Both the position numbers and the translations under genes were made by a program. 64,000 nucleotides of DNA from positions 291,001 to 355,000 of the forward strand of contig NZ_CP101833.1 in assembly GCF_024498355.1 (NCBI RefSeq). The letters are read 5' to 3'. Under the pieces are notes generated by a model. The model did no database searches, was not told the DNA's origin, and was given only the letters and a program-made list of their open reading frames with translations. How positions within the stretch are numbered: the first letter of the stretch is position 1; each line of letters starts with the position of its first letter. The stretch is from Bacillus pumilus. GTDB taxonomy: Bacteria; Bacillota; Bacilli; Bacillales; Bacillaceae. Below are positions 1 to 64,000 of this stretch, one piece after another.

Positions 1-862
1 TGTAGAACTCAGTTGCTTTCTCTTTCAAACGATCGACAAGCGGACTTGCATCAATTGGTGTAAGGGTCACAGTCACGATTGCTTTATCACCACTGATGGC
101 TTTTGTTTTTGTTGATACTTTTGTTTTTTCAGCTAATGTTTCTTTCACAGCTTTTAGAAGCTTATCAAGGTTTTCGTCTTTCGCTGCGCTAGATGAAATA
201 CCAGATGAAGAGATATAGCCCTGTTTGAATGATTTATCAAATTCGTTCACAACTGTTGATTTGTTATCACCAGTTAATTTTTCGAAATCGTCGTTTTTCT
301 TACCAAAAATCATGACATCAATATAAGAAGAAAGAGCTTTTGCAGATGCTTGAAGTGTATCTGCTTTTTTCATTAAGTCTTTTCCTTTAATATCGAATTC
401 TAGTGTTTTATCATCTTTTTTCGATCCAGTACTAGGCTCTGTGTAAACAAGTTGATAGTCTTTGTCTTTATCAACAACATAGAAAAGACCGCCTTTTGAT
501 ACTTTTCCTGCATTTAGAGAACTTGTAGATAATACTTCGTTGTAGTCATCTGGAGAGATCGTAGACACCTGTGCGTCATCTTGGTAAAGCGTAAAGTTGC
601 TTTTATCAACATTAAGAGGCTCTTTGCTGATGTTTTTCACAGATACGTTCACTTTTAGCACATACTGATCGTCTTGTACAGATGTATCGTATTGAGGTGG
701 TAATGTGTACTCAGCACTTTCTACCTTTATTTCTGCTGCATCAAGGGATTTTTTTGTATCGTTTTCTTTCGCAGCTGTTTTGTCTTTTCCACCACTACAA
801 GCAGCAGCGACAACAGTTACACACAAAATTAGAAGAAACAGGGATAATTTCTTTTTAAACAT
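1..862 (-). CDS. ycdA: DUF5105-type lipoprotein, YcdA-like (3' end outside window)
   Basis: The reading frame stays open from an ATG at 862 to the window edge, so the C-terminus is missing. The protein starts with a lysine-rich N-region, a hydrophobic stretch and the lipobox VVAAAC with Cys at about residue 22, so it is probably a lipid-anchored extracytoplasmic protein. The first half resembles a DUF4352/Telokin-like immunoglobulin-fold domain and the second half DUF5105. In B. subtilis, YcdA is such a lipoprotein and lies close to cwlJ, as here; it has been linked to swarming, but I cannot infer its function from sequence. An in-frame-looking ATG at 867 is not used: GGAGGA at 873-878 is 10 nt from the 862 start, and the upstream ATG is in another frame. 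The symbol rests on synteny. Confidence 0.75.
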   Translation of the reverse strand, partial: MFKKKLSLFLLILCVTVVAAACSGGKDKTAAKENDTKKSLDAAEIKVESAEYTLPPQYDTSVQDDQYVLKVNVSVKNISKEPLNVDKSNFTLYQDDAQVSTISPDDYNEVLSTSSLNAGKVSKGGLFYVVDKDKDYQLVYTEPSTGSKKDDKTLEFDIKGKDLMKKADTLQASAKALSSYIDVMIFGKKNDDFEKLTGDNKSTVVNEFDKSFKQGYISSSGISSSAAKDENLDKLLKAVKETLAEKTKVSTKTKAISGDKAIVTVTLTPIDASPLVDRLKEKATEFY

Positions 863-1400
863 GACATGTTTTCCTCCTCGGGTTTATGGTGAAATTCATT
901 GGAAAGCTTTAGTTCATATCATTCTTTTTGCACAAAAAGAAAAATACTGTATGTTTTTTACTGTTGAATGAAGCGAAAGTACTGTCAATCCCTTAGTGCG
1001 TTTCGAAGGTTGATCAGCTTCAAGTAGTAAAAATGACACTAAGTTGAGAGGAGAAACTTGTATTTTATTGTTTGTTATCTCCTGTAAAAACTCAACATTT
1101 TATATTTTAAGGTTTTGAGTCGGATTATTGAATAGGTTCAAATGACTGTTTTTGAAGAAGTTGCAGCAATTAGAAGGATTTTTATGACTTGTAAATGAGT
1201 CTATGGTAATGAATATTTTTTCCTGCTATGTGTATGGTTGCATGGTTTGTGTGTTGTTGACAGAGAGACACATGTCCAGCGAAATCTTGAGATGTATAGA
1301 CAGGCTGTCGACACTGAACGTGCTTTTTCATGTCAAAATGGCAGTCATCTACACAGAAATGCCACATAAAATAAAAGAGAAATGAGAAGGAGGTGGATGT
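863..1400. other. intergenic region between divergent ycdA-like gene and cwlJ
   Basis: About 540 bp without a convincing gene. Short open frames here lack ribosome binding sites and overlap each other on both strands. The region must hold the promoters of the two divergent genes. The only element I would point to is CATAAAAT at 1365-1372, preceded at roughly the right distance by TCATCT (1345-1350), loosely like a SigE promoter as expected for cwlJ. This is weak. Confidence 0.35.
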
Positions 1401-1829
1401 ATGGCAGTGGTAAGAGCGACAAGCTCTGATATTGATTTAATGGCCAGACTGCTAAGAGCGGAAGCAGAAGGTGAAGGGAAGCAAGGGATGCTGCTTGTAG
1501 GAAATGTAGGCATCAATCGTTTGCGTGCCAACTGCTCTGACTTTAAAGGGCTGCGTACGATTCCACAAATGATTTATCAGGAGCATGCATTTGAAGCGGT
1601 TACGCATGGTTACTTTTATCAGCGGGCACGAGAAACTGAAAAAGCACTTGCGCGGAGGAATATCAACGGAGAGCGATTTTGGCCTGCGAAATTCAGCCTT
1701 TGGTATTTTAAGCCGCCTGGAGATTGTCCGCCCACGTGGTATAACCAGCCATTTGTGGCAAGGTATAAGTCCCATTGCTTTTATGAGCCGACAGCAGAAA
1801 CATGTGAAAATGTCTATAATACCTTTTAG
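1401..1829 (+). CDS. cwlJ: Spore cortex-lytic cell wall hydrolase CwlJ
   Basis: This 142-residue protein matches the SleB/CwlJ hydrolase_2 family (PF07486). It lacks a signal peptide and peptidoglycan-binding domain, which is the CwlJ rather than SleB architecture. The RAEAEGE segment near residue 20 carries the conserved catalytic glutamate region, and the C-terminal half has the conserved FWPAKF and WYNQPFVA segments. CwlJ is known in B. subtilis as a spore-coat-associated enzyme that degrades cortex during Ca-DPA-triggered germination and needs GerQ for coat assembly. The start is fixed by AAGGAGGTGG at 1387-1396. The gene is monocistronic, with a terminator at 1844. Its neighbours (ycdF, yceB) match the B. 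subtilis cwlJ locus. Confidence 0.93.
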   Translation: MAVVRATSSDIDLMARLLRAEAEGEGKQGMLLVGNVGINRLRANCSDFKGLRTIPQMIYQEHAFEAVTHGYFYQRARETEKALARRNINGERFWPAKFSLWYFKPPGDCPPTWYNQPFVARYKSHCFYEPTAETCENVYNTF

Positions 1830-1843
1830 TTTGATGGTCAGCG

Positions 1844-1888
1844 CAATCCCTCAGAACGAAGTCGGGGGATTGTGTTTTTCTTTTTTTC
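1844..1888 (+). terminator. intrinsic terminator of cwlJ
   Basis: CAATCCC (1844-1850) pairs with GGGATTG (1866-1872), followed by a T-rich tract (TGTTTTTCTTTTTTT). Confidence 0.75.
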
Positions 1889-1945
1889 AAAATGGGTAAC
1901 TATTGTGTATCAACAAGGTGAAGCGCGTGATTGGAGGAAATGAAG

Positions 1946-2725
1946 ATGTATCAAGATTTAAAAGGGAAAACAGCCATTGTCACAGGTTCCTCAAAAGGAA
2001 TTGGACAAGCCATCGCATTGCGGTTGGGACAAGAGCAAATGAATGTGGTTGTGAACTATAAAGGCGATGAAGATGGAGCTGAAGAGACAGTACAAGCCAT
2101 TCAGCAGCACGGAGGTCAAGCGGTGAAAGTACATGCTGATGTCTCCAAAGAGGAAGGCATTCAAGCCATAATGGATACGGCACTGGATCATTTCAGTACA
2201 GTGGATGTGTTCGTCAATAATTCAGGTTTTAACGGCGAAGAAGCGATGCCGCATGAGATGACACTGGACCAATGGCAAAAAGTTATTGATGTGAATATCA
2301 CAGGCTCATTTTTAGGAGCAAAGGTTGCAATTTCCTATATGATGGAGCATGACATCAAAGGATCGGTTTTAAATATATCCAGCGTACATCAGGAGATTCC
2401 GCGCCCGTTCAATGTTCATTATTCCACTTCAAAAGGCGGATTGAATATGTTGACGAAGACGCTGGCTCTTGATTATGCTGAAGCGGGTATTCGGGTCAAT
2501 GCGATTGCACCAGGTACAATGGCAACCGAATCGAATGATGATTTGCAGGATGAACAGAAAAAACAAAAGCAGCTCGAGAAGATTCCGATGAGAGCCTTTG
2601 GTAATCCGAAGGAGATTGGGTCCGCCGCTGCTTTCCTCGTATCCAAAGAAGCTGCCTATATCACAGGCACCACATTATTTGTGGATGGAGGAATGACGCT
2701 TTATCCTTCTCAAATGAATGATTAA
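1946..2725 (+). CDS. ycdF: SDR-family glucose 1-dehydrogenase-like oxidoreductase
   Basis: The 259-residue protein is a classical short-chain dehydrogenase. It has the TGSSKGIG cofactor-binding loop at about residues 14-21, NNSG near 92, a catalytic serine (NISSVHQ) near 150, and the YSTSK catalytic Tyr/Lys near 164-168. The opening MYQDLKGK is like Bacillus glucose 1-dehydrogenase (MYPDLKGK), so oxidation of glucose or a related sugar or polyol with NAD(P)+ is likely. The frame extends upstream to a TTG at 1931, but GGAGGA at 1933-1938 lies inside that extension and is spaced 7 nt from the ATG at 1946, which I take as the start. In B. subtilis ycdF also lies next to cwlJ. The true substrate is unknown. 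Confidence 0.85.
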   Translation: MYQDLKGKTAIVTGSSKGIGQAIALRLGQEQMNVVVNYKGDEDGAEETVQAIQQHGGQAVKVHADVSKEEGIQAIMDTALDHFSTVDVFVNNSGFNGEEAMPHEMTLDQWQKVIDVNITGSFLGAKVAISYMMEHDIKGSVLNISSVHQEIPRPFNVHYSTSKGGLNMLTKTLALDYAEAGIRVNAIAPGTMATESNDDLQDEQKKQKQLEKIPMRAFGNPKEIGSAAAFLVSKEAAYITGTTLFVDGGMTLYPSQMND

Positions 2726-2731
2726 TAGAAA

Positions 2732-2764
2732 AACATCCGTCCGATTAGCCGGCGGATGTTTTTT
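2732..2764. terminator. terminator shared by ycdF and the convergent acyltransferase gene
   Basis: AACATCCG (2732-2739) pairs with CGGATGTT (2753-2760), followed by T's on the + strand; A's upstream give a weaker U tract on the - strand. The stop codon and last codons of the minus-strand gene lie inside this hairpin. Confidence 0.8.
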
Positions 2765-3785
2765 GTTCGTAGCGGTGTGCTGCTTTGGCTGGTTTGCCGA
2801 GCAGCATAGGATACTTGCTCAGGAAGGAAATGCATGGCACCATGAGCAGCAATGTGCCGATCGTATAAAAGAGTGTCCAATAGAGCTGCGCTGTATCAGA
2901 AATATTGATGCCAAGTCCATAATAAACAAATGCTTTCATGATATCGATGCCGGCAAATTGCAAGACGAGAATGACAATGGAATTTCGTCCGAGATACGTC
3001 AAAATAGGGGATGTTTTCAATTTGAAGCTTAAATAAATAACAGCAGCTGAACCGAGCAGTGCACATACATAGAAAATGAATAGATCGCCATAGTCGTTAA
3101 CGCGCATATCGATCCGAGAATTATAGCTTTGCATGTAAGCCGTCAGCACAAGCAGACCAGTGCATAGCAGAAGAGTTGGATCTGTTTTTAATTCCACAAA
3201 CCATTGCTTTGCCAAAAATCCAATCGAATAAAACACAACAGCCGTCAAGGCAACATTGGCATTCCAAGGAAGACTTTGATCTAAAAGAAAAGTAGAAGCA
3301 TATCCAGCACCCCCGCAAAGAACAGTCAGTAAAATCAAGGCGGCGGGTTTTCCTTTTGTCAGGCGGTGCATAAAGAAAAATAAGATTTCCACTAAAAAGA
3401 GTGTCGTTAAAAACCAGATCGCTGGGTTATGTGTCAGCCTTGCTTCATCTGCATTGGATATGAAAATACCTGTAAATGGAACGAAGGGATCAATATCCGT
3501 TTGCCCCTTGAATGCGAAAAAACGGGTAACGGAGAACCAGAAAACATACGTAATGATGGAGAAATAGAGATACGGTAAGAGTAAGCTTTTGGCTTTCTTC
3601 TGAATAAATGACATAGCAGGGCGTGAGGATGATCTAAACATCATGCCAGATAGTAAAAAGAAAAGCGGCATATGAAAAGAGTAAATGAATTGCTTTAACG
3701 AATCTGGAATGGGCACATGCGCCATGACCACCAGCAGAATGCCGATTCCTTTTGCTGCATCTACCCAATCGAGTCTTTTTTTCAT
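2745..3785 (-). CDS. Acyltransferase family 3 integral membrane protein
   Basis: This 346-residue protein has about ten hydrophobic segments. It begins with the typical acyltransferase_3 (PF01757) opening: RLDWVDAAKGIGILLVVMAH, with the conserved Asp, Gly-rich helix and His, then FSFHMPLFFLLSGM-like text (YSFHMPLFF at about residues 35-43). Members transfer acyl groups, often acetyl or succinyl, to extracytoplasmic polysaccharides, teichoic acids or peptidoglycan; the acceptor cannot be predicted. The start ATG at 3785 follows GAAGGAG. It is a single gene, convergent with ycdF, and its stop codon lies within the shared terminator. I do not recall it at this position in B. subtilis, so it may be a lineage-specific insertion. 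Confidence 0.82.
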   Translation of the reverse strand: MKKRLDWVDAAKGIGILLVVMAHVPIPDSLKQFIYSFHMPLFFLLSGMMFRSSSRPAMSFIQKKAKSLLLPYLYFSIITYVFWFSVTRFFAFKGQTDIDPFVPFTGIFISNADEARLTHNPAIWFLTTLFLVEILFFFMHRLTKGKPAALILLTVLCGGAGYASTFLLDQSLPWNANVALTAVVFYSIGFLAKQWFVELKTDPTLLLCTGLLVLTAYMQSYNSRIDMRVNDYGDLFIFYVCALLGSAAVIYLSFKLKTSPILTYLGRNSIVILVLQFAGIDIMKAFVYYGLGINISDTAQLYWTLFYTIGTLLLMVPCISFLSKYPMLLGKPAKAAHRYEQKTSAG

Positions 3786-3971
3786 TTCCTATCATCTCCT
3801 TCCCTCTCAGCATCGTAAACCGTTCATTCAATCTGTACCTCTACTATATAAAAGGTACACCTTTCATGCGTTTACAGTTCGCTAACGATTAGAAGACACA
3901 TTTGCGATCAGATGACAGACGGAAGGATTTTGATATCTCTATGTTACAATTCCCATTTTTTATGACAATGT

Positions 3972-4000
3972 AAAAAAGAAGCCAAGAGGATTGGCTTCAA
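3972..4000 (-). terminator. intrinsic terminator of yceB
   Basis: On the minus strand, GAAGCCAA (3998-3991) pairs with TTGGCTTC (3986-3979), followed by a T-rich tract. It begins at the yceB stop codon. Confidence 0.8.
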
Positions 4001-4992
4001 AATAGTTGTGCTATTCGCTTGAAGGAGCGCTGTTTTTCTAGTGGATCAAATGAATTGTTCAAAATCATGATGTCATCCGTTTGATAGCGATCCATTAAGA
4101 TTTGTAATTGCTCTTTCACTGTTTGCTTCGAGCCAACAATCATTCGCCGGCGGTTTTGTAACACTTTTTTCTTTTCCTGTGCGGTGTAGTGATATTCAGC
4201 TGCTTCTTCTAAAGAAGGAACGCGGCTATCGAGTCCCTTTTCAACACGAAGCAGCCATAAATCTGTACTCCTGGCGATCCGGTCGGCCTCCTCATCTGTT
4301 TCACTGCAGATCACAAAGACAGCAAACATAGATTGAGGCTGGCTGGAAAAAACAGACGGAGAAAAGTGTGACCGATACGTCTCAAATGCTTGCTTGCCGC
4401 GCGCAGGGTGGATAAAGTGGCCAAAAATATAGTTGATGCCAAGCTCCGCAGCCTGCTTTGCACTATTTTCTCCTAGTCCAAGCAGCCAAACCGGCGGATG
4501 AGAATCAACAAGCGGAGCCGCTTTTACCCCTGCATGCGGATGACCGGAAGGCAGACTGTCTGATAAGTAAAAAAGCAGATCCTTCAGCTGGCGGTCAAAC
4601 TGAGACAGATCTTTATTCACGCCGTCCGTCAAAGCGAGTCTCGTCCTTTCAATCCCGCCTGGAGATTTGCCGACACCAATCTCAATTCGTCCAGGATAAA
4701 GAGCTTCAAGCTGACGCGTGACCTCTGCTACTTTAAAAGGACTGTACTGCGGAAGTAAAATACCGCCAGACCCTGTACGCAAGGTCGATGTATGAGCCGC
4801 AATATGAGCCATTAATATTTCAGGCGCTGTACTAGCGAGCCCTCTTGTGCTGTGGTGTTCAGCGAACCAATAGCGCTCATACCCAAGTGTTTCTGCAAGC
4901 TGAGCCAGCTGCGTTGTGTGAATCAATGTCTCCTGCGCTGTCTGACCCTTAGGAATGGCGACTTGATCTAATATATGAAGTGATGGCATCAT
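3997..4992 (-). CDS. yceB: Luciferase-like (LLM class) flavin-dependent oxidoreductase
   Basis: The 331-residue protein belongs to the bacterial-luciferase-like monooxygenase family (PF00296), subgroup of 'MsnO8'-type LLM oxidoreductases. Visible hallmarks are LGYERYWFAEHHS near residue 40, TSTLRTGSGGILLPQYSP near 70-90, GRIEIGVGKSPGG near 105 and VWLLGLGENSAKQAAELG near 170. Such enzymes use reduced FMN, TIM-barrel fold; the substrate is unknown. Four in-frame start codons are clustered (4998-4987). AAAGG at 4999-5003 is only properly spaced (6 nt) for the ATG at 4992. The gene lies between cwlJ and yceC as in B. subtilis, from which the symbol is taken. Confidence 0.82.
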   Translation of the reverse strand: MMPSLHILDQVAIPKGQTAQETLIHTTQLAQLAETLGYERYWFAEHHSTRGLASTAPEILMAHIAAHTSTLRTGSGGILLPQYSPFKVAEVTRQLEALYPGRIEIGVGKSPGGIERTRLALTDGVNKDLSQFDRQLKDLLFYLSDSLPSGHPHAGVKAAPLVDSHPPVWLLGLGENSAKQAAELGINYIFGHFIHPARGKQAFETYRSHFSPSVFSSQPQSMFAVFVICSETDEEADRIARSTDLWLLRVEKGLDSRVPSLEEAAEYHYTAQEKKKVLQNRRRMIVGSKQTVKEQLQILMDRYQTDDIMILNNSFDPLEKQRSFKRIAQLF

Positions 4993-5175
4993 CAACATCC
5001 TTTCATCAACACGTTGAATGTTCTCTATTCACAAGTATAAAGAAATAGATGGATGGAAGGAAACGAAAGGGTTTATCCTCCATACGAATGCATTTATATT
5101 TTCTATATCAACATATGAAACCTTGCCCACACTTCCGTTCATCAGTAAAGACTGTTTACCGGGAGCATTCGACAA

Positions 5176-5191
5176 TGTTTCACATGAAACA
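5176..5191. promoter_or_regulatory. candidate parS site (ParB/Spo0J binding)
   Basis: TGTTTCACATGAAACA differs from the Bacillus parS consensus TGTTNCACGTGAAACA at a single central position (A for G). The two 7-bp arms are perfect inverted repeats. B. subtilis has about ten parS sites around the origin, one of them reported near 27 degrees, which is roughly where the yce/opuA genes lie in B. subtilis. Positional agreement supports the call; ParB binding is not shown. Confidence 0.6.
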
Positions 5192-5236
5192 CTTCGTTTA
5201 CGACATGGATCTTTCTTTAAAAAAATATTATGTTGT

Positions 5237-5265
5237 TGAAACCTATCATGAACATAGATCGTATA
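5237..5265 (+). promoter_or_regulatory. ECF-sigma-type promoter (SigM/SigW/SigX class) of the yceC operon
   Basis: TGAAAC (5237-5242) and CGTATA (5260-5265) are separated by 17 nt, matching the TGAAAC-N16/17-CGT(A/C) pattern of Bacillus ECF promoters. The B. subtilis yceC operon is known to be controlled by SigM, SigW, SigX and SigB. The predicted leader is about 125 nt. I found no convincing SigB promoter. Confidence 0.65.
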
Positions 5266-5399
5266 TACTAGTAAATAGAAAAAAGAGTAAGAGGCTCCAA
5301 TGTCATTTCATGAATTTTGTCGAATTTTCATGTATGATGATTTTAATAGGGTCCATCGCTTAATAAATAGATTTTTATTATGCTTGAGGAGTGATTGAT

Positions 5400-6002
5400 T
5401 TGGCGATTACATTAGAAAAAGGTCAACGTATTGATTTAACAAAAGGGAAAGCAGGACTAACGAATATTCTGGTTGGACTTGGCTGGGACCCTGTATCACA
5501 AGGCGGCGGTTTTTTAGGAAAGCTGTTTGGCGGCGGAGGCGGCGCTGATATTGATTGTGACGCTTCAGTACTGATGCTGAAAAATGATAAGTTTGTTGAA
5601 AATAAAGATTTGATTTATTTTGGCAACTTGAAAAGCAAATGCGGCAGTGTCGAGCATACAGGTGACAACCTGACAGGAGAAGGAGACGGAGATGATGAAC
5701 AAGTCCTCGTCAACTTAAGCAAGGTGCCGGGCAATGTGAATAAATTGGTATTTGTCGTGAACATCTATGATGCCCTTAGAAGAAACCAACACTTTGGTAT
5801 GATTCAGAATGCTTACATTCGCATCGTTGATCGTTCAAACAATCAAGAATTAGTGAAATATAATTTGAAAGATGAGTATGCAGGAAAAACCTCATTAATC
5901 GTCGGAGAGCTTTATCGTCACGAGAATGATTGGAAGTTTGCGGCTGTTGGAAATGGTACAAATGATGCGAAGCTAGCCGATATTACGAGAAATTACATTT
6001 AA
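5400..6002 (+). CDS. yceC: TerD-family tellurium/stress resistance protein YceC
   Basis: The 200-residue protein is a TerD domain (PF02342) protein, a Ca2+-binding beta-sandwich. The core motif [14 protein letters not shown] near residue 88 contains the acidic cluster that binds calcium in TerD. It differs from its two downstream paralogues by a Gly-rich insertion ([16 protein letters not shown]) near residues 30-45. TTG at 5400 is chosen as start because AGGAG (5387-5391) is spaced 8 nt from it and the resulting MAITLEKGQ matches the paralogues; a GTG at 5391 lies inside the ribosome binding site. First gene of the Ter operon; envelope/metal-stress role inferred from B. subtilis. Confidence 0.9.
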
Positions 6003-6022
6003 CCAGAAGGGAGAGGTTCCTA

Positions 6023-6604
6023 GTGGGAATTTCTTTAGCGAAAGGTCAAAAAATTGATTTAACAAAAACGAATCCAGGTTTAACAAAAGTGGTAGTAGGT
6101 CTTGGCTGGGACGTAAATAAGTATGACGGCGGACAAGACTTTGATCTAGACGCAAGTGTATTCCTTTTAGATGCGGCAGGTAAAGCGAGCTCTCCATCTG
6201 ACTTTGTCTTTTACAATCAAACAACTGGCGGAGGCGGCAGTGTCGTACATACAGGCGATAACCGCACTGGAGAAGGAGACGGAGATGACGAGCAGGTCAA
6301 TGTCGACCTTTCAGCTGTGCCAGCGAGTGTGGAGAAGATTTCATTTGTCATTACGATTCATGATGCAGAAGCACGCAGTCAAAATTTCGGACAAGTGTCT
6401 AACGCATATGTACGTATTTTAAATGCGGCATCGAATGAAGAGCTCATTCGTTATGATTTGGCAGAGGACTTCTCAATAGAGACGGCCATTATTGTAGGTG
6501 AATTATACCGTCATGGCGGGGAATGGAAGTTCTCAGCTGTCGGATCGGGCTATCAAGGCGGACTTGCACGTATTGCAACGGACTTCGGCTTAGATATCGG
6601 GTAA
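6023..6604 (+). CDS. yceD: TerD-family stress protein YceD
   Basis: This 193-residue TerD paralogue has the LGLGWD (here [13 protein letters not shown]) segment near residue 30, [12 protein letters not shown] near 40 and the acidic loop [14 protein letters not shown] near 75. The GTG start follows AGAAGGGAGAGG. It is only 20 bp downstream of yceC and clearly cotranscribed. TerD proteins are cytoplasmic Ca2+-binding proteins; Ter systems protect against tellurite, oxidants and phage, but the molecular role is unresolved. Its sequence is much closer to YceE than to YceC, indicating a later duplication. Confidence 0.9.
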
Positions 6605-6645
6605 CGACTGGTTTTCATATTTTCAAAGACAGGAGAGAAACGAAT

Positions 6646-7224
6646 ATGGCGATTCAGCTTTCAAAAGGACAACGTGTCGATTTAACAAAAACCAACCCAG
6701 GGCTGACAAAAGTGATGATCGGACTTGGCTGGGATACGAATAAATATTCTGGCGGAGCCGAATTTGATTTGGACGCTTCGGCTTTCTTAGTGGATGCAAA
6801 CAATCGTTGTCAGCAAGATACAGACTTTGTGTTCTATAATAATCTTCAGCATCCGAGCGGCAGTGTCACTCATACAGGTGATAACCGGACGGGTGAAGGA
6901 GATGGAGATGACGAGCAAATTCTCGTTGATTTCTCGAAAATTCCTGCTAACATTGATCGTATCGGAATTACAGTTACGATCCATGATGCAGAGACGCGCA
7001 GCCAGAATTTTGGACAAGTCTCAAATGCATTTGTTCGTGTTGTAAATGAAGAGGGCGGGGAAGAATTGATTCGCTTTGATTTAGGGGAAGACTTCTCAAT
7101 TGAAACAGCTGTCGTGGTGTGTGAATTGTACCGCCACGAAAGCGATTGGAAGTTTAACGCAATCGGAAGCGGATTCTCTGGCGGACTTGCAGCTCTTTGT
7201 CAAAATTATGGGTTAGAAGTGTAA
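6646..7224 (+). CDS. yceE: TerD-family stress protein YceE
   Basis: The 192-residue TerD paralogue starts [19 protein letters not shown], in register with YceC and YceD. The frame is open further upstream (to 6523), but that overlaps yceD; the ATG at 6646 follows AGGAGAGAAACGA and gives the family N-terminus. The calcium loop [14 protein letters not shown] lies near residue 75, and [20 protein letters not shown] near 115 is nearly identical to YceD. It is the third gene of the operon, followed by a 141-bp gap holding a hairpin and then yceF. Confidence 0.9.
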
Positions 7225-7315
7225 ATAAGAGAAACAAATCCATTCGAGAGGCGCTGCCAATGACTCATATAAGGGCCTTTTCCAAAGTGAGAAAGAAAAC
7301 AGCGATCAAGAATAG

Positions 7316-7335
7316 CAGCAGGCGAAAGCCTGCTG
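7316..7335. other. GAAA-tetraloop hairpin between yceE and yceF
   Basis: CAGCAGGC (7316-7323), GAAA loop, GCCTGCTG (7328-7335): a perfect 8-bp stem closed by a stable GNRA tetraloop. No T tract follows, so it is not a standard terminator. It could stabilise or mark processing of the yceCDE part of the transcript. It lies about 30 nt before the yceF start. Confidence 0.6.
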
Positions 7336-7365
7336 ATGCTTCTACACTTATAGGAGGAAAACCAG

Positions 7366-8145
7366 TTGGACATTTTGAAACATATGTTGGACACGTATGC
7401 CTCGTTTTTTGATTGGCATATGTGGGCAGAGGTATTATCAGACCCTGTCTCTTGGGGGCTCATCGGGACCCTTGTTGTGCTTGAAGGATTGTTATCAGCA
7501 GATAACGCACTTGTATTAGCGGTCATGGTGAAACATTTACCAGAAAAACAGCGTAAAAAGGCATTAACCTACGGATTAATTGGCGCTTATTTCTTCCGTT
7601 TTCTATTCATTGGCGTAGGGATGCTGCTGATTAAGTTCTGGTGGATTAAGGTTCTAGGAGCTGCATACTTAGCTTGGCTTGTCATTAAGCACTTCTGGTT
7701 AGGTGATGGAGATGACGAAGCGAAGGAATTGAAAAAAGAAGGCTGGATGATTCGTGTATTTGGTGTCTTCTGGGCAACCGTTATTTCTGTAGAAATTATG
7801 GACCTTGCCTTCTCGGTTGACAGTATCCTTGCTGCATTCGCTGTATCTGAGGAAGTATGGATTCTTCTATTAGGCGGAATGCTTGGCATTCTCATGATGC
7901 GTACAGTCGCACAGTTATTCCTTGTTCTCATTGACCGTATACCAGAGCTTGAGAATACAGCATTTATTCTCATTGGGATTATCGCAGCCAAAATGGCATT
8001 GAGTGCGGCTCATATTGAAATCCCGCATCTTGTATTTTTTGCGATTATTATCCTAGCCTTTATCGGAACGTTTATTGTTCATAAAATCAATAAGAAGAAA
8101 CATCAAGATGTGACAAATGAAGCTGCGGCTTCAAAAGAAGAATAG
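7366..8145 (+). CDS. yceF: TerC-family membrane protein YceF (manganese exporter MeeF)
   Basis: This 259-residue protein is a TerC-family (PF03741) integral membrane protein with about seven hydrophobic helices. It carries the two signature repeats: VLEGLLSADNALVLAVM near residues 38-54 and EIMDLAFSVDSILAAFAV near 143-160, whose acidic residues are the presumed metal ligands. In B. subtilis the TerC proteins YceF (MeeF) and YkoY (MeeY) have been reported to export Mn2+, helping metalation of secreted enzymes. The TTG start at 7366 is preceded by ATAGGAGGAAAA. It belongs to the TerD operon, and a partial terminator follows it. Confidence 0.9.
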   Translation: MDILKHMLDTYASFFDWHMWAEVLSDPVSWGLIGTLVVLEGLLSADNALVLAVMVKHLPEKQRKKALTYGLIGAYFFRFLFIGVGMLLIKFWWIKVLGAAYLAWLVIKHFWLGDGDDEAKELKKEGWMIRVFGVFWATVISVEIMDLAFSVDSILAAFAVSEEVWILLLGGMLGILMMRTVAQLFLVLIDRIPELENTAFILIGIIAAKMALSAAHIEIPHLVFFAIIILAFIGTFIVHKINKKKHQDVTNEAAASKEE

Positions 8146-8152
8146 GACGATC

Positions 8153-8191
8153 AAAAAGGAATGGAGTTGACTAGCGGCTCCATCCTTTTTT
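8153..8191 (+). terminator. imperfect intrinsic terminator after yceF
   Basis: AAAAAGGAATGGAG pairs with CTCCATCCTTTTTT (8178-8191) with one bulged base, ending in a T tract. It probably gives partial termination before the downstream biosynthetic genes, which have no obvious separate promoter. Confidence 0.65.
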
Positions 8192-8244
8192 GAATCATCA
8201 AGTCATTTGTTCGATTTTCTCTAAACAACAGGAGGTGGCACAGC

Positions 8245-9432
8245 ATGCGGTATTTTCGATTTTTATCAGAGGCGAGGCAGCACGATATTTTTTTCAAGCG
8301 GCCGGCGGCGATTCATTCAATGACGCCAAAGCATGTACTTGCGCATGCATTAGGTGCTACTTTGTATATGCCTGCGACAAGACAGGATGTAGCAGACATG
8401 CTGCTTTCGCAGAAATATGAAGCGCTTTGCTCTGTTGTGTTTTGTTTGGAGGATGCCATCGGTGATCAAGAAGTGGACATGGCCGAACAGAATGTAGTGG
8501 CACAATTGGCGAGTCTCAAGGAGAATTTAACTCATTTTCCTGAAACAGCTGAACATTTGCCGCTTTTATTTATTCGGGTGCGTTCGCCGAAGCAGCTGCT
8601 CAAAATGGCAGACTTGCTAGGTTCATCTCTTCATTTACTTACGGGTTTTGTGTTCCCGAAGTGTTCCGTTCATAATGCAAAGGCATATTTGGACAGCCTG
8701 AAACGGGCTTCGGCACAAAAGAAGACGAAACTTTATGGAATGCCCATTTTGGAAACACCCGATTTATTAGAAAAAGAAACAAGATATGCGGTGTTGTCCG
8801 AGTTGAAGCAGATCATGCTGGGTGACGAGGAATATATTTTGAATATTCGCATTGGGGCTACAGATCTTTGTGGGTTATATGGCATTCGCCGTGATCGTGA
8901 GACCACTATCTATGAGATCAGACTCATTGCTGATTTGATCACAGATATCATCAATTATTTTGGCCGTTCTTTTGTGATATCTGGTGCTGTATGGGAACAT
9001 TTTGGCCCGGCACGAAAAGAACAGAAGCCATTCATCCGTGCGCTCTCTAAGGGCGTGGAGTCTTTTTCATCTGAGTTCGATCCTGTACAAGGCTTACTCA
9101 AGGAGACAAGGCTGGATGTGGCAAACGGCATACATGGAAAGACAGTGATTCATCCAACACATCTTAAGCCAGTTCAAAGCATGTACGTTGTGACAAAGGA
9201 AGAGTACATGGATGCATTAAGCATTTTGGAATATGCAGATGGCACAGTTGGCGTGATGAAGAGTGTATTCTCTAATAAGATGAATGAAACGAAGCCGCAT
9301 TATCGTTGGGCAGAGCACATTTTAATTAAGTCAGACATTTACGGGGTGTTTCATGAAAATAGAAGCTATATCGACATACTCACAGAAGCAGAAGCTTCAT
9401 ACGCTGAACATCTTGGAACATATGGAGGTTGA
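8245..9432 (+). CDS. HpcH/HpaI (citrate-lyase beta-like) aldolase of Ter biosynthetic module
   Basis: The 395-residue protein resembles the HpcH/HpaI aldolase/citrate lyase beta superfamily: a TIM barrel with CSVVFCLEDAIGD near residue 57 (Mg-binding acidic motif), LFIRVRSP near 110 (Arg), GFVFPKCS near 133, ILETPDLLE near 166 (Glu) and RIGATDLCGLYGIRR near 207. In published analyses of Ter operons, this lyase is one component of a predicted pathway to a nucleoside-like metabolite. The start is well defined by AGGAGGTGG at 8231. Its 3' end overlaps the next gene by up to 80 bp, indicating translational coupling. As I recall, the gene is not in the B. subtilis yce operon. Confidence 0.8.
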   Translation: MRYFRFLSEARQHDIFFKRPAAIHSMTPKHVLAHALGATLYMPATRQDVADMLLSQKYEALCSVVFCLEDAIGDQEVDMAEQNVVAQLASLKENLTHFPETAEHLPLLFIRVRSPKQLLKMADLLGSSLHLLTGFVFPKCSVHNAKAYLDSLKRASAQKKTKLYGMPILETPDLLEKETRYAVLSELKQIMLGDEEYILNIRIGATDLCGLYGIRRDRETTIYEIRLIADLITDIINYFGRSFVISGAVWEHFGPARKEQKPFIRALSKGVESFSSEFDPVQGLLKETRLDVANGIHGKTVIHPTHLKPVQSMYVVTKEEYMDALSILEYADGTVGVMKSVFSNKMNETKPHYRWAEHILIKSDIYGVFHENRSYIDILTEAEASYAEHLGTYGG

Positions 9433-10753
9433 CCTTGACCTCAAAGAAGGTGCGCTTCAGCTGGAAAAAGAGCATCTTTTTGAAATGGCGGCAAGGGTGA
9501 ATAAAAAACGAGCCTTTTTATTTGTTAGTAAGGTGCTCGGTAAACATATTCCCGTTCATCCAGTGAAGCCGCTCCTTGTCTCTGGTCTTTTGGCAATGGC
9601 TTATGCCAAAGAGCAAACGGGCAAGACGCCCCTGCATCAAGACCGTCTAGTAGAGTCACTCAAGACGGATGACCACGCGACGTTAACAGAAGCCTATGAA
9701 GCGCTCAAAAAAGAGAAGCTTTCGGCAGGCAAACAGCCTATCGTGATCGGTTTTGCTGAAACGGCAACAGCACTTGGTCATGGTGTGTTTGACGTGATAG
9801 AAGGAGCATCTTACATTCATACGACACGTGAACAGCTGCTAGATTTTGATCCTGCATTGGTATTTGAAGAAGAGCATTCGCATGCAACAGATCAGCTTTG
9901 TTATGCAGACGAAGCATTACTTCGTACAGACCGCCCCATTGTGTTAGTAGATGATGAAGTCACGACAGGCCGCACAAATATCAACATCATTCGGGACCTT
10001 CATGCAAAGTACCCGCGGAATTCTTATACCATTCTTTCCATTTTGGATTGGCGGACAGAGGAGCACGAGGAAGCCATGCTTCAGCTTCAAGAAGAGCTTG
10101 GTATTCACATCACAGCATTGTCTTTATTAAGAGGACAGATGGTCTTTCGGGGCAAAACACTAGATGAGCCTGCTTATTCATATGAGATTACTGAACAAGA
10201 GAATAGACCAGATCTCTCTTTTCATTCCCTTCAATCTTTCTTTAGGCAAGTTCCATATTCACTTTCTCATGCAACAAATTTGGCTGGTCATACGCCATAT
10301 ATACATGAAACAGGTCGTTTCGGTTTAAACGAAGCCGATACGGACGCCATCGATCAAGCAGCTGCTGAGGCTGGGCTGAAACTAAAGAAGGAGCGGAAAG
10401 GGAAACTGACACTCTGTTTAGGAACAGGTGAGCTGATGTATGTGCCGATGAGACTTGCAGCACATATGGGAGACGGCGTTTTCTTTCATTCAACGACGAG
10501 AAGCCCGATCCATCCGGTCGAAAAGGATGGATATGCTGTTCAGAATGGGTTTGCGTTTATGAGTCCAGAGGATGCTCGAATTCAGCACTACGTGTACAAC
10601 ATACCAAAAGATCAATACGATGATGTATTTCTCTTTTTCGAGAAAAAGGTCTCTCAGAGGGCATTGCTTCCGCTTGTTCACTTATTTGCCGAGCGGCATG
10701 TGAAGCATGTGCATATTGTGACTTTATCAGACGAGGTGAAGGTGAATGGCTAA
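9353..10753 (+). CDS. Phosphoribosyltransferase-TRSP domain protein of Ter biosynthetic module
   Basis: This 466-residue protein has an N-terminal phosphoribosyltransferase domain and a C-terminal TRSP domain. IVLVDDEVTTGRTNINIIRD at about residues 199-218 is a textbook PRPP-binding loop, and GFAETATALGHGVFD near 138 is the other conserved PRTase segment. FHSTTRSPIHP near 380 is the motif that names the TRSP domain. The ATG at 9353 is preceded by GGGGTG and gives an N-terminus (NILEHMEVDLDLKEG) like homologues, but it overlaps the upstream gene by 80 bp; an ATG at 9422 with an 11-bp overlap is the alternative. The predicted reaction is transfer of ribose-5-phosphate to or from a base-like intermediate; the substrate is unknown. 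Confidence 0.8.
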   Translation: MKIEAISTYSQKQKLHTLNILEHMEVDLDLKEGALQLEKEHLFEMAARVNKKRAFLFVSKVLGKHIPVHPVKPLLVSGLLAMAYAKEQTGKTPLHQDRLVESLKTDDHATLTEAYEALKKEKLSAGKQPIVIGFAETATALGHGVFDVIEGASYIHTTREQLLDFDPALVFEEEHSHATDQLCYADEALLRTDRPIVLVDDEVTTGRTNINIIRDLHAKYPRNSYTILSILDWRTEEHEEAMLQLQEELGIHITALSLLRGQMVFRGKTLDEPAYSYEITEQENRPDLSFHSLQSFFRQVPYSLSHATNLAGHTPYIHETGRFGLNEADTDAIDQAAAEAGLKLKKERKGKLTLCLGTGELMYVPMRLAAHMGDGVFFHSTTRSPIHPVEKDGYAVQNGFAFMSPEDARIQHYVYNIPKDQYDDVFLFFEKKVSQRALLPLVHLFAERHVKHVHIVTLSDEVKVNG

Positions 10754-11855
10754 TGTGTATACAAAAATGGGAAGCTATCCAGAGCAGGATGTAACCTTCT
10801 TACTCAAGGATTTATCATCAATTGAGATGGAGAAAAGTACAGAGGAGCGAGAACGTTCTATTCAGAGCGGTGCGCATTATTCAGAAATGCTGCCAATTGA
10901 ATATAAACCAACGCCATCTTATATGACCTTATTCTATCAATCTCTTGAAGAAAGTAAGCAAAAGGTAGCAGAAGCAGTAGCGGTTGTGGCAGAACAAATT
11001 GTGAAAAAGCGAGGCTTCCAAACCGTACTTTGCAGCTTGGCGCGGGCTGGGACACCGATCGGGGTGCTTATCAAACGATATATTCGCAAGACGTATGGTC
11101 TCGATCTGCCTCATTACAGCATCTCTATTATTCGAGACCGAGGAATAGACGAGAATGCGCTGCATTATATGCTCAAAGAACATCCAGGCTTTGAGATTGC
11201 CTTTATTGATGGCTGGACCGGAAAAGGTGCTATTTCCAAAGAGCTTCAAAAAGCTGTGATTGATTTTGAACATAAATATGAGATTCGTCTTTCTAGTGAG
11301 CTGGCTGTGCTGGCTGATCCTGGCTATTGTACCAATGTATACGGAACAAGGGAGGACTTCCTCATTCCAAGTGCCTGCCTGAATTCGACGGTGTCAGGGC
11401 TTGTTAGTCGAACGGTATTAAACAACCGCTGGATCAATGCCGATGATTTCCATGGAGCCAAATATTACGAAGAGCTGCTGGATGAGGACGTGTCCAATCT
11501 GTATGTGGATACGATTGAAGAAGCATTTTCTTGTCTCGGACCAAATGTAAAAGAAAAAGCAGAGACCATTCTCGCGCAAGGGACGCCTGGTGACTGGCGG
11601 GGGATGACATCTATTGAAGCAATCGGTCAGGAATTCGGAATTGAAAATACACATTTGATTAAGCCGGGTGTTGGTGAGACGACCCGTGTGCTGCTCAGAA
11701 GAATCCCTTGGAAAATCCTGATTCAGCCTGGGTCTCAGGAGAAGCTTAAGCATATTTTGCTTTTGGCAGAGGACAGAGGCGTTCCAGTCATTGAATATGC
11801 GAATATGTCTTACACGTGCTGCGGATTAATTCGCCCAATGGAGCAATCGTCATGA
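10746..11855 (+). CDS. StiP-type PRTase-like protein with C-terminal PELOTA domain
   Basis: This 369-residue protein has the architecture annotated as 'cysteine protease StiP' N-terminal (PF11202) plus PELOTA-like RNA-binding C-terminal (PF15608). The central stretch FEIAFIDGWTGKGAISKEL near residue 145 looks like a modified PRPP loop. This agrees with the published view that the family is a second, divergent PRTase rather than a protease. The Cys in LADPGYCTNVYGTRED near 195 is conserved in the family as I remember it. The C-terminus (KILIQPGSQEKLKHIL...VPVIEYANM, about 320-355) fits the PELOTA fold. It overlaps the previous gene by 8 bp and the next by 4 bp. Confidence 0.78.
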   Translation: MANVYTKMGSYPEQDVTFLLKDLSSIEMEKSTEERERSIQSGAHYSEMLPIEYKPTPSYMTLFYQSLEESKQKVAEAVAVVAEQIVKKRGFQTVLCSLARAGTPIGVLIKRYIRKTYGLDLPHYSISIIRDRGIDENALHYMLKEHPGFEIAFIDGWTGKGAISKELQKAVIDFEHKYEIRLSSELAVLADPGYCTNVYGTREDFLIPSACLNSTVSGLVSRTVLNNRWINADDFHGAKYYEELLDEDVSNLYVDTIEEAFSCLGPNVKEKAETILAQGTPGDWRGMTSIEAIGQEFGIENTHLIKPGVGETTRVLLRRIPWKILIQPGSQEKLKHILLLAEDRGVPVIEYANMSYTCCGLIRPMEQSS

Positions 11856-12667
11856 AGAAATGTGCGTTTGCCAGTGATTTAGACCGGACGCTGATATACT
11901 CACATCGAATGCTTGAACAGTATGCGTATGAGGGATCATATGATTTAGTTGAGGTATTGGATGAACGGCCGCTTTCCTATATGTCTGTTGAAACGAAAAA
12001 AACCTTACAGATGATTCATCAAACAGGCTGGTTCATCCCAGTGACGACAAGAACGACTGCACAATATGAACGGATCACCTTCTTTCAACAAGAGCTCAAA
12101 CCGGAGTATGCCGTCACGACAAATGGCGGCTGTATCCTTCATCATGGCAAGCCGCTTGAGGATTGGCAGGTCATTGTTGATGAGAGACTCAGAGAGTGTA
12201 TGCCAGTTAGAGATATGCTGCGGGCCATCTCTGAACTTCCGGTTGCCGCATGGGTCAAGCGCACCCGGACAGCAGAGGGAAGATTTCTTTATTTGATCAT
12301 GAAGGACGAGCATCTTTCTCACATTCCGCTTGCTGAATTGAAGCTGTGGGGCGAGGAGAGAGGCTGGCAGGTTTCACTTCAGGGCCGGAAGCTCTATTTT
12401 ATCCCACAGCCGCTCAATAAGTGGGCTGCTGTTGCTTTTCTAAAGGAAAGGCTACAGCTTGAATACGTATATGGTGCGGGCGATTCCTTGTTAGATGCAG
12501 ATCTCATTCGTCATGCGGATACGGGCTTTGCCCCAAGGCATGGGGAAGTTCTCGACTTTGACCCATCACTTGAGCCGACAGCAGCATCTGGCATGGCTGC
12601 GGCAGATGAAATCACCGCTTGTGTCATAAAGCAGATGACCACTGCAAAAAAGCCTTCAATTCGATAG
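11852..12667 (+). CDS. HAD-superfamily phosphatase of Ter biosynthetic module
   Basis: The 271-residue protein starts FASDLDRTLIYS, the HAD motif I (DxDxT) with the nucleophilic Asp near residue 8. Motif II is the VTTRT segment near 70, and motif IV is GAGDSLLDADLI near 210 (GDSxxD). The C2-type cap and overall size resemble Cof/sucrose-phosphate-phosphatase-like HADs. The start codon ATG at 11852 overlaps the preceding stop (ATGA) and follows GGAG at 11840; an upstream in-frame ATG at 11816 lacks a ribosome binding site and lies inside the previous gene. It probably dephosphorylates the product of the PRTase steps. Confidence 0.82.
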   Translation: MKKCAFASDLDRTLIYSHRMLEQYAYEGSYDLVEVLDERPLSYMSVETKKTLQMIHQTGWFIPVTTRTTAQYERITFFQQELKPEYAVTTNGGCILHHGKPLEDWQVIVDERLRECMPVRDMLRAISELPVAAWVKRTRTAEGRFLYLIMKDEHLSHIPLAELKLWGEERGWQVSLQGRKLYFIPQPLNKWAAVAFLKERLQLEYVYGAGDSLLDADLIRHADTGFAPRHGEVLDFDPSLEPTAASGMAAADEITACVIKQMTTAKKPSIR

Positions 12668-12737
12668 CAGAAGTAGAAGGCTGAATGATATGATAGTAGT
12701 AGCTTTCGAGAAAATATAGGAGAAAGGAAGGAGCGGC

Positions 12738-14354
12738 GTGAGCTATAAAGAAATCAATGTTACCCATACACGGGCGGAGCAGGAAGCCTGGAAAAACGTG
12801 CTGAAAAAGCCGCTCCCTGAACGAGACGGCTATGTAAAGGACGAGCATACGTTATCCTTGCCGCATCTCGCCGCCCGGGTCCTTGGAACTCCGCATGATG
12901 CAACCGATTATTTTATTTATTTACATGAATTATATGAAACAGACGGCATGCATATTTTAAGTGAATCACTTAATCGTCATATTGAGCCGGAGCATTTTCA
13001 AGCTCTTCAACGAATTCATTTGATTAACCAAGAAGAAAAGGGATTGTCCGTGAATCGCTTTGTGGCTTTTTTAGATGGCGAACAGCTGATTGTACGCCAT
13101 CCAAACCCTGTAATGAACCGGCATATCCGCCTTTCATTGATCAAGGTGTTTGAGCATTTCAAGCAGCTGCATGAGGGCGGATTTCAGCATCCCGATTTCC
13201 GCCGCGTCCTACTAGATGTGGTGAAGTTTTCAAATAACCATCTAGGACCATGGCTGAAGGAAGTAAATGTAGAAGAAAAAATGCCGGCAGTCATTTGGTA
13301 TGGAGAGGCGAATAAAAGTCAGCTTTATTTTCTTTACTATGTCATGCTGATTGGCTGTGATGTTGTGCTATTTCATCCGGAAGGCAAGGATCCGTTCCGC
13401 GAATTAGATCCAGAAGAAAAGCTGACTTTTATTGATCAGTATCCGGGGACTTCAAAGCTTGAGCCGTTCCCCACTGAAAAGCCTGAGAGAAAATCAACGG
13501 TGGCGTACCGCTCGACAAGAGAGCTTGAAGAGGTGCTTCACACAGAAGATTCAATGCTGTATAAGCCGTGGCAATTCAGAGATCATACACCTCATTCCAT
13601 TACGTTAAAGACAACGTATGACGAGCTGTTTTTAATTGCGAAAGAACGATCTTTTATCCGCCCTAATTTCAAAGCAGACCGGGACACAATACAGATTCCG
13701 AATCTTTTTGCGAAAATGATGGGGGTCACGCGAGACAAGCGTGAATACTGGGACCGTATCCATACATTAATGGAGGGGAAAGAGACGAAGATCATTCACC
13801 ATTTCCCTTTTACGAAAGAAGTGTCTTCGAATTATCAATTTCATTATCAGCATGCACTTTCTCCTGTGGGAGAGATTGATCCTGAATTATTAATGAAAAG
13901 CAATGTGTGGCAGTTTTCTCATTTATATGAGGGCACGCAGCGTGCGATGGCAGAGGCGATATCTCGAATCTGTCAGCATCCGAAGCTAATAAAAGAAGGC
14001 CAAGAGACCGAATTAGATATTCGTATTTATTTATTCAAGCAGGTTCTGCATATTAGCCAGGATCTCATTGAACTCATTCAAACCTTTGATTATGCACAAA
14101 CCGTACCGAAAGTGATTTTATACCATACGGAATACAATGGTGAGCTGACTCGTTCTGATGCGGCTGCCCTGATTTTTCTGAATGAAATGGGTGTGGATCT
14201 CTTCGTGTATCATCCGGCGGGATATCAGTGTATAGAGCGGTATATAGATGACCAATTATTTGATATACATTGGCTCGATGAAATGGTCATGAACCAGGAG
14301 TTTAAAGAGCCGTCCATCGTCAGAAAGTTATTTCAATCCATTAAAAACCGATAA
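12738..14354 (+). CDS. yceG: YceG, putative component of Ter biosynthetic module
   Basis: This 538-residue protein corresponds to B. subtilis YceG (537 aa) and the family described in Pfam as a putative component of the 'biosynthetic module' (PF14266). I can see an internal repetition: VIWYGEANKSQLYFLYYVMLIGCDVVLFHPEGKDPF near residue 190 and VILYHTEYNGELTRSDAAALIFLNEMGVDLFVYHPAG near 458 are clearly related, so the protein contains two homologous alpha/beta units. No catalytic motif is recognisable. The GTG start follows GGAAGGAGCG. It lies 14 bp upstream of telA/yceH and is certainly cotranscribed with it. Confidence 0.85.
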   Translation: MSYKEINVTHTRAEQEAWKNVLKKPLPERDGYVKDEHTLSLPHLAARVLGTPHDATDYFIYLHELYETDGMHILSESLNRHIEPEHFQALQRIHLINQEEKGLSVNRFVAFLDGEQLIVRHPNPVMNRHIRLSLIKVFEHFKQLHEGGFQHPDFRRVLLDVVKFSNNHLGPWLKEVNVEEKMPAVIWYGEANKSQLYFLYYVMLIGCDVVLFHPEGKDPFRELDPEEKLTFIDQYPGTSKLEPFPTEKPERKSTVAYRSTRELEEVLHTEDSMLYKPWQFRDHTPHSITLKTTYDELFLIAKERSFIRPNFKADRDTIQIPNLFAKMMGVTRDKREYWDRIHTLMEGKETKIIHHFPFTKEVSSNYQFHYQHALSPVGEIDPELLMKSNVWQFSHLYEGTQRAMAEAISRICQHPKLIKEGQETELDIRIYLFKQVLHISQDLIELIQTFDYAQTVPKVILYHTEYNGELTRSDAAALIFLNEMGVDLFVYHPAGYQCIERYIDDQLFDIHWLDEMVMNQEFKEPSIVRKLFQSIKNR

Positions 14355-14368
14355 GGAGATCAAAGCTT

Positions 14369-15463
14369 ATGACAAATACAAACGGAAATGACATCATTTC
14401 AATTGATAAAGAGGAAATCACCATTGAGAAGGCAGACGACATTCGCGTTCAGCTTCGAAATGAACCAGAAGTGCAGAACATTGCGAGACAGATTGATGCG
14501 AAAAATCAGCTGGATCTGCTTGAATACGGAAAGCAGCCTGCTGTCGAAATCTCTAAGTTTTCTGATCGTATCCTTTCCATGATGCGTTCAACAAGCGTCA
14601 CAGACTCAGGAACGATGCTCACGCAGCTTGGAAAGATTATGGATCGTTTTGATAAAAATGATTTTGACGAACCAAAGGGTGGTTTATTGTCAAAAATCTT
14701 TAAGCGCGGCGGCAGCATGATCGAAAAGATTTTCAGTAAATATCAAACACTCGGTGCAGAAATTGAAAAAATCAATGTGGAAATCAGTAAATATAAAGAC
14801 GAAATGACCAAATCGACCGTGACGCTTGAAGAAATGTATGAGCATAACATTCAATACTATATGGAGCTTGAAAAATATGTCGTAGCAGGTCAAATGAAAA
14901 TCGAAGAATTAAAGCAATTGGTTCCATCTTATGAAGAAAAAGCGGCTGGTGGGAACCAGCTGGCACAAATGGAGCTTGATACGCTTCGTAATGGCATTCA
15001 AGCGCTGGAAGAGCGTGTATATGACCTTGATATGGCACGGATGGTGGCTCTTCAAACGGCACCGCAAATCCGTTTGCTGCAGCGTGGTAATACGAAATTG
15101 ATCGGGAAAATCAACTCTGCCTTCATCATCACCATTCCAATTTTCAAAAATGGAATCATTCAAGCTGTCACAGCGAAGAGACAAAAGCTTGTGGCTGATT
15201 CAATGAGTGAGCTGGATAGAAGAACAAATGAAATGCTGAAGCGAAATGCTGAAAATATCTCTAGTCAAAGTGTTGAGATTGCCAAGTTATCCGGACGTCC
15301 AAGTATCGACATTGAAACGATCGAATCCTCCTTTAATACGATTGTACAGGGGATGAAAGAGACGAAGCAGATCGAAGAGGAAAACAAACGATTACGCGAA
15401 GATGGAACAAAACGAATGCTCGAGCTTCAAGATAATATTAAGCGGGCTGCCCTAGAGTCCTAA
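14369..15463 (+). CDS. yceH: TelA/YceH toxic-anion resistance family protein
   Basis: The 364-residue protein belongs to the TelA family (PF05816), involved in resistance to tellurite and some cell-wall-active agents by an unknown mechanism. It is almost wholly alpha-helical and rich in charged heptad-like segments (for example EKINVEISKYKDEMTKSTVT near residue 130 and the C-terminal KQIEEENKRLREDGTKRMLE), so coiled coils are likely. No transmembrane segment or signal peptide is present. The ATG follows AAGGAGATC. It is the last gene of the Ter operon and is closed by a strong terminator. Confidence 0.88.
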   Translation: MTNTNGNDIISIDKEEITIEKADDIRVQLRNEPEVQNIARQIDAKNQLDLLEYGKQPAVEISKFSDRILSMMRSTSVTDSGTMLTQLGKIMDRFDKNDFDEPKGGLLSKIFKRGGSMIEKIFSKYQTLGAEIEKINVEISKYKDEMTKSTVTLEEMYEHNIQYYMELEKYVVAGQMKIEELKQLVPSYEEKAAGGNQLAQMELDTLRNGIQALEERVYDLDMARMVALQTAPQIRLLQRGNTKLIGKINSAFIITIPIFKNGIIQAVTAKRQKLVADSMSELDRRTNEMLKRNAENISSQSVEIAKLSGRPSIDIETIESSFNTIVQGMKETKQIEEENKRLREDGTKRMLELQDNIKRAALES

Positions 15464-15472
15464 AAAAACGAG

Positions 15473-15504
15473 CTGCCTGTAACAAAAGTTGCAGGCAGTT
15501 TTTT
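15473..15504 (+). terminator. intrinsic terminator of the Ter operon
   Basis: CTGCCTG (15473-15479) pairs with CAGGCAG (15492-15498), followed by TTTTTTA. Confidence 0.85.
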
Positions 15505-15862
15505 ATAAATTTTATTAAAATTTGAATGAAAAAGGTTTTTATGTGACCATTTTCGGGTAAATCCTGTTCAGGGGAAAGATTCACCCATCAATGAAAAGTC
15601 CGGTGTCATGAGCATTCGACTTATTTTTTAGCACAATTAGGAATTTACAGTAAAATATTGTCTGATGAGAGAAAATACCCCGTAAAATATGTAGTTTTTG
15701 AAGCATTCTATAGGATTTAAGAGTAAAACGGCGTATGGTCTCTAATCACCAGACCTCTATATGGAATTCATACATATTGTGCGGAAATAAGCGAATTCTA
15801 AAGATTGTTCGCATCATAACGCTTATGTTACGGTTATAAAGATGCTAATTTGGAGGGAAAAA
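15505..15862 (+). promoter_or_regulatory. upstream region of the opuA operon
   Basis: About 360 bp of AT-rich non-coding DNA that must carry the osmotically controlled opuA promoter(s). I see a short inverted repeat, GGTCT...AGACC (15737-15755), but no confident -35/-10 pair. TTATAA at 15834-15839 is close to the start codon and not clearly spaced from a -35 box. Confidence 0.4.
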
Positions 15863-17092
15863 ATGAATTCTGAAGAGAGAAATATCAAGATCAAGATAAA
15901 TAATGTATCTAAAATTTTCGGTAAAAATGCTAAAAAAGCATCTCAAATGCTTGAACAAGGGAAAACAAAAAGAGATATCCTAAAAGAGACTGGCGCAACA
16001 GTTGGTGTCAATCGAGCAAATTTTGATGTTTATGACGGCGAGATATTTGTCATCATGGGGCTATCAGGGAGCGGAAAGTCCACACTTGTGCGGCTGCTAA
16101 ATAGGTTAATCGAACCAACCTCCGGAGAAATATATATTGATGGGGATATGATAACAAATATGTCAAAGGATCAATTGCGTGAAGTGAGACGAAAAAAGAT
16201 GAGCATGGTCTTCCAAAACTTCGCATTGTTCCCGCATCGTACAATTCTGGAGAACACAGAATACGGACTTGAATTGCAAGGTGTAGAAAAAGAAAAACGA
16301 AAGCAAAAAGCAATGGATGCACTCAAGCTTGTAGGACTTGAAGGGTTTGAGGATCAGTATCCAAACCAATTAAGTGGAGGAATGCAGCAACGTGTCGGAC
16401 TAGCTCGGGCACTTGCAAATGATCCAGACATTTTATTAATGGATGAAGCATTCAGTGCGCTTGATCCACTTATTAGAAAGGACATGCAAGACGAGCTATT
16501 AGACCTGCATAGTTCGGTCGGCAAAACGATTGTTTTTATTACACATGATTTAGATGAAGCTCTTAGAATTGGTGATCGTATTGTATTAATGAAGGACGGT
16601 AACATTGTACAAATTGGTACACCAGAAGAGATATTAATGAATCCTTCAAACGAATATGTAGAGCGATTTGTTGAGGATGTAGATTTGTCTAAAGTGTTGA
16701 CAGCTGGGAATATTATGAAAAGAGCTGAAACGGTTCAGATTGATAAGGGGCCAAGAGTTGCTCTAACCTTAATGAAAAACTTGGGTATATCTTCGATTTA
16801 TGCTGTTGATAAACAAAATCGCCTGTTGGGGGTCATTTCTGCTGAAGAGGCGCAGCGTGCAACGGAAAATCAACTGACTTTAAAAGATGTGATCCATCAA
16901 AATATGAAAACCATTCACCAAGATACGGTTTTAACTGATCTTTTTGAACTTGTTTCTGAATCCAATATCCCAATTGCTGTAGTAGACGATAAAAACCGTA
17001 TGAAGGGTATCGTTGTGAAAGGAGCACTCATTGGAGCGCTTGCAGGAAACGATCAATACATTAATTTAATTCATACACAGGAGGTGAACTAA
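15863..17092 (+). CDS. opuAA: Glycine betaine ABC transporter ATP-binding protein OpuAA
   Basis: The 409-residue ATPase of the OpuA osmoprotectant importer. It has Walker A GLSGSGKST near residue 65, the signature LSGGMQQRVGLARAL near 170, Walker B ILLMDEAFSALDPL near 190, the H-loop FITHDLDEAL near 225, and two C-terminal CBS domains (from about 285) that in related systems sense ionic strength or c-di-AMP. Sequence agreement with B. subtilis OpuAA (418 aa) is extensive from memory. The ATG at 15863 follows GGAGGGAAAAA; a frame extension to 15842 has no ribosome binding site. First gene of opuAA-AB-AC. Confidence 0.95.
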   Translation: MNSEERNIKIKINNVSKIFGKNAKKASQMLEQGKTKRDILKETGATVGVNRANFDVYDGEIFVIMGLSGSGKSTLVRLLNRLIEPTSGEIYIDGDMITNMSKDQLREVRRKKMSMVFQNFALFPHRTILENTEYGLELQGVEKEKRKQKAMDALKLVGLEGFEDQYPNQLSGGMQQRVGLARALANDPDILLMDEAFSALDPLIRKDMQDELLDLHSSVGKTIVFITHDLDEALRIGDRIVLMKDGNIVQIGTPEEILMNPSNEYVERFVEDVDLSKVLTAGNIMKRAETVQIDKGPRVALTLMKNLGISSIYAVDKQNRLLGVISAEEAQRATENQLTLKDVIHQNMKTIHQDTVLTDLFELVSESNIPIAVVDDKNRMKGIVVKGALIGALAGNDQYINLIHTQEVN

Positions 17093-18831
<1,739 letters not shown>

Positions 18832-18873
18832 CCAATTATGTAACAGTTCCCTTATAATAGAAGGGAGCTATGG

Positions 18874-18908
18874 AAAAAGCAGTCTGCTCAAAAAGCGGCT
18901 GCTTTTTT
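18874..18908 (+). terminator. intrinsic terminator of opuA operon
   Basis: AAAAGCAG pairs with CTGCTTTT around an interior partly paired loop, ending in a run of T's. A smaller hairpin (TTCCCTT...AAGGGAG) lies just upstream at about 18847-18868. Confidence 0.75.
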
Positions 18909-18933
18909 CTTATACATAAGGATGGTGGACGAG

Positions 18934-19695
18934 TTGTCGATGATGGATAAGCCAATCATGATTTTCCTGCATGGTGGAGGAGTAAGCAGCTGGATGTGGC
19001 AGGAACAGATTGAAACATTTAAAGAAGTATATGATTGCTATACCCCTGATCTCATCGGTCATGGGACAAGAGCAAATGAACAGCCGTTTTCCATGCGAGA
19101 AAGCACCCGTGAGATCATCTCATGGATTGAGGAGCATGCGCACGGCCGTACAGTCATTCTCATTGGATTCTCTCTAGGTGCGCAGATTGCCGTTGATATG
19201 TTATCGAGAGAGCCAGACATCGTAGACATAGCCGTGATCAATAGCGCCCTTGTGATGCCATTGCCGTGGCTCTATTTGATGGTGAAGCCTATTTTACCTC
19301 TTACGTACCCGTTATTAAAGAAAGATTGGTTTATCCAGCATCAAGCTGAAAAGATGGGGATTCCAAAGCATGTACTGGAACATTATGCGGCTGATTCGAA
19401 ACATTTGCAAAAGGAAATTCTTCTTACAATGTTTCAAGAAAACCTTCATTACAAGCTGCCAGACACGTTTCAGCAAGCAAAAGCACGGATTCTTGTGACA
19501 GTAGGAGAAAAGGAAAGAGGCATCATGAAACGGTCAGCGAAAAAAATCACGAATGCACACCCAAAGGCAGAAGGATTCATCGTTCCAGCCATTGGACATA
19601 CGTTTACTTTTGAAAAGAAAGACCTCTTTACCGAAATGATCAAATGCTTTGTAGAGGCGCGTGAGTTACCAGCTGAATTAATAGAAATCAGGTAG
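18934..19695 (+). CDS. Alpha/beta hydrolase
   Basis: This 253-residue protein has the alpha/beta hydrolase core: IFLHGGGVSSWMW (oxyanion loop) near residue 12, the nucleophile elbow GFSLGAQ (Ser near 90), and a C-terminal histidine in PAIGHTFTF near 228. An acid in the GEKERGIMKR segment completes the likely triad. Substrate unknown; small esterase or peptidase-like. The frame begins at 18922, but AAGGATGGTGG (18918-18928) is properly spaced only from TTG at 18934. It lies alone between opuA and an SDR gene; I do not recall it at this site in B. subtilis. Confidence 0.75.
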   Translation: MSMMDKPIMIFLHGGGVSSWMWQEQIETFKEVYDCYTPDLIGHGTRANEQPFSMRESTREIISWIEEHAHGRTVILIGFSLGAQIAVDMLSREPDIVDIAVINSALVMPLPWLYLMVKPILPLTYPLLKKDWFIQHQAEKMGIPKHVLEHYAADSKHLQKEILLTMFQENLHYKLPDTFQQAKARILVTVGEKERGIMKRSAKKITNAHPKAEGFIVPAIGHTFTFEKKDLFTEMIKCFVEARELPAELIEIR

Positions 19696-19829
19696 TCATG
19701 CCATGATGAAGTGAAGAAAGGCATAAAAGGGGCAGCCGTGTCTTAGAATTTGTATGATATAGATATAAACATGCTTACAGCTGAGCTGTTGCACGACTGG
19801 AAGCTCGTGAGCCATAGAAGGAGGAGCTA

Positions 19830-20552
19830 ATGAGAAAAAACTATATCATTTTCGGTGCAAGTCAAGGATTAGGGGATGCTTTTGTGAAAGGTCTTCCTTC
19901 AAGTGGAGATACAGTTTGGATTGTGTCACGAAGTGAACCAAGCAGTTTGAACATAGATGACGGAGTACATAGAATTTGGCTGAAAATCGATTTATCAAGC
20001 CAAACACATATCCCTTTTATGCTCGAAGCATTGGGGAACAAGGCCATTGATGTCCTGATTTATAATGTGGGTTTATGGGAGAAACGAGGCTTTGAAGACG
20101 ATTATTCTTTCGATGAGGATCAGCCAGAGGATATCGCTCATTTAATCAATGTGAATGTTACCTCAACCATTACCTACATCCAAGCATTGCTTCCGCACGT
20201 AAGGAAATCTGAGAGTGGAAAGATCATCGTGATTGGCTCTACTGCGGGACTCGACCATACGAACCTGCCGCAGGTTTCCTTTGTAGCGTCTAAATTTGGA
20301 TTGCGCGGGATTGTGAATGCACTGAGAGAGCATGTGAGAAAAGATAAAATATCCGTGACCTGCATCAATCCAGGAGAGCTTGCGGCTGAGATTCCTTATG
20401 AAGATGGAGCAGAAAAAGCCATCACCCTATATGATGAAACAAGAATACCTGTGCAAGATATTGTGGAGCTTGCGAGATGCGTGATTCATTTATCAAGGGT
20501 ATCTTGTGTGAAAGAAATCAACGTCCCAGCGATGACAGATTTGAATGCTTAA
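19830..20552 (+). CDS. SDR-family oxidoreductase
   Basis: A 240-residue short-chain dehydrogenase with cofactor loop GASQGLGDAF near residue 9, NVG near 75, catalytic serine region VIGSTAGLDH near 132, a modified active site FVASKFGLRG near 150 (Phe precedes VASK where the Tyr of YxxxK is usual), and INPGELA near 180. The replacement of the catalytic Tyr by Phe (PQVSFVASK) makes the usual catalytic mechanism doubtful. It resembles YueD/benzil-reductase-like SDRs in size and opening. The ATG follows AGAAGGAGGAGCTA. Monocistronic with its own terminator. Confidence 0.75.
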   Translation: MRKNYIIFGASQGLGDAFVKGLPSSGDTVWIVSRSEPSSLNIDDGVHRIWLKIDLSSQTHIPFMLEALGNKAIDVLIYNVGLWEKRGFEDDYSFDEDQPEDIAHLINVNVTSTITYIQALLPHVRKSESGKIIVIGSTAGLDHTNLPQVSFVASKFGLRGIVNALREHVRKDKISVTCINPGELAAEIPYEDGAEKAITLYDETRIPVQDIVELARCVIHLSRVSCVKEINVPAMTDLNA

Positions 20553-20571
20553 ATGGTCGGAATAAAGTAGA

Positions 20572-20607
20572 CCACCCGCTTTAAGAAAAGACGGGTGGCT
20601 TTTTTTA
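20572..20607 (+). terminator. intrinsic terminator of the SDR gene
   Basis: CCACCCG (20572-20578) pairs with CGGGTGG (20592-20598), followed by CTTTTTTT. It lies between convergent genes; the minus-strand direction has a poor T tract. Confidence 0.8.
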
Positions 20608-20609
20608 TT

Positions 20610-21737
20610 TTACGATACATGCTGCTGAAGCGTTTTGTATACAGCCTCAGTCAAAATCTCAATGCCAGTAAAGATAGCAGAGCGGTCGAATGTCATATAA
20701 GGATGATGAAGCCCTGGTGTTAAATCACAGCCTAATCCGAGCATCGTGGATTTGATATGCGGAACTTCTGCTGCATAAAAATGAAAATCCTCTCCACCTG
20801 TCGTCACGATCGGCGGATCGAGCTGCTCTTTGCCTAAAACGTGTTCAATCGCATCAGACATGATCTGGACGGCATCCTCATTTAATGTCGCAGCTGGCAA
20901 ACGATGATCTGTTGAAAGTGTAATAGAAGCGCCAAAGGCGTCCGCTACAGAATGACAAGCTCTTTCAATTTCCTTTTCTAGTTCATCCATCACTTCGTTT
21001 GTTTGTGCCCGAATATCTAGTGTAAAAGAAGCCTTACCAGGTATGATGTTTGAGCTGCCGCCGCCTGCATTCAGATTGGTCATTTTCACAGAATGCGCTA
21101 CTCTTGGGTCGACATGTATATGCGCTAGTCTTTGCACGAGGGTAGCAGCGACTTCAATAACATTGATACCGAGGTGTGGGCGTGCACCGTGCGCTTCCTC
21201 TCCAATAATTGTTCCGATGTAATGATTACTTGACCCGTGTAAAATCGCTGGAGCGCAGCGTCCGTTTAGTGTTTCTTGAATTGGGCGCACGTGCACTCCG
21301 TATAAGTAATCGACATCTGATAACACACCTTTTTCAATCATCTTCAGAGCGCCTCCGCCTCTTTCTTCAGCTGGCTGAAAAATGAACCGGATCGTGCCGT
21401 TCGGTCGTTCTTTTTCCTTTAATGCCATGAAGGTGCCGAGGGCCATCGTCATGTGCGCATCGTGACCACATGAATGATTGGCTTGAAACACCCCATCTAC
21501 TTCCTGCCAAAGTGCATCAATATCGGCTCTCACTGCGACCACTGGTGCGCCTTCTCCAATTTCACCGATCACCCCTGTACAGTCTTCAAATGTTCGTGTC
21601 TTGCAGCCCAGCTTCTTTAAAGTGTCTTCGATATAAGCGGTCGTATTCGTTTCTTCCCAGCTTATTTCTGGATGGGCATGCAGGTGCTCAAAGATGTCTG
21701 TCACGGTTTGTTTCATTTCGTTTGTCAAAGTTGTCAT
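20610..21737 (-). CDS. amhX: M20-family amidohydrolase AmhX
   Basis: The 375-residue protein is an M20D metallo-amidohydrolase (amino acid/peptide deacylase type). RADIDAL near residue 68 and CGHDAHM near 90 carry the metal ligands, EERGGGA near 125 the catalytic Glu, and the dimerisation domain runs from about 170 to 280. The frame is open to 21770, but AAGGAGG precedes the ATG at 21737, which is taken as start. In B. subtilis amhX also follows opuA and precedes ycgA. It is divergent from ycgA across about 150 bp. It presumably releases an amino acid or amine from an N-acyl conjugate; the substrate is not known. Confidence 0.87.
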
Positions 21738-21890
21738 GAGAAGCCTCCTTGCTGACAGATAATCTGCCAAAACATTCTTTTAGTGAAATAATATTGATCT
21801 TAAATATCATCGATGTTTATAATATAACACATCATTTGATTATTCAGAAAATTAAGTGAAATTCTGATCGGGACAAAGGGGTTATGCCAG

Positions 21891-23321
21891 ATGAAAACAG
21901 CGACAGTATCAGCACCTAAGAAGCAAAAACGAAAACTTCAAATGCCGGATGCGTATGTGCTCTTATTTATGATTGCACTGATTTGTACCATTGCAACGTA
22001 TTTTGTACCAGCAGGTGAATTTGACCGAAAAACATCAGGAGATATCACAACAGCCGTTCCTGGCAGCTATCATCGCATTGATCAATCACCAGTGAGTGCG
22101 GTTGGCTTTTTCACAGCCATTCAAGAAGGAATGGTGGGGTCATCTTCTATTATTTTTCTGATTTTATTTACTGGCGGAACCATTGCGATCTTGGAACGGA
22201 CAGGTGCAATTAACGGGATGATTCACCATGTCATCAGCCGGTTTCAAACAAAGCAGTTACTGTTCATTTGTATTGTCGGTGGCTTATTTTCTGTGCTTGG
22301 GACGACCGGAATTGTCGTGAACTCTGTCATTGGCTTTATTCCTATCGGCATCATTGTGGCACGATCTTTGAAGTGGGACGCTGTGGCGGGGGCGGCGGTC
22401 ATTTACATCGGCTGTTATGCCGGCTTTAACGCAACGATTTTATCACCATCTCCACTAGGTTTATCTCAAACGATTGCAGAGCTGCCAATCTTTTCTGGAA
22501 TTGGTCTTCGTGTCATTATTTATCTTTGCTTTCTGATTTCTAGTATTGTGTACATCTACTTATATACAAGGCGCCTGAAGAATAAAGAAAAGGGAAGCCT
22601 TCTTGGCGATCAATGGTTTCCTGCTAAGGGGCTTGGAGGAGCTGAAGCGGAATCAGTGGACAAGCCTGCCTTTACCAGCAGACATAAGCTGATTTTAGCG
22701 GTGTGTGGTTTGTCACTTGGGGGCTTTTTATATGGCGCGCTTCAGCTTGGCTGGACCGATAAGGAAATGGCGGGTGTGTTTATTTTTATGGCGATCGCTG
22801 CTGGACTGCTTGGCGGATTAGCAGCCAATGATATTGCGAAAACGTTTATTGTCGGCTGTCAAAGCCTTGTATACGGCGCACTTATTGTCGGGATGGCGCG
22901 CTGCATTTCAGTTATTCTAGAAAACGGTAAATTGCTTGATACAGTGGTCAATGGCTTGGCGAGTATGCTGACAGGATTTAGTCCAATTGCTGGTGCGATC
23001 GGGATGTATATGGCAAGTGCGCTTCTTCACTTTTTGATTTCATCAGGGTCAGGAGAAGCTGTTGTCTTTATTCCGATTCTTGCGCCGCTGGCTGATTTAA
23101 TGGGCATCACGAGACAGGTAGCTGTAGAAGCTGTCATGCTCGGCGAAGGAGTAGTCAACTGTGTCAATCCTACTTCAGGTGTGTTGATGGCTGTGCTTGC
23201 AGCAAGTGGTATTCCTTATGTGAAGTGGCTGCGTTTTATGGTGCCGCTTGCGCTCATTTGGTTTGTCATCGGTCTTGTGTTTATTTGTATCGGAGTGATG
23301 ATCAACTGGGGACCTTATTAA
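21891..23321 (+). CDS. ycgA: YfcC-family membrane transporter YcgA
   Basis: This 476-residue polytopic protein has about 12 hydrophobic segments and belongs to the YfcC/DcuC-like C4-dicarboxylate or amino acid carrier family. Conserved signatures include [10 protein letters not shown] near residue 42, [16 protein letters not shown] near 90, and [25 protein letters not shown] near 385. The context with the N-acyl amidohydrolase AmhX suggests uptake or export of the same compound class (inference). It matches B. subtilis YcgA by position and length. The start follows AAAGGGGTTATGCCAG, a rather weak ribosome binding site. Confidence 0.82.
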
Positions 23322-23330
23322 ATATGTATG

Positions 23331-23362
23331 AAGCTGCTGAAGAGAGTTTGGCAGCTTTTTTT
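23331..23362 (+). terminator. intrinsic terminator of ycgA
   Basis: AAGCTGC (23331-23337) pairs with GCAGCTT (23351-23357), followed by TTTTT. Confidence 0.75.
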
Positions 23363-23445
23363 GTGGAAATATGTATGGAAACAGCGGTTTTAAAGCACAA
23401 TAAGTGTGTTCACAAATTCGCTACATATTTTTTTGAGTAACCCCC

Positions 23446-23474
23446 TTGCAAAAGTTTGTGAAATATTGCACAAT
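23446..23474 (+). promoter_or_regulatory. candidate ldh promoter
   Basis: TTGCAA (23446-23451) followed after 17 nt by CACAAT (-10-like). The first Rex box covers the spacer and -10, consistent with repression. The -10 match is imperfect. Confidence 0.4.
23456..23473. promoter_or_regulatory. Rex operator 1 upstream of ldh
   Basis: TTGTGAAATATTGCACAA is a near-palindromic Rex box (TTGTGAA-N4-TTCACAA) with one mismatch in the right arm. Rex represses ldh-lctP in B. subtilis when NADH/NAD+ is low. Confidence 0.8.
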
Positions 23475-23477
23475 AAG

Positions 23478-23497
23478 TATGTGAAATACTTCACAAA
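23478..23497. promoter_or_regulatory. Rex operator 2 upstream of ldh
   Basis: TATGTGAAATACTTCACAAA has perfect TGTGAA/TTCACA arms with a 4-nt spacer, the Rex consensus. It lies 23 bp (centre to centre) downstream of box 1, about two helical turns, so two Rex dimers could bind the same face. Confidence 0.88.
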
Positions 23498-23529
23498 TAA
23501 ACACAACCTAGTTTTACTCAGGAGGATGA

Positions 23530-24483
<954 letters not shown>

Positions 24484-24526
24484 TCAATCAAAGACAATCT
24501 ATCTGAGCAGAAAAGGATGAATCACT

Positions 24527-26149
24527 ATGTGGCAGCAAATATATGATCCGTTTGGTAATGAGTTCGTAAGTGCATTGGTGGCAATGCTTCCAATTTTATT
24601 TTTTCTATTTGCATTAACCGTATTTAAGTTAAAAGGTGTTTTAGCCGCTTGTTTTACCTTAATCGTCAGTTTTGTAACAGCTGTTTTCTTCTTTCATATG
24701 CCAGTTGAAAAGGCACTATCTGCTGTGCTGCTCGGTATATCTAATGGGCTGTGGCCGATTGGATATATCGTCATCATGGCCGTATGGCTCTATAAAATTG
24801 CTGTGAAATCTGGAAAATTTGATGTCATTCGTTCTAGTATTGCAGGAATATCTCAAGATCAACGTCTTCAGCTCTTATTAATTGGTTTTAGTTTTAACGC
24901 ATTTTTAGAAGGAGCAGCTGGGTTTGGGGTACCGATAGCGATCAGTGCCGCCCTCTTAACAGAGCTTGGATTTAAGCCACTCAAAGCCGCAATGCTCTGC
25001 TTAATTGCCAATGCTGCGTCTGGCGCATTTGGTGCAGTGGGCATCCCAGTCATTACAGGGGCGCAAATGGGCAATATGACGCCGCTCGCTTTATCTCAAA
25101 CCCTTGTGTATACGATCCCATTTATTTCTTTCTGTATCCCGTTTCTACTCATTTTGATTGTAGACGGCTTCAAAGGGATCAAAGAAACGCTGCCAGCCTT
25201 GCTTGTTGTTAGTGGAAGTTATGCGATTTTGCAAGCTGTAACGATGGTGATGATGGGCCCTGAGCTTGCCAACATTATTTCAGCCTTAGCAAGTATGGGA
25301 ATTTTGGCTTTATTTCTTCGAAAATGGCAGCCAAAACACATTTATCGTGAAGAAGGAGCACCAGCCATTGAACAGAAACAAACGTATCGCGGAGTTGAAG
25401 TCTTGAAAGCATGGTCTCCATTCTATATTTTAACTGCCGTTATTACTGTATGGAGTCTGCCAGCATTTAAAGCATTGTTTGCTGTAGGAGGACCACTCAA
25501 TTGGACGACGATTTTAGTGAAAATGCCGTTTCTACATCAGCAAATTGTGAAATTACCACCAATTGCACAAACAGAAACCCCCATTGATGCGATCTTTAAA
25601 ATTGATGTCATCAGTGCAACAGGTACTGCCATTTTCATTGCGGTCATGCTGACAGGATTGCTTAGTAAACATATTAAATTAACAGAAGGCGCTGCCTGCT
25701 TAAAAGCAGCGGTGAAGGAGCTGTGGGTACCTGTTCTCACCATTTGTTTTGTCATGGGTTTTGCAGGCTTGGCGAACTTTGCCGGACTGAGCTCTGCAAT
25801 TGGACTTGCGCTTGCAAAAACAGGCGATTTGTTCCCGCTTGTCAGCCCAGTACTTGGCTGGATCGGTGTGTTTATTACGGGATCTGTCGTGAGTAACAAC
25901 GCATTATTCGGTAACCTTCAAGCGGTCACTGCTTCTCAAATCGGCTCACAGGCAGGTTTGTTAATCGGTGCGAATACAACCGGTGGTGTCATGGCGAAGT
26001 TAATTTCTCCACAATCAATCGCCATCGCTACAGCAGCCGTTGGAGAAACAGGTAAAGAATCTGAGCTATTCCAAAAGACAGTGAAGTACAGTGTCATCCT
26101 GCTTGCCATCGTGTGTATATGGACGTTCATTCTTGCTCAATTTGTATAG
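24527..26149 (+). CDS. lctP: L-lactate permease LctP
   Basis: A 540-residue polytopic transporter of the LctP/GlcA lactate permease family (PF02652). It has 13 or so hydrophobic segments, the conserved [20 protein letters not shown] near residue 125 and the C-terminal [14 protein letters not shown] near 450, typical of the family. It moves lactate with protons and, in the operon with ldh, exports fermentation product or takes lactate up. The gene starts 43 bp after ldh and is presumably cotranscribed from the Rex-controlled promoter. Confidence 0.95.
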
Positions 26150-26153
26150 GTTT

Positions 26154-26188
26154 TAAAAAAGACTGAGAGCCATATCAGTCTTTTTTTG
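26154..26188. terminator. bidirectional terminator between lctP and ntdR
   Basis: GACTGA (26161-26166) pairs with TCAGTC (26175-26180), with A's before and T's after, so it can work for both convergent genes. Confidence 0.85.
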
Positions 26189-26189
26189 T

Positions 26190-27179
26190 TTATGTAGATT
26201 CTCTTGTCACGAGCCGGGTAGGCAGCTGAATATGTTCACGCTCTAATGGTTTTTGGTTTTGCAGGAGCTGGATCATTTGCTGCACAGACCGCTGGCCAAG
26301 CTCTACGATCGGGATGTCGATGGTGGTGATCGTTGGAGCCGTCACCTCGCAAATGTCTTGGTTGTCATAGCCGATAACCGCTAGATCCTCGGGGATTTGA
26401 TAACCATATGAAATGGCTTGTTTAATGAGCCCTGCTGCGACTTGATCATTGCCGGTAAAAATGGCATCAGGTGTATCCGGCATGTCATGGATCAAATCCA
26501 TTAAGCGAAAGCCGTCTTCAATGGTAAAGGCCTCCCCAAACAGCCAATCTTCATTTAGCGGCAAACCGTGAGCAGAAAGCGCATCAAGATAGCCCTGTCT
26601 TCTTTGTTTCTGTGCCTCACTACTTTCTGTATCAAAGCAAAACCCAATCGATTTACGTCCTGACCGAATCAAATAGTCAACAGCTTTATAGGCGGCTTCG
26701 CGCTCATCGTATCCAATAATCGGGATGTCTGCTGTTTGATGATATTCATTCGCCATGACAATGGGGCCGTTTGCTAAAAACGGCTCGATCTTTTCCCACT
26801 TATTTTCTAATGCCCCTAAGATGACGCCATCTACTTCTTTTCTTTTTAATAATTGAAGCCCTTCGATCTCTAGGGATTCTTGGTAAAACGTCTGGAGCAC
26901 GATAGCTTTATACCCTTGATCCAGTGCTTCCTTTGAAATGCCTTTAATCAATTGTGCAAAAAAAGGATGGTCCACAGCCGGGACAGACACAGCAATGGTC
27001 TTTGTCTGATGTGAACGAAGGGTGCGAGCCGCTGAACTCGGCGTATACTCCATTTCCTTCATCACCTGTAAAATGTGCTGCCGCTTTTCCTCTGACACAT
27101 ATGGATGATGATTCAGCACCCTAGAAACAGTAGTGGTTGAAACCCCGCAGCGCTTGGCAATTTCATAAATTGTACACAT
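26190..27179 (-). CDS. ntdR: LacI-family regulator NtdR of the kanosamine/NTD operon
   Basis: This 329-residue LacI/GalR protein begins MCTIYEIAKRCGVSTTTVSRVLNHHP, the standard helix-turn-helix and hinge helix, followed by a periplasmic-binding-protein-like sensor domain (IGYDEREAAYKAVDYLIRSG near 190; GNDQVAAG near 240). It is divergent from ntdABC, as NtdR (YhjM) is in B. subtilis, where it activates ntdABC in response to neotrehalosadiamine or kanosamine. An open frame extends to 27323, but that would overlap the promoter; AAAGGA lies 9 nt before the ATG at 27179. The operator-like box is at 27212-27225. Confidence 0.85.
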   Translation of the reverse strand: MCTIYEIAKRCGVSTTTVSRVLNHHPYVSEEKRQHILQVMKEMEYTPSSAARTLRSHQTKTIAVSVPAVDHPFFAQLIKGISKEALDQGYKAIVLQTFYQESLEIEGLQLLKRKEVDGVILGALENKWEKIEPFLANGPIVMANEYHQTADIPIIGYDEREAAYKAVDYLIRSGRKSIGFCFDTESSEAQKQRRQGYLDALSAHGLPLNEDWLFGEAFTIEDGFRLMDLIHDMPDTPDAIFTGNDQVAAGLIKQAISYGYQIPEDLAVIGYDNQDICEVTAPTITTIDIPIVELGQRSVQQMIQLLQNQKPLEREHIQLPTRLVTREST

Positions 27180-27211
27180 ATTAACAAATCCTTTACACAA
27201 AGTTATTGTTC

Positions 27212-27225
27212 TGAAATCGATAACA
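27212..27225. promoter_or_regulatory. LacI-family operator (NtdR box or cre) upstream of ntdA
   Basis: TGAAATCGATAACA has the central CG and flanking half-sites of LacI/CcpA-type operators (TGNAANCGNWWNCA). It ends 3 bp before the ntdA -35 box, the place for an activator. NtdR, encoded next door, is the likely ligand; CcpA is the alternative. Confidence 0.6.
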
Positions 27226-27228
27226 TCA

Positions 27229-27257
27229 TTTACAATGTGAAACAAGTTAAATATTAA
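27229..27257 (+). promoter_or_regulatory. SigA-type promoter of ntdABC
   Basis: TTTACA (27229-27234), a 17-nt spacer, and TATTAA (27252-27257). The start codon of ntdA is 31 nt downstream of the -10 box. Confidence 0.6.
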
Positions 27258-27288
27258 CAAATGGAATTGATTAATTGGAGGGAATGGA

Positions 27289-28614
27289 ATGCAAATATTG
27301 ACGAAGATATCAGGTAAAAGCAAGGATTATCTACCTTTGCTGGATATGATCAATCAAGGTGTTCAAGTAAAGTCTGATTCAGTTGAAAAGCATCTAGCGA
27401 ATGAAAAGCTGGTGACGTTCCTGGAGCAAGATATTGAGCACACGGGCTTGGAAAAAATTCTCTTCCATTATAAACAAAATAAGGAAAAAAAGATACCGTT
27501 CCTGCCAGTTGATAAATTGATTTCAGAGGATGAGATCGATGATATTATGCAGGTGCTGAAAGAAGTATTGAATTCTGGCCGTTTTACTTCAGGGCCATAT
27601 ATTCCACGTTTTGAAAAAACGCTCGCTGAGTACTTAGGAAAAAAATATGTCATTGCCACGTCAAGTGGAACAGATGCCCTCATGATCAGCCTCATATCAG
27701 CAGGCGTCCATCCAGGAGACGAGGTCATTCTGCCAGCCAATAGCTTTGCTGCAACAGAAAATGCAGTACTTGCCGTTGGGGCTGTTCCGGTTTATGCCGA
27801 TATTGACCCAGACACCTACTGTCTGGCACCGAGTGAAATAGAGAAACATATCACGGATAAGACGGTATGCATTCTTCCGGTTCATTTATATGGAAAGCAA
27901 GCGGATATGAAGGCCATTTCGGCAATTGCGAAGCAGCATGGTCTGAAAATCATTGAGGATGGCTGTCAGGCGATTGGCAGCAGCGGTCTTGGGGCATTTG
28001 GAGACGGACTTGTTCTCAGCTTTAACCCATACAAAAATCTCGGAGTCTGCGGAAAGGCAGGAGCCATCGCAACGAATGATAAAGCCTTAGCCGAAAAATG
28101 CATGGAGATCAGCTATCACGGCTTTGAACCTGGAAAGAAAAATGTCAAACGCAGTGACTACGGCTTTAATTCCAAGATCGATAACTTGCAGGCAGCGATC
28201 GGACTAGAAAGGATGAAGTATTTAGGTCTGCAAAACTTTAAACGTTTTTACTTAGCAAAGCGATACATTGATCAGCTGCAATCGCTTGAGGATAAAGGGT
28301 ATATTAAGCTTTCGAAGTTGACGGATGATCATGTATGGCATCTATTCCCAATCAGGGTGCTGAAAGGAGACCGAGATGAGCTGGCGGCGCAATTGCTGGA
28401 GATGGGCATAGAGACAGATGTCTATTACCCAATTCTATCGCATCAGCATCAAACAAATCTTGTTTCTCAAAACTATAAACAAACGACGCTTCCGCACACA
28501 GAAAAAGCAGCACAGCAATTGCTCCATTTGCCACTTTACCCAGGAATGCCGCTGCAAGATCAGGAGAAAGTCATCGAGGGGGTCCGTCATGTTCTCAAAT
28601 CTTCCATTCAATAA
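27289..28614 (+). CDS. ntdA: NtdA, PLP-dependent 3-oxo-glucose-6-phosphate:glutamate aminotransferase
   Basis: The 441-residue protein is a DegT/DnrJ/EryC1-type sugar aminotransferase. The PLP lysine lies in LSFNPYKNLGVCGKAG near residue 247; SSGTDALMISL near 125 and PANSFAATENAVL near 150 are cofactor-binding segments. Length equals that of B. subtilis NtdA (441 aa), and sequence agreement is high from memory, including a roughly 70-residue N-terminal extension before the catalytic domain. It converts 3-oxo-glucose-6-phosphate to kanosamine-6-phosphate. The ATG follows TTGGAGGGAATGGA. Its 3' end overlaps ntdB by 26 bp. Confidence 0.92.
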   Translation: MQILTKISGKSKDYLPLLDMINQGVQVKSDSVEKHLANEKLVTFLEQDIEHTGLEKILFHYKQNKEKKIPFLPVDKLISEDEIDDIMQVLKEVLNSGRFTSGPYIPRFEKTLAEYLGKKYVIATSSGTDALMISLISAGVHPGDEVILPANSFAATENAVLAVGAVPVYADIDPDTYCLAPSEIEKHITDKTVCILPVHLYGKQADMKAISAIAKQHGLKIIEDGCQAIGSSGLGAFGDGLVLSFNPYKNLGVCGKAGAIATNDKALAEKCMEISYHGFEPGKKNVKRSDYGFNSKIDNLQAAIGLERMKYLGLQNFKRFYLAKRYIDQLQSLEDKGYIKLSKLTDDHVWHLFPIRVLKGDRDELAAQLLEMGIETDVYYPILSHQHQTNLVSQNYKQTTLPHTEKAAQQLLHLPLYPGMPLQDQEKVIEGVRHVLKSSIQ

Positions 28615-29455
28615 AAAGCTGTTAAATCAGCCGCAGAACCCTCAGTGGATCGTCTTCTGTGACTTTGATGAAACCTATTATTCTCACGGGATGACGGAGA
28701 AGCAGAGGGAGGATGTAAAGCGGCTGGAAGCATTTGTGGCAGAAAAGAGTGAAGCAGGGCAGCTCATGCTGGGCTGGGTGACGGGAAGCAGCCTCGATTC
28801 TGTCACGAGCAAAATGGAAAAAGGCGGCTTCAGCCAATTTCCGCATTTCATTGCGTCGAACTTAGGAACTGAGATTGTGTATACGTCGGATGCTCAATTT
28901 GGACAGCCAGATGCGGAATGGATGAAACGGCTGGATGCACAGGGTTTTTCAGATGAAAAAATCGAAGACATCCTGCAAACCGTACGTGAAAAGGGGATTA
29001 CCCTCAAGGCGCAAACGCAGCTGGGCAGCTCAGGATATAAGAAGAATTTCTATTATCAGGAGCAGGATGAACGGACAGACCTTCATCATCTCTCGTTCAT
29101 ACAAACGCTTGCCAAGGAGCGGGGTGTGGCAGTCAACATCAACAAATGCAACCCACTCGCAGGAGACCCTGCGGATTGCTATGATGTCGATTTTTTACCA
29201 GTCGGGACAGGAAAGGATGAAATTGTCCGCTTTATGCTGAGTCAATATGATCTATCAAAAGACCAAGGCTTTGCCTTTGGAGATAGTGGGAACGATTTGA
29301 AGATGCTTCAATCCGTCACGCACGGGTTTCTCGTCCAAAATGCGACGGCCGAGGCCAAACGGCACCATCACCAAATTTGTCATCATGGGTATGCAAAAGG
29401 AATCTACGAAACACTGAAAACAGTGATGTATAAACATGAGGAGGCACATTCATGA
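28589..29455 (+). CDS. ntdB: NtdB, kanosamine-6-phosphate phosphatase
   Basis: A 288-residue HAD phosphatase with motif I VFCDFDETYYSHG near residue 23, motif II LGWVTGSSLDS near 62 and motif IV FAFGDSGNDLKML near 228. It matches B. subtilis NtdB (282 aa), which removes phosphate from kanosamine-6-phosphate to yield kanosamine, an antibiotic amino sugar. The frame is open upstream inside ntdA, but GAGGGGGT at 28576-28583 positions the start at ATG 28589. The gene ends in an ATGA overlap with ntdC, indicating coupled translation. Confidence 0.92.
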   Translation: MFSNLPFNKKLLNQPQNPQWIVFCDFDETYYSHGMTEKQREDVKRLEAFVAEKSEAGQLMLGWVTGSSLDSVTSKMEKGGFSQFPHFIASNLGTEIVYTSDAQFGQPDAEWMKRLDAQGFSDEKIEDILQTVREKGITLKAQTQLGSSGYKKNFYYQEQDERTDLHHLSFIQTLAKERGVAVNINKCNPLAGDPADCYDVDFLPVGTGKDEIVRFMLSQYDLSKDQGFAFGDSGNDLKMLQSVTHGFLVQNATAEAKRHHHQICHHGYAKGIYETLKTVMYKHEEAHS

Positions 29456-30498
29456 AGAAAATTGGAATTGTTGGAGCTGGGAATATTGCAAAAGCACATG
29501 CAAGAGCATTATCAACGATCAAAGGTGCAGAATTATCTGGAGTCTATGATTTGCACGAATCAGTAGCACAGGGATTCATTAAACAGTACGGAGGGCGGGT
29601 GTATTCAAGTATCGATACGCTAGCGGATGCATCTGATGGGTTGATCATTGCCTCCCCTAATTTTTGTCACAAGGACCATGCCCTTCAGGCGCTAAGAGCG
29701 GGACAGCCGATTTTATGCGAAAAACCGATGGCTGTGTCGTTGAAAGAAGCGAAGGAAATGGTGGAGACAGCCAAACAGTTCCAGGTTCAGGCCAGTATTG
29801 GTTTTAACTATCGGTACTTATCCTTTGTGAATATTTTGAAGAACTTAATTGCCAACGGTGAATTGGGCCGAATTTTAACAGTCAGGACACACTTTAAGAA
29901 AAATAGTGCCCTCAGGAGAAAAACATTTTCGTGGAGAGACAGCGGCGAGAGTCTGCGTACAAGCGGCGCTCTGGGGGATCTTGGGATTCATTTGATTGAT
30001 ATGCTGTGGTACTTATTTGGCAGTGAAATGAAAAAAGAATCTCTTAACACGAAGATGCTGACACATGTAAAGGAAAAAGAAGAGAAAAAGGTGCAGGTCG
30101 ATGATCATACCGAAATTTTTGGGCAAATGGAGAATCAAGTGTTCTTTCATTTGGTGACGTCTAAAAGCTCGCAGCCTGAGGAATGTGGATTTAGTGTAGA
30201 AGTGATTGGCCATGACAAGGTATTCAAATACCATACGAACATGAAAAACGAATATGAAATTAGTGATGGTTTAAGTGTAGAACGTCATCAAATGCCGCAA
30301 ACCCTGCTGACTGATCCGCTTAATGAATTTTACGGATGGTCCGATACATTCCGTGATCAGCTATTGCATTGGGTGAATACAGATCCATACCCATCTCATA
30401 TGAAGGTGGCTGATTTTGAAGATGGATATCGCGCGCAGGCTGCGCTCAATACGTGCTTCGAGAGGGAAGAGGCTGTCGTTTCTGCCCGTGCATATTAA
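29452..30498 (+). CDS. ntdC: NtdC, glucose-6-phosphate 3-dehydrogenase
   Basis: This 348-residue Gfo/Idh/MocA oxidoreductase has the NAD loop GIVGAGNIAKAHARAL near residue 4, the signature LCEKPMAVSLKEAKE near 92 and catalytic His/Asp in GDLGIHLIDMLWY near 178. It matches B. subtilis NtdC (350 aa), which oxidises glucose-6-phosphate at C3 to give the unstable 3-oxo sugar used by NtdA. With NtdA and NtdB it forms the complete three-step kanosamine pathway. It overlaps ntdB by 4 bp with AGGAGG as ribosome binding site. Confidence 0.92.
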   Translation: MKKIGIVGAGNIAKAHARALSTIKGAELSGVYDLHESVAQGFIKQYGGRVYSSIDTLADASDGLIIASPNFCHKDHALQALRAGQPILCEKPMAVSLKEAKEMVETAKQFQVQASIGFNYRYLSFVNILKNLIANGELGRILTVRTHFKKNSALRRKTFSWRDSGESLRTSGALGDLGIHLIDMLWYLFGSEMKKESLNTKMLTHVKEKEEKKVQVDDHTEIFGQMENQVFFHLVTSKSSQPEECGFSVEVIGHDKVFKYHTNMKNEYEISDGLSVERHQMPQTLLTDPLNEFYGWSDTFRDQLLHWVNTDPYPSHMKVADFEDGYRAQAALNTCFEREEAVVSARAY

Positions 30499-30504
30499 AG
30501 AGGT

Positions 30505-30536
30505 GGAGCGGAGGATTTATGACTCCGCTCCTTTTT
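30505..30536 (+). terminator. terminator/attenuator between ntdC and glcP
   Basis: GGAGCGGAG (30505-30513) pairs perfectly with CTCCGCTCC (30523-30531), followed by TTTTTA. It lies in the 53-bp ntdC-glcP gap, just before the glcP ribosome binding site, and should reduce read-through into glcP. Confidence 0.8.
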
Positions 30537-30551
30537 AGAGGAAGTGAAAAG

Positions 30552-31739
30552 ATGAAAAAAGTGTTTTATTTTGGCTGTGTCTTTTATTTTTTTATTGGGA
30601 CCATTCATGTGTTTTTTGGCAGCTTAACTCCTTATTTGCTGTCTAGTTATGATAAGGGTCCCGGGGAATTATCTTCTTTAATCTTTTTTCAGTTTATTGG
30701 TTTTTTGACAGGTGTTCTTTTATCCCCCATTCTTGTGAGAAAAAAAGGCTATGGCGCAGTTCTGACCATGGGTTTGCTGCTGATGATCGGCTCACTTCTC
30801 CTTGGGCTTTTGGTGCCGGGCTGGACAACGCTTGTGCTGGCAGGGTTTTTTCTTGGGAGCGGTGCGGGCAGTCTTGAGACAACAGCTGGGGCGTATGTGA
30901 TTTCAATGGCAAACAGTGCTAAACGAATTAGCATCATGGAAGTCTTTTTTGGATTGGGTGCACTCCTATTCCCTCTTTTGATTCTGCTGACCGTCACAGA
31001 ACAGACGTGGCATTATGTGTTTTTATTTCAGGTGGGTGCGCTGACATTTTTCCTCATGCTCTGGCTTGTCTTTATGAACAAATTGCCTCATGGGCAGATG
31101 GCAGCTCCTTCTCAAAAGATGAAGAAGCCGTCTTTGCTTGTTGATCGCAGCAATCGAATGATTGTCGTGCTCATGATATGTTTTGCTTTTTTCTATGCAG
31201 GGATTGAAACGAACTTTGCGAACTTTTTGCCGTCTATCATGCTGGAAAAAGGGGGGGACAATTGGGGTCTCTTTGCTGTCTCCACTTTTTGGACGGCGAT
31301 TGTCATCGGCAGAACCGTGATTGCGAGAAAAGCAGATCAGCTGCATCCGCTGCGTTTTTTAAAGCTCAGTGCAGCTCTCATGATCCTGCTGCTCGTTGTA
31401 TTTGCACTGACAACCCACATAGCCGCACAGCTGATTCTCATCTTTTTCATCGGCTTGTGCGCAGCTGGCATGTTTCCAATTGCGCTGACTGCCTCTGCAT
31501 TAATGATTGAAAATGCCATCGACGAGGCAACGAGTTATTTTATTGCAGCCGCGAGTTTGGGCGGAGCCTGCTTGTCCTTTTTCATTGGATTTAGCCTTGA
31601 ATGGGCAGGAGCGGCAAGTGCCATCTTTGTTTTCGCCTTCTTAGCCGTTCTTCTGTTTGCGGCTGCTATTCAAATGAATCGCTTCAGGAAAAGAGAAACG
31701 GCCCTTCCGCAGCAGTCGGCGCTGAAAGCAGATCGGTAG
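30552..31739 (+). CDS. glcP: GlcP-type MFS sugar transporter
   Basis: The 395-residue protein has twelve hydrophobic segments and matches B. subtilis GlcP (YhjI, glucose/mannose:H+ symporter), the gene that follows ntdABC there. Shared features include FFQFIGFLTGVLLSPI near residue 45, GAGSLETTAGAYVI near 105, FFGLGALLFPLLI near 135 and YAGIETNFANFLPSIM near 215. The start is the ATG at 30552 behind AGAGGAAGTG; an open frame reaching back into ntdC has no ribosome binding site. The role may be import of glucose as precursor or movement of kanosamine; the latter is inference. Confidence 0.85.
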   Translation: MKKVFYFGCVFYFFIGTIHVFFGSLTPYLLSSYDKGPGELSSLIFFQFIGFLTGVLLSPILVRKKGYGAVLTMGLLLMIGSLLLGLLVPGWTTLVLAGFFLGSGAGSLETTAGAYVISMANSAKRISIMEVFFGLGALLFPLLILLTVTEQTWHYVFLFQVGALTFFLMLWLVFMNKLPHGQMAAPSQKMKKPSLLVDRSNRMIVVLMICFAFFYAGIETNFANFLPSIMLEKGGDNWGLFAVSTFWTAIVIGRTVIARKADQLHPLRFLKLSAALMILLLVVFALTTHIAAQLILIFFIGLCAAGMFPIALTASALMIENAIDEATSYFIAAASLGGACLSFFIGFSLEWAGAASAIFVFAFLAVLLFAAAIQMNRFRKRETALPQQSALKADR

Positions 31740-31864
31740 GTAAGCAGCGTACCCAATGGCTCCTCTTTTTTTGAGTCCGCCTGAAAAGATGACAAAGGAC
31801 TTGTACTAAAACACAGAAAGTTTGAATAACATGTACAAGTCAGCATCAAAAGGAGGACGTCTAT

Positions 31865-32494
31865 GTGGCGGTGTTTTTTGGTTATATCTTTTTAGGGTTG
31901 TCACTTTCAGCGCCTGTTGGGCCAGTCAATGCAGCCCAAATCGATAGAGGGATTAAAAGTGGATTTTGGCACGCGTGGATTTTTGGTGTGGGGGCTATGG
32001 CTGCGGATATCGTCTATATGCTTCTCATATATTTTGGTGTCGCCCAGCTTTTGACCGCACCTCTTGTGAAAACCTTTTTGTGGCTGTTTGGCTTTTTCGT
32101 TCTGACCTATACCGGCATTGAAAGTCTGCGTAAAATCAATTTGCAGGAGAGTCCAAAGAAGGACGGAGGAAACACAACGATTGGCCATTCCTTCATGACG
32201 GGATTTTTCATTTCTCTTTCCAATCCGCTCAGTATTTTATTTTGGCTTGGAATCTATGGCAGTATTTTGGCCAATACGATCGAAAAGTATGGGGCTTCCC
32301 AAATGCTGATGTACAGCATGGCTATTTTTATCGGCATGCTCATATGGGATTTCAGTATGGCGTTACTTGCAAGTACGTTTAGGCGCTACTTGAATGAGCG
32401 CATTTTACATGGCTTATCTGTTCTTGCAGGTGTATCCTTACTTGGCTTCGGTGCCTATTTTGGGTATCAAGGCATCATGGCATTGATTGGGTAG
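31865..32494 (+). CDS. ycgF: LysE-family amino acid exporter YcgF
   Basis: A 209-residue membrane protein with about six helices of the LysE/RhtB family (PF01810). The family start FLGLSLSAPVGPVNAAQIDRG is at residues 10-30, and the conserved SLSNPLSILFWLG near 118. Such proteins export amino acids or related metabolites. The GTG start follows AAGGAGGACGTCT. B. subtilis ycgF occupies the same place between lctP and ycgG; the intervening mdr and ycgE genes of B. subtilis are not seen here and the ntd genes take that space. The gene's terminator is split by the intergenic repeat described below. Confidence 0.85.
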   Translation: MAVFFGYIFLGLSLSAPVGPVNAAQIDRGIKSGFWHAWIFGVGAMAADIVYMLLIYFGVAQLLTAPLVKTFLWLFGFFVLTYTGIESLRKINLQESPKKDGGNTTIGHSFMTGFFISLSNPLSILFWLGIYGSILANTIEKYGASQMLMYSMAIFIGMLIWDFSMALLASTFRRYLNERILHGLSVLAGVSLLGFGAYFGYQGIMALIG

Positions 32495-32504
32495 AAATGT
32501 TGTA

Positions 32505-32531
32505 AAACAGACTGACGCAATCAGTCTGTTT
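32505..32531. repeat. upstream copy of the duplicated ycgF terminator hairpin
   Basis: 27 bp identical to 32707-32733: an 11-bp perfect stem (AAACAGACTGA / TCAGTCTGTTT) around a CGCAA loop. This copy lacks the long T tract because repeat copy A begins immediately after it. Confidence 0.9.
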
Positions 32532-32706
32532 CAGCGTGTAGACAAACCCTCGCATTCGTTGTCAGGTCTGCGCGCCGGTGCTCACGAATGTCAAATTCGC
32601 TCCGCTCCGGTGCTCGTCCTTCCTAGACTTCAAAGGTTTTCTATCACGCTGAAAAGAAGACAAAGGGCTAAAATAAAGGTCATTTTAGCCCTTTGTCAAC
32701 AATCTG
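32532..32706 (+). repeat. 175-bp intergenic repeat, copy A
   Basis: Begins CAGCGTGTAGAC and ends near TTTGTCAACAATCTG. It is about 95% identical (roughly nine differences by eye) to 57267-57441, which is exactly the same length. Inside: CAGCGTG (32532-32538) and CACGCTG (32645-32651) form outer inverted arms around a GC-rich core. A perfect 16-bp hairpin follows, with arms 32659-32674 and 32682-32697 around a 7-nt loop. It is bounded on both sides by the same 27-bp terminator hairpin. Not an IS element: no transposase. The open frames through it (RVDKPSHSLSGLRAG...) have no start signal. Confidence 0.88.
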
Positions 32707-32737
32707 AAACAGACTGACGCAATCAGTCTGTTTTTTT
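32707..32737 (+). terminator. downstream copy of ycgF terminator, with T tract
   Basis: Same 27-bp hairpin as 32505-32531, here followed by a run of T's, so this copy is a complete intrinsic terminator. Confidence 0.88.
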
Positions 32738-32808
32738 GTAAGGATTGACAGACATAGAACATACTTGATTAATGGTGGAATATAAAATTGATTCAAGGAG
32801 CTTCTGCC

Positions 32809-33191
32809 ATGCGCATTTTTCTGCCAGTATTCAACTATGCATGTATGCTAATGTTGTCTGTCATTTCAGCGACATTCGTGTATACCATCTTATTCACTCC
32901 GCCTGAAGTGGGCTTCAGTTATATGGAGATAACCAGTCTTTTGATTTTGATTGCTATGTGATTTTTGCTGCACCGATACAAATTGTTTTACACCGAAACC
33001 CTAAAAAGTTTCGAGGCCGTGATTTGCTGATTTATTTGATTACGGCGTGGGTTGTTTGTTCGGCGTTGGCTTTGTGGATTGATGATGGACTTGTCGTGTT
33101 CATTAGCTACAAAGTCTATCTGTTTAGCTTTTGCGCCGCTCTCATTTATTGGTTGTTGGATTCCGTCTTTTTGATGAAGAACCGATCATAG
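32809..33191 (+). pseudogene. frameshifted small membrane-protein gene
   Basis: AAGGAG at 32795-32800 precedes ATG at 32809. This frame encodes about 50 residues with hydrophobic segments (MRIFLPVFNYACMLMLSVIS...) and stops at 32959-32961. An overlapping frame continues from 32958 for 77 residues (VIFAAPIQIVLHRNPKKF...IYWLLDSVFLMKNRS) with no ribosome binding site of its own. Joined by a -1 shift at 32956-32960, they give one protein of about 127 residues with four predicted membrane helices, so a single-base deletion is likely. It resembles small UPF0715/YwlA-like membrane proteins in layout, but I am not sure of the family. Confidence 0.6.
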
Positions 33192-33408
33192 GGTTTTACG
33201 AGGTCATCTGTATATTACTAAAGCGAGAGTGCGCTCTCTATTAAAAGGAGTAGCATGATGGTTACATACACTTGATCATACATAATTGGACTCAATTGAA
33301 CCAATAGATCCACCTTATGGGTGCACAGGGAAAGTCGTTGAAGGACAGTCACCACAGCCTTTTTTTCTCATAGGCTATGGAGAAGACGCTAAAACGAGGT
33401 GGAAGGAA

Positions 33409-34167
33409 ATGGCCCAGCTGTATGCAAAAAGTTGCCTTGATCAAAATCTACGATCGCTAGAAGGATGGAAGCAGGATGCTTTCACGCAATTTGGAGAGAT
33501 GGTAGGAGATGAGGCAGATACATTCCCTTGTGTACCAGGAAGACAAGGATTTTTCCTCGATCATTTACGTTATGGTTTTGTTGGTGACCCGAGGGGAGAA
33601 GAAGCTGTCAATGAGCTTGCAGAGCTGTTAAGGGCTTATCAAAGCTGTTCAAGACAAACCGGTCAATATGCTTCATTCATCTGCTTTTTTGAAACGCCTC
33701 AGGATTTGCAAGATCGTTCGATTGAAGAGTTTGAGGATCAGTTTTGGTCGCTCGTTCAACGATTACATCAAAAAGATGAAATGAAATGGCCTGATGACAT
33801 TCCGGCAGATCCTGAGCATCATGAATGGGAGTTTTGTTTTCACGGGGAGCCTTATTTTATTTTATGCGCCACACCTGCTCACAAGCTTAGAAAAAGCCGT
33901 CACTTCCCTTATGTCATGATGGCGTTTCAGCCAAGGTGGGTGTTTGAGAAGATGAATGGTTCGACCACATTTGGACAAAAAATGAGCAAACTCGTTCGTA
34001 AGCGGCTCAAGGCATATGATCAAGTAGATGTACACCCTGCGTTAAAATGGTATGGGGATCAGAAGAATTTAGAGTGGAAGCAATATTTCCTCTCAGATGA
34101 TGAGGCGGAGAAACCAGCCTCCGCCAAATGTCCATTTACTGCATTAAAAAACATGATGAAATTATGA
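33409..34167 (+). CDS. ycgG: YqcI/YcgG-family protein
   Basis: This 252-residue cytoplasmic protein belongs to the YqcI/YcgG family (PF08892). The signature segments are FPCVPGRQGF near residue 43, LRYGFVGDPR near 57, GQYASFICFFETP near 85, EPYFILCATPAHKLRKSRHF near 150 and the C-terminal CPF. No enzymatic activity is known to me. The frame is open back to a TTG at 33286, but that codon has no ribosome binding site, while GAGGTGG lies 6 nt before ATG 33409. It overlaps the convergent ycgH by 6 bp at the stop codons, with no terminator between. Confidence 0.8.
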   Translation: MAQLYAKSCLDQNLRSLEGWKQDAFTQFGEMVGDEADTFPCVPGRQGFFLDHLRYGFVGDPRGEEAVNELAELLRAYQSCSRQTGQYASFICFFETPQDLQDRSIEEFEDQFWSLVQRLHQKDEMKWPDDIPADPEHHEWEFCFHGEPYFILCATPAHKLRKSRHFPYVMMAFQPRWVFEKMNGSTTFGQKMSKLVRKRLKAYDQVDVHPALKWYGDQKNLEWKQYFLSDDEAEKPASAKCPFTALKNMMKL

Positions 34168-35508
34168 TGCGGTCTGATCCTGTTTCCACTTTTTCTTCAT
34201 AAATAGCACCATGATGGCAATTACTGCAATGATCCCAATACTGATAAAAAAGCCTGGTCGTCCGCTGGCCTCTGTCAATGTCCCTGAAACGGCGGCTCCA
34301 ATTAAGAGCAGCGCAAGAATCATTTCACACGTTTGGCGAGTGGATGGCTTTGATAGCTTTTTACTTGAGAACAGGATGAACACCCATGTGTACAGAAGGG
34401 TAAGACCGGCTGCTGTTGTGAGGTGCTCATAGATGTGTTTGGACAAAAAGAGTGCAAGCAAAATCGAGACAATTAATCCAGCAGCAGTTAAGATAATCGA
34501 AGACCATCTGACATGAGATGGGTCTTTTTGTTTAAAACAAGCAGGTGCATCTTGATGCTCCGACATCGTGCCAAGAAGAGTCGTGACCGCATATAGAGAA
34601 GCAACCAATGTAGAAAAACCGGCAATAATGAAAATGCCATTGAAGATATGAAGAAAGATTGACAAATGAAATGGCTCTAATGATGTAATAAATGGACTGC
34701 TGTTCTCGTTAAAGGCTGTCACTGGGACAAGCAAGAGAGCAAGTCCGATCGAGACGATATAGATGACGGCTAGAATGATCAGCATGACACGTCCAGACTT
34801 TGCAGCATCCTTCGGGTCCTTTAAATGAACCGCCATCAGCCCCATGACTTCAATTCCCCCAAATGCATAAAACGCATAAATCAATCCATTCCAAAGACCA
34901 AGCGGACCAAGCGGCATCCATTCGTGATCTTTGTTTGGCAGATGGAGGGCCGGTTTATGATCTGTGAGAATGCCGCATAAAACAAGGACGGCGAGAATCA
35001 TAAACAGCAGGATCGCTCCGGTCTTCAGCACCGCAAGGACATTTTCAGTCTTTTGAAAAGAAGACAGCCCAATGATAATGACGAGCAGAGCAAGAGCGGA
35101 ATAAATCGCAGAAAACACCCAAAGCGGAACGGATGGAAACCAGTGTCGGGTAAAAAGAGAAATCGCGGTCAACTGACTTCCTGTAATCAGCATTTCTGCA
35201 AACCAATACACCCAGCCATTGCTAAAACCTGCCCAGCGTCCATACGCTTTACGAGCATAAGAACAAAACGACCCTTTATCAGGGTTTTCTGCTGTCATCG
35301 CAGCCAAATGTTTAAAGACGAGATATGTGCCGACTGCAGCAAGAAAAAATGAAATACAGACGGAATAACCGGACTTTGTAATGGCGATGCTGGAACCAAG
35401 GAAGAAGCCAGTGCCAATTGTACAGCCGACTCCGATGAGAGAAAGCTGCCACCAAGATAAAGATTGTTCTTTCAATGTACGTGCAACACCTTTCCAATTC
35501 AATGACAT
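34162..35508 (-). CDS. ycgH: APC-family amino acid permease YcgH
   Basis: A 448-residue transporter with about 12 membrane helices. The APC-family N-terminus is clear: QLSLIGVGCTIGTGFFLGSSIAI near residues 21-43 (unwound helix 1 GxGxxxGxG-type), KGSFCSYARKAYGRWAGFSNGW near 78 and FYAFGGIEVMGLMAVHLKDP near 215. Substrate unknown. In B. subtilis ycgH also lies between ycgG and ycgI. The ATG at 35508 follows GAGGCGG at a slightly long spacing. The gene is divergent from ycgI. Confidence 0.85.
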   Translation of the reverse strand: MSLNWKGVARTLKEQSLSWWQLSLIGVGCTIGTGFFLGSSIAITKSGYSVCISFFLAAVGTYLVFKHLAAMTAENPDKGSFCSYARKAYGRWAGFSNGWVYWFAEMLITGSQLTAISLFTRHWFPSVPLWVFSAIYSALALLVIIIGLSSFQKTENVLAVLKTGAILLFMILAVLVLCGILTDHKPALHLPNKDHEWMPLGPLGLWNGLIYAFYAFGGIEVMGLMAVHLKDPKDAAKSGRVMLIILAVIYIVSIGLALLLVPVTAFNENSSPFITSLEPFHLSIFLHIFNGIFIIAGFSTLVASLYAVTTLLGTMSEHQDAPACFKQKDPSHVRWSSIILTAAGLIVSILLALFLSKHIYEHLTTAAGLTLLYTWVFILFSSKKLSKPSTRQTCEMILALLLIGAAVSGTLTEASGRPGFFISIGIIAVIAIMVLFMKKKWKQDQTAS

Positions 35509-35587
35509 TAGCTTGTGACCGCCTCTTTTTTTTATACATGATCAAAGGGACGTTTTGGGCATACTGTCATGGAAAGGAGTGCATGTG

Positions 35588-36184
35588 ATGAACGGAGAAT
35601 ACGTGATTTTACCAAAAGATGGGCGCGGCTTTCGTTTAGGAAAAGGCCAATGTATGCGAGTAGTCGATGTCGAAGGCCAGCAAGTAGCAGATGTGATGGC
35701 TTATCATGAAAAAGATTTTTATGAAAAATTTGACCAAGGCGCTACAATGGACAGCCTGTCCTCTTCCAAAGTGAAAAAAGGTGATAAGCTCTATTCTAAT
35801 TTATATAAACCGATGTTTACGGTCATTGAAGATACAGTAGAATGCCATGATTTATACATGCCTGCGTGCCGGCAAGAAATGTATCAGCTCCTATATGGCC
35901 GGACGCACTTAGAGGCGGTGCATACATGCTACGATAATCTTCGTACAGCCTTTGAGCCGTTCGGTATTCCGAAAGAGGATATGTACTACCCTTTTAACGC
36001 CTTTATGAATACAGTCATTGATGAAAAAGGAAAGCTGTCTGTGGAACTGCCAAAATCGCTCCCCGGTGATTATATTCGTCTGCGTGCCGAAATGGATCTC
36101 ATTGTGGCAATATCCGCATGTCCAGCTGATATAGGAAAGTGCAATGGTTCAAGCTGTACTTCTATACGTGTGGAAATTGATTGA
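35588..36184 (+). CDS. ycgI: DUF1989 (urea carboxylase-associated) family protein YcgI
   Basis: This 198-residue protein is a DUF1989 family member (PF09347), the type found beside urea carboxylases and in some aminomethyltransferase-like roles. Conserved text includes VVDVEGQQVADVMAY near residue 27, CRQEMYQLLYG near 97, NAFMNT near 138, and a C-terminal cluster SACPADIGKCNGSSCTSI with three cysteines that could bind metal. The start at 35588 is set by AAAGGAG at 35573-35579; a frame extension to 35555 lacks one. Position before nadE matches B. subtilis ycgI. Confidence 0.83.
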   Translation: MNGEYVILPKDGRGFRLGKGQCMRVVDVEGQQVADVMAYHEKDFYEKFDQGATMDSLSSSKVKKGDKLYSNLYKPMFTVIEDTVECHDLYMPACRQEMYQLLYGRTHLEAVHTCYDNLRTAFEPFGIPKEDMYYPFNAFMNTVIDEKGKLSVELPKSLPGDYIRLRAEMDLIVAISACPADIGKCNGSSCTSIRVEID

Positions 36185-36375
36185 AAGGCCATTCAAAAAA
36201 AGACTTGGTCTCTTTCGTTTGTGAATGTTTGATCATTTATGAAAAAGGGGAACGTCTAACAAAATAACCTTCAGAAAACATGCTATAATGAAGATTCTAA
36301 AATCGTTGTCAAACCAATTAAATTGAGAGTAAAACCTGTTCTCTTCATGTAGAGGATGCTTAGGAGGAAAAGTGT

Positions 36376-37197
36376 ATGAGTTTGCAGAAAAAGATCAGCC
36401 AAGAGTTGCATGTGCAGCCCTCAATTGACCCAAAGCAGGAGATCGAAAAACGGGTTGGATTTCTAAAGGATTACTTGAAAAAAACCGGTGCAAAAGGCTT
36501 CGTCCTCGGCATTAGCGGCGGACAGGATTCGACGCTTGCTGGCCGTCTCGCTCAGCTGGCTGCATCTGAGCTGCGTCAAGAAGGAAAAGAAGATGCTGTC
36601 TTTATTGCGGTTCGTCTCCCGCATGGCGTGCAGCAGGATGAAGACGATGCTCAGCTCGCTCTATCATTTATACAGCCAGACAAGTCATGGAAATACGATA
36701 TTGCGCCTGCGGTGGCTGCATTCAGTGATCAGTATCAAAAGGAAACAAACAAGCCGCTGTCTGACTTTAATAAAGGGAATGTGAAAGCACGTATGAGAAT
36801 GATCGCACAGTATGCCATCGGTGGAGAGGAAGGGTTACTTGTCCTCGGTACAGATCATGCGGCTGAAGCAGTGACCGGTTTCTTCACGAAGTATGGTGAT
36901 GGAGGTGCAGATGTTCTGCCGCTCACGGGTCTAACGAAACGCCAAGGACGGACTCTGCTAGAAGCTCTTCAAGCACCGGAACGCCTGTACTTAAAGAAAC
37001 CAACAGCCGACCTGCTGGATGACAAGCCTCAGCAAACGGATGAAACAGAACTCGGTATTACGTACAATGAAATTGATGATTACTTAGAAGGAAAACCAGT
37101 TTCCGATCAAGCTGCTGAAGCGATTGAAAAGCGCTATGTTCAATCAGAACATAAACGCCAAGTACCAGCTTCAATGTTTGATGACTGGTGGAAATAA
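36376..37197 (+). CDS. nadE: NH3-dependent NAD+ synthetase NadE
   Basis: The 273-residue enzyme makes NAD+ from deamido-NAD+, ATP and ammonia. The ATP-pyrophosphatase loop [18 protein letters not shown] lies near residue 46; [12 protein letters not shown] near 132, [26 protein letters not shown] near 155 and [10 protein letters not shown] near 185 are family hallmarks. No glutaminase domain is present, so it uses free ammonia, as in B. subtilis NadE. The start follows TTAGGAGGAAAAG. Essential housekeeping gene, monocistronic, with a good terminator. Confidence 0.96.
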
Positions 37198-37208
37198 GAA
37201 AATGCCGG

Positions 37209-37238
37209 AACCCTCTCCAGTGAAGGAGAGGGTTTTTA
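37209..37238 (+). terminator. intrinsic terminator of nadE
   Basis: AACCCTCTCC (37209-37218) pairs perfectly with GGAGAGGGTT (37225-37234), followed by TTTT. Confidence 0.9.
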
Positions 37239-37408
37239 ATTTCAGGTGAATTTGACAGAATAAAAAGAACATGTTGCATTTAAATTAGTAGAACGATATA
37301 CTTGCGTCTGTTTTACTAAATGAAGGGTGAATTTTTTGATAAGATAGTGAAATGATTAGTTCGATTCACTTAATTCATCAATAAATGACTGTATTTTCAG
37401 AAAAAATA

Positions 37409-37437
37409 TTGACGGCAAAAACGAATGCGCTTACAAT
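37409..37437 (+). promoter_or_regulatory. SigA promoter of the catabolic operon
   Basis: TTGACG (37409-37414), a 17-nt spacer and TACAAT (37432-37437), close to consensus. Transcription should start near 37444, leaving a leader of about 85 nt before the first start codon. Confidence 0.75.
37422..37436 (-). promoter_or_regulatory. candidate cre (CcpA) site overlapping the catabolic promoter
   Basis: Read on the minus strand: TTGTAAGCGCATTCG, matching WTGNAARCGNWWNCA except at the last base. It covers the spacer and -10 box, the arrangement for direct carbon catabolite repression. A second one-mismatch match (TTGAAAGCGTTGTCA, 38381-38395) lies at the start of the next gene. Confidence 0.55.
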
Positions 37438-37446
37438 GAAATCACA

Positions 37447-37481
37447 TTCCAAAAAGTGAAATTAAATTCCACTAGACGGAA
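37447..37481. promoter_or_regulatory. tandem candidate IclR-family operators
   Basis: TTCCAAAAAGTGAAA (37447-37461) and TTCCACTAGACGGAA (37467-37481) are imperfect TTCCA-N5-TGGAA palindromes, 20 bp centre to centre, immediately downstream of the predicted transcription start. An equivalent pair lies in the leader of the divergent carrier near the IclR gene (46917-46951). Confidence 0.55.
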
Positions 37482-37529
37482 TAAGAGGAGCTTCATCTCC
37501 AAAAATAAGCTAAAGGAATGAATGACACA

Positions 37530-38375
37530 ATGAAAAATCGCAGTGCACTGGAAATATACAACGAAGGGGGTGCTTGGTGGGAGACAGAGATTAGTGATAT
37601 TCAGAAAAACTCCATTGAGCTACGAGGGTATCCAATTGAAGAGCTCATTGGCGAATTGTCATATCCACAGATGCTTTATTTATTGCTTGTCGGAGAATTG
37701 CTGGATGATTCTAAAGCTGCCCTTTTTGAGAGTGTTCTTGTCGCAGGTGCAGACCATGGGCCAAGGGCACCGTCTATTGCAGCAGCAAGAATGGCCGTTA
37801 CGTGTGGCATTTCATTTAATTCCTCTGTAGCGACAGGGATGAATCTATTAGGTGATATTCACGGTGGTGCCGGCGAAAAGGCGATGTGTATGCTGTACGA
37901 GGCAAAATCAATTTACGATGAAAACAAAGATATAAAATATGCGGCAAAGCAAGTGTGTCAGGCTTGGTTAGCCCGTAAAGCCAAGATACCAGGTATCGGC
38001 CATCAGCTGCATGATGACGATCCGCGGGTGAGACGTTTATATGAATTGAGTCAGACCTATGTCGAGCACGGTCATATTAGCGGTATTTACTTGAGGTTAG
38101 CGGAGGCAATCAGGCACGAACTTGAAAACCGAAAAGGGAAAAAAATAACGATGAACATAGATGGCGTATCAGCTGCGATTCAATGTGAATTAAACATCCC
38201 GGCTGAAGCAGCAAAAGGCATCTTTTCCTTATCAAGAGGAATGGGCATTGTGGCGCATGCGTACGAGGAGCTGACAAGGGGAGCCCTCGTGAAAGGACCT
38301 TGTCCAAATGAAGAAAGACTGGTTCGTTACGTTGGGCATGGAACGCGGCATTTGAAGGAGGGTGAGACAATTTGA
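37530..38375 (+). CDS. Citrate-synthase-superfamily protein, citryl-CoA lyase-like
   Basis: This 281-residue protein is much shorter than citrate synthase (about 370-430 aa) but carries its active-site text: PGIGHQLHDDDPRVRRLYEL near residue 155 (like GFGHRVYKNxDPR) with catalytic His, GDIHGGAGEKA near 112 and NIDGVSAAI near 212 with the catalytic Asp. Such short forms are annotated as citryl-CoA lyases. It may cleave or form a CoA thioester of a hydroxy-polycarboxylate. ATG 37530 is chosen because ATG 37518 directly abuts AAAGGA. First gene of the operon; it overlaps the next gene by 4 bp. Confidence 0.75.
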   Translation: MKNRSALEIYNEGGAWWETEISDIQKNSIELRGYPIEELIGELSYPQMLYLLLVGELLDDSKAALFESVLVAGADHGPRAPSIAAARMAVTCGISFNSSVATGMNLLGDIHGGAGEKAMCMLYEAKSIYDENKDIKYAAKQVCQAWLARKAKIPGIGHQLHDDDPRVRRLYELSQTYVEHGHISGIYLRLAEAIRHELENRKGKKITMNIDGVSAAIQCELNIPAEAAKGIFSLSRGMGIVAHAYEELTRGALVKGPCPNEERLVRYVGHGTRHLKEGETI

Positions 38376-39805
38376 GTGAATTGAAAGCGTTGTCATATGT
38401 AGGTGGAGATTGGCTTGAAGCAAATCGTGAAAAAGAGGACATCATCAATCCGTACTCTGGAGAGACAATTGGCACATCTTATTTAGCGTCAACAGGAGAT
38501 ATAGAACACGCACTTACTGTTGCACAGCAAATCAAAAAACAACTAGTGGGTATGTCAGCGTTAGATCGTTCGATTCTTTTGAAAAAAGCAGCTACATTGC
38601 TAGAAGATCAAAAAGAATATTTTGCGAAACTCATTTCTTTAGAATTAGGAAAGCCGCTTAAAAACACACGAGATGAAGTCTCACGATCTATTGAAACGTT
38701 AGTGCAATCAGCCGAAGAAGCCAATCGATTAATAGGGGAGACCATTCCTGGTCATGTATCATCTCGCGGACAGGGAGCAATGGCGATGACATTTAAAGTG
38801 CCAGTTGGTGTGGTGTTAGCCATTACTCCTTTTAATGCACCACTCAATCTCATTTGTCACAAAATTGGTCCTGCTTTTGCAGCAGGGAATGCCATTATAT
38901 TAAAACCGGCTCCGCAAACATCAGCGGTTGCCACAGCATTTGTCAAACTGCTGCTTGAAGCGGAATTCCCTGAAAAAAGCGTGCAGCTCATTATCGGTGG
39001 AGTAGATGCCGGAAGACAATTAGTGACGGATGAAAGAACAAATCTTGTTTCTTTTACCGGAGGCGCAGTTGGCGGAGAACATATTTCTAATTCCGCTGGA
39101 TTGAAAAAGGTACTACTAGAGCTTGGTGGAAATGGAGCTACTATTGTCCATCATGATGCGGATATTGAAAAAGCTGCATCCCTTTGCGCAAAAACGGGTT
39201 TCAGTAATTCTGGTCAAAGTTGTATTTCCGTTCAACGAATTTATGTCCACAAGGAAATCCTGGCAACATTTACTGAGACACTAAAAGAAAAAGTGGATCA
39301 GCTCATCGTTGGAGATCCGCTGTCCAGTGAAAGCGATATCGGCTGTATGGTTGATGAACAGGCAGCAAAACGTGTAGAAGTTTGGATACAAGAAGCAGAG
39401 AAAATGGGCGCTAGCATCATTTCTGGAGGACAAAGAAATGGAGCAAGCGTTAGACCAACTATTTTGCTCAGCCCGCCAAAACAGGCCAAAGTCGTGTGCG
39501 AGGAAGTATTTGGTCCGGTTGTCAGCATCCTTCCTTATGAAGATTTAAATGAAGCGATCAAAGAAGCAAATGATAGCCGCTACGGTTTGCAAGCCGGAAT
39601 CTTTACGAGCCAGCTGGCTGTAGCGTTACACGCAGCGAAAGAGCTTGAAACTGGGGGCGTGATCATCAATGGGACATCGAATTTCAGATTGGATCACTGG
39701 CCATATGGCGGTATTAAGCGAAGTGGTATTGGAAGAGAAGGTCCACGTTTCGCCATTGAAGAGATGACGGAAACCAAAATGGTCGTCCTTCCAGAAGGGA
39801 TATAA
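38372..39805 (+). CDS. NAD(P)-dependent aldehyde dehydrogenase
   Basis: The 477-residue enzyme is an ALDH superfamily member. Catalytic Glu is in VLLELGGNGATIV near residue 250, catalytic Cys in FSNSGQSCISVQR near 284, cofactor segments in ITPFNAPLNLICHKIGPAFA near 152 and FTGGAVGGEHI near 230, and EVFGPVVSILPY near 380. It most resembles glyceraldehyde/lactaldehyde-type ALDHs. The TTG start overlaps the upstream stop (TTGA) behind GGAGGGTGAG. In the operon it would oxidise an aldehyde released by the ThDP enzyme or lyase (inference). Confidence 0.88.
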   Translation: MSELKALSYVGGDWLEANREKEDIINPYSGETIGTSYLASTGDIEHALTVAQQIKKQLVGMSALDRSILLKKAATLLEDQKEYFAKLISLELGKPLKNTRDEVSRSIETLVQSAEEANRLIGETIPGHVSSRGQGAMAMTFKVPVGVVLAITPFNAPLNLICHKIGPAFAAGNAIILKPAPQTSAVATAFVKLLLEAEFPEKSVQLIIGGVDAGRQLVTDERTNLVSFTGGAVGGEHISNSAGLKKVLLELGGNGATIVHHDADIEKAASLCAKTGFSNSGQSCISVQRIYVHKEILATFTETLKEKVDQLIVGDPLSSESDIGCMVDEQAAKRVEVWIQEAEKMGASIISGGQRNGASVRPTILLSPPKQAKVVCEEVFGPVVSILPYEDLNEAIKEANDSRYGLQAGIFTSQLAVALHAAKELETGGVIINGTSNFRLDHWPYGGIKRSGIGREGPRFAIEEMTETKMVVLPEGI

Positions 39806-39818
39806 GGGGGAAGCAGGT

Positions 39819-40592
39819 ATGGATGGAAATGCATTTCAGCACAAGCTGAAAGTCGTGCAGGCAGGTGGTCGGCCGATGGTTTGTACTCCATTAATAGGGC
39901 AAACAAAGGAAGAACTGCTTCATGAACTAGAGGTGTTAGCCGAGAAGAAACCCGATGTGATTGAGTGGCGAGCTGACTTTTTTACGAACCTCCATGATAA
40001 GGAACAAGTAATAGAGACCCTTCATTGGATGAAAGACAAGGCGCAGGGAATTCCAATTTTGTTCACCATTCGTTCTGAAAAGGAAGGCGGCGAACCAATA
40101 TCGCTTTCAACGGAAGAAAAGGTAACGCTGCTTGAAACGCTATGTGCCACTCAACTTGTGGAGGCCATTGATTATGAATTGATGCATGATGAGAAATTTA
40201 TGCAGAAAGTCAGTCAAGCGGCCAAAAAGAATGGGGTGACCTTGATTGTCTCTTATCATGATTTTGACAGTACGCCTGAAGTCGCTCGTCTCGTGCAAAT
40301 ATTCGGTAATGCGGAATCGGTTGGCGCTGACATTGCAAAGGTAGCTGTGATGCCGCATTCATATGAGGATGCATTAAAGCTGCTCTATGCAACCAGTCAT
40401 GCCAAAAATCAATTGAAGGTGCCTCTCATCTCAATGGCAATGGGAGAGTATGGAGCTTTTACAAGAATGATTGGCGGACTTTTTGGGTCAGACATGACCT
40501 TTGCCGTGGGGAAAGAAAGCTCAGCCCCTGGTCAAGTCGCAATACAAGATTTGAATACCGTTTTATCTGTTGTGTTTTCAAAGAATGAGTGA
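39819..40592 (+). CDS. aroD: Type I 3-dehydroquinate dehydratase
   Basis: The 257-residue protein is a class I dehydroquinase TIM barrel. Signature residues are visible: VIEWRADFF near 48 (Glu), LFTIRSEKEGG near 77 (Arg), IVSYHDFDSTP with catalytic His near 143, and IAKVAVMPHS with the Schiff-base Lys near 170; SMAMGEYGAFTRM and SAPGQVA close the active site. It dehydrates 3-dehydroquinate to 3-dehydroshikimate. Its place inside a catabolic operon suggests a role in quinate/shikimate-type compound use, or a housekeeping aromatic enzyme carried along; aroK lies 7 kb downstream. Start follows GGGGGAAG. Confidence 0.9.
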   Translation: MDGNAFQHKLKVVQAGGRPMVCTPLIGQTKEELLHELEVLAEKKPDVIEWRADFFTNLHDKEQVIETLHWMKDKAQGIPILFTIRSEKEGGEPISLSTEEKVTLLETLCATQLVEAIDYELMHDEKFMQKVSQAAKKNGVTLIVSYHDFDSTPEVARLVQIFGNAESVGADIAKVAVMPHSYEDALKLLYATSHAKNQLKVPLISMAMGEYGAFTRMIGGLFGSDMTFAVGKESSAPGQVAIQDLNTVLSVVFSKNE

Positions 40593-40630
40593 GTAGTAGA
40601 GTCATAGCTGCACCAAGAGAGGAGAGAAAT

Positions 40631-42391
40631 ATGAAAAAGAATATATCATCACAGGTCATTCAGTATTTAGAAAACCGGGGAGTCGAGCATATTTTTGGCC
40701 TCTGCGGTCATACGAATATTGCTTTTCTATCAGCGCTTGAAAAAAGCAGTATCAAATTTGTGAATGTGAGACATGAACAGATTGCTGCACACGCGGCAGA
40801 TGGATATGCAAGAGCGAAGAAACAGACATCTGTTGTTCTCAGTCATTTAGGACCGGGACTTACGAATGCGGCAACAGGAGTGGCGAATGCAGCACTTGAT
40901 TCCATTCCAATGGTTGTTATTGCAGGAGATGTCCCAAGTCATTACTACGGAAAGCACCCACATCAAGAAATTAATCTTCATTCCGATGCTTCTCAATATG
41001 AAATTTATCGACCTTTTGTGAAAAGAGCATGGCGTGTCGACATTCCAGAATTATTCCCAGAGATTTTGTCAAAAGCATTTCAGTTAGCCGAAAGCGGCCG
41101 TCCTGGACCAGTACTCATTTCAGTTCCAATGGATGTGTTTTCAAAAGACTTAGATGTTTCCCTATTTAAACAAATGGAACAACATACACACACAATAGAA
41201 AAACCATCCATTGATGATCATACGGCAAATCGTATCATGGACCGATTACTGCAGGCTGAAAAACCACTTTTATATGTAGGAGGAGGCATTTTACTAGCCG
41301 ATGCTGCGGAGGAATTAAAGGCATTCTCTGAGCACCTCAGTATCCCTGTTGCCCATTCATTAATGGGGAAAGGAGCGATGCCGGATAATCACTCAATGAC
41401 CCTTGGAATGACCGGGTTTTGGGGCACAAAGTTCATCAACGATCAGTGTAAAGAGGCGGACTACATTTTCGCCTTGGGAACACGTTTTGCTGAAGCGGAT
41501 GCAAGTTCTTGGGAATCGGAATATACATTTAACTTCTCAACAACCAAGCTGATCCATATTGACATTGACCCGAATGAAATTGGACGGAACTATCCAGTAG
41601 AAATTGGAGCTGTAGCTGATCTCAAGCAGGCGTTAACCGTGCTGAACCGTGTGGCGAGAGAAAGACTGCCAAAAGGTCTGGATCGACCTGAATTGAAAAA
41701 AGACATTGCTGCATATCGTGAGGAATTTCGGAAGAGCAATCTGACGAATATTCAAGATGAATCCTTCCCGATGAAGCCGCAGCGTATTTTGCAGGAAGTA
41801 CGTGAAGTATTGCCTGCAGATGCTTTTATTACAACCGATGTTGGCTGGAATAAAAATGGAGTAGGACAGCAATTCTCTGTGTATACGCCAGGTACGATTT
41901 TAACACCAGGTGGGTTTGCGACGATGGGATTCGGAGCACCCGCAGCACTTGGAGCAAAGGTTGCTCAGCCTGATCGTGTCGTTGTGTCACTTGTTGGAGA
42001 TGGCGGGTTTGGCCAAAACCCATCTGTTCTGGCAACAGCCGTGGAAGAAAACATTCCTGTTGTGTGGATTGTGATGAACAACAGTGCGTTTGGGACGATT
42101 GCCGGCTTACAAATGGCACATTATGAGACGACTTATGGCACGGTCTTTAGAAAAGATGGTGAGAGCTATTCTCCTGACTTTGCCACCATTGCTAGAGGTT
42201 ATGGAATGAAAGGAATAAAAATTACTTGCGCTGCTGAATTCAAAGAGGCATTAGCTGAAGCAATTTCATCCCAAGAGCCGTGTGTGATTGATGTGGCAAT
42301 GAAAAATGATCCTGTGCCTACTGATGGGCATTGGAATATCAATGATATTTATTCACCAAATACAAAACGCTCACACGTCAGTGTGAATTAA
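40631..42391 (+). CDS. Thiamine diphosphate-dependent enzyme (acetolactate synthase/oxalyl-CoA decarboxylase superfamily)
   Basis: This 586-residue protein has the three ThDP-enzyme domains. The N-terminal Pyr domain contains the catalytic Glu in NVRHEQIAAHAADGYA near residue 50 and SHLGPGLTNA near 75. The central domain lies about 195-330. The C-terminal PP domain has the ThDP motif SLVGDGGFGQ...VMNNSAFG near 455-490. Substrate is uncertain: acetolactate synthase-like, glyoxylate carboligase-like and 2-hydroxyacyl/oxalyl-CoA lyases share this layout. A CoA-transferase gene of class III in the same operon favours a CoA-linked substrate. ATG 40631 is used (GAGGAGAGAAAT upstream); the frame extends to 40589 over aroD. 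Confidence 0.85.
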   Translation: MKKNISSQVIQYLENRGVEHIFGLCGHTNIAFLSALEKSSIKFVNVRHEQIAAHAADGYARAKKQTSVVLSHLGPGLTNAATGVANAALDSIPMVVIAGDVPSHYYGKHPHQEINLHSDASQYEIYRPFVKRAWRVDIPELFPEILSKAFQLAESGRPGPVLISVPMDVFSKDLDVSLFKQMEQHTHTIEKPSIDDHTANRIMDRLLQAEKPLLYVGGGILLADAAEELKAFSEHLSIPVAHSLMGKGAMPDNHSMTLGMTGFWGTKFINDQCKEADYIFALGTRFAEADASSWESEYTFNFSTTKLIHIDIDPNEIGRNYPVEIGAVADLKQALTVLNRVARERLPKGLDRPELKKDIAAYREEFRKSNLTNIQDESFPMKPQRILQEVREVLPADAFITTDVGWNKNGVGQQFSVYTPGTILTPGGFATMGFGAPAALGAKVAQPDRVVVSLVGDGGFGQNPSVLATAVEENIPVVWIVMNNSAFGTIAGLQMAHYETTYGTVFRKDGESYSPDFATIARGYGMKGIKITCAAEFKEALAEAISSQEPCVIDVAMKNDPVPTDGHWNINDIYSPNTKRSHVSVN

Positions 42392-42411
42392 AAAATGGGG
42401 AGGAATTATCA

Positions 42412-42792
42412 ATGAAAATTAAAGTATTGAATCCGTTTAAAGATGGGCATCCATTATGGTTAGGTTTAGATCATCCTGAAGAGCAAATGATTCGGAAAGT
42501 ATTTCAAACCATTACACCAGATACGGTTGGATCGGAGCATATGATGGCAGGTCTCACCATTTTTGAGCCGGGGGAAGCAAGCTCTGTTCACAATCACCCA
42601 GGTTCAGAGGAATTTGATTATGTGATTAAGGGGTCTGGCGAGGTCATTTGTGATGGAGAAAAACAGTCCTTTAAACAAAATGACTTTATGTTTATTCCAG
42701 ATGGTGTCTCGCATCAGCATGTGAATACAGGGGATGAACCTTTATGGCTCATTTGGCTGTATACACCACAAGGACAGCTGCCAAAGGATTAA
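42412..42792 (+). CDS. Small cupin-domain protein
   Basis: The 126-residue protein is a single cupin_2 barrel. Motif 1 is SVHNHPGSEEFDYVIKGSGE near residue 57-76, with His, His and Glu metal ligands; motif 2 is FIPDGVSHQHVN near 92-103 with the last His. It could be an isomerase, dioxygenase-like enzyme or binding protein for an acid intermediate; the sequence does not decide. The ATG follows GGGGAGGAATTATCA. It sits 21 bp after the ThDP gene. A partial copy of the intergenic repeat separates it from the CoA-transferase gene. Confidence 0.8.
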   Translation: MKIKVLNPFKDGHPLWLGLDHPEEQMIRKVFQTITPDTVGSEHMMAGLTIFEPGEASSVHNHPGSEEFDYVIKGSGEVICDGEKQSFKQNDFMFIPDGVSHQHVNTGDEPLWLIWLYTPQGQLPKD

Positions 42793-42810
42793 GAAATCAG
42801 CTCAAGAAGC

Positions 42811-42898
42811 TCATCCTTCTAGCCTTCAAGGGTTTTTAGGTCACACTGAAAGAAGACAAAGGGCTAAAACAGGCAATATTTTAGCCCTTTATCACATG
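42811..42898 (+). repeat. partial copy C of the 175-bp intergenic repeat
   Basis: Aligns with roughly the last 95 bp of copies A and B: CTTCTAG, the CACACTGAA arm equivalent, GAAGACAAAGGGCTAAAA, and a 12-bp hairpin AAAGGGCTAAAA...TTTTAGCCCTTT. The GC-rich front half is missing. It lies inside the operon, in the same orientation relative to its upstream gene as the full copies. Confidence 0.75.
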
Positions 42899-42917
42899 AA
42901 TGAAAGGGAGTCACGCA

Positions 42918-44120
42918 ATGAATAAGAATACACCACTTGAAGGATTGAAAATATTGGACGTTTCGACGATGATTGCTGCACCCTATGGCGCAGTTCTTCT
43001 AGGGGATTTTGGTGCAGAAGTCATCAAAGTTGAAATCCCTGGAAAAGGAGATACGCTTCGGCATGTTGGTCCTTTTGCGGACGGTGAACCGCTAAGATGG
43101 TCAGGACTATCAAGAAACAAAAAATCCCTCACACTTGATCTTCACAAAGAAGAAGCGAAAGATATTTTTAAAAAGCTTGCAGCGCAGGTCGATTTGATTA
43201 TCGAAAATTTTCGTCCAGGAACACTTGAAAAATGGGACGTTGGGTACGATGTATTAAAGGAAATCAACCCTCGTTTAATTATGATTCGTGTATCAGGCTA
43301 TGGACAGACAGGCCCATTTAAGGACAAGGCGGGGTTTGGAACCCCTGCGACGGCGTTTAGCGGCTTTACGTATCTTCAAGGGTTTCCAGATCGCCATCCA
43401 GTCAGTCCGTCCTTTTCACTGACAGATTACATTGCGGGTATCTATGTGGCGTTTGCCGCTGTGACAGCCATGTATTATCGGGATACACATCCAGAAGGTA
43501 CCGGGCAAATGGTGGATCTAGCACTCTATGAGTCTGTTTTCCGTATGCTGGAGTTTTTGGTTGCAGAATATGACAAGCTTGGCAAGGTACGCGAACGTTC
43601 ACCAGGGCTAAGCGGTCATTCGAGTCCTGCTGGCACTTACGAAACAAAGGATGGGCATTATCTCGTTCTAGTAACGAGTACAGATTCGACCTTTAATCGA
43701 CTGGCAGAGGCGATGAATCGATTAGATTTACTAGAAAACGAAAAATTCTCCGTAAATGCAGCGAGGCTGAAGCATAACGATGAAATGGATGCTATCGTCT
43801 CTCAGTGGATTGCATCCAAATCAAGGGATGAGGTATTGGACACTTTAGATACTCATGGCGTACCTGTGAGTCCGATCCTCAGCATTCGGGATATCTTTGA
43901 ACATCCGCAATTCAAAGAACGAGAAAATATCGTTGAAGTTCATCATCCTCGGCTTGGAAAAGTGAAAGTACCTGGCATCATTCCGAAGTTTGAAAAAACA
44001 CCAGGGAGTATCCGCCATATTGCACCTGATTTGGGTGAACATAATTATGAGATTTTAACGAACATGCTCGGACTGACAGAAGAAGAGTGCAAACAGTTAG
44101 AAGAAAAAGGAGTTATTTAA
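42918..44120 (+). CDS. Class III CoA-transferase (CaiB/BaiF family)
   Basis: The 400-residue protein belongs to the formyl-CoA transferase/CaiB family (PF02515). GLKILDVSTMIAAPYGAVLLGDFGAEVIKVE fills residues 10-40, NFRPGTLEKW lies near 93, and the catalytic Asp is likely in FSLTDYIAGIY near 170; GQMVDLALYESVFRM near 200 is another conserved block. Class III enzymes move CoA between carboxylic acids (formate/oxalate, malate/succinate, citramalate/succinate, carnitine). Here it would activate the substrate acid for the lyase or ThDP enzyme. Start follows AAAGGGAGTCACGCA. Confidence 0.88.
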   Translation: MNKNTPLEGLKILDVSTMIAAPYGAVLLGDFGAEVIKVEIPGKGDTLRHVGPFADGEPLRWSGLSRNKKSLTLDLHKEEAKDIFKKLAAQVDLIIENFRPGTLEKWDVGYDVLKEINPRLIMIRVSGYGQTGPFKDKAGFGTPATAFSGFTYLQGFPDRHPVSPSFSLTDYIAGIYVAFAAVTAMYYRDTHPEGTGQMVDLALYESVFRMLEFLVAEYDKLGKVRERSPGLSGHSSPAGTYETKDGHYLVLVTSTDSTFNRLAEAMNRLDLLENEKFSVNAARLKHNDEMDAIVSQWIASKSRDEVLDTLDTHGVPVSPILSIRDIFEHPQFKERENIVEVHHPRLGKVKVPGIIPKFEKTPGSIRHIAPDLGEHNYEILTNMLGLTEEECKQLEEKGVI

Positions 44121-44166
44121 GGACGCTCAACCGATCCGCACAGTGCGGAAACAAAGGAGGATGGTT

Positions 44167-45480
44167 ATGAAAGTGCATTCAGAACTGAAGGGGAACGAAC
44201 TGCAGCCCGCTTATATGAAACCAACGAAAGCCCGTTTTGGTATATTGATTCTGTTGTTTTTTATTACGGCCATTAATTATATTGATAGAGCCAGTGTGTC
44301 CATTGTTGCACCAGCTATTCAATCTTCCCTGCAATTAAATCCTGCATTATTAGGCCTGATTTTTTCGGCGTTTAGCTGGACGTATACAGCCATGCAAATA
44401 CCAGGCGGCTTTATTCTTGATAAATTCGGATCAAAGGTTACGTATGGGATTTCGCTCATTACTTGGTCTATTTTCACTGGCTTACAGGCGTTTGCAAACA
44501 GCTTTGCTTTTTTATTCGGCTGCCGTTTGTTTATTGGAATTACAGAATCTCCAGCATTCCCTGCCAACAACCGCATTGTGACAACGTGGTTCCCTAGAAG
44601 AGAGCGGGCTTTTGCTACAGGCGTTTACACTGCTGGAGAATATGTTGGCCTAGCTTTTGCAACTCCTCTTCTTTTTTGGATCATGACCACTTTCGATTGG
44701 AGAACTGTATTTATCACTGCAGGTGCGCTCGGTATTATATTTGCTTTTTTTTGGTATAAGTATTATCACGAACCGAAAGAACATCCGAAAGTCAATGAAG
44801 ATGAGCTAGAGTTGATTCGTCAAGGGGAAGGGCTGACAGTGGCCTCACAGGAGAAACTGAAATGGGCAGACTTTGCCGCCCTTTTAAAATATCGCAAATT
44901 GATTGGGCTCTATATTGGTCAATTTTCTGTGGCGTCCACACTCTTTTTCTTTTTAACATGGTTTCCTACTTATTTAGCTGAGGCGAAAAATATGGCGTTT
45001 CTAAAGGTAGGTTTTGCAGCTTCTCTTCCATACATTGCGGCATTCTTTGGAGTGCTGTTTGGCGGTTATGTATCCGATTGGCTGCTCAAAAAGGGTGTAT
45101 CTGTCAATGTGGCAAGGAAGCTGCCTGTCGTTGTTGGTTTGCTCCTGACAAGTACCATCGTGTTGGCGAATTTCACGACAAGTATTCCGCTTGTACTGAC
45201 CATTTTGTCCATTGCTTCCTTCGCACAAGGGCTGTCAAATATCTCATGGACCATGCTGTCTGAGGTAGCGCCGAAAGAGATGGTAGGCCTTGCTGGAGGC
45301 GTGTTCAACTTTTTTGCTAATTTATCTGGGATCATCACACCGCTGATCATCGGTTTGATCGTATCCGTGACAGGCTCGTATAACGGAGGTATTTTATTTG
45401 TCAGCCTTGTCGCATTAGGCGGGGCGTTATCCTACATATTTATCGTAGGTAAAATTGAACGCATCCAATTAAAACCATAG
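44167..45480 (+). CDS. MFS carrier, anion:cation symporter (ACS) type
   Basis: This 437-residue protein has twelve predicted helices and the ACS-family signature FITAINYIDRASVSIVAPAI near residue 38-57, GFILDKFGSKVTYG near 95 and WFPRRERAFATGVYTAGEYVG near 145. Relatives carry glucarate, galactonate, hexuronates, phthalate or 4-hydroxyphenylacetate, so an organic acid substrate is likely. ATG 44167 follows AAAGGAGG by 6 nt. A perfect 15-bp palindrome (TCCGCACAGTGCGGA, 44135-44149) lies just upstream. It is the last gene of the operon. Confidence 0.87.
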   Translation: MKVHSELKGNELQPAYMKPTKARFGILILLFFITAINYIDRASVSIVAPAIQSSLQLNPALLGLIFSAFSWTYTAMQIPGGFILDKFGSKVTYGISLITWSIFTGLQAFANSFAFLFGCRLFIGITESPAFPANNRIVTTWFPRRERAFATGVYTAGEYVGLAFATPLLFWIMTTFDWRTVFITAGALGIIFAFFWYKYYHEPKEHPKVNEDELELIRQGEGLTVASQEKLKWADFAALLKYRKLIGLYIGQFSVASTLFFFLTWFPTYLAEAKNMAFLKVGFAASLPYIAAFFGVLFGGYVSDWLLKKGVSVNVARKLPVVVGLLLTSTIVLANFTTSIPLVLTILSIASFAQGLSNISWTMLSEVAPKEMVGLAGGVFNFFANLSGIITPLIIGLIVSVTGSYNGGILFVSLVALGGALSYIFIVGKIERIQLKP

Positions 45481-45488
45481 AATGAAAG

Positions 45489-45518
45489 AGAGCTCATCTC
45501 AGTGATGAGCTCTTTTTG
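45489..45518. terminator. terminator between MFS carrier gene and convergent membrane-protein gene
   Basis: AGAGCTCATC pairs with GATGAGCTCT, with TTTTG after it on the + strand and TCTCTTTC on the - strand. Confidence 0.85.
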
Positions 45519-46877
45519 TTATGAATAAAAGATGACGGTGATAACCGTTGCGCATATGATTCCCATACTGATGTAAAAGCCAGCAAACCATATATTCCAG
45601 CGGGTGATACGATAAGGGTTGACCTTCATCAAATCTGCCAATAGCGAGACGGAAACATTAAATGGACTAAACATGACCGTCGACGTTCCAGCCGTAATGA
45701 GTACAATCGCGATAGGCAGGGCAGGGAGCTCATGAATGAAAGGTGTTAACATGCTTACTAACAGAGCAAGCGACACAAGTGGATGGAAGCCGCAAAGTGC
45801 AGTGATCAGAAAATATAAGCCAATGACACAATAAATCCAGATCGAATGGTCTGATATACTGACAATAAATGCTTGGATAGGCTTTAGACTGTTAGTAACG
45901 AGGAGCATATCGACAAAGAAACCGGCACTTAAAAATAGACACATATAATTGGAGAGATGACTGGTGCGCTCCTTCCAATGAGGAACAGAGACGGCGACAT
46001 ATTGTTTCCGTTTTTTGATGACAGATGAGAATAATAGAGCAAATGGAATAATCGCTAACACAACGGCGAATAAATAACCTTTCCCAACCCATCCATCAAC
46101 TAGCGAGACGACTGTGATAAAACTCAGCAGCATCAAAGCGAGCTGAAGGGTTTTTCGCTTAATTCTCTTTGGGTTGGTACGTGTATCCTCTAATTCGATG
46201 ATACCCGGTAATCGCTTGCTCTGGCGAGAAAACAGGAGCCAATCCGTCATCAATACAATCAGCATTAAACAAAAGGTAACAGGTGCAATTTGATAATATT
46301 TCAGCTTGGTTGCATCAATGGTCACACTCACCAGCACTTCAACAGGGCTCCAGCTTAGGCAAAGCGCATAGGACCTTAAGAGATTGCGCGTATAGAGCTG
46401 CTGTCTGACATGTTCTGTAAGGGAGTCCAGTGAAGGTTTTAAAGAGGTATATAGTAAGGGAATGGTGGCGATATTTAAAAACATTCCGAGGACATGCGTC
46501 ACAAATGAGCTCTTTCGATAGAGCTGTTTTGTGCTGGTTGTATGTAAGGTGAGCAGCTTATTTAATTGTGTATCAAAGTGTCCAACATGTATGAGAGAAT
46601 GAATAAAAGGCAGCATGAAAAACAGAGATAGTAAGCCTAGCATGGAATGAAAATGGAGAAAAAACGTATGCAAAGGCTGGTCAGATAAGAAAAACAACAC
46701 CAAACCAATGAAGAGAAACATAGAACCAGTTTTCAAATAAAGCCCATTGGCCTTCTTGAGAGAAATGGTGAGCGAAGCGACAGCCAGTAAACCGACAGAA
46801 TAGGAGAGAATGGGAGCAGGAAATAGTTGATTGACGATGTAAAAACTAATCAGAAGTGTATAAATCATCACGTACAT
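45519..46877 (-). CDS. Polytopic membrane protein, probable metabolite transporter
   Basis: The 452-residue protein has about 12 hydrophobic segments with a broken repeat, like ion-transporter (IT) superfamily carriers; SWSPVEVLVSVTID near residue 170 and ITAGTSTVMFSPFNVSVSLLAD near 395 could be the re-entrant loops. I cannot name the family firmly; it recalls B. subtilis YhfA. The frame opens at 46922, but that ATG has no ribosome binding site and overlaps an operator palindrome; GGAGGAG precedes ATG 46877 by about 8-10 nt. Promoter and operator layout mirror those of the catabolic operon, so I infer it carries a compound of the same pathway. Confidence 0.7.
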   Translation of the reverse strand: MYVMIYTLLISFYIVNQLFPAPILSYSVGLLAVASLTISLKKANGLYLKTGSMFLFIGLVLFFLSDQPLHTFFLHFHSMLGLLSLFFMLPFIHSLIHVGHFDTQLNKLLTLHTTSTKQLYRKSSFVTHVLGMFLNIATIPLLYTSLKPSLDSLTEHVRQQLYTRNLLRSYALCLSWSPVEVLVSVTIDATKLKYYQIAPVTFCLMLIVLMTDWLLFSRQSKRLPGIIELEDTRTNPKRIKRKTLQLALMLLSFITVVSLVDGWVGKGYLFAVVLAIIPFALLFSSVIKKRKQYVAVSVPHWKERTSHLSNYMCLFLSAGFFVDMLLVTNSLKPIQAFIVSISDHSIWIYCVIGLYFLITALCGFHPLVSLALLVSMLTPFIHELPALPIAIVLITAGTSTVMFSPFNVSVSLLADLMKVNPYRITRWNIWFAGFYISMGIICATVITVIFYS

Positions 46878-46916
46878 CAGAACATCTCCTCCGACAAACA
46901 GCATTGATTGTTTTGG

Positions 46917-46951
46917 TTCCATCTGGTGGAATTTGTTTTCTTATAATGGAA
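46917..46951. promoter_or_regulatory. tandem candidate IclR-family operators in the divergent region
   Basis: TTCCATCTGGTGGAA (46917-46931) is a perfect TTCCA-N5-TGGAA palindrome. A second, weaker one is TTCCATTATAAGAAA read on the minus strand (46951-46937). They are 20 bp centre to centre, weak then strong in the direction of the minus-strand carrier, exactly as at 37447-37481. Confidence 0.6.
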
Positions 46952-46961
46952 TATTTAAAAT
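46933..46961 (+). promoter_or_regulatory. candidate promoter of the IclR regulator gene
   Basis: TTGTTT (46933-46938), 17-nt spacer, TAAAAT (46956-46961). The weak operator at 46937-46951 lies within it, compatible with autoregulation. Confidence 0.5.
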
Positions 46962-46963
46962 GG

Positions 46964-46992
46964 ATTATAGCAAAGTTGGCTGTTCATGTCGA
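46964..46992 (-). promoter_or_regulatory. SigA promoter of the divergent carrier gene
   Basis: On the minus strand TCGACA (46992-46987), 17-nt spacer, TATAAT (46969-46964) with an extended TG motif. Start of transcription near 46957, just upstream of both operator palindromes. Confidence 0.65.
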
Positions 46993-47025
46993 CACAGAAA
47001 TTAAAAGGAAAAGGAGAAATTGAAC

Positions 47026-47799
47026 ATGGCTGATAAAAAGTCAAAAGAAGAATCGGGACTGCGTACCGTTCAGCGGGCTTTGGATATTCTTCATTGTTTT
47101 AGCGAAGAACGGCAAGAGCTGACGCTAACGGACATTTCAAAAGAGATGAATTTAGCAATGTCTACCACGACGAGACTGCTCAAGGCACTTGAAATGAATC
47201 ATTTTGTGGAAAAGAACCAAGATACACTCAAATATCGACTCGGTCAAAGGCTTTATCTGCTCGGTTACATTGCTGGGAAGTCCATCAAATTGAGGGAACT
47301 GGCAAAGCCGCTTATGTACAAACTTCGTGATGAAACAAAGGAAACCGTCAATTTATATGTGCTAGATCATACAAGCAGGATTTGTATTGAACAAGCTGAA
47401 GGGCTGCAATCCATCAGGCATCTTGTCAAGATTGGTGAGAAGCTGCCATTATACGCAGGTGCTGGTGGAAAGGTTTTGCTTGCCTTCCAAAGCGAAGAAT
47501 TTCAGCAAAAAGTATTCATGTCTGAGGCTGAAAACGTGAAGAAAGATGACTGGCAAAAGGAATGTGCACATATTCTTAAGGCGTATACTGCTTGCAGTAT
47601 TGATGAACGGGAGGTCGGATCTGCGGCAGTGGCAGCGCCGATCTTTAACATTCATGGCGAGGTGCAGGCATGTTTATCAATATCTGGTCCAACTCATAGA
47701 TTTACTGAAGAAGTCATTCCTCAGTTGCAGCAAAAAGTGAAGGAACACGCCCAAAAGCTCTCCGAACAGCTCGGTTACGTTGTCAAACACAATTTTTAA
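47026..47799 (+). CDS. IclR-family transcriptional regulator
   Basis: A 257-residue IclR protein. The winged helix covers about residues 12-75 (SGLRTVQRALDILHCFSEER... LTDISKEMNLAMSTTTRLLKALEMNHFVEK), and the effector domain follows, with the typical LPLYAGAGGKVLLAF near 145 and AAVAAPIFNIHGEVQACLSISGP near 205. ATG 47026 is preferred over TTG 47020 because of the spacing from AAGGAG. It lies between the catabolic operon, the divergent carrier and aroK, and probably controls the first two through the shared palindromes (inference). IclR effectors are usually small organic acids. Confidence 0.88.
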   Translation: MADKKSKEESGLRTVQRALDILHCFSEERQELTLTDISKEMNLAMSTTTRLLKALEMNHFVEKNQDTLKYRLGQRLYLLGYIAGKSIKLRELAKPLMYKLRDETKETVNLYVLDHTSRICIEQAEGLQSIRHLVKIGEKLPLYAGAGGKVLLAFQSEEFQQKVFMSEAENVKKDDWQKECAHILKAYTACSIDEREVGSAAVAAPIFNIHGEVQACLSISGPTHRFTEEVIPQLQQKVKEHAQKLSEQLGYVVKHNF

Positions 47800-47884
47800 G
47801 AATGCCTATCTTTTCACAGCCCATTTATCATATAATAGAAACATTATGTAGCATTCCTTGTCGTAAGGAGGACGTGTCACGAAC

Positions 47885-48442
47885 ATGAAAAACAATAGAG
47901 AAATCCCTGTGAGACAGCGAAATATTGTCCTCATTGGCTTTATGGGCGTTGGTAAAACAACCATTGGGCAGCTCGTCGCCAAAAAGTTATATAGAGATTT
48001 TATTGATGTCGATCAGGAGATTGAGAAAAAGTACAACATGACGATTCCAGAAATGTTTCAGCAAAAAGGAGAAGCTTTCTTCAGGCAGGCTGAAAAGGAT
48101 TATATCGTCGATTTATGTGAACATACACAGCTGAAGATTGTGTCCCTAGGGGGCGGTGCGTTCAAACAGGAAGAAATCAAACGATCCTGCTTGAAGCATT
48201 GTACGGTTCTTTTCCTTGATTTATCTTGGGAGAATTGGAAGCAGCGGCTGGATATTTTAATCGAAAACCGCCCTGTTCTTCATAACCGGTCGATTGACGA
48301 GATGAAAGAGCTGTTTGAAGAGCGCCGGGAAATTTATGCCCTTCATAACTCAAGAGTCGAAACAGATCATCTAGAGGCTGAGGAAGTTGCCAATTATATT
48401 GTGGACACACTCAAGCTTGGCTGGGATTTATACTCGAAATAA
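47885..48442 (+). CDS. aroK: Shikimate kinase
   Basis: The 185-residue enzyme phosphorylates shikimate at the 3-hydroxyl with ATP. Walker A GFMGVGKTTIG is near residue 19, the shikimate-binding DVDQEIEK near 42, GEAFFRQAEKDY near 60, and SLGGGAF near 85. Sequence closely follows B. subtilis AroK/AroI (186 aa) from memory, including the N-terminal extension IPVRQRNIVLIG. The ATG follows AAGGAGGACGTGTCACGAAC, a rather long spacing. In B. subtilis aroK also lies downstream of nadE and before cah, so it is a core gene rather than part of the catabolic insert. Confidence 0.95.
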   Translation: MKNNREIPVRQRNIVLIGFMGVGKTTIGQLVAKKLYRDFIDVDQEIEKKYNMTIPEMFQQKGEAFFRQAEKDYIVDLCEHTQLKIVSLGGGAFKQEEIKRSCLKHCTVLFLDLSWENWKQRLDILIENRPVLHNRSIDEMKELFEERREIYALHNSRVETDHLEAEEVANYIVDTLKLGWDLYSK

Positions 48443-48471
48443 AAAGTCTACCGTCTAGGGTAGACTTTTTT
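48441..48471 (+). terminator. intrinsic terminator of aroK
   Basis: AAAAAGTCTACC (48441-48452) pairs perfectly with GGTAGACTTTTT (48459-48470), then T. Confidence 0.92.
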
Positions 48472-48524
48472 CTATATAGAAGAGGGCTAAACAAACGTTT
48501 AATTAAACACGAAGATTTCGTTTT

Positions 48525-49310
48525 TTAATATAAGTCTAGACGCTGATCTGTCATGACAGGCATTTGTTGTCTCACTTCATCCACTAGCTGAAGATCAATT
48601 TCTGCATAATGAATGTCTTCGTCATGGCTTGTTTCAAGCAGTATACGGCCGAGTGGGTCAATCACCATGGAATGTCCAGGGAATTCAGTGTCCCTGCTTG
48701 TGCCCGTCCGGTTGACAGCAATCATAAAGGATTGGTTTTCGATGGCTCTTGCGATGAGCAGGCTGCGCCAATGGTCCACTCTTGCTGACGGCCATTGGGC
48801 GGTATTGACGAGCACTTTCGCACCTTTGTTCACAAGTGTTCTGGAGAGCTGCGGGAAACGGAGATCATAGCAGATCATCGCGCCGATCTTCACATCTTCA
48901 CCATAGTCAAATAAACCAAGCTGATCACCAGCGGTTAAATAGTTGTGCTCATCCATTAAGCGGAATAAATGAATTTTATCATAATCTAATACAAGCTCAC
49001 CTTGGCGGTTAAACACATACATCGTGTTGGTGATGTCTTCATTTTCTGCACGCTTATTCAATACACTTCCTGCGATGAGATACACTTGGTGCTTGCGGGC
49101 AAAGGAAGAGAAGAGCTGTTTCGTGCGTTCTCCGTTTACATCGGCGAGCTGATCTGCCTGTTCTAGCGCATATCCGGTATTCCACATTTCGGGTAAAATG
49201 ATCAGGTCAGGCTGTTGACGGATCGCTTCTTCTAAAAACGCTTCTGCTTTCTTAAAGTTCACATCAGGTTTTCCAATTTGTACGTCCATTTGGATAAGGG
49301 CGATTTTCAT
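48525..49310 (-). CDS. Nitrilase-superfamily C-N hydrolase (omega-amidase-like)
   Basis: This 261-residue protein has the Glu-Lys-Cys triad of carbon-nitrogen hydrolases: LILPEMWNTG (Glu near 43), VLDYDKIHLF (Lys near 110) and GAMICYDLRFPQLSR (Cys near 145). It resembles MtnU/YkrU-type 2-oxoglutaramate or 2-oxosuccinamate amidases, but it is not with the methionine salvage genes here, so I give no symbol. The frame runs back to 49418; AAAGGAGGAACCGTC sets ATG 49310 as start. It is a single gene between aroK and cah. Confidence 0.82.
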   Translation of the reverse strand: MKIALIQMDVQIGKPDVNFKKAEAFLEEAIRQQPDLIILPEMWNTGYALEQADQLADVNGERTKQLFSSFARKHQVYLIAGSVLNKRAENEDITNTMYVFNRQGELVLDYDKIHLFRLMDEHNYLTAGDQLGLFDYGEDVKIGAMICYDLRFPQLSRTLVNKGAKVLVNTAQWPSARVDHWRSLLIARAIENQSFMIAVNRTGTSRDTEFPGHSMVIDPLGRILLETSHDEDIHYAEIDLQLVDEVRQQMPVMTDQRLDLY

Positions 49311-49575
49311 GACGGTTCCTCCTTTATTCGTTTGCGTGCAAATGTAAAAATTCATGAATGATCCACCTTCATGAATGAATGTATAGGCTGATCCTGCCTG
49401 AGAGCATCTAGGCTTCAAGCCAGTTTCTTTATCATAAAGGTTTATGTCATCTTTGCCAATAGAAATGTCAGAAGGTTTCGTCTATATTGAGAGAAGAGAG
49501 TGAAAAGGACTGTCTAAGTAAGGAAATCAGTGATATGATACATATAACTAATAAAACAAAGGGGAATAGTATGAT

Positions 49576-50532
49576 ATGCAATTGTTCGATTTACCACTAG
49601 AAGAGTTAAAAGGATATAAACCAAAGAAAACAGCACGTCCTGATTTCTCTGCCTTTTGGAAGACATCGCTTGAAGCATTGCATCAAGTGGAGCCGAAAAA
49701 AGCACTTGAACCTTACGACTATCCAGCAAAAGGGGTCAAAGTGTACCGCCTGACGTATCAAAGCTTTGGGCATTCTCGTATTGAAGGCTGGTATGCTGTC
49801 CCGGATCAAACAGGTCCGCACCCAGCACTTGTTCAATTTCATGGCTACAATGGCAGCTATGACGGCGGCATTCATGACATCGTCAACTGGGCGCTGCATG
49901 GCTATGCGACGTTCGGAATGCTTGTTCGCGGTCAAGGCGGCAGTGAGGATACGGCGGTAACACCAGGCGGGCACGCATTGGGGTGGATGACAAAAGGCAT
50001 TTTATCAAAGGATACCTACTATTATCGCGGCGTTTATTTAGATGCGGTTCGTGCACTTGAAGTCATTCAGTCCTTCCCAGAAGTTGACCAGCACCGCATC
50101 GGCGTGATTGGCGGAAGTCAAGGGGGCGCATTAGCCATTGCAGCTGCAGCACTTTCAAACATTCCGAAGGTCGTTGTGGCTGATTACCCTTATTTATCAA
50201 ACTTTGAACGTGCAGTCGATGTGGCCTTGGAGCAGCCTTATTTAGAAATCAATTCATACCTTCGAAGAAACAGTGATCCAGAAGCTGAAGAAAAGGTATT
50301 TGATACATTAAGCTACTTTGATTTAATCAATTTAGCCGGTTGGGTGAAACAGCCAACATTGATGGCGATCGGTCTGATTGATAAAGTGACACCGCCATCT
50401 ACTGTATTTGCGGCATACAACCATTTAGAAACTGACAAAGAGCTCAAGATTTATCGGTATTTTGGGCACGAGTTCATACCCGCTTTTCAAACAGAGAAGC
50501 TGTCCTTTTTACAAAAGCATTTGCTTATATAA
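49576..50532 (+). CDS. cah: Cephalosporin-C deacetylase / acetyl xylan esterase Cah
   Basis: The 318-residue carbohydrate esterase family 7 enzyme removes acetyl groups from xylo-oligosaccharides and cephalosporin C; it is cytoplasmic and hexameric in relatives. Nucleophile Ser lies in GVIGGSQGGALAI near residue 181, the acid in AIGLIDKVTPP near 269 and the His in RYFGHEFIP near 298. The sequence is very close to published B. pumilus acetyl xylan esterase as I remember it. The ATG at 49576 follows AAAGGGGAATAGTAT. Located between aroK and ycgL as in B. subtilis. Confidence 0.95.
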   Translation: MQLFDLPLEELKGYKPKKTARPDFSAFWKTSLEALHQVEPKKALEPYDYPAKGVKVYRLTYQSFGHSRIEGWYAVPDQTGPHPALVQFHGYNGSYDGGIHDIVNWALHGYATFGMLVRGQGGSEDTAVTPGGHALGWMTKGILSKDTYYYRGVYLDAVRALEVIQSFPEVDQHRIGVIGGSQGGALAIAAAALSNIPKVVVADYPYLSNFERAVDVALEQPYLEINSYLRRNSDPEAEEKVFDTLSYFDLINLAGWVKQPTLMAIGLIDKVTPPSTVFAAYNHLETDKELKIYRYFGHEFIPAFQTEKLSFLQKHLLI

Positions 50533-50571
50533 AAAAGAAAGAGGCCGCTCAGAGTGAGGGCCTCTTTTTCA
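50533..50571. terminator. terminator shared by cah and the convergent small gene
   Basis: AAAGAGGCC (50538-50546) pairs with GGCCTCTTT (50559-50567); T-rich tails in both directions. Confidence 0.85.
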
Positions 50572-50883
50572 ATAACTCGTGTTCTGTCTTGTTTTTTCAT
50601 CAGGCACTAAAGCAGTGATGATGAGGACAAGAGCTGTGATGATATGCAGGATGAATCCGAGAATCGGAATCCAGGCCAGGCAGGATGTGACAATTCCGAT
50701 GATACTTCCAATCATTGGTCCATGGTCTCGCTTCGATAAGACGAGTGTGATAATATGCAGAATAAGCATGACCATGAGCGGTGTGTAGCCATTGCTGATG
50801 ACAAATAGTCCTCCAATCACAGGGATGGCAAGGCAGGCTTCAAAAATTCCGGTGATCCATTTCATGATGCGAGATATAGACAT
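50569..50883 (-). CDS. Small membrane protein of unknown function
   Basis: A 104-residue protein with three hydrophobic segments (about residues 10-30, 33-50 and 60-92), rich in Ile and Leu, ending in a short charged tail (PDEKTRQNTSY). Not recognised beyond a general DUF-type small membrane protein. Its own AAAAGGAG lies inside the 5' end of the longer open frame (from 50904), so ATG 50883 is the start. It lies between cah and ycgL and is convergent with cah. Confidence 0.65.
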   Translation of the reverse strand: MSISRIMKWITGIFEACLAIPVIGGLFVISNGYTPLMVMLILHIITLVLSKRDHGPMIGSIIGIVTSCLAWIPILGFILHIITALVLIITALVPDEKTRQNTSY

Positions 50884-50943
50884 CAGATCCAACTCCTTTT
50901 TCATATATGTCTTATTCGTATTTTCCCAAAACGTGAAGAAGTC

Positions 50944-51747
50944 ATGCAGAATTCTAAAGAAAGAGTTGATGGACGCTTGAGAGAGAGAATCAATGAAGAG
51001 CTGAAAATCATCGAAGAAACGTATGACGTAAGGATTTGTCTTGCCGTCGAATCAGGCAGCAGGGCATGGGGATTCCCCTCGACTGACAGTGATTATGATG
51101 TTCGTTTTTTATACGTTCCTCGGAAGGAATGGTACTGGTCGATTGAAGAACATCGTGATGTCATTGAGCTGCCCATTGATGACGAGCTTGATATGAGTGG
51201 CTGGGAGCTTAGAAAGGCACTTCGTTTATTCAATAAATCAAATCCATCCATTATGGAATGGCTGTCTTCTGATATTATCTATGCTGAATCTTTCTCTTTG
51301 GCAAAGCAGCTAAGAGAATTAAAGGATCGAGCGTTTTATCCAGCAGCATTGATGTATCACTATCTCAATATGGCCAAGCGGAATGAAAGTCAATATTTAC
51401 GAGGAGAGCAGGTGCGAATCAAGAAGTACTTTTATGTGCTTCGTCCTCTGCTTGCCTGTCAGTGGATTGAACGCTACCGGACGGTTCCTCCTATAGATTT
51501 TCATGAACTTCTAGAGGAACTGGTGGAGGATGGACCGCTTTTAGCTGAAATTCATGAGCTGCTCAAACGAAAAATGGATGGAGAAGAAATGGATGTAGAG
51601 AACCGCCTCGCCTATGTCCATCCATTTATCGACAAAGAGCTGGCTCGCTTTCATGAATTGGTGAAAAGCTACAATCAGCCGAAAAGCAATCTAACTGAAG
51701 AATTAAATGAGCTACTGCACTCTACCCTTGATGAGGTGTGGGCGTAA
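50944..51747 (+). CDS. ycgL: RlaP-type nucleotidyltransferase YcgL
   Basis: This 267-residue protein is a nucleotidyltransferase-fold protein of the RlaP/YcgL family (PF10127). The core is ICLAVESGSRAWGFPSTDSDYDVRFLYV near residues 32-60: GSRAWG is the GS motif and DSDYDVR supplies the metal-binding Asp pair. A helical C-terminal domain follows. Substrate unknown; DNA/RNA end-processing has been proposed for the family. The ATG at 50944 has only a weak ribosome binding site; an in-frame TTG at 50977 is possible. Position before putB matches B. subtilis. Confidence 0.82.
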   Translation: MQNSKERVDGRLRERINEELKIIEETYDVRICLAVESGSRAWGFPSTDSDYDVRFLYVPRKEWYWSIEEHRDVIELPIDDELDMSGWELRKALRLFNKSNPSIMEWLSSDIIYAESFSLAKQLRELKDRAFYPAALMYHYLNMAKRNESQYLRGEQVRIKKYFYVLRPLLACQWIERYRTVPPIDFHELLEELVEDGPLLAEIHELLKRKMDGEEMDVENRLAYVHPFIDKELARFHELVKSYNQPKSNLTEELNELLHSTLDEVWA

Positions 51748-51753
51748 GCGAGG

Positions 51754-51787
51754 AAGAGCCAGCCGGTTAGCGGCAGGCTCTTTTTTA
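51754..51787 (+). terminator. intrinsic terminator of ycgL
   Basis: AAGAGCC...GCCG pairs with CGGC...GGCTCTT, followed by TTTTT. Confidence 0.8.
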
Positions 51788-51842
51788 TCTCGTATTGTGA
51801 TAAAACCACAAAAAAAGTCAGAATTTTTGTCATCTTCAAATA

Positions 51843-51872
51843 TTGTAGCGGACAGCTCATGAGCCTTACAAT
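51843..51872 (+). promoter_or_regulatory. candidate putBC promoter with internal palindrome
   Basis: TTGTAG (51843-51848), 18-nt spacer and TACAAT (51867-51872). The spacer contains the perfect palindrome GCTCATGAGC (51854-51863), a possible regulator site. Confidence 0.45.
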
Positions 51873-51908
51873 AAAGACATAGCTTACAAAGAGTGGGAGG
51901 TGCCCTTT

Positions 51909-52826
51909 ATGGAGTCGGTCACAAGAAATTTCTTCTTGTTTTTGTCAAAGAGCAGTCTCTTGAACCATATTGCTCGTAATTGGGGAAGTGCTGTTGCATC
52001 AAAGAAGATCATCGGGGGGAAGAATTTTGAGAGCGCTATCCCTGTGATCAAACGATTTAATAATCAAGGTATGGCCGTAACAGTCGATCACCTTGGTGAG
52101 TTTGTCACAAAGGCAGAGATTGCAAATGAGCGGACGAATGAGTGTATTCAAACCATTCAGCGAATTGCAGAGGCGAAACTCAATTCCCACGTGTCACTCA
52201 AAATGACATCACTTGGACTAGATATTGACGATGACCTTGTGTATCGCAATATGAAAAGCATTTTAGATACGGCAGAGAAGCATCGTATCATGGTGACAAT
52301 TGATATGGAGGATGAACAGCGCTGTCAAAAAACGCTGGACATTTTTAAAGAGATGAAATCTCAATATGAGTATGTCAGTACGGTTCTTCAGGCGTATTTG
52401 TACAGAACAGAAAAGGATCTTGATGACCTAAATGAGCTGCAGCCATTTTTAAGACTAGTAAAGGGTGCCTATAAGGAGTCCGCCGAAGTGGCGTATCCAA
52501 TCAAAAAAGATGTCGATCAGAATTATAAGAAGCTGATCGAAAAGCAATTACTGACAGGGAACTATACAGCCATTGCGACTCATGACGATCAAATGATCGA
52601 GTTCACGAAAAATATTGTGAAAAAACACAATATACAGACAAGTCAGTTCGAATTTCAAATGCTGTATGGCATGAGGTCAGAAACCCAGCTAGCGCTTGTG
52701 AAAGAAGGCTATCAAATGAGGGTCTATACCCCGTATGGACGAGAGTGGTATGGCTACTACATGAGACGTCTTGCAGAACGGCCGGCAAACATTGCATTTG
52801 CTTTAAAAGGGATGACGAGAAAATAA
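51909..52826 (+). CDS. putB: Proline dehydrogenase PutB
   Basis: The 305-residue flavoenzyme oxidises proline to pyrroline-5-carboxylate and is membrane-associated. As in other Gram-positive monofunctional PutA/RocM-type enzymes it is a single TIM barrel: VTVDHLGEFV near residue 57, SLKMTSLGLDID near 98, VTIDMEDEQRC near 133, RLVKGAYKESAEVAYP near 185, and the C-terminal VYTPYGREWYGYYMRRLAERP (Arg pair for proline). ATG 51909 follows GGGAGGTG by 6 nt; an upstream GTG at 51900 lies in the ribosome binding site. Operon with putC. Confidence 0.93.
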   Translation: MESVTRNFFLFLSKSSLLNHIARNWGSAVASKKIIGGKNFESAIPVIKRFNNQGMAVTVDHLGEFVTKAEIANERTNECIQTIQRIAEAKLNSHVSLKMTSLGLDIDDDLVYRNMKSILDTAEKHRIMVTIDMEDEQRCQKTLDIFKEMKSQYEYVSTVLQAYLYRTEKDLDDLNELQPFLRLVKGAYKESAEVAYPIKKDVDQNYKKLIEKQLLTGNYTAIATHDDQMIEFTKNIVKKHNIQTSQFEFQMLYGMRSETQLALVKEGYQMRVYTPYGREWYGYYMRRLAERPANIAFALKGMTRK

Positions 52827-52849
52827 TTTGAAACGGGAGCGTGACAAAG

Positions 52850-54397
52850 ATGACAACACCTTACAAACATGAACCATTCACGGATTTTAGCCAGGAAGAA
52901 AACCGCCAAGCGTTTGAACAAGCATTAGCAAAAGTAACTGAATCTCTTGGTCAAACCTATCCGCTAGTGATTAACGGAGAAAGAATCGAAACAAAAGACC
53001 AGATTGTATCGATCAATCCGGCGAAAAAGGATGAAGTCGTTGGAACTGTGTCAAAGGCGGGGAAGGAAGAGGCGGAACAAGCGGTTCAAGCTGCGGCAAA
53101 AGCATTTGAAACATGGCGCTATACCTCTCCAGAAGAAAGAGCAGGCGTATTATTCCGTGCTGCGGCAGGTATTCGCCGTAAAAAGCATGAGTATTCAGCA
53201 CTTCTTGTAAAAGAAGCAGGAAAGCCTTGGAATGAAGCAGATGCAGATACAGCAGAAGCGATCGACTTCCTAGAGTATTATGCCCGCCAAATGCTGGAGC
53301 TGGCGAAAGGTAAACCAGTGAACAGCCGCGAGGGCGAACGAAATCAATACGTGTACACACCAACTGGCGTGACGCTTGTCATTCCGCCGTGGAACTTCTT
53401 GTTTGCGATCATGGCAGGAACAACAGTAGCTCCAATCGTAACGGGAAATACAGTCGTCTTAAAACCAGCAAGTGCTACTCCTGTCATCGCTGCCCGTTTT
53501 GTGGAAGAGCTTGAGCAAGCAGGTCTTCCAAAGGGTGTTGTCAACTTTGTACCAGGAAGCGGAGCAGAGGTGGGAGATTACTTAGTGGATCATCCGAAAA
53601 CAAGCCTCATTACATTCACTGGTTCAAGAGAGGTAGGGACACGTATCTTTGAACGTGCGGCAAAAGTGCAGCCAGGTCAGCAGCATTTAAAACGTGTCAT
53701 TGCTGAAATGGGCGGTAAGGATACAGTTGTTGTAGATGAGGATGCAGATGTTGAACTAGCAGCTAACGCCATTTTTACATCAGCCTTCGGTTTTTCAGGA
53801 CAGAAATGTTCGGCTGGATCTCGCGCTGTCGTCCACGAGAAGCTGTATGATCAAGTGATCGAGCGAGTGAAGGAAATTACAGAAACGAAAACCACAGCCA
53901 ATCCTCTATCAGCTGATGTCTACATGGGACCTGTCATTGATCAGGCTTCCTTTGACAAGATCACGGACTATATCGAGGTTGGCAAGCAGGAAGGCCGCCT
54001 AGTCACTGGCGGAACGAGTGACGATTCGCAAGGTTACTTTATCCATCCAACCATTTTTGCAGATCTTGAGCCAACATCTCGCTTGATGCAAGAAGAAATC
54101 TTTGGACCTGTATTGGCCTTCTCAAAAGTCTCAAACTTTGATGAAGCACTTGAAGTAGCCAACAATACAGAATACGGTTTGACTGGTGCTGTCATTACAA
54201 ATAATCGTGATCACATCAACCGTGCGAAACAGGAGTTTCACGTGGGGAACCTCTACTTTAACCGTAACTGTACAGGAGCAATCGTGGGATACCACCCATT
54301 CGGCGGCTTCAAAATGTCAGGGACAGATTCAAAAGCAGGCGGTCCAGATTACCTAGCGCTACACATGCAGGCGAAAACGATTAGTGAAATGTTTTAA
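52850..54397 (+). CDS. putC: 1-pyrroline-5-carboxylate dehydrogenase PutC
   Basis: This 515-residue ALDH converts pyrroline-5-carboxylate (glutamate semialdehyde) to glutamate with NAD+. Catalytic Glu is in [13 protein letters not shown] near residue 288 and catalytic Cys in [17 protein letters not shown] near 322; the anchor [10 protein letters not shown] lies near 423. Very close to B. subtilis PutC and RocA from memory. ATG 52850 is preferred over GTG 52841, which directly touches GGGAG. It follows putB by 23 bp. Unlike B. subtilis, no proline permease gene putP follows; putR is next. Confidence 0.94.
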
Positions 54398-54402
54398 TTT
54401 GG

Positions 54403-54441
54403 AAAAGCATGAACCTGTGCAGGCGGGTTCATGCTTTTTTT
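54403..54441 (+). terminator. intrinsic terminator of putBC
   Basis: AAAAGCATGAACC pairs with GGTTCATGCTTTT over 13 bp, followed by T's. Confidence 0.9.
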
Positions 54442-54522
54442 GCTTGTCTGCGACTTGTTTCTATGCAAATCTGTCCGGAAAGAAGTATGATAAATGTATC
54501 ACTTAATCAGGGAGCAATCGGG

Positions 54523-55755
54523 ATGGAAGAGATATTAGAAAAGCTTCATACATTTTTTGATGTCGATAAGTTAATTGCATTTATTAGCGGGTATTTAAAA
54601 AAACCAGTCATTTTAGAAAGCACAGAGTGCCAGCTCCTTGCTTATAATTCTTACAGCATTCAGCAGTTTGACCCAGTCAATCAGCAAACGATTTTCTCAA
54701 AGGAATGCCCGGGGTCTGTAGTCGATTGGTTAAAGAAAACCGGGGTAATCGAAAGGCTTCTCGCGGAGTCAGAGCCTTTTTATGTGAGCGGTCATGACGA
54801 GCTCGGTTTTAATCGGCGGGTGGCTGTGAGCGCAAAGCATAAACAAGAGGTTGTGGGCTTTATTTGGGTGCAGGACATTGAGGATTCTCTCTCTCAGGAG
54901 GAGCTGCAATTTTTGCACGAAGCTTCCTTTCAGGTTGGAAAAGTTATTTATAAAAATAAGAAACAGCTGGAGAAAAAGGAAGGTAAAATTGAGGAATTTT
55001 TCAAAAAGGTCATGGATGATCATTTTTATACAGAAGAAGAGCTGAAATGGGAGGCTGAGAACTTAAGCATTCCACTTCCGGCTGTATTTACCGTCATGGT
55101 TGTACACGCTGCCGATAACAAAAGTGAGACGGCAGAAGATGTGAAGGATGTCATTAGAACGTATTTGCAGCTAGAAGATAAGGTCAATCACGTCTATTCC
55201 GTGCAAGCAGACATCGTCGTCATATTAGGCAGTCTGTCAGACCGGCACTCACCGAAAGCGACCGCCGCTGATGTCATCGCTCATCTGAAATCGAAAACGC
55301 ATTCACATCCATCCCCTTTGTATATTGGGATGGGAAGAGAATATCGCGATGTGATGAAAATGAGTACAAGTCGATTTGAAGCGATAGAGGTAGTGAAGGC
55401 TGTGAAAATTGTCGGGGGACAGGAACTGATTCCCTATGATTACGAGAATCTGGGGGTCTTCCGTTTCTTAGACTCAATTTACAGCCACCAAAAGAAGAAA
55501 AACGACTTCAATCCAGATTTGTTACGTTTGAAGGAAAAAGACCGCGATAGCCAAACCTCTTTTTTAAAAACCCTTGAGGTCTACTTATTGAATAATTGCA
55601 AGCTAAAGCCAGCTGCGGAGCAGTTGTTTATTCATCAAAATACATTAAACTATCGAATGAAACAAATCTTTGATATGACCTCGATTGATTTGAGTCATTT
55701 TAGTCAGCGATGTGAGTTATTTATTGAATTGATGCTGATGAAAAAAGATCAATAA
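54523..55755 (+). CDS. putR: PucR-family proline-responsive activator PutR
   Basis: A 410-residue protein with an N-terminal sensor-like region (residues 1-130), a central GGDEF-related PucR domain, and a C-terminal PucR helix-turn-helix (PF13556): TLEVYLLNNCKLKPAAEQLFIHQNTLNYRMKQI at about 350-385. In B. subtilis PutR activates putBCP in response to proline. ATG 54523 is chosen because of GGGAGC upstream; the frame reaches 54409 through the putC terminator, which is not credible coding. It lies directly after putC because putP is missing. Confidence 0.9.
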   Translation: MEEILEKLHTFFDVDKLIAFISGYLKKPVILESTECQLLAYNSYSIQQFDPVNQQTIFSKECPGSVVDWLKKTGVIERLLAESEPFYVSGHDELGFNRRVAVSAKHKQEVVGFIWVQDIEDSLSQEELQFLHEASFQVGKVIYKNKKQLEKKEGKIEEFFKKVMDDHFYTEEELKWEAENLSIPLPAVFTVMVVHAADNKSETAEDVKDVIRTYLQLEDKVNHVYSVQADIVVILGSLSDRHSPKATAADVIAHLKSKTHSHPSPLYIGMGREYRDVMKMSTSRFEAIEVVKAVKIVGGQELIPYDYENLGVFRFLDSIYSHQKKKNDFNPDLLRLKEKDRDSQTSFLKTLEVYLLNNCKLKPAAEQLFIHQNTLNYRMKQIFDMTSIDLSHFSQRCELFIELMLMKKDQ

Positions 55756-55761
55756 TCATGG

Positions 55762-55796
55762 AATCCGCAGGTGCTCAGGATCACCTGCGGATTTTC
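55762..55796 (+). terminator. intrinsic terminator of putR
   Basis: AATCCGCAGGTG (55762-55773) pairs with CACCTGCGGATT (55782-55793), followed by TT. Confidence 0.85.
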
Positions 55797-55884
55797 ATGC
55801 GAGTTGTGAAAATGGCATACAACTACTGCGTTTCGTTGTATGATAGATAAAGATTTTATGAGAAAAGTGAAAGGGGGCCACCCT

Positions 55885-57183
55885 TTGGGATCAGTCACCT
55901 TGGCCATTTTGATTTTCATCATGACCCTCGTCCTTGTCATTTGGCAGCCAGGACGTTTAACCATTGGATGGTCAGCATGTGGCGGAGCCATTCTTGCTCT
56001 TGCCTTTGGTGTCGTTCATCTGAGCGATGTGTGGGAAGTCACGCAAATTGTATGGAACGCCACCTTTGCATTTATTGGCATTATTATCATTTCGTTAATT
56101 TTAGATGAGATCGGTTTTTTTGAATGGGCTGCACTGCATATGGCAAAAGCCGCAAGAGGGAACGGTGTCCGCATGTTTATTTATTTAACATTGCTCGGCG
56201 CTGTGGTGGCAGCTTTCTTTGCCAACGATGGAGCGGCACTGATTTTGACCCCAATTGTCTTATCTGTGGTGAGAGCGTTGAAACTGGATGAGCGTATGAT
56301 CCTGCCCTTTGTGATGGCAAGCGGCTTTATTGCTGATACAACCTCCTTGCCATTTGTCATTAGCAACCTCGTCAATATCGTGTCTGCCGATTATTTCCAT
56401 ATTGGCTTTCTCGAATATACAGCGAACATGTTCGTGCCAAACCTCGTGTCACTTGGAGCGAGCATGCTTGTGCTTTATGTGTTTTACAGAAAGTTCATCC
56501 CAAAGACATACGATCTGTCACAGGCGAAGGAGCCAGCGTCAGCCATTCGTGATATGCGCATGTTCCGCTTGTCTTGGTATGTGTTAGGATTCTTGCTAGT
56601 TGGTTATTTCGCAGGGGAATTGATTGGCATTCCCGTGTCAATCATTGTAGGAGGCATTGCTCTTGCTTTCTTGTGGCTGGCGAAAAGAAGTCCGCAAGTG
56701 GCGACAAAGCGCGTCATAAAAGAAGCACCCTGGTCCATTGTGTTTTTCTCTATCGGCATGTATGTCGTCGTCTATGGACTGAAGAATGCCGGTCTCACAG
56801 AAATATTGGCGGCATGGATTGAACAAGGCGCATCGCATGGGTTGCTTGCCGGAACGATGTTTATGGGCGTGCTTGCGGCAGTGCTGTCCTCTGTCATGAA
56901 CAATCTGCCTACCGTGTTAATTGATGCGATTGCGATCGGACATACAAATACAGCAGGCGTCATGAGAGACGGACTGATTTATGCCAATGTCATCGGTTCC
57001 AACCTTGGTCCGAAAATGACCCCAATCGGCTCATTGGCGACATTGCTGTGGCTTCACGTTCTCAAGAAAAAGGGCGTCCATATTTCTTGGGGTGCATACA
57101 TGAAAGCCGGAATCATCCTGACCATCCCAACATTGATCCTTACTTTATTGGGGTTATATGCGTGGTTATGGCTGATACATTAA
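55885..57183 (+). CDS. ArsB/NhaD-type transporter (arsenite efflux-like)
   Basis: This 432-residue protein has 12 or so membrane segments and the ArsB layout (PF02040): [19 protein letters not shown] near residue 15-33, [14 protein letters not shown] near 90, [16 protein letters not shown] near 125 with the conserved FxNDG motif, and [12 protein letters not shown] near 352 in the pseudo-symmetric half. Relatives such as B. subtilis ArsB and YdfA export arsenite. No arsR or arsC is adjacent, so arsenite is not certain. The frame opens at ATG 55840, but AAAGGGGG is spaced 7 nt from TTG 55885, which gives the usual ArsB N-terminus; 55858 is also possible. Confidence 0.78.
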
Positions 57184-57242
57184 AGAGCAGGTGCTCTCAG
57201 TCAGGTCTCGTCCTTTTTTCATCTACGCTGAATATAAAAAAA
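57184..57242 (+). repeat. decayed, internally deleted relative of the 175-bp repeat
   Basis: A short hairpin AGAGCA-GG-TGCTCT (57184-57197) is followed by CAG, then GTCAGGTCTCGTCCTT and CTACGCTGAA. These are fragments found in the same order in copy A (GTCAGGTCT, CTCGTCCTT, TCACGCTGAA). The hairpin ends resemble the terminator that flanks copy B. Confidence 0.45.
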
Positions 57243-57266
57243 AGAGAAGATCGTTGGATCTGCTCT
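57243..57266. repeat. upstream copy of the duplicated hairpin flanking repeat copy B
   Basis: 24 bp matching 57442-57466 except for one missing base in the loop: outer AGAG/CTCT and inner GATC-type pairing. It is cut off from a T tract by repeat copy B, which begins at 57267. Confidence 0.88.
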
Positions 57267-57441
57267 CAGCGTGTAGACAAACCCTCGCATTCGTTGTCAG
57301 TCCTGCGTGCCGGTGCTCACGAATGTCAAATTCGCTCCGCTCCAGTACTCGTCCTTCCTAGACTGCAAAGGTTTTCTATCACGCTGAAAAGAAGACAAAG
57401 GGCTAAAATAAAGATCATTTTAGCCCTTTGTCAACAGTCTA
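57267..57441 (+). repeat. 175-bp intergenic repeat, copy B
   Basis: Starts CAGCGTGTAGAC and ends TTTGTCAACAGTCTA; same length and internal structure as copy A, including the CAGCGTG/CACGCTG arms and the 16-bp GACAAAGGGCTAAAAT hairpin. It lies between the arsB-like gene and yckA, between two copies of a terminator hairpin unrelated in sequence to the one flanking copy A. Confidence 0.88.
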
Positions 57442-57470
57442 AGAGAAGATCGATTGGATCTGCTCTTTTT
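57442..57470. terminator. downstream copy of flanking hairpin with T tract
   Basis: AGAGAAGATC...GGATCTGCTCT followed by TTTT; probable terminator of the arsB-like gene, repeated at 57243-57266. It also lies just past the stop codon of the convergent yckA. Confidence 0.75.
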
Positions 57471-57471
57471 G

Positions 57472-58149
57472 TTACAGATATTTTGCATAGCGTTTTTCCA
57501 AATAATCTTGCAGCAATGAGACCACACTGCAAATGCCCCAGTAAATCAATGCGACCAAAATATACATGGTCATATAATCGAATTCTCGTCCGCCAACAAT
57601 TTTTGCCTGCTGGAAGAGCTCTGGTACAGTAATCATCGCTGCCAGTGAGGAGGCTTTGATCAAGTCGAGCATGACATTGGTCAATGGCGGCAGTGCAATG
57701 CGAACGGATTGAGGCAATATGACACCACGCATGGTTTGCCAATAGCTGAGACCTAATGATTTAGCGGCTTCCACCTGACCACTTGGAACAGAGGAGAGGG
57801 CCGCTCGGTTGATTTCTGCTATATAGGCAGCACTATTGAAGGTGAACCCAATAATGGCAGCAGTTACAGCTGTAAACTCAATGCCGATATAAGGGAATCC
57901 GAAATAAAGAATAAACAAAATCACCAGAATGGGAACGCCTCGCATGAATGAAATATATAGCCGTGCAGGCAGCCGAAGCAACCACGTATTCGCCATTCTG
58001 GCAAGGGCAATAAAAAAGCCAAGAATCGTGCCAAAAAACATGCTCACAAAGGATATGAGCAGCGTCAGCCAAATGCCTTTCATGACAAACGGAAACGACG
58101 CCTTTGCCAGTGCAGGATTAAATATATATTCTAAATGAATATCTCCCAC
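57472..58149 (-). CDS. yckA: Polar amino acid ABC transporter permease YckA
   Basis: The 225-residue protein is a HisM-type permease with five or six helices. The family signature FTFNSAAYIAEINRAALSSVPSGQVEAAKSLGLSYWQTM (about residues 100-138) contains the EAA loop contacting the ATPase. The substrate-binding partner is the upstream gene, 12 bp away. No ATPase gene is adjacent, as I recall for yckA-yckB in B. subtilis, so it must borrow an ATPase. Symbol from synteny with yckB and yckD. Start follows AAGGAGCCGCAATC. Confidence 0.8.
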   Translation of the reverse strand: MGDIHLEYIFNPALAKASFPFVMKGIWLTLLISFVSMFFGTILGFFIALARMANTWLLRLPARLYISFMRGVPILVILFILYFGFPYIGIEFTAVTAAIIGFTFNSAAYIAEINRAALSSVPSGQVEAAKSLGLSYWQTMRGVILPQSVRIALPPLTNVMLDLIKASSLAAMITVPELFQQAKIVGGREFDYMTMYILVALIYWGICSVVSLLQDYLEKRYAKYL

Positions 58150-58161
58150 GATTGCGGCTCC

Positions 58162-59034
58162 TTATTTGGAAATGTCGACATCTTCGACATCAGCATCAAT
58201 TTTCTTTGAGACGTCTGCATGATGAAAGAACTTCTCGGAAATCTTTTTCATCGTTCCGTCTTTTTTCATGTCTTTTAATACACGATTTAATTCTTTTTGA
58301 AGCTCTGTGTTGTCTTTCTTCATCACAAAGCCCTGTTCATTCGGCATGTATTTCAGGTCAGGGTGAATCGTAATATTTAATTTAGGAAATGCAGCAAGAG
58401 CCAGTGTTTGCAAGTAATAATCATTTAAAATGACATCTGTTCGGCCGTTTGCGACATCCTTTAAGTATTGCTCGTTTGTGGCATTATCATAAATGACTTC
58501 CTTTGCACCGTACTTACGGGCGACATCCATGTAAATGGTCGTTGCAGCACCTGCTGCTTTCTTGCCTTTTAAATCTCTTAAAGTTTTAATGCCAGACAAA
58601 TCATCTTTCCGTACGATAGCCGTTCCGTAGGAATATTTATAAGGAGTTGAAAATGCAAACTTATCCTTCCGGTCATCTGTGATGTCGATATCGTTTGCAG
58701 CGGCATCTACTTGACCAGAATTAATGGCACTCAGCATCCCATCATAGCCCATTTCTTTAAATTCTACTTTCACGTCAAGGCGTTTAAAAGCTTCTTTGAC
58801 GACTTCAACTTCATAGCCAGTCAGCTGATCCTTGCCGTTTGATGTATCATGATAAGACGTAGGATAAAGGGTGCCTGAAGTAGCAACCACGATTTTCCCT
58901 TTCTTTTGAATCTGATCCCACTTTGATTCTCCAGACTGAGATGAGCCTGATTGACTGCAAGCAGACATGACAAGCATGAGAGCAGACACAACAAGCAACA
59001 CCCATATAGGTTTTCTATGATAAAAACGACTCAT
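58162..59034 (-). CDS. yckB: Amino-acid-binding lipoprotein YckB
   Basis: This 290-residue extracellular solute-binding protein (SBP family 3) has a signal peptide with lipobox LVMSAC (Cys near 26). The binding fold is evident: KIVVATSGTLYPTSY near 48, GYEVEVVKEAFKRL near 74, the LSAINSGQVDAAANDIDITDDRKDKFAFS block near 100-128 (ligand carboxylate contacts), and DVILNDYYLQTL near 205. Likely ligand is a polar amino acid or cystine-like compound. It precedes the permease gene yckA; no ATPase follows. Start at 59034 after AGAGGAGGATTCTTAA. Confidence 0.83.
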   Translation of the reverse strand: MSRFYHRKPIWVLLVVSALMLVMSACSQSGSSQSGESKWDQIQKKGKIVVATSGTLYPTSYHDTSNGKDQLTGYEVEVVKEAFKRLDVKVEFKEMGYDGMLSAINSGQVDAAANDIDITDDRKDKFAFSTPYKYSYGTAIVRKDDLSGIKTLRDLKGKKAAGAATTIYMDVARKYGAKEVIYDNATNEQYLKDVANGRTDVILNDYYLQTLALAAFPKLNITIHPDLKYMPNEQGFVMKKDNTELQKELNRVLKDMKKDGTMKKISEKFFHHADVSKKIDADVEDVDISK

Positions 59035-59216
59035 TTAAGAATCCTCCTCTATTTTTTATACAAAACAAAACATAGCACGCTTTTTCAGTTAGGACAACGT
59101 TTTCAGATGAAAAGCGAAAAAGTAAGAATATTATGCTCAATTTGACGTTGTCAAAGAATGTATAAAAAAGGAAGGAGCGTACAAAATAAATTCGAATAAA
59201 GGAGGGAACAAAAGAT

Positions 59217-59546
59217 ATGAAAAAAATAAGTGGCTTGATCTTATTATCAATGATGCTGTTATTTGGTTTTCATATGGAAACGGCTCATGGAGAAACACCA
59301 CAAATGGAAAAGCGTCCAGTGACGCATCAAGTAAAATTAACAACAGAACAACAAAAACAAATCGAAAAGCTTGAGCAGCAAATTCTTTCGAAACGAAAAG
59401 AAGTCATTGAGAAATATGTTCAGTATGGTGTGTTAACAAAGGAACAAGGCACACACATCACGAAACGAATGGATGAACATTACAATCACTTAAAAAATAA
59501 CGGATTTGTTCCACTACTGAAAAAACCACAGCACCATCGACCATAA
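59217..59546 (+). CDS. yckD: YckD, secreted DUF2680 protein
   Basis: A 109-residue small protein with an N-terminal signal sequence (MKKISGLILLSMMLLFGFHM..., cleavage probably after AHG near residue 24). The mature part is charged, helical and Gln/Lys-rich: LTTEQQKQIEKLEQQILSKRKEVIEKYVQYGVLTKEQG, the DUF2680 pattern (PF10925). The function is unknown. The ATG follows AAAGGAGGGAACAAAAG. In B. subtilis yckD lies near yckA/yckB and nin/nucA, as here. Confidence 0.82.
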   Translation: MKKISGLILLSMMLLFGFHMETAHGETPQMEKRPVTHQVKLTTEQQKQIEKLEQQILSKRKEVIEKYVQYGVLTKEQGTHITKRMDEHYNHLKNNGFVPLLKKPQHHRP

Positions 59547-59547
59547 T

Positions 59548-59579
59548 GATGAAACCGGCAGCGAGATGCCGGTTTCATC
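59548..59579. terminator. 13-bp hairpin terminator between yckD and the MBL hydrolase gene
   Basis: GATGAAACCGGCA (59548-59560) pairs perfectly with TGCCGGTTTCATC (59567-59579); T-rich but interrupted tail (TTGTTTATC). Confidence 0.75.
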
Positions 59580-59592
59580 TTGTTTATCGATC

Positions 59593-60360
59593 CTATCTGA
59601 AGGTGAGAGTCTCACCATCTTTAGGGACAAAAATAGCTTGATCTGCATGATGTTCATGAATGTAAGCTTCCAATGCAGCTCTTGTTAACAGGCAATGATT
59701 CACAGCTTCAAGATGACAAGCGATCATTTGAGCATTTGGGTGAGAGCGGTGAATGTCTAAAATCTCTTCCTTGGTCATTGTGATCGGATCACCTTCTAAA
59801 AATTGAGCAGCCCCACTATTGACCACAATGACATCTGGCCTGCATGTATTCACAACTTCTTTCGGCTCATCACACCAAATGGTATCACCCGCAATATAAA
59901 GGGTAGGTTCATCAGGATGAGAGAAAACAAAACCGCTGACCTGTCCCATCCGTTTTGCCGTTTCCCCTGTCCCATGCTGCCCGCCTGTACGTCTAATATG
60001 AACACCACAAATGTCCATTTCATCTTCAATGCATGTGACATGCTGGAAGCCAGCTTCTTTGACTTCTTTTTGATCCTTTTCCGATTGAGTATAAATTGGT
60101 TGGTCTTGAGCTAATGTCTTTTTCGCCTCGTCGTCAAAGTGATCCACGTGTAAATGAGTGAGCAAGACAGCATCCGGCTGTAACATCTTGTCTAAATCAA
60201 TGTTTACAGGCAGATCCACAATGGGGTTGTTCAAATGTTGATTCGCTGTATGAGGGAACGGTGGATATGTTCCTTTGGCTGCTAAAAAGGGATCGATTAA
60301 GAAAGTTGACTGACCATATTGAAGGTATAAAGTAGCATTACGAATGAGCGTTATTTTCAT
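59593..60360 (-). CDS. Metallo-beta-lactamase-fold hydrolase
   Basis: This 255-residue protein is an MBL-fold enzyme of the UlaG-like lactonase group. LLTHLHVDHFD near residue 67-77 is the HxHxDH metal motif, RRTGGQHGTGE near 130 gives the next His, YIAGDTIWCDE near 156 the bridging Asp, and ACHLEAVNHCLLTRAAL near 218 the last His. Cytoplasmic; substrate unknown. The ATG at 60360 is preceded by AAGGAGGCCTTTTTAA. It is divergent from an Lrp-type regulator, which may control it. Confidence 0.82.
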   Translation of the reverse strand: MKITLIRNATLYLQYGQSTFLIDPFLAAKGTYPPFPHTANQHLNNPIVDLPVNIDLDKMLQPDAVLLTHLHVDHFDDEAKKTLAQDQPIYTQSEKDQKEVKEAGFQHVTCIEDEMDICGVHIRRTGGQHGTGETAKRMGQVSGFVFSHPDEPTLYIAGDTIWCDEPKEVVNTCRPDVIVVNSGAAQFLEGDPITMTKEEILDIHRSHPNAQMIACHLEAVNHCLLTRAALEAYIHEHHADQAIFVPKDGETLTFR

Positions 60361-60476
60361 TAAAAAGGCCTCCTTTTTTTCTGATTAAGTTTACAGTATA
60401 TTAAAAGAGCTTCATGTGAAAGAGGATCATGAAAGTCTTTCAGCGGAAGGACTTGATTTTTGAAAGAGGTGAGCCA

Positions 60477-60893
60477 ATGCTAGATCAAACAGATATGGAC
60501 ATTTTAAAAGAACTCTCAAAGAACAGTCGATTAACCATGAAAGCACTAGGTGAAAAAGTTCATTTAACCGGTCAAGCGGTTGCAAATCGTGTGTTAAAGC
60601 TAGAAGAAGATGGTGTGATTGAAGCTTATACCATTTCGATCGATTGGCGGACACAGAAGACCATCCAAACATTTATGCAGCTCTATACCCGAAGCCTTCA
60701 TCATGAACCGCTACTGTCGTTTCTTCATCAAAAGGAAGAAATCAAGAATCTATTTAAAATAAGTGGAGAGGGCTGTTATATGGCTGAAGGACATTTCTCC
60801 AGTCACGATGAGCTTGATCAGTTTTTAACGGAGCTGACAAATTACGCAAATTATAAATTGTCTATTGCGGTTAAACGTCACATTCATCGGTAA
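60477..60893 (+). CDS. Lrp/AsnC-family transcriptional regulator
   Basis: The 138-residue protein starts MLDQTDMDILKELSKNSRLTMKALGEKVHLTGQAV, the Lrp-type helix-turn-helix (residues 2-45), then a RAM-type alpha/beta effector domain (FKISGEGCYMAEGHFSSHDELDQFL near 98-122). ATG 60477 has GAAAGAGGTGAG upstream; the frame opens at 60429. It is divergent from the MBL hydrolase and only 27 bp before the acetyltransferase gene, so it probably senses an amino acid and controls one or both. Confidence 0.85.
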   Translation: MLDQTDMDILKELSKNSRLTMKALGEKVHLTGQAVANRVLKLEEDGVIEAYTISIDWRTQKTIQTFMQLYTRSLHHEPLLSFLHQKEEIKNLFKISGEGCYMAEGHFSSHDELDQFLTELTNYANYKLSIAVKRHIHR

Positions 60894-60920
60894 TAGAAGA
60901 GCCGCAGGAGGATAGCAACA

Positions 60921-61727
60921 ATGCAAAAATTCATTAGAAATCAAGCTGAACCGATGACAAAGGAAAGAATCAAAGCTGACTTGGTTCAACTTGGTGTGAA
61001 AAAAGGCATGATTTTATGTGTTCACTCATCTTTATCATCTATCGGCTGGGTGAATGGAGGTGCTGTAGCCGTCATACAAGCATTAATGGAAACCTTAACA
61101 GAAGAGGGAACCTTGGTTATGCCGGCACAAACGTTAGAGCTGTCTGATCCCGCCGATTGGATCGATCCGCCCGTTCCCTACTCATGGTGGAAATCGATCA
61201 AAGAGACGATGCCTGCATTTGATCCGGCTTACACGACGCCAACAGCAATGGGAAAGGTAGCGGAAACATTTTGGAAGTACCCAGGCGTGGCGAGAAGCAC
61301 TCATCCCAATTTTTCATTCACAGCTTGGGGGAAAAGGAAACATGAAATTCTGAAACACCATGCGCTTTCTTATGGTTTAGGAGAAAATTCGCCGCTTGGG
61401 CGCATGTACGATCTTGATGCTCAAGTACTGCTGATTGGTACGTCATTTGAGAGCCATACAGCCTTCCACTTAGCTGAATATAGAATCTCTCAGCAAGACC
61501 TCATGATACGAGGGGCCCCTATTTTAGAAAATGGATGGAGGGTATGGAAAGAGTATCAAGATATCATGACAAGAGAAGAACTATTTGAACAGATTGGTCG
61601 TGATTTTTTACATTCAGGATATACCCATTACCGTGGTCAAATCGGGCTTGCCAATTCGTATTTATTACCGGTAAGAGGATCGGTAGACTATGCGGAAAAG
61701 TGGCTTGAACAGTACGACCAGTCATGA
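60921..61727 (+). CDS. AAC(3)-family N-acetyltransferase, YokD-like
   Basis: A 268-residue protein of the antibiotic_NAT family (PF02522). It shows LCVHSSLSSIGWVNGGAVAVIQAL near residue 32-55, GTLVMPAQTL near 67, the DPAYTTPTAMG block near 105, and RSTHPNFSFTAWG near 127. It resembles B. subtilis YokD and FrbF-type acyltransferases more than clinical aminoglycoside enzymes. It transfers acetyl or another acyl group from CoA to an amine; aminoglycoside resistance cannot be assumed. Probably cotranscribed with the Lrp gene; the start follows GCAGGAGGATAGCA. Confidence 0.85.
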   Translation: MQKFIRNQAEPMTKERIKADLVQLGVKKGMILCVHSSLSSIGWVNGGAVAVIQALMETLTEEGTLVMPAQTLELSDPADWIDPPVPYSWWKSIKETMPAFDPAYTTPTAMGKVAETFWKYPGVARSTHPNFSFTAWGKRKHEILKHHALSYGLGENSPLGRMYDLDAQVLLIGTSFESHTAFHLAEYRISQQDLMIRGAPILENGWRVWKEYQDIMTREELFEQIGRDFLHSGYTHYRGQIGLANSYLLPVRGSVDYAEKWLEQYDQS

Positions 61728-61728
61728 T

Positions 61729-62115
61729 CTACACAGTCTGAAAATGAAAGTAATAGAGATCTTGATCAGGTTGTTGTGAAGTATAGCAGGTGAGCTGATA
61801 GTCTCCTTTTGGAATGGAGAAAGACAGAACCTGTGCCATGACGCTTGTGATATGAACTTGATCGCTTGAATGTGTAAATGGCACCGTTATGACTCTATCA
61901 AAGGATGCTGGGGGCTCATTTTCATTTAATGTCACGAAAATAAAAGCCTTTCCATTGTTGACGCCTTCAAAAGAAACACCCTGATCTCCAGTTGCGAATC
62001 CTTGAAGAATGTCATCATCTGTCCAATCAATCACAGGGGGTGTATCGCTTCCAGCGTATACGGTGATTTGGTGATAGGAAATCGATAAGGAATAGGTTTG
62101 ATTTAAGTCATTCAT
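61729..62115 (-). CDS. nin: Nin/ComJ, inhibitor of DNA-entry nuclease NucA
   Basis: The 128-residue protein matches the competence protein ComJ/Nin family: SLSISYHQITVYAG near residue 10, GFATGDQGVSFEG near 42, and the C-terminal KGDYQLTCYTSQQPDQDLYYFHF. In B. subtilis Nin binds and inhibits NucA. The ATG at 62115 follows AAAGGAG; a frame extension to 62136 has none. In B. subtilis nin follows nucA; here they are about 200 bp apart, with a foreign-looking remnant between. Convergent with the acetyltransferase gene. Confidence 0.88.
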   Translation of the reverse strand: MNDLNQTYSLSISYHQITVYAGSDTPPVIDWTDDDILQGFATGDQGVSFEGVNNGKAFIFVTLNENEPPASFDRVITVPFTHSSDQVHITSVMAQVLSFSIPKGDYQLTCYTSQQPDQDLYYFHFQTV

Positions 62116-62192
62116 ATAAAAAACTCCTTTATTCATAAATTTATGTTGAAAAGTGAATGTTTGAAAGAATGAACTTTGAAGAGAATGTTAGG

Positions 62193-62218
62193 CAGCAAGA
62201 CGATTGTCGCCGTCTTGC
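62193..62218 (-). other. hairpin downstream of the chemoreceptor remnant
   Basis: Minus strand GCAAGACG pairs with CGTCTTGC around an 8-nt loop. It lies 20 bp after the remnant's stop codon, as a terminator would, but without a T tract. Confidence 0.55.
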
Positions 62219-62235
62219 GCTACTGTTTGAGGGGT

Positions 62236-62307
62236 CTAGATGTGAAATTGTGAGACCATTTCTTTTAAGTCTCCTGCTAAATGGGAAAGAGCTTCTAATG
62301 TAGAAAA
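62236..62307 (-). pseudogene. C-terminal remnant of a methyl-accepting chemotaxis protein
   Basis: Read on the minus strand, 20 codons before TAG at 62236-62238 give LEALSHLAGDL then KEMVSQFHI, the typical end of bacterial chemoreceptors (AEELxxLAxxLxxxVxxFxI). The frame has no start and is cut at the nucA stop. B. subtilis has the chemoreceptor gene tlpC next to nucA, so this is probably the tail of a tlpC-like gene whose body was lost. Confidence 0.6.
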
Positions 62308-62318
62308 GATGAATGGGA

Positions 62319-62747
62319 CTAATCAATGATAAATTGAATTTTTGTGCCATCAGGATCATCTGATAATTGATGACTTACCCAAGAGCCTGCCCCTCTGTTA
62401 TCTGAAGGACGTACATATTTAACAGAAGCTCCTTTGCCCCCTTCTTTACACATCGCCATCGGCCATTCGTCCCGGTCATATCCGCGCTTTGTCGGGATGC
62501 CATGAAGTGAGCGGTCTCTCTGCTCATCGCTATTTTTACGATCAATTGTACAAATGGAGGATTGACCTTCCTCAATTGCCTCTTCTATGTGCTTCGCTGT
62601 TTCTGGATAACGATCTGATGGAAAGTGAATGGTTTTGTCGTAAGATGAATTCGTCGTCTCTTGTTTACTTTGCTCCAGCTGGATATAGCCTGTTGCTACA
62701 CCAATGACAATCAATAAAAGCAAGAGAATGGTTTTAAGAAGTTTCAT
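62319..62747 (-). CDS. nucA: Membrane-bound DNA-entry nuclease NucA (ComI)
   Basis: This 142-residue competence nuclease has one N-terminal membrane anchor ([20 protein letters not shown]) and the NucA/NucB catalytic domain: [17 protein letters not shown] near residue 44, [18 protein letters not shown] near 68, [16 protein letters not shown] near 93 and [12 protein letters not shown] near 116. The Asp-Glu cluster in [10 protein letters not shown] is the metal-dependent active site. It cleaves bound DNA so that transport can begin. A type I ComK box lies about 80-115 bp upstream of the start. Residues agree closely with B. subtilis NucA. Confidence 0.92.
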
Positions 62748-62828
62748 AGATGCTAGCTCTCTTTCTTTTTTGCGTATTTTGTAAACAGAAGTATAGCAGA
62801 ATTACTTACCAATTTCTCCTGGTTTTGA

Positions 62829-62862
62829 AAAAACGTCTTTTAAAGTTCGAAAAACGTTTTTT
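62829..62862. promoter_or_regulatory. ComK box (K-box, 8-bp spacing) upstream of nucA
   Basis: Two AT-boxes of the form AAAA-N5-TTTT, at 62829-62841 (AAAAACGTCTTTT) and 62850-62862 (AAAAACGTTTTTT), separated by exactly 8 bp, one of the accepted ComK spacings. nucA is a ComK target in B. subtilis. Confidence 0.85.
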
Positions 62863-63013
62863 AACCGTTTTCTCTCCCTTCATATTTGTAGAAATTCATA
62901 AAAATTTTAATTTTGCTGCTCATAAAATGATTATGCTTATGCAAAACGGCTTTATCACTGCTTTTTGGGCTAATTTCAAGAATTTAACACACAGAAATTT
63001 TAAAAAAATAAAA

Positions 63014-63042
63014 TTGACTAGACCGATATGCTTTAATAATAT
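63014..63042 (+). promoter_or_regulatory. SigA promoter of the hydantoinase-type gene
   Basis: TTGACT (63014-63019), 17-nt spacer, TAATAT (63037-63042). The start codon is about 72 nt downstream of the -10 box. Confidence 0.75.
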
Positions 63043-63114
63043 GGAGTCAAATATCAAAAAATGTCGTAATTTATCAAAATATGATTCTATTTACATTGCA
63101 GGAGGGAAGTACAA

Positions 63115-64000
63115 ATGGCGGATGTCTCTTATCGGCTCGGAATAGACATAGGCGGAACATTTACTGATTTATCGCTGATGAATGAAGCAACAGGGGAGCT
63201 GATCGAACTCAAAACACCCACAGTGACAGATGACCCAGCCCAGGGAATTATCAATGGGCTACATCTTTTAAAAGAAAGAGATGTCGATTTATCCAACATC
63301 CAATATCTCGTACACGGAATGACAATCGGCCTTAATACATTATTGCAGCGAAAAGGAGCAGATTTAGCCCTTTTTGTGACGGAAGGTTTTCAAGATATTT
63401 TATCACTACAACGTTTACGACTACCCATTCCTTATGACTTCAATTCTCGTTTGCCAGAACCATTGATACCACGAAAGCATGTATATTCAATCTCTGAAAG
63501 GTTGATACACGATGGTACGATCAAAAAACCTCTCCACCTGCAGCCATTAGATGATGCTGTCCAGCAGGTCATATCTAAAAAGCTAGCAGGTATTGTCATT
63601 TCATTTTTACATAGTTATCAAAATCCAGTTCATGAATTACAGGCAAAATCCTATATCAACCATCATTACCCGCAGTTAGAAGTCCTTACTTCATCTGAAT
63701 TATGGCCTCAAATGAGGGAATACGAGCGTACAGTGATGTCTGTTGTCAATTTGTACATTCAACCAAAGGTGAAACAGTATTTACAAACATTGAAAAGCCG
63801 CTTGAAAGAAGAAGGTGTACCAATTTCTCCATACATTACGCAATCAAATGGTGGTTTAATGGATGCAGAAAGTGCAGCAACCTCACCCGTTAAAACCCTT
63901 TTTTCTGGTCCGGCAGCTGGTGTCATTGGTGCAGCAAGAATTGCAGCATCTGCGAACGAATCCAATCTGATCACTTTTGATGTTGGGGGTACAAGTGCGG
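63115..64000 (+). CDS. Hydantoinase/oxoprolinase family protein, HyuA-like (5' part)
   Basis: The frame is open from ATG 63115 to the window edge (295 codons seen). It begins with the actin-fold ATP-binding motif RLGIDIGGTFTDLSLMN near residue 6, followed by VHGMTIGLNTLLQRKGADLALF near 67-88, the LWPQMREYERTVMSVVNLYI block near 200, TQSNGGLMDAESA near 243 and LFSGPAAGVIGAARIA near 263, and ends in ITFDVGGTS. These mark the N-terminal two domains of N-methylhydantoinase A/acetone carboxylase beta/5-oxoprolinase enzymes. A HyuB-type subunit would be expected downstream. The start follows GCAGGAGGGAAG. Confidence 0.88.
   Translation, partial: MADVSYRLGIDIGGTFTDLSLMNEATGELIELKTPTVTDDPAQGIINGLHLLKERDVDLSNIQYLVHGMTIGLNTLLQRKGADLALFVTEGFQDILSLQRLRLPIPYDFNSRLPEPLIPRKHVYSISERLIHDGTIKKPLHLQPLDDAVQQVISKKLAGIVISFLHSYQNPVHELQAKSYINHHYPQLEVLTSSELWPQMREYERTVMSVVNLYIQPKVKQYLQTLKSRLKEEGVPISPYITQSNGGLMDAESAATSPVKTLFSGPAAGVIGAARIAASANESNLITFDVGGTSA

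Follow-up and report, generated by a model that had tools for sequence, protein, structure and literature searches.

The repeat downstream of ycgF

Downstream of a 209-codon gene, referred to here as ycgF, a stem-loop with the form of a transcription terminator occurs twice in the window, by which we mean the whole 64-kb stretch of DNA that was analysed. The two copies are identical over 27 nt (AAACAGACTGACGCAATCAGTCTGTTT) and lie at 32505-32531 and 32707-32733, in direct orientation and separated by 175 bp (32532-32706); the unit being palindromic, they are at once a direct and an inverted repeat. The element that fills this interval carries CAGCGTG and CACGCTG arms at 32532-32538 and 32645-32651 and a perfect 16-bp hairpin with a 7-nt loop (32659-32674 paired with 32682-32697). 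A long T tract (32731-32737) follows the right copy of the stem-loop only, the left copy running through TTT directly into CAG. An earlier note on this DNA had pointed to the repeat, to the element with its arms and hairpin, and to the one-sided T tract, and all of these were recovered in place. Its remark that the element lacks a transposase is also borne out: over these 175 bp, the sole listed reading frame of at least 40 codons has 76 codons (32487-32717, TTG start), crosses the left hairpin, enters the right one, and is not convincing as a gene. The features of the locus, and of two further copies in the window, are as follows.

31865..32494, + strand: upstream gene (named ycgF in the earlier note), 209 codons, ending in a stop codon 10 nt ahead of the left hairpin
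32505..32531, no strand: left copy of the putative terminator stem-loop (target duplication), exact 27-nt direct repeat, T tract shortened by the element
32532..32706, + strand as drawn (orientation arbitrary): 175-bp transposase-less element (probable MITE), with 101 matching places in the genome
32532..32547, + strand: left terminal repeat CAGCGTGTAGACAAAC, matching the IS-A left end at 14 of 16 positions and the IS-A right end at 13 of 16 (12 exact, GTAGACAAACCC)
32532..32651, + strand: 120-nt folded domain with closing helix CAGCGTG/CACGCTG and compensatory changes in its inner helix
32659..32697, no strand: internal perfect 16-bp hairpin, variable in sequence among copies and species, with pairing mostly kept
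32691..32706, - strand: right terminal repeat CAGATTGTTGACAAAG, read inward, matching the IS-A left end CAGCTTGTAGACAAAG at 14 of 16 positions
32707..32733, no strand: right copy of the putative terminator stem-loop, 27 nt, exact direct repeat
32731..32737, + strand: T tract, at the right copy only, read from the sequence
42809..42894, + strand: remnant of a third copy, comprising its right part alone; a hairpin pair was not seen when the flanks were read
57243..57266, no strand: left putative terminator copy of the second element (L025), from flank comparison
57267..57440, + strand: full copy of the element, the second in the window, with a hairpin repeat different from that of the ycgF site
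57442..57466, no strand: right putative terminator copy of the second element (L025), one base longer than the left copy

Copies in the genome and their flanking duplications

The element matches 101 places in its own genome, 62 of them with both ends, 24 with the left end only, and 15 with the right end only. A search with patterns of the two ends, allowing up to three mismatches, returned 86 left-end and 77 right-end matches, 62 of them paired, and reversed control patterns gave no match in the same genome. When the ycgF site was used as query in a whole-genome search, 137 first-look candidates were obtained, and the best other copies among the 40 that were scored were 98% identical. The recurrence of the element and of matching flanks around it is far beyond chance.

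Flanks were compared for 84 extracted copies (61 full and 23 partial; BLAST E ≤ 1e-10, span above 60 nt, at least 80 nt from the locus end). Matching flanks, defined by a gapped Smith-Waterman score of at least 13, were found at 53 of the 61 full copies and at 2 of the 23 partial copies, the score not being reached by the other 8 and 21, respectively; among 1500 mismatched control pairs, the 99th percentile was 11 and the maximum 13. The earlier note, which expected other copies to be flanked by hairpin repeats as well, is thus upheld at these 53 full copies, each with a different hairpin. For example, the stem-loop is AAAGGACACCCATACTGAGGGTGTCCCTTT at one site (30/30 identical), AGCTGAAGTCCATTCACAGGACTTCAGCT at another (29/29), and AAACGATCCTCGTGGGATCGTTT at a third (23/23).

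The shape of the duplications was examined in 46 ungapped repeats (score at least 9, length at least 15; two shorter ones of 11 and 13 nt were left out). These measure 19-30 nt; the dyad is centred exactly on the duplication in 29 of them and is no more than 1 nt off centre in 45. Their palindrome score has a median of 9, compared with 3 in shuffles (95% at 5, maximum 7). Thirty-nine copies have borders that fall exactly on the CAG and CTG ends of the element; among these, 21 duplications are perfect, and stem pairs 4-8 are complementary in 30-32 copies, a figure that drops to 8-16 when the pairing is slid by 1 nt. The same stem positions 4-8 lack a strong base preference, and at the outermost three A is preferred on the left side and T on the right side, as at the feet of terminators. 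By these sequence statistics the target is recognised as an inverted repeat rather than by its sequence. Stem-loop length and duplication length are only moderately correlated (r = 0.57), because pairing often runs 1-8 nt beyond the duplication; since the complementary feet reach past it in this way, the cut is not always at the outermost pair. The element has no clear orientation relative to the T tract, the T run being longer in 19 cases and the A run in 16, with 13 ties.

Gene context was determined for 48 full copies (score at least 5). Convergent genes surround 20 of these, and co-directional genes surround 24, the element lying along transcription in 14 and against it in 10, which is no clear orientation bias; two copies lie inside short ORFs, two are unclassed, and none of the 44 classed copies lies between divergent genes. 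The median distance from stop codon to duplication is 6 nt (64 distances, -17 to 488). Position and form together indicate that the target stem-loops are probably intrinsic terminators.

A longer, autonomous version was sought among the copies in this genome and rejected: around five copies without a repeat pair (L009, L039, L066, L093 and L053) no flanking stem-loop copy was found within 3 kb, the best scores being 8-10. Fourteen of the 15 loci with the right end only were read and look truncated. At five of them (L186, L188, L192, L195 and L196) the left hairpin and the 120-nt folded domain are gone, and the internal hairpin and right terminator follow closely behind the end of the upstream gene, a layout that suggests deletions through A-rich microhomology. 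At L040, L057, L073, L085 and L099 the internal hairpin or the right end has been deleted and the left hairpin remains; short homologies are seen at several of these deletion joints.

Occupied and empty sites in related species

The ycgF site was read in 16 related species. The element lies between two hairpin copies in G003 and G065, and in G017 the left junction is present before the contig ends. An empty site with a single terminator was found at six of the 16 loci (G029, G067, G026, G064, G008 and G035); in G064 the sequence beyond the terminator differs. Neither state is clear in G034, G016, G021 and G062, which look rearranged. In the remaining three (G061, L238; G031, L247; G032, L246) the element has degenerated; its internal hairpin, which adjoins a T run, either stands alone or comes after any other hairpin, a pattern which suggests that it took over as the terminator of the gene. 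The loop of the duplicated hairpin differs among G000, G003 and G065, yet is identical in both copies within each, and the elements at the ycgF site of three species, with identities of 0.943, 0.937 and 0.903, are no more alike than paralogous copies.

Eight other sites were followed in four species, and 30 of the 32 matched loci were read. The element is present at seven of these loci, in two of which (L366 and L378) one terminator copy is partly or wholly gone, and it is absent from 23. Nineteen of the element-free loci have one copy of the terminator found at that site in the genome under study, so that single-terminator empty sites occur at seven of the eight sites; the other four all belong to site L086 and have a different hairpin. 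At sites L012, L016 and L005 the element of the relative is opposite in orientation to the copy in the genome under study, and these are therefore separate insertions into the same terminator. The search for empty alleles proposed in the earlier note thus found them both at ycgF and at seven of eight other sites, and, together with the matching flanks of 53 of the 61 full copies, they support its suggestion of a passenger that is moved to terminators and duplicates them.

The hairpin at site L086 in the four species (L360, L362, L368 and L374), GCTTGTAGA..AAAACG..TTTTTCTATAAGC, resembles an end of IS-B, an insertion sequence described below; an IS end may therefore serve as a gene terminator.

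Across the genus, 38 of 44 genomes contain matches to the element. Thirty copies fetched from six subtilis-like genomes are 79-88% identical to the element studied here, and 21 of them have flanking duplications with a score of at least 13 (e.g., 31/31 in L135 and L161), the other nine having no clear repeat pair. Partial matches in the subtilis-like genomes are longer or diverged copies, or remnants, and no transposase was identified in the stretches read. In a sample of 199 genomes of the order, with at most four candidates scored per genome, matches came from at least three genomes of the genus, and one genome from a different genus matched weakly. No match was found in a phage collection. 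Four records of a plasmid collection matched: two of Stutzerimonas from a mixed culture, one of Klebsiella, and one named B. subtilis. The Stutzerimonas and Klebsiella records (NZ_CP078511, NZ_CP078512 and CP063894) are probably mis-assigned Bacillus DNA.

Fold of the element

The element folds into a 120-nt rod closed by the CAGCGTG/CACGCTG helix and a separate hairpin, with a fold z-score of -7.35 as DNA and -7.95 as reverse-strand RNA. Covariation was examined in an alignment of 39 copies from the genome under study and from subtilis-like species (39 of 42 references from 44 hand-chosen loci; L089, L100 and L157 were left out). Standard pairs fill 98.0% of paired cells, compared with 92.1% in shuffled data, two-sided changes affect 11 of 36 pairs (7.2 shuffled), and 97 cells carry two-sided changes (30.2 shuffled, sd 6.4); related copies are not independent, and the shuffles therefore overstate significance. 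Further pair types show no excess (19, compared with 19.3 shuffled). Sliding the pairing partners destroys the covariation signal. Variants of the internal hairpin with matching arms include GGGC, GTCC, GTCA, ATGC, ATCC and GACC. Pairing is plainly kept across copies, and the fold may be a requirement of transposition or may function at transcript ends or as RNA.

IS1182-family insertion sequences with the same kind of target

The consensus end CAGNNTGTNGACAAA served as query in 44 genomes of the genus, with its usual continuations into the MITE excluded, and yielded a recurrent 21-mer, CAGCTTGTAGACAAAGTCTAC, which is the left end of a 1505-bp insertion sequence, here called IS-A. Its open reading frame has 452 codons from the in-frame ATG that was used and 478 from the first start. 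The protein belongs to the IS1182 family (NF033551 at 477 bits, with a cut-off of 270; Pfam PF13751, PF05598 and PF01609), and a comparison with PDB sequences gave no match with an E value of 10 or less. Relatives of the IS-A gene at 56 loci include named records of B. pumilus, B. safensis and B. australimaris; the relative in the genome under study is degraded, with 72% identity and five stops. A second IS1182 type, IS-B, with a transposase 46% identical to that of IS-A, has four full copies in the same genome.

Copies of IS-A can have perfect palindromic duplications, for example AAACCACTCATCTTTAAGGTGAGTGGTTT on both sides. Among 17 distinct IS-A left ends (L271 repeats L257), eight have a perfect palindromic pair of 19-29 nt, one such pair enclosing two elements, and the other nine lack the expected right end or a second repeat. 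Locus L267 holds a 430-bp deletion derivative of IS-A with a perfect 24-nt duplication, and transposase-less forms therefore occur. The one copy of IS-B that was read (L278) has a perfect 31-nt palindromic duplication. We then surveyed 30 loci with a full or nearly full transposase match, taken from the genus and from other bacteria, mostly Firmicutes, seven of them from one Fenollaria genome. A palindromic direct repeat was found at 22 loci, including those of Bacillus sp. SG-1, Compostibacillus, Peptoniphilus, Fenollaria, Anaerococcus and Streptococcus anginosus; at L281 the repeats enclose a MITE beside the IS. By the same test the other eight have none, although at L319, one of these, a perfect 25-nt repeat is present whose palindrome lies off centre. 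The control for this survey (300 pairs) had a 99th percentile of 16 and a maximum of 23, the latter probably because the 400-nt flanks contain IS ends.

The 16-nt ends of the MITE match those of IS-A at up to 14 positions and those of IS-B at up to 13, and discriminate weakly between the two. IS-A is preferred mainly because the core GACAAA is common to it and the MITE, the core of IS-B being GAGAAA. The two ends of the MITE continue as GACAAAG and GACAAAC, a pair also present at the ends of IS-A, L300, L301, the Fenollaria copies and L316. The interior of the MITE is unrelated to IS-A, IS-B, L300 and L301, only the ends matching, and the MITE is therefore not a simple deletion of IS-A. Of the properties that define a MITE of the IS1182 family, the element has three, namely the absence of a transposase of its own, IS1182-like ends, and the same kind of target duplication as the IS; an interior derived from the IS by internal deletion is absent.

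Further observations concern the insertion sequences themselves. Two elements share one terminator at L250, where IS-A lies beside an IS-B-type element with 3045 bp between the outer hairpin copies, and at L281, where a MITE lies beside IS-B. The left end of IS-A at L216 forms a hairpin (GCTTGTAGAC AAA GTCTACAAGC) that is followed by TATAAT, so that the terminal repeat, the hairpin and what is likely a promoter share sequence; a hairpin is present in the right end as well. In G016, loci L256 and L258-L261 contain IS-A left ends and the start of the transposase gene, and neither a right end nor a second stem-loop was found in the stretch; these are apparently truncated copies.

Proposed mechanism and alternatives

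We consider the element a non-autonomous, MITE-type transposable element with IS1182-family ends that inserts into terminators in a structure-directed manner, and give this reading a probability of about 0.78. An IS1182-family transposase of the DDE type would bind the CAG..TGT.GACAAA ends of the MITE, and the target would be chosen by its shape, a rho-independent terminator stem-loop that probably extrudes into a cruciform. The 3' ends of the element would each be linked to one of the two facing hairpins, at its 5' foot, so that the staggered cut would span the whole stem-loop and gap filling would leave a full stem-loop on each side. The distal terminator copy would keep the T tract; we propose that the gene therefore keeps a terminator and the insertion is tolerated. 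Staggered cutting with duplication of a whole stem-loop corresponds to pathway b in Fig. 13 of Wan et al. 2017 (PMC5678879), and our data are what that pathway predicts. From these comparisons we infer that the MITE is moved in trans by an IS1182 transposase. The target is assumed to be a cruciform or hairpin at the moment of cutting, and short stem-loops are assumed to extrude as cruciforms in vivo. The joined strand as proposed, the termination of transcription by the targets, and tolerance through the distal terminator are likewise presumed.

A far-reaching version of this reading, which we hold only tentatively and judge rather doubtful as a whole, is that the IS1182 transposases of Firmicutes cut the two 5' feet of an extruded terminator, the stem-loop thereby setting the duplication; that the covarying rod and hairpin of the passenger are part of the substrate or have an RNA function; and that terminators are in this way copied around the genome, with the passenger hairpin later replacing the terminator.

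The same element and transposase could instead act on a single-stranded hairpin, in the lagging-strand template or a transcription bubble, the second copy then arising by replication. Hairpins are the common factor of the targets, and the element itself folds strongly as single-stranded DNA (z-score -7.35) with compensatory changes, both of which speak for this route. Against it, the transposase is of the DDE type by family rather than HUH, and no clear orientation bias relative to transcription is seen (14 and 10 co-directional copies), so that we regard it as unlikely. A larger departure is that insertion is far less selective and that selection lets only terminator-preserving insertions survive. 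Such a filter would account for the 44 of 48 copies that lie between genes and at gene ends, where they do least harm. Random long duplications kept for terminator function would vary in border and centre, whereas duplication and dyad centres differ by no more than 1 nt in 45 of 46 cases, and other Firmicutes have IS1182 elements with the same signature (22 of 30 loci); we give this explanation very little weight.

The mover might also be a different transposase, for example one of the IS30 family like IS1630, which also duplicates inverted repeats (PMC3317919, PMC7648426). Among 61 genomes searched, the IS30 domain PF13936 scored above its cut-off in 10, with no such match in the genome that carries the element, and five of the best IS30 loci (L101-L105) lack the CAG..TGT.GAC end in their flanks. 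An IS30 driver was rejected on these grounds, and another mover of any kind seems highly improbable. Least credible of all is the explanation that the repeats are not target duplications and that a long-fixed insert came to be surrounded by two terminator copies through gene conversion or a local duplication. It can draw on the ycgF site, where elements of different species are no closer than paralogous copies (0.943, 0.937 and 0.903) and where the loop varies between species and is the same in both copies within each. The empty sites and those occupied in opposite orientations already contradict it, since they show repeated new insertion beside local duplications.

Relation to known mobile elements

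The closest described systems are IS1272 and TnSha1, IS1182-family elements of staphylococci (Wan et al. 2017, PMC5678879; Furi et al. 2016, PMC4923244). According to the portions of these papers drawn on here, they target inverted-repeat stem-loops with no sequence consensus and in both orientations, five of their seven chromosomal targets are transcription terminators by RNA-seq, and they delete or replace the stem-loop wholly or partly, leaving no duplication; for IS1272, Wan et al. propose a replacement pathway (PMC5678879). They also cite Siguier et al. for palindromic targets of some IS1182 members, given without detail in the text consulted (PMC5678879). The element resembles IS1272 and TnSha1 in the transposase family (that of the candidate driver), in stem-loop targets without sequence consensus, and in insertion in both orientations. 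In contrast, the stem-loop that is lost in their case, with no duplication, is here duplicated whole and present as a single copy in empty sites, so that the element does not behave as an IS1272-type insertion. It also differs in being a high-copy passenger, of which the relevant portions of PMC5678879 and PMC4923244 make no mention for IS1272.

IS1630, from Mycoplasma fermentans (Calcutt, Lavrrar and Wise 1999), reportedly inserts into inverted repeats and duplicates them (PMC3317919, PMC7648426), with duplications of 16, 23, 25 and 26 bp reported at four of seven copies (PMC3317919). Unlike the element, it is an autonomous IS of the IS30 family, with seven copies in the strain of that report (PMC3317919). 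BOX, RUP, BrickBuilt and others are intergenic MITEs or stem-loop repeats of bacteria (reviewed in PMC10969869), and like the element they are short, structured, largely intergenic, present in many copies, and devoid of a transposase; none of them is said, in the sections of that review drawn on, to insert into terminators and duplicate them. Terminators and/or polyadenylation sites are reported to flank 10 of 19 cases of BrickBuilt, and its duplications, at three of four intact copies, to vary in length and sequence (PMC4596501).

Structure-directed targeting of terminators (IS1272/TnSha1) and duplication of inverted repeats (IS1630) are therefore already known. We found no description, in the open-licence literature, of this element or of whole-terminator duplication by IS1182 elements, and a high-copy passenger family of this kind and the conserved, covarying fold of the passenger were likewise not found in print. 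Terminators are an ideal safe site, being abundant, outside genes, and likely still to work if duplicated rather than broken. With about 100 copies in one genome and empty and filled alleles in sister species, the element provides a natural data set for structure-directed transposition, which so far rests, as far as the reports drawn on here describe it, on stem-loop deletion by IS1272 and a few copies of IS1630. One element may furthermore reshape many transcript 3' ends in the genus, including the apparent replacement of host terminators by its own hairpin, and a terminator-seeking transposase could serve as an insertion tool.

Group IIC introns insert beside a terminator and do not duplicate it. 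This candidate was rejected, given the duplicated terminators and a search of the 64-kb window against Rfam that returned no family at its cut-off.

The genome paper of B. subtilis 168 reportedly described a 190-bp intergenic repeat. The element resembles that repeat in being short, intergenic and of the same genus, and related copies, some of them longer, occur in other genomes of the genus, one relative lying on the plasmid record named B. subtilis. In the subtilis-like genomes, longer relatives at L165-L167, L172, L180 and L182 contain an extra middle segment (GGCGGCTAA..GGCGTCCTGCC.. and variants), and these are possibly the link to the 190-bp repeat.
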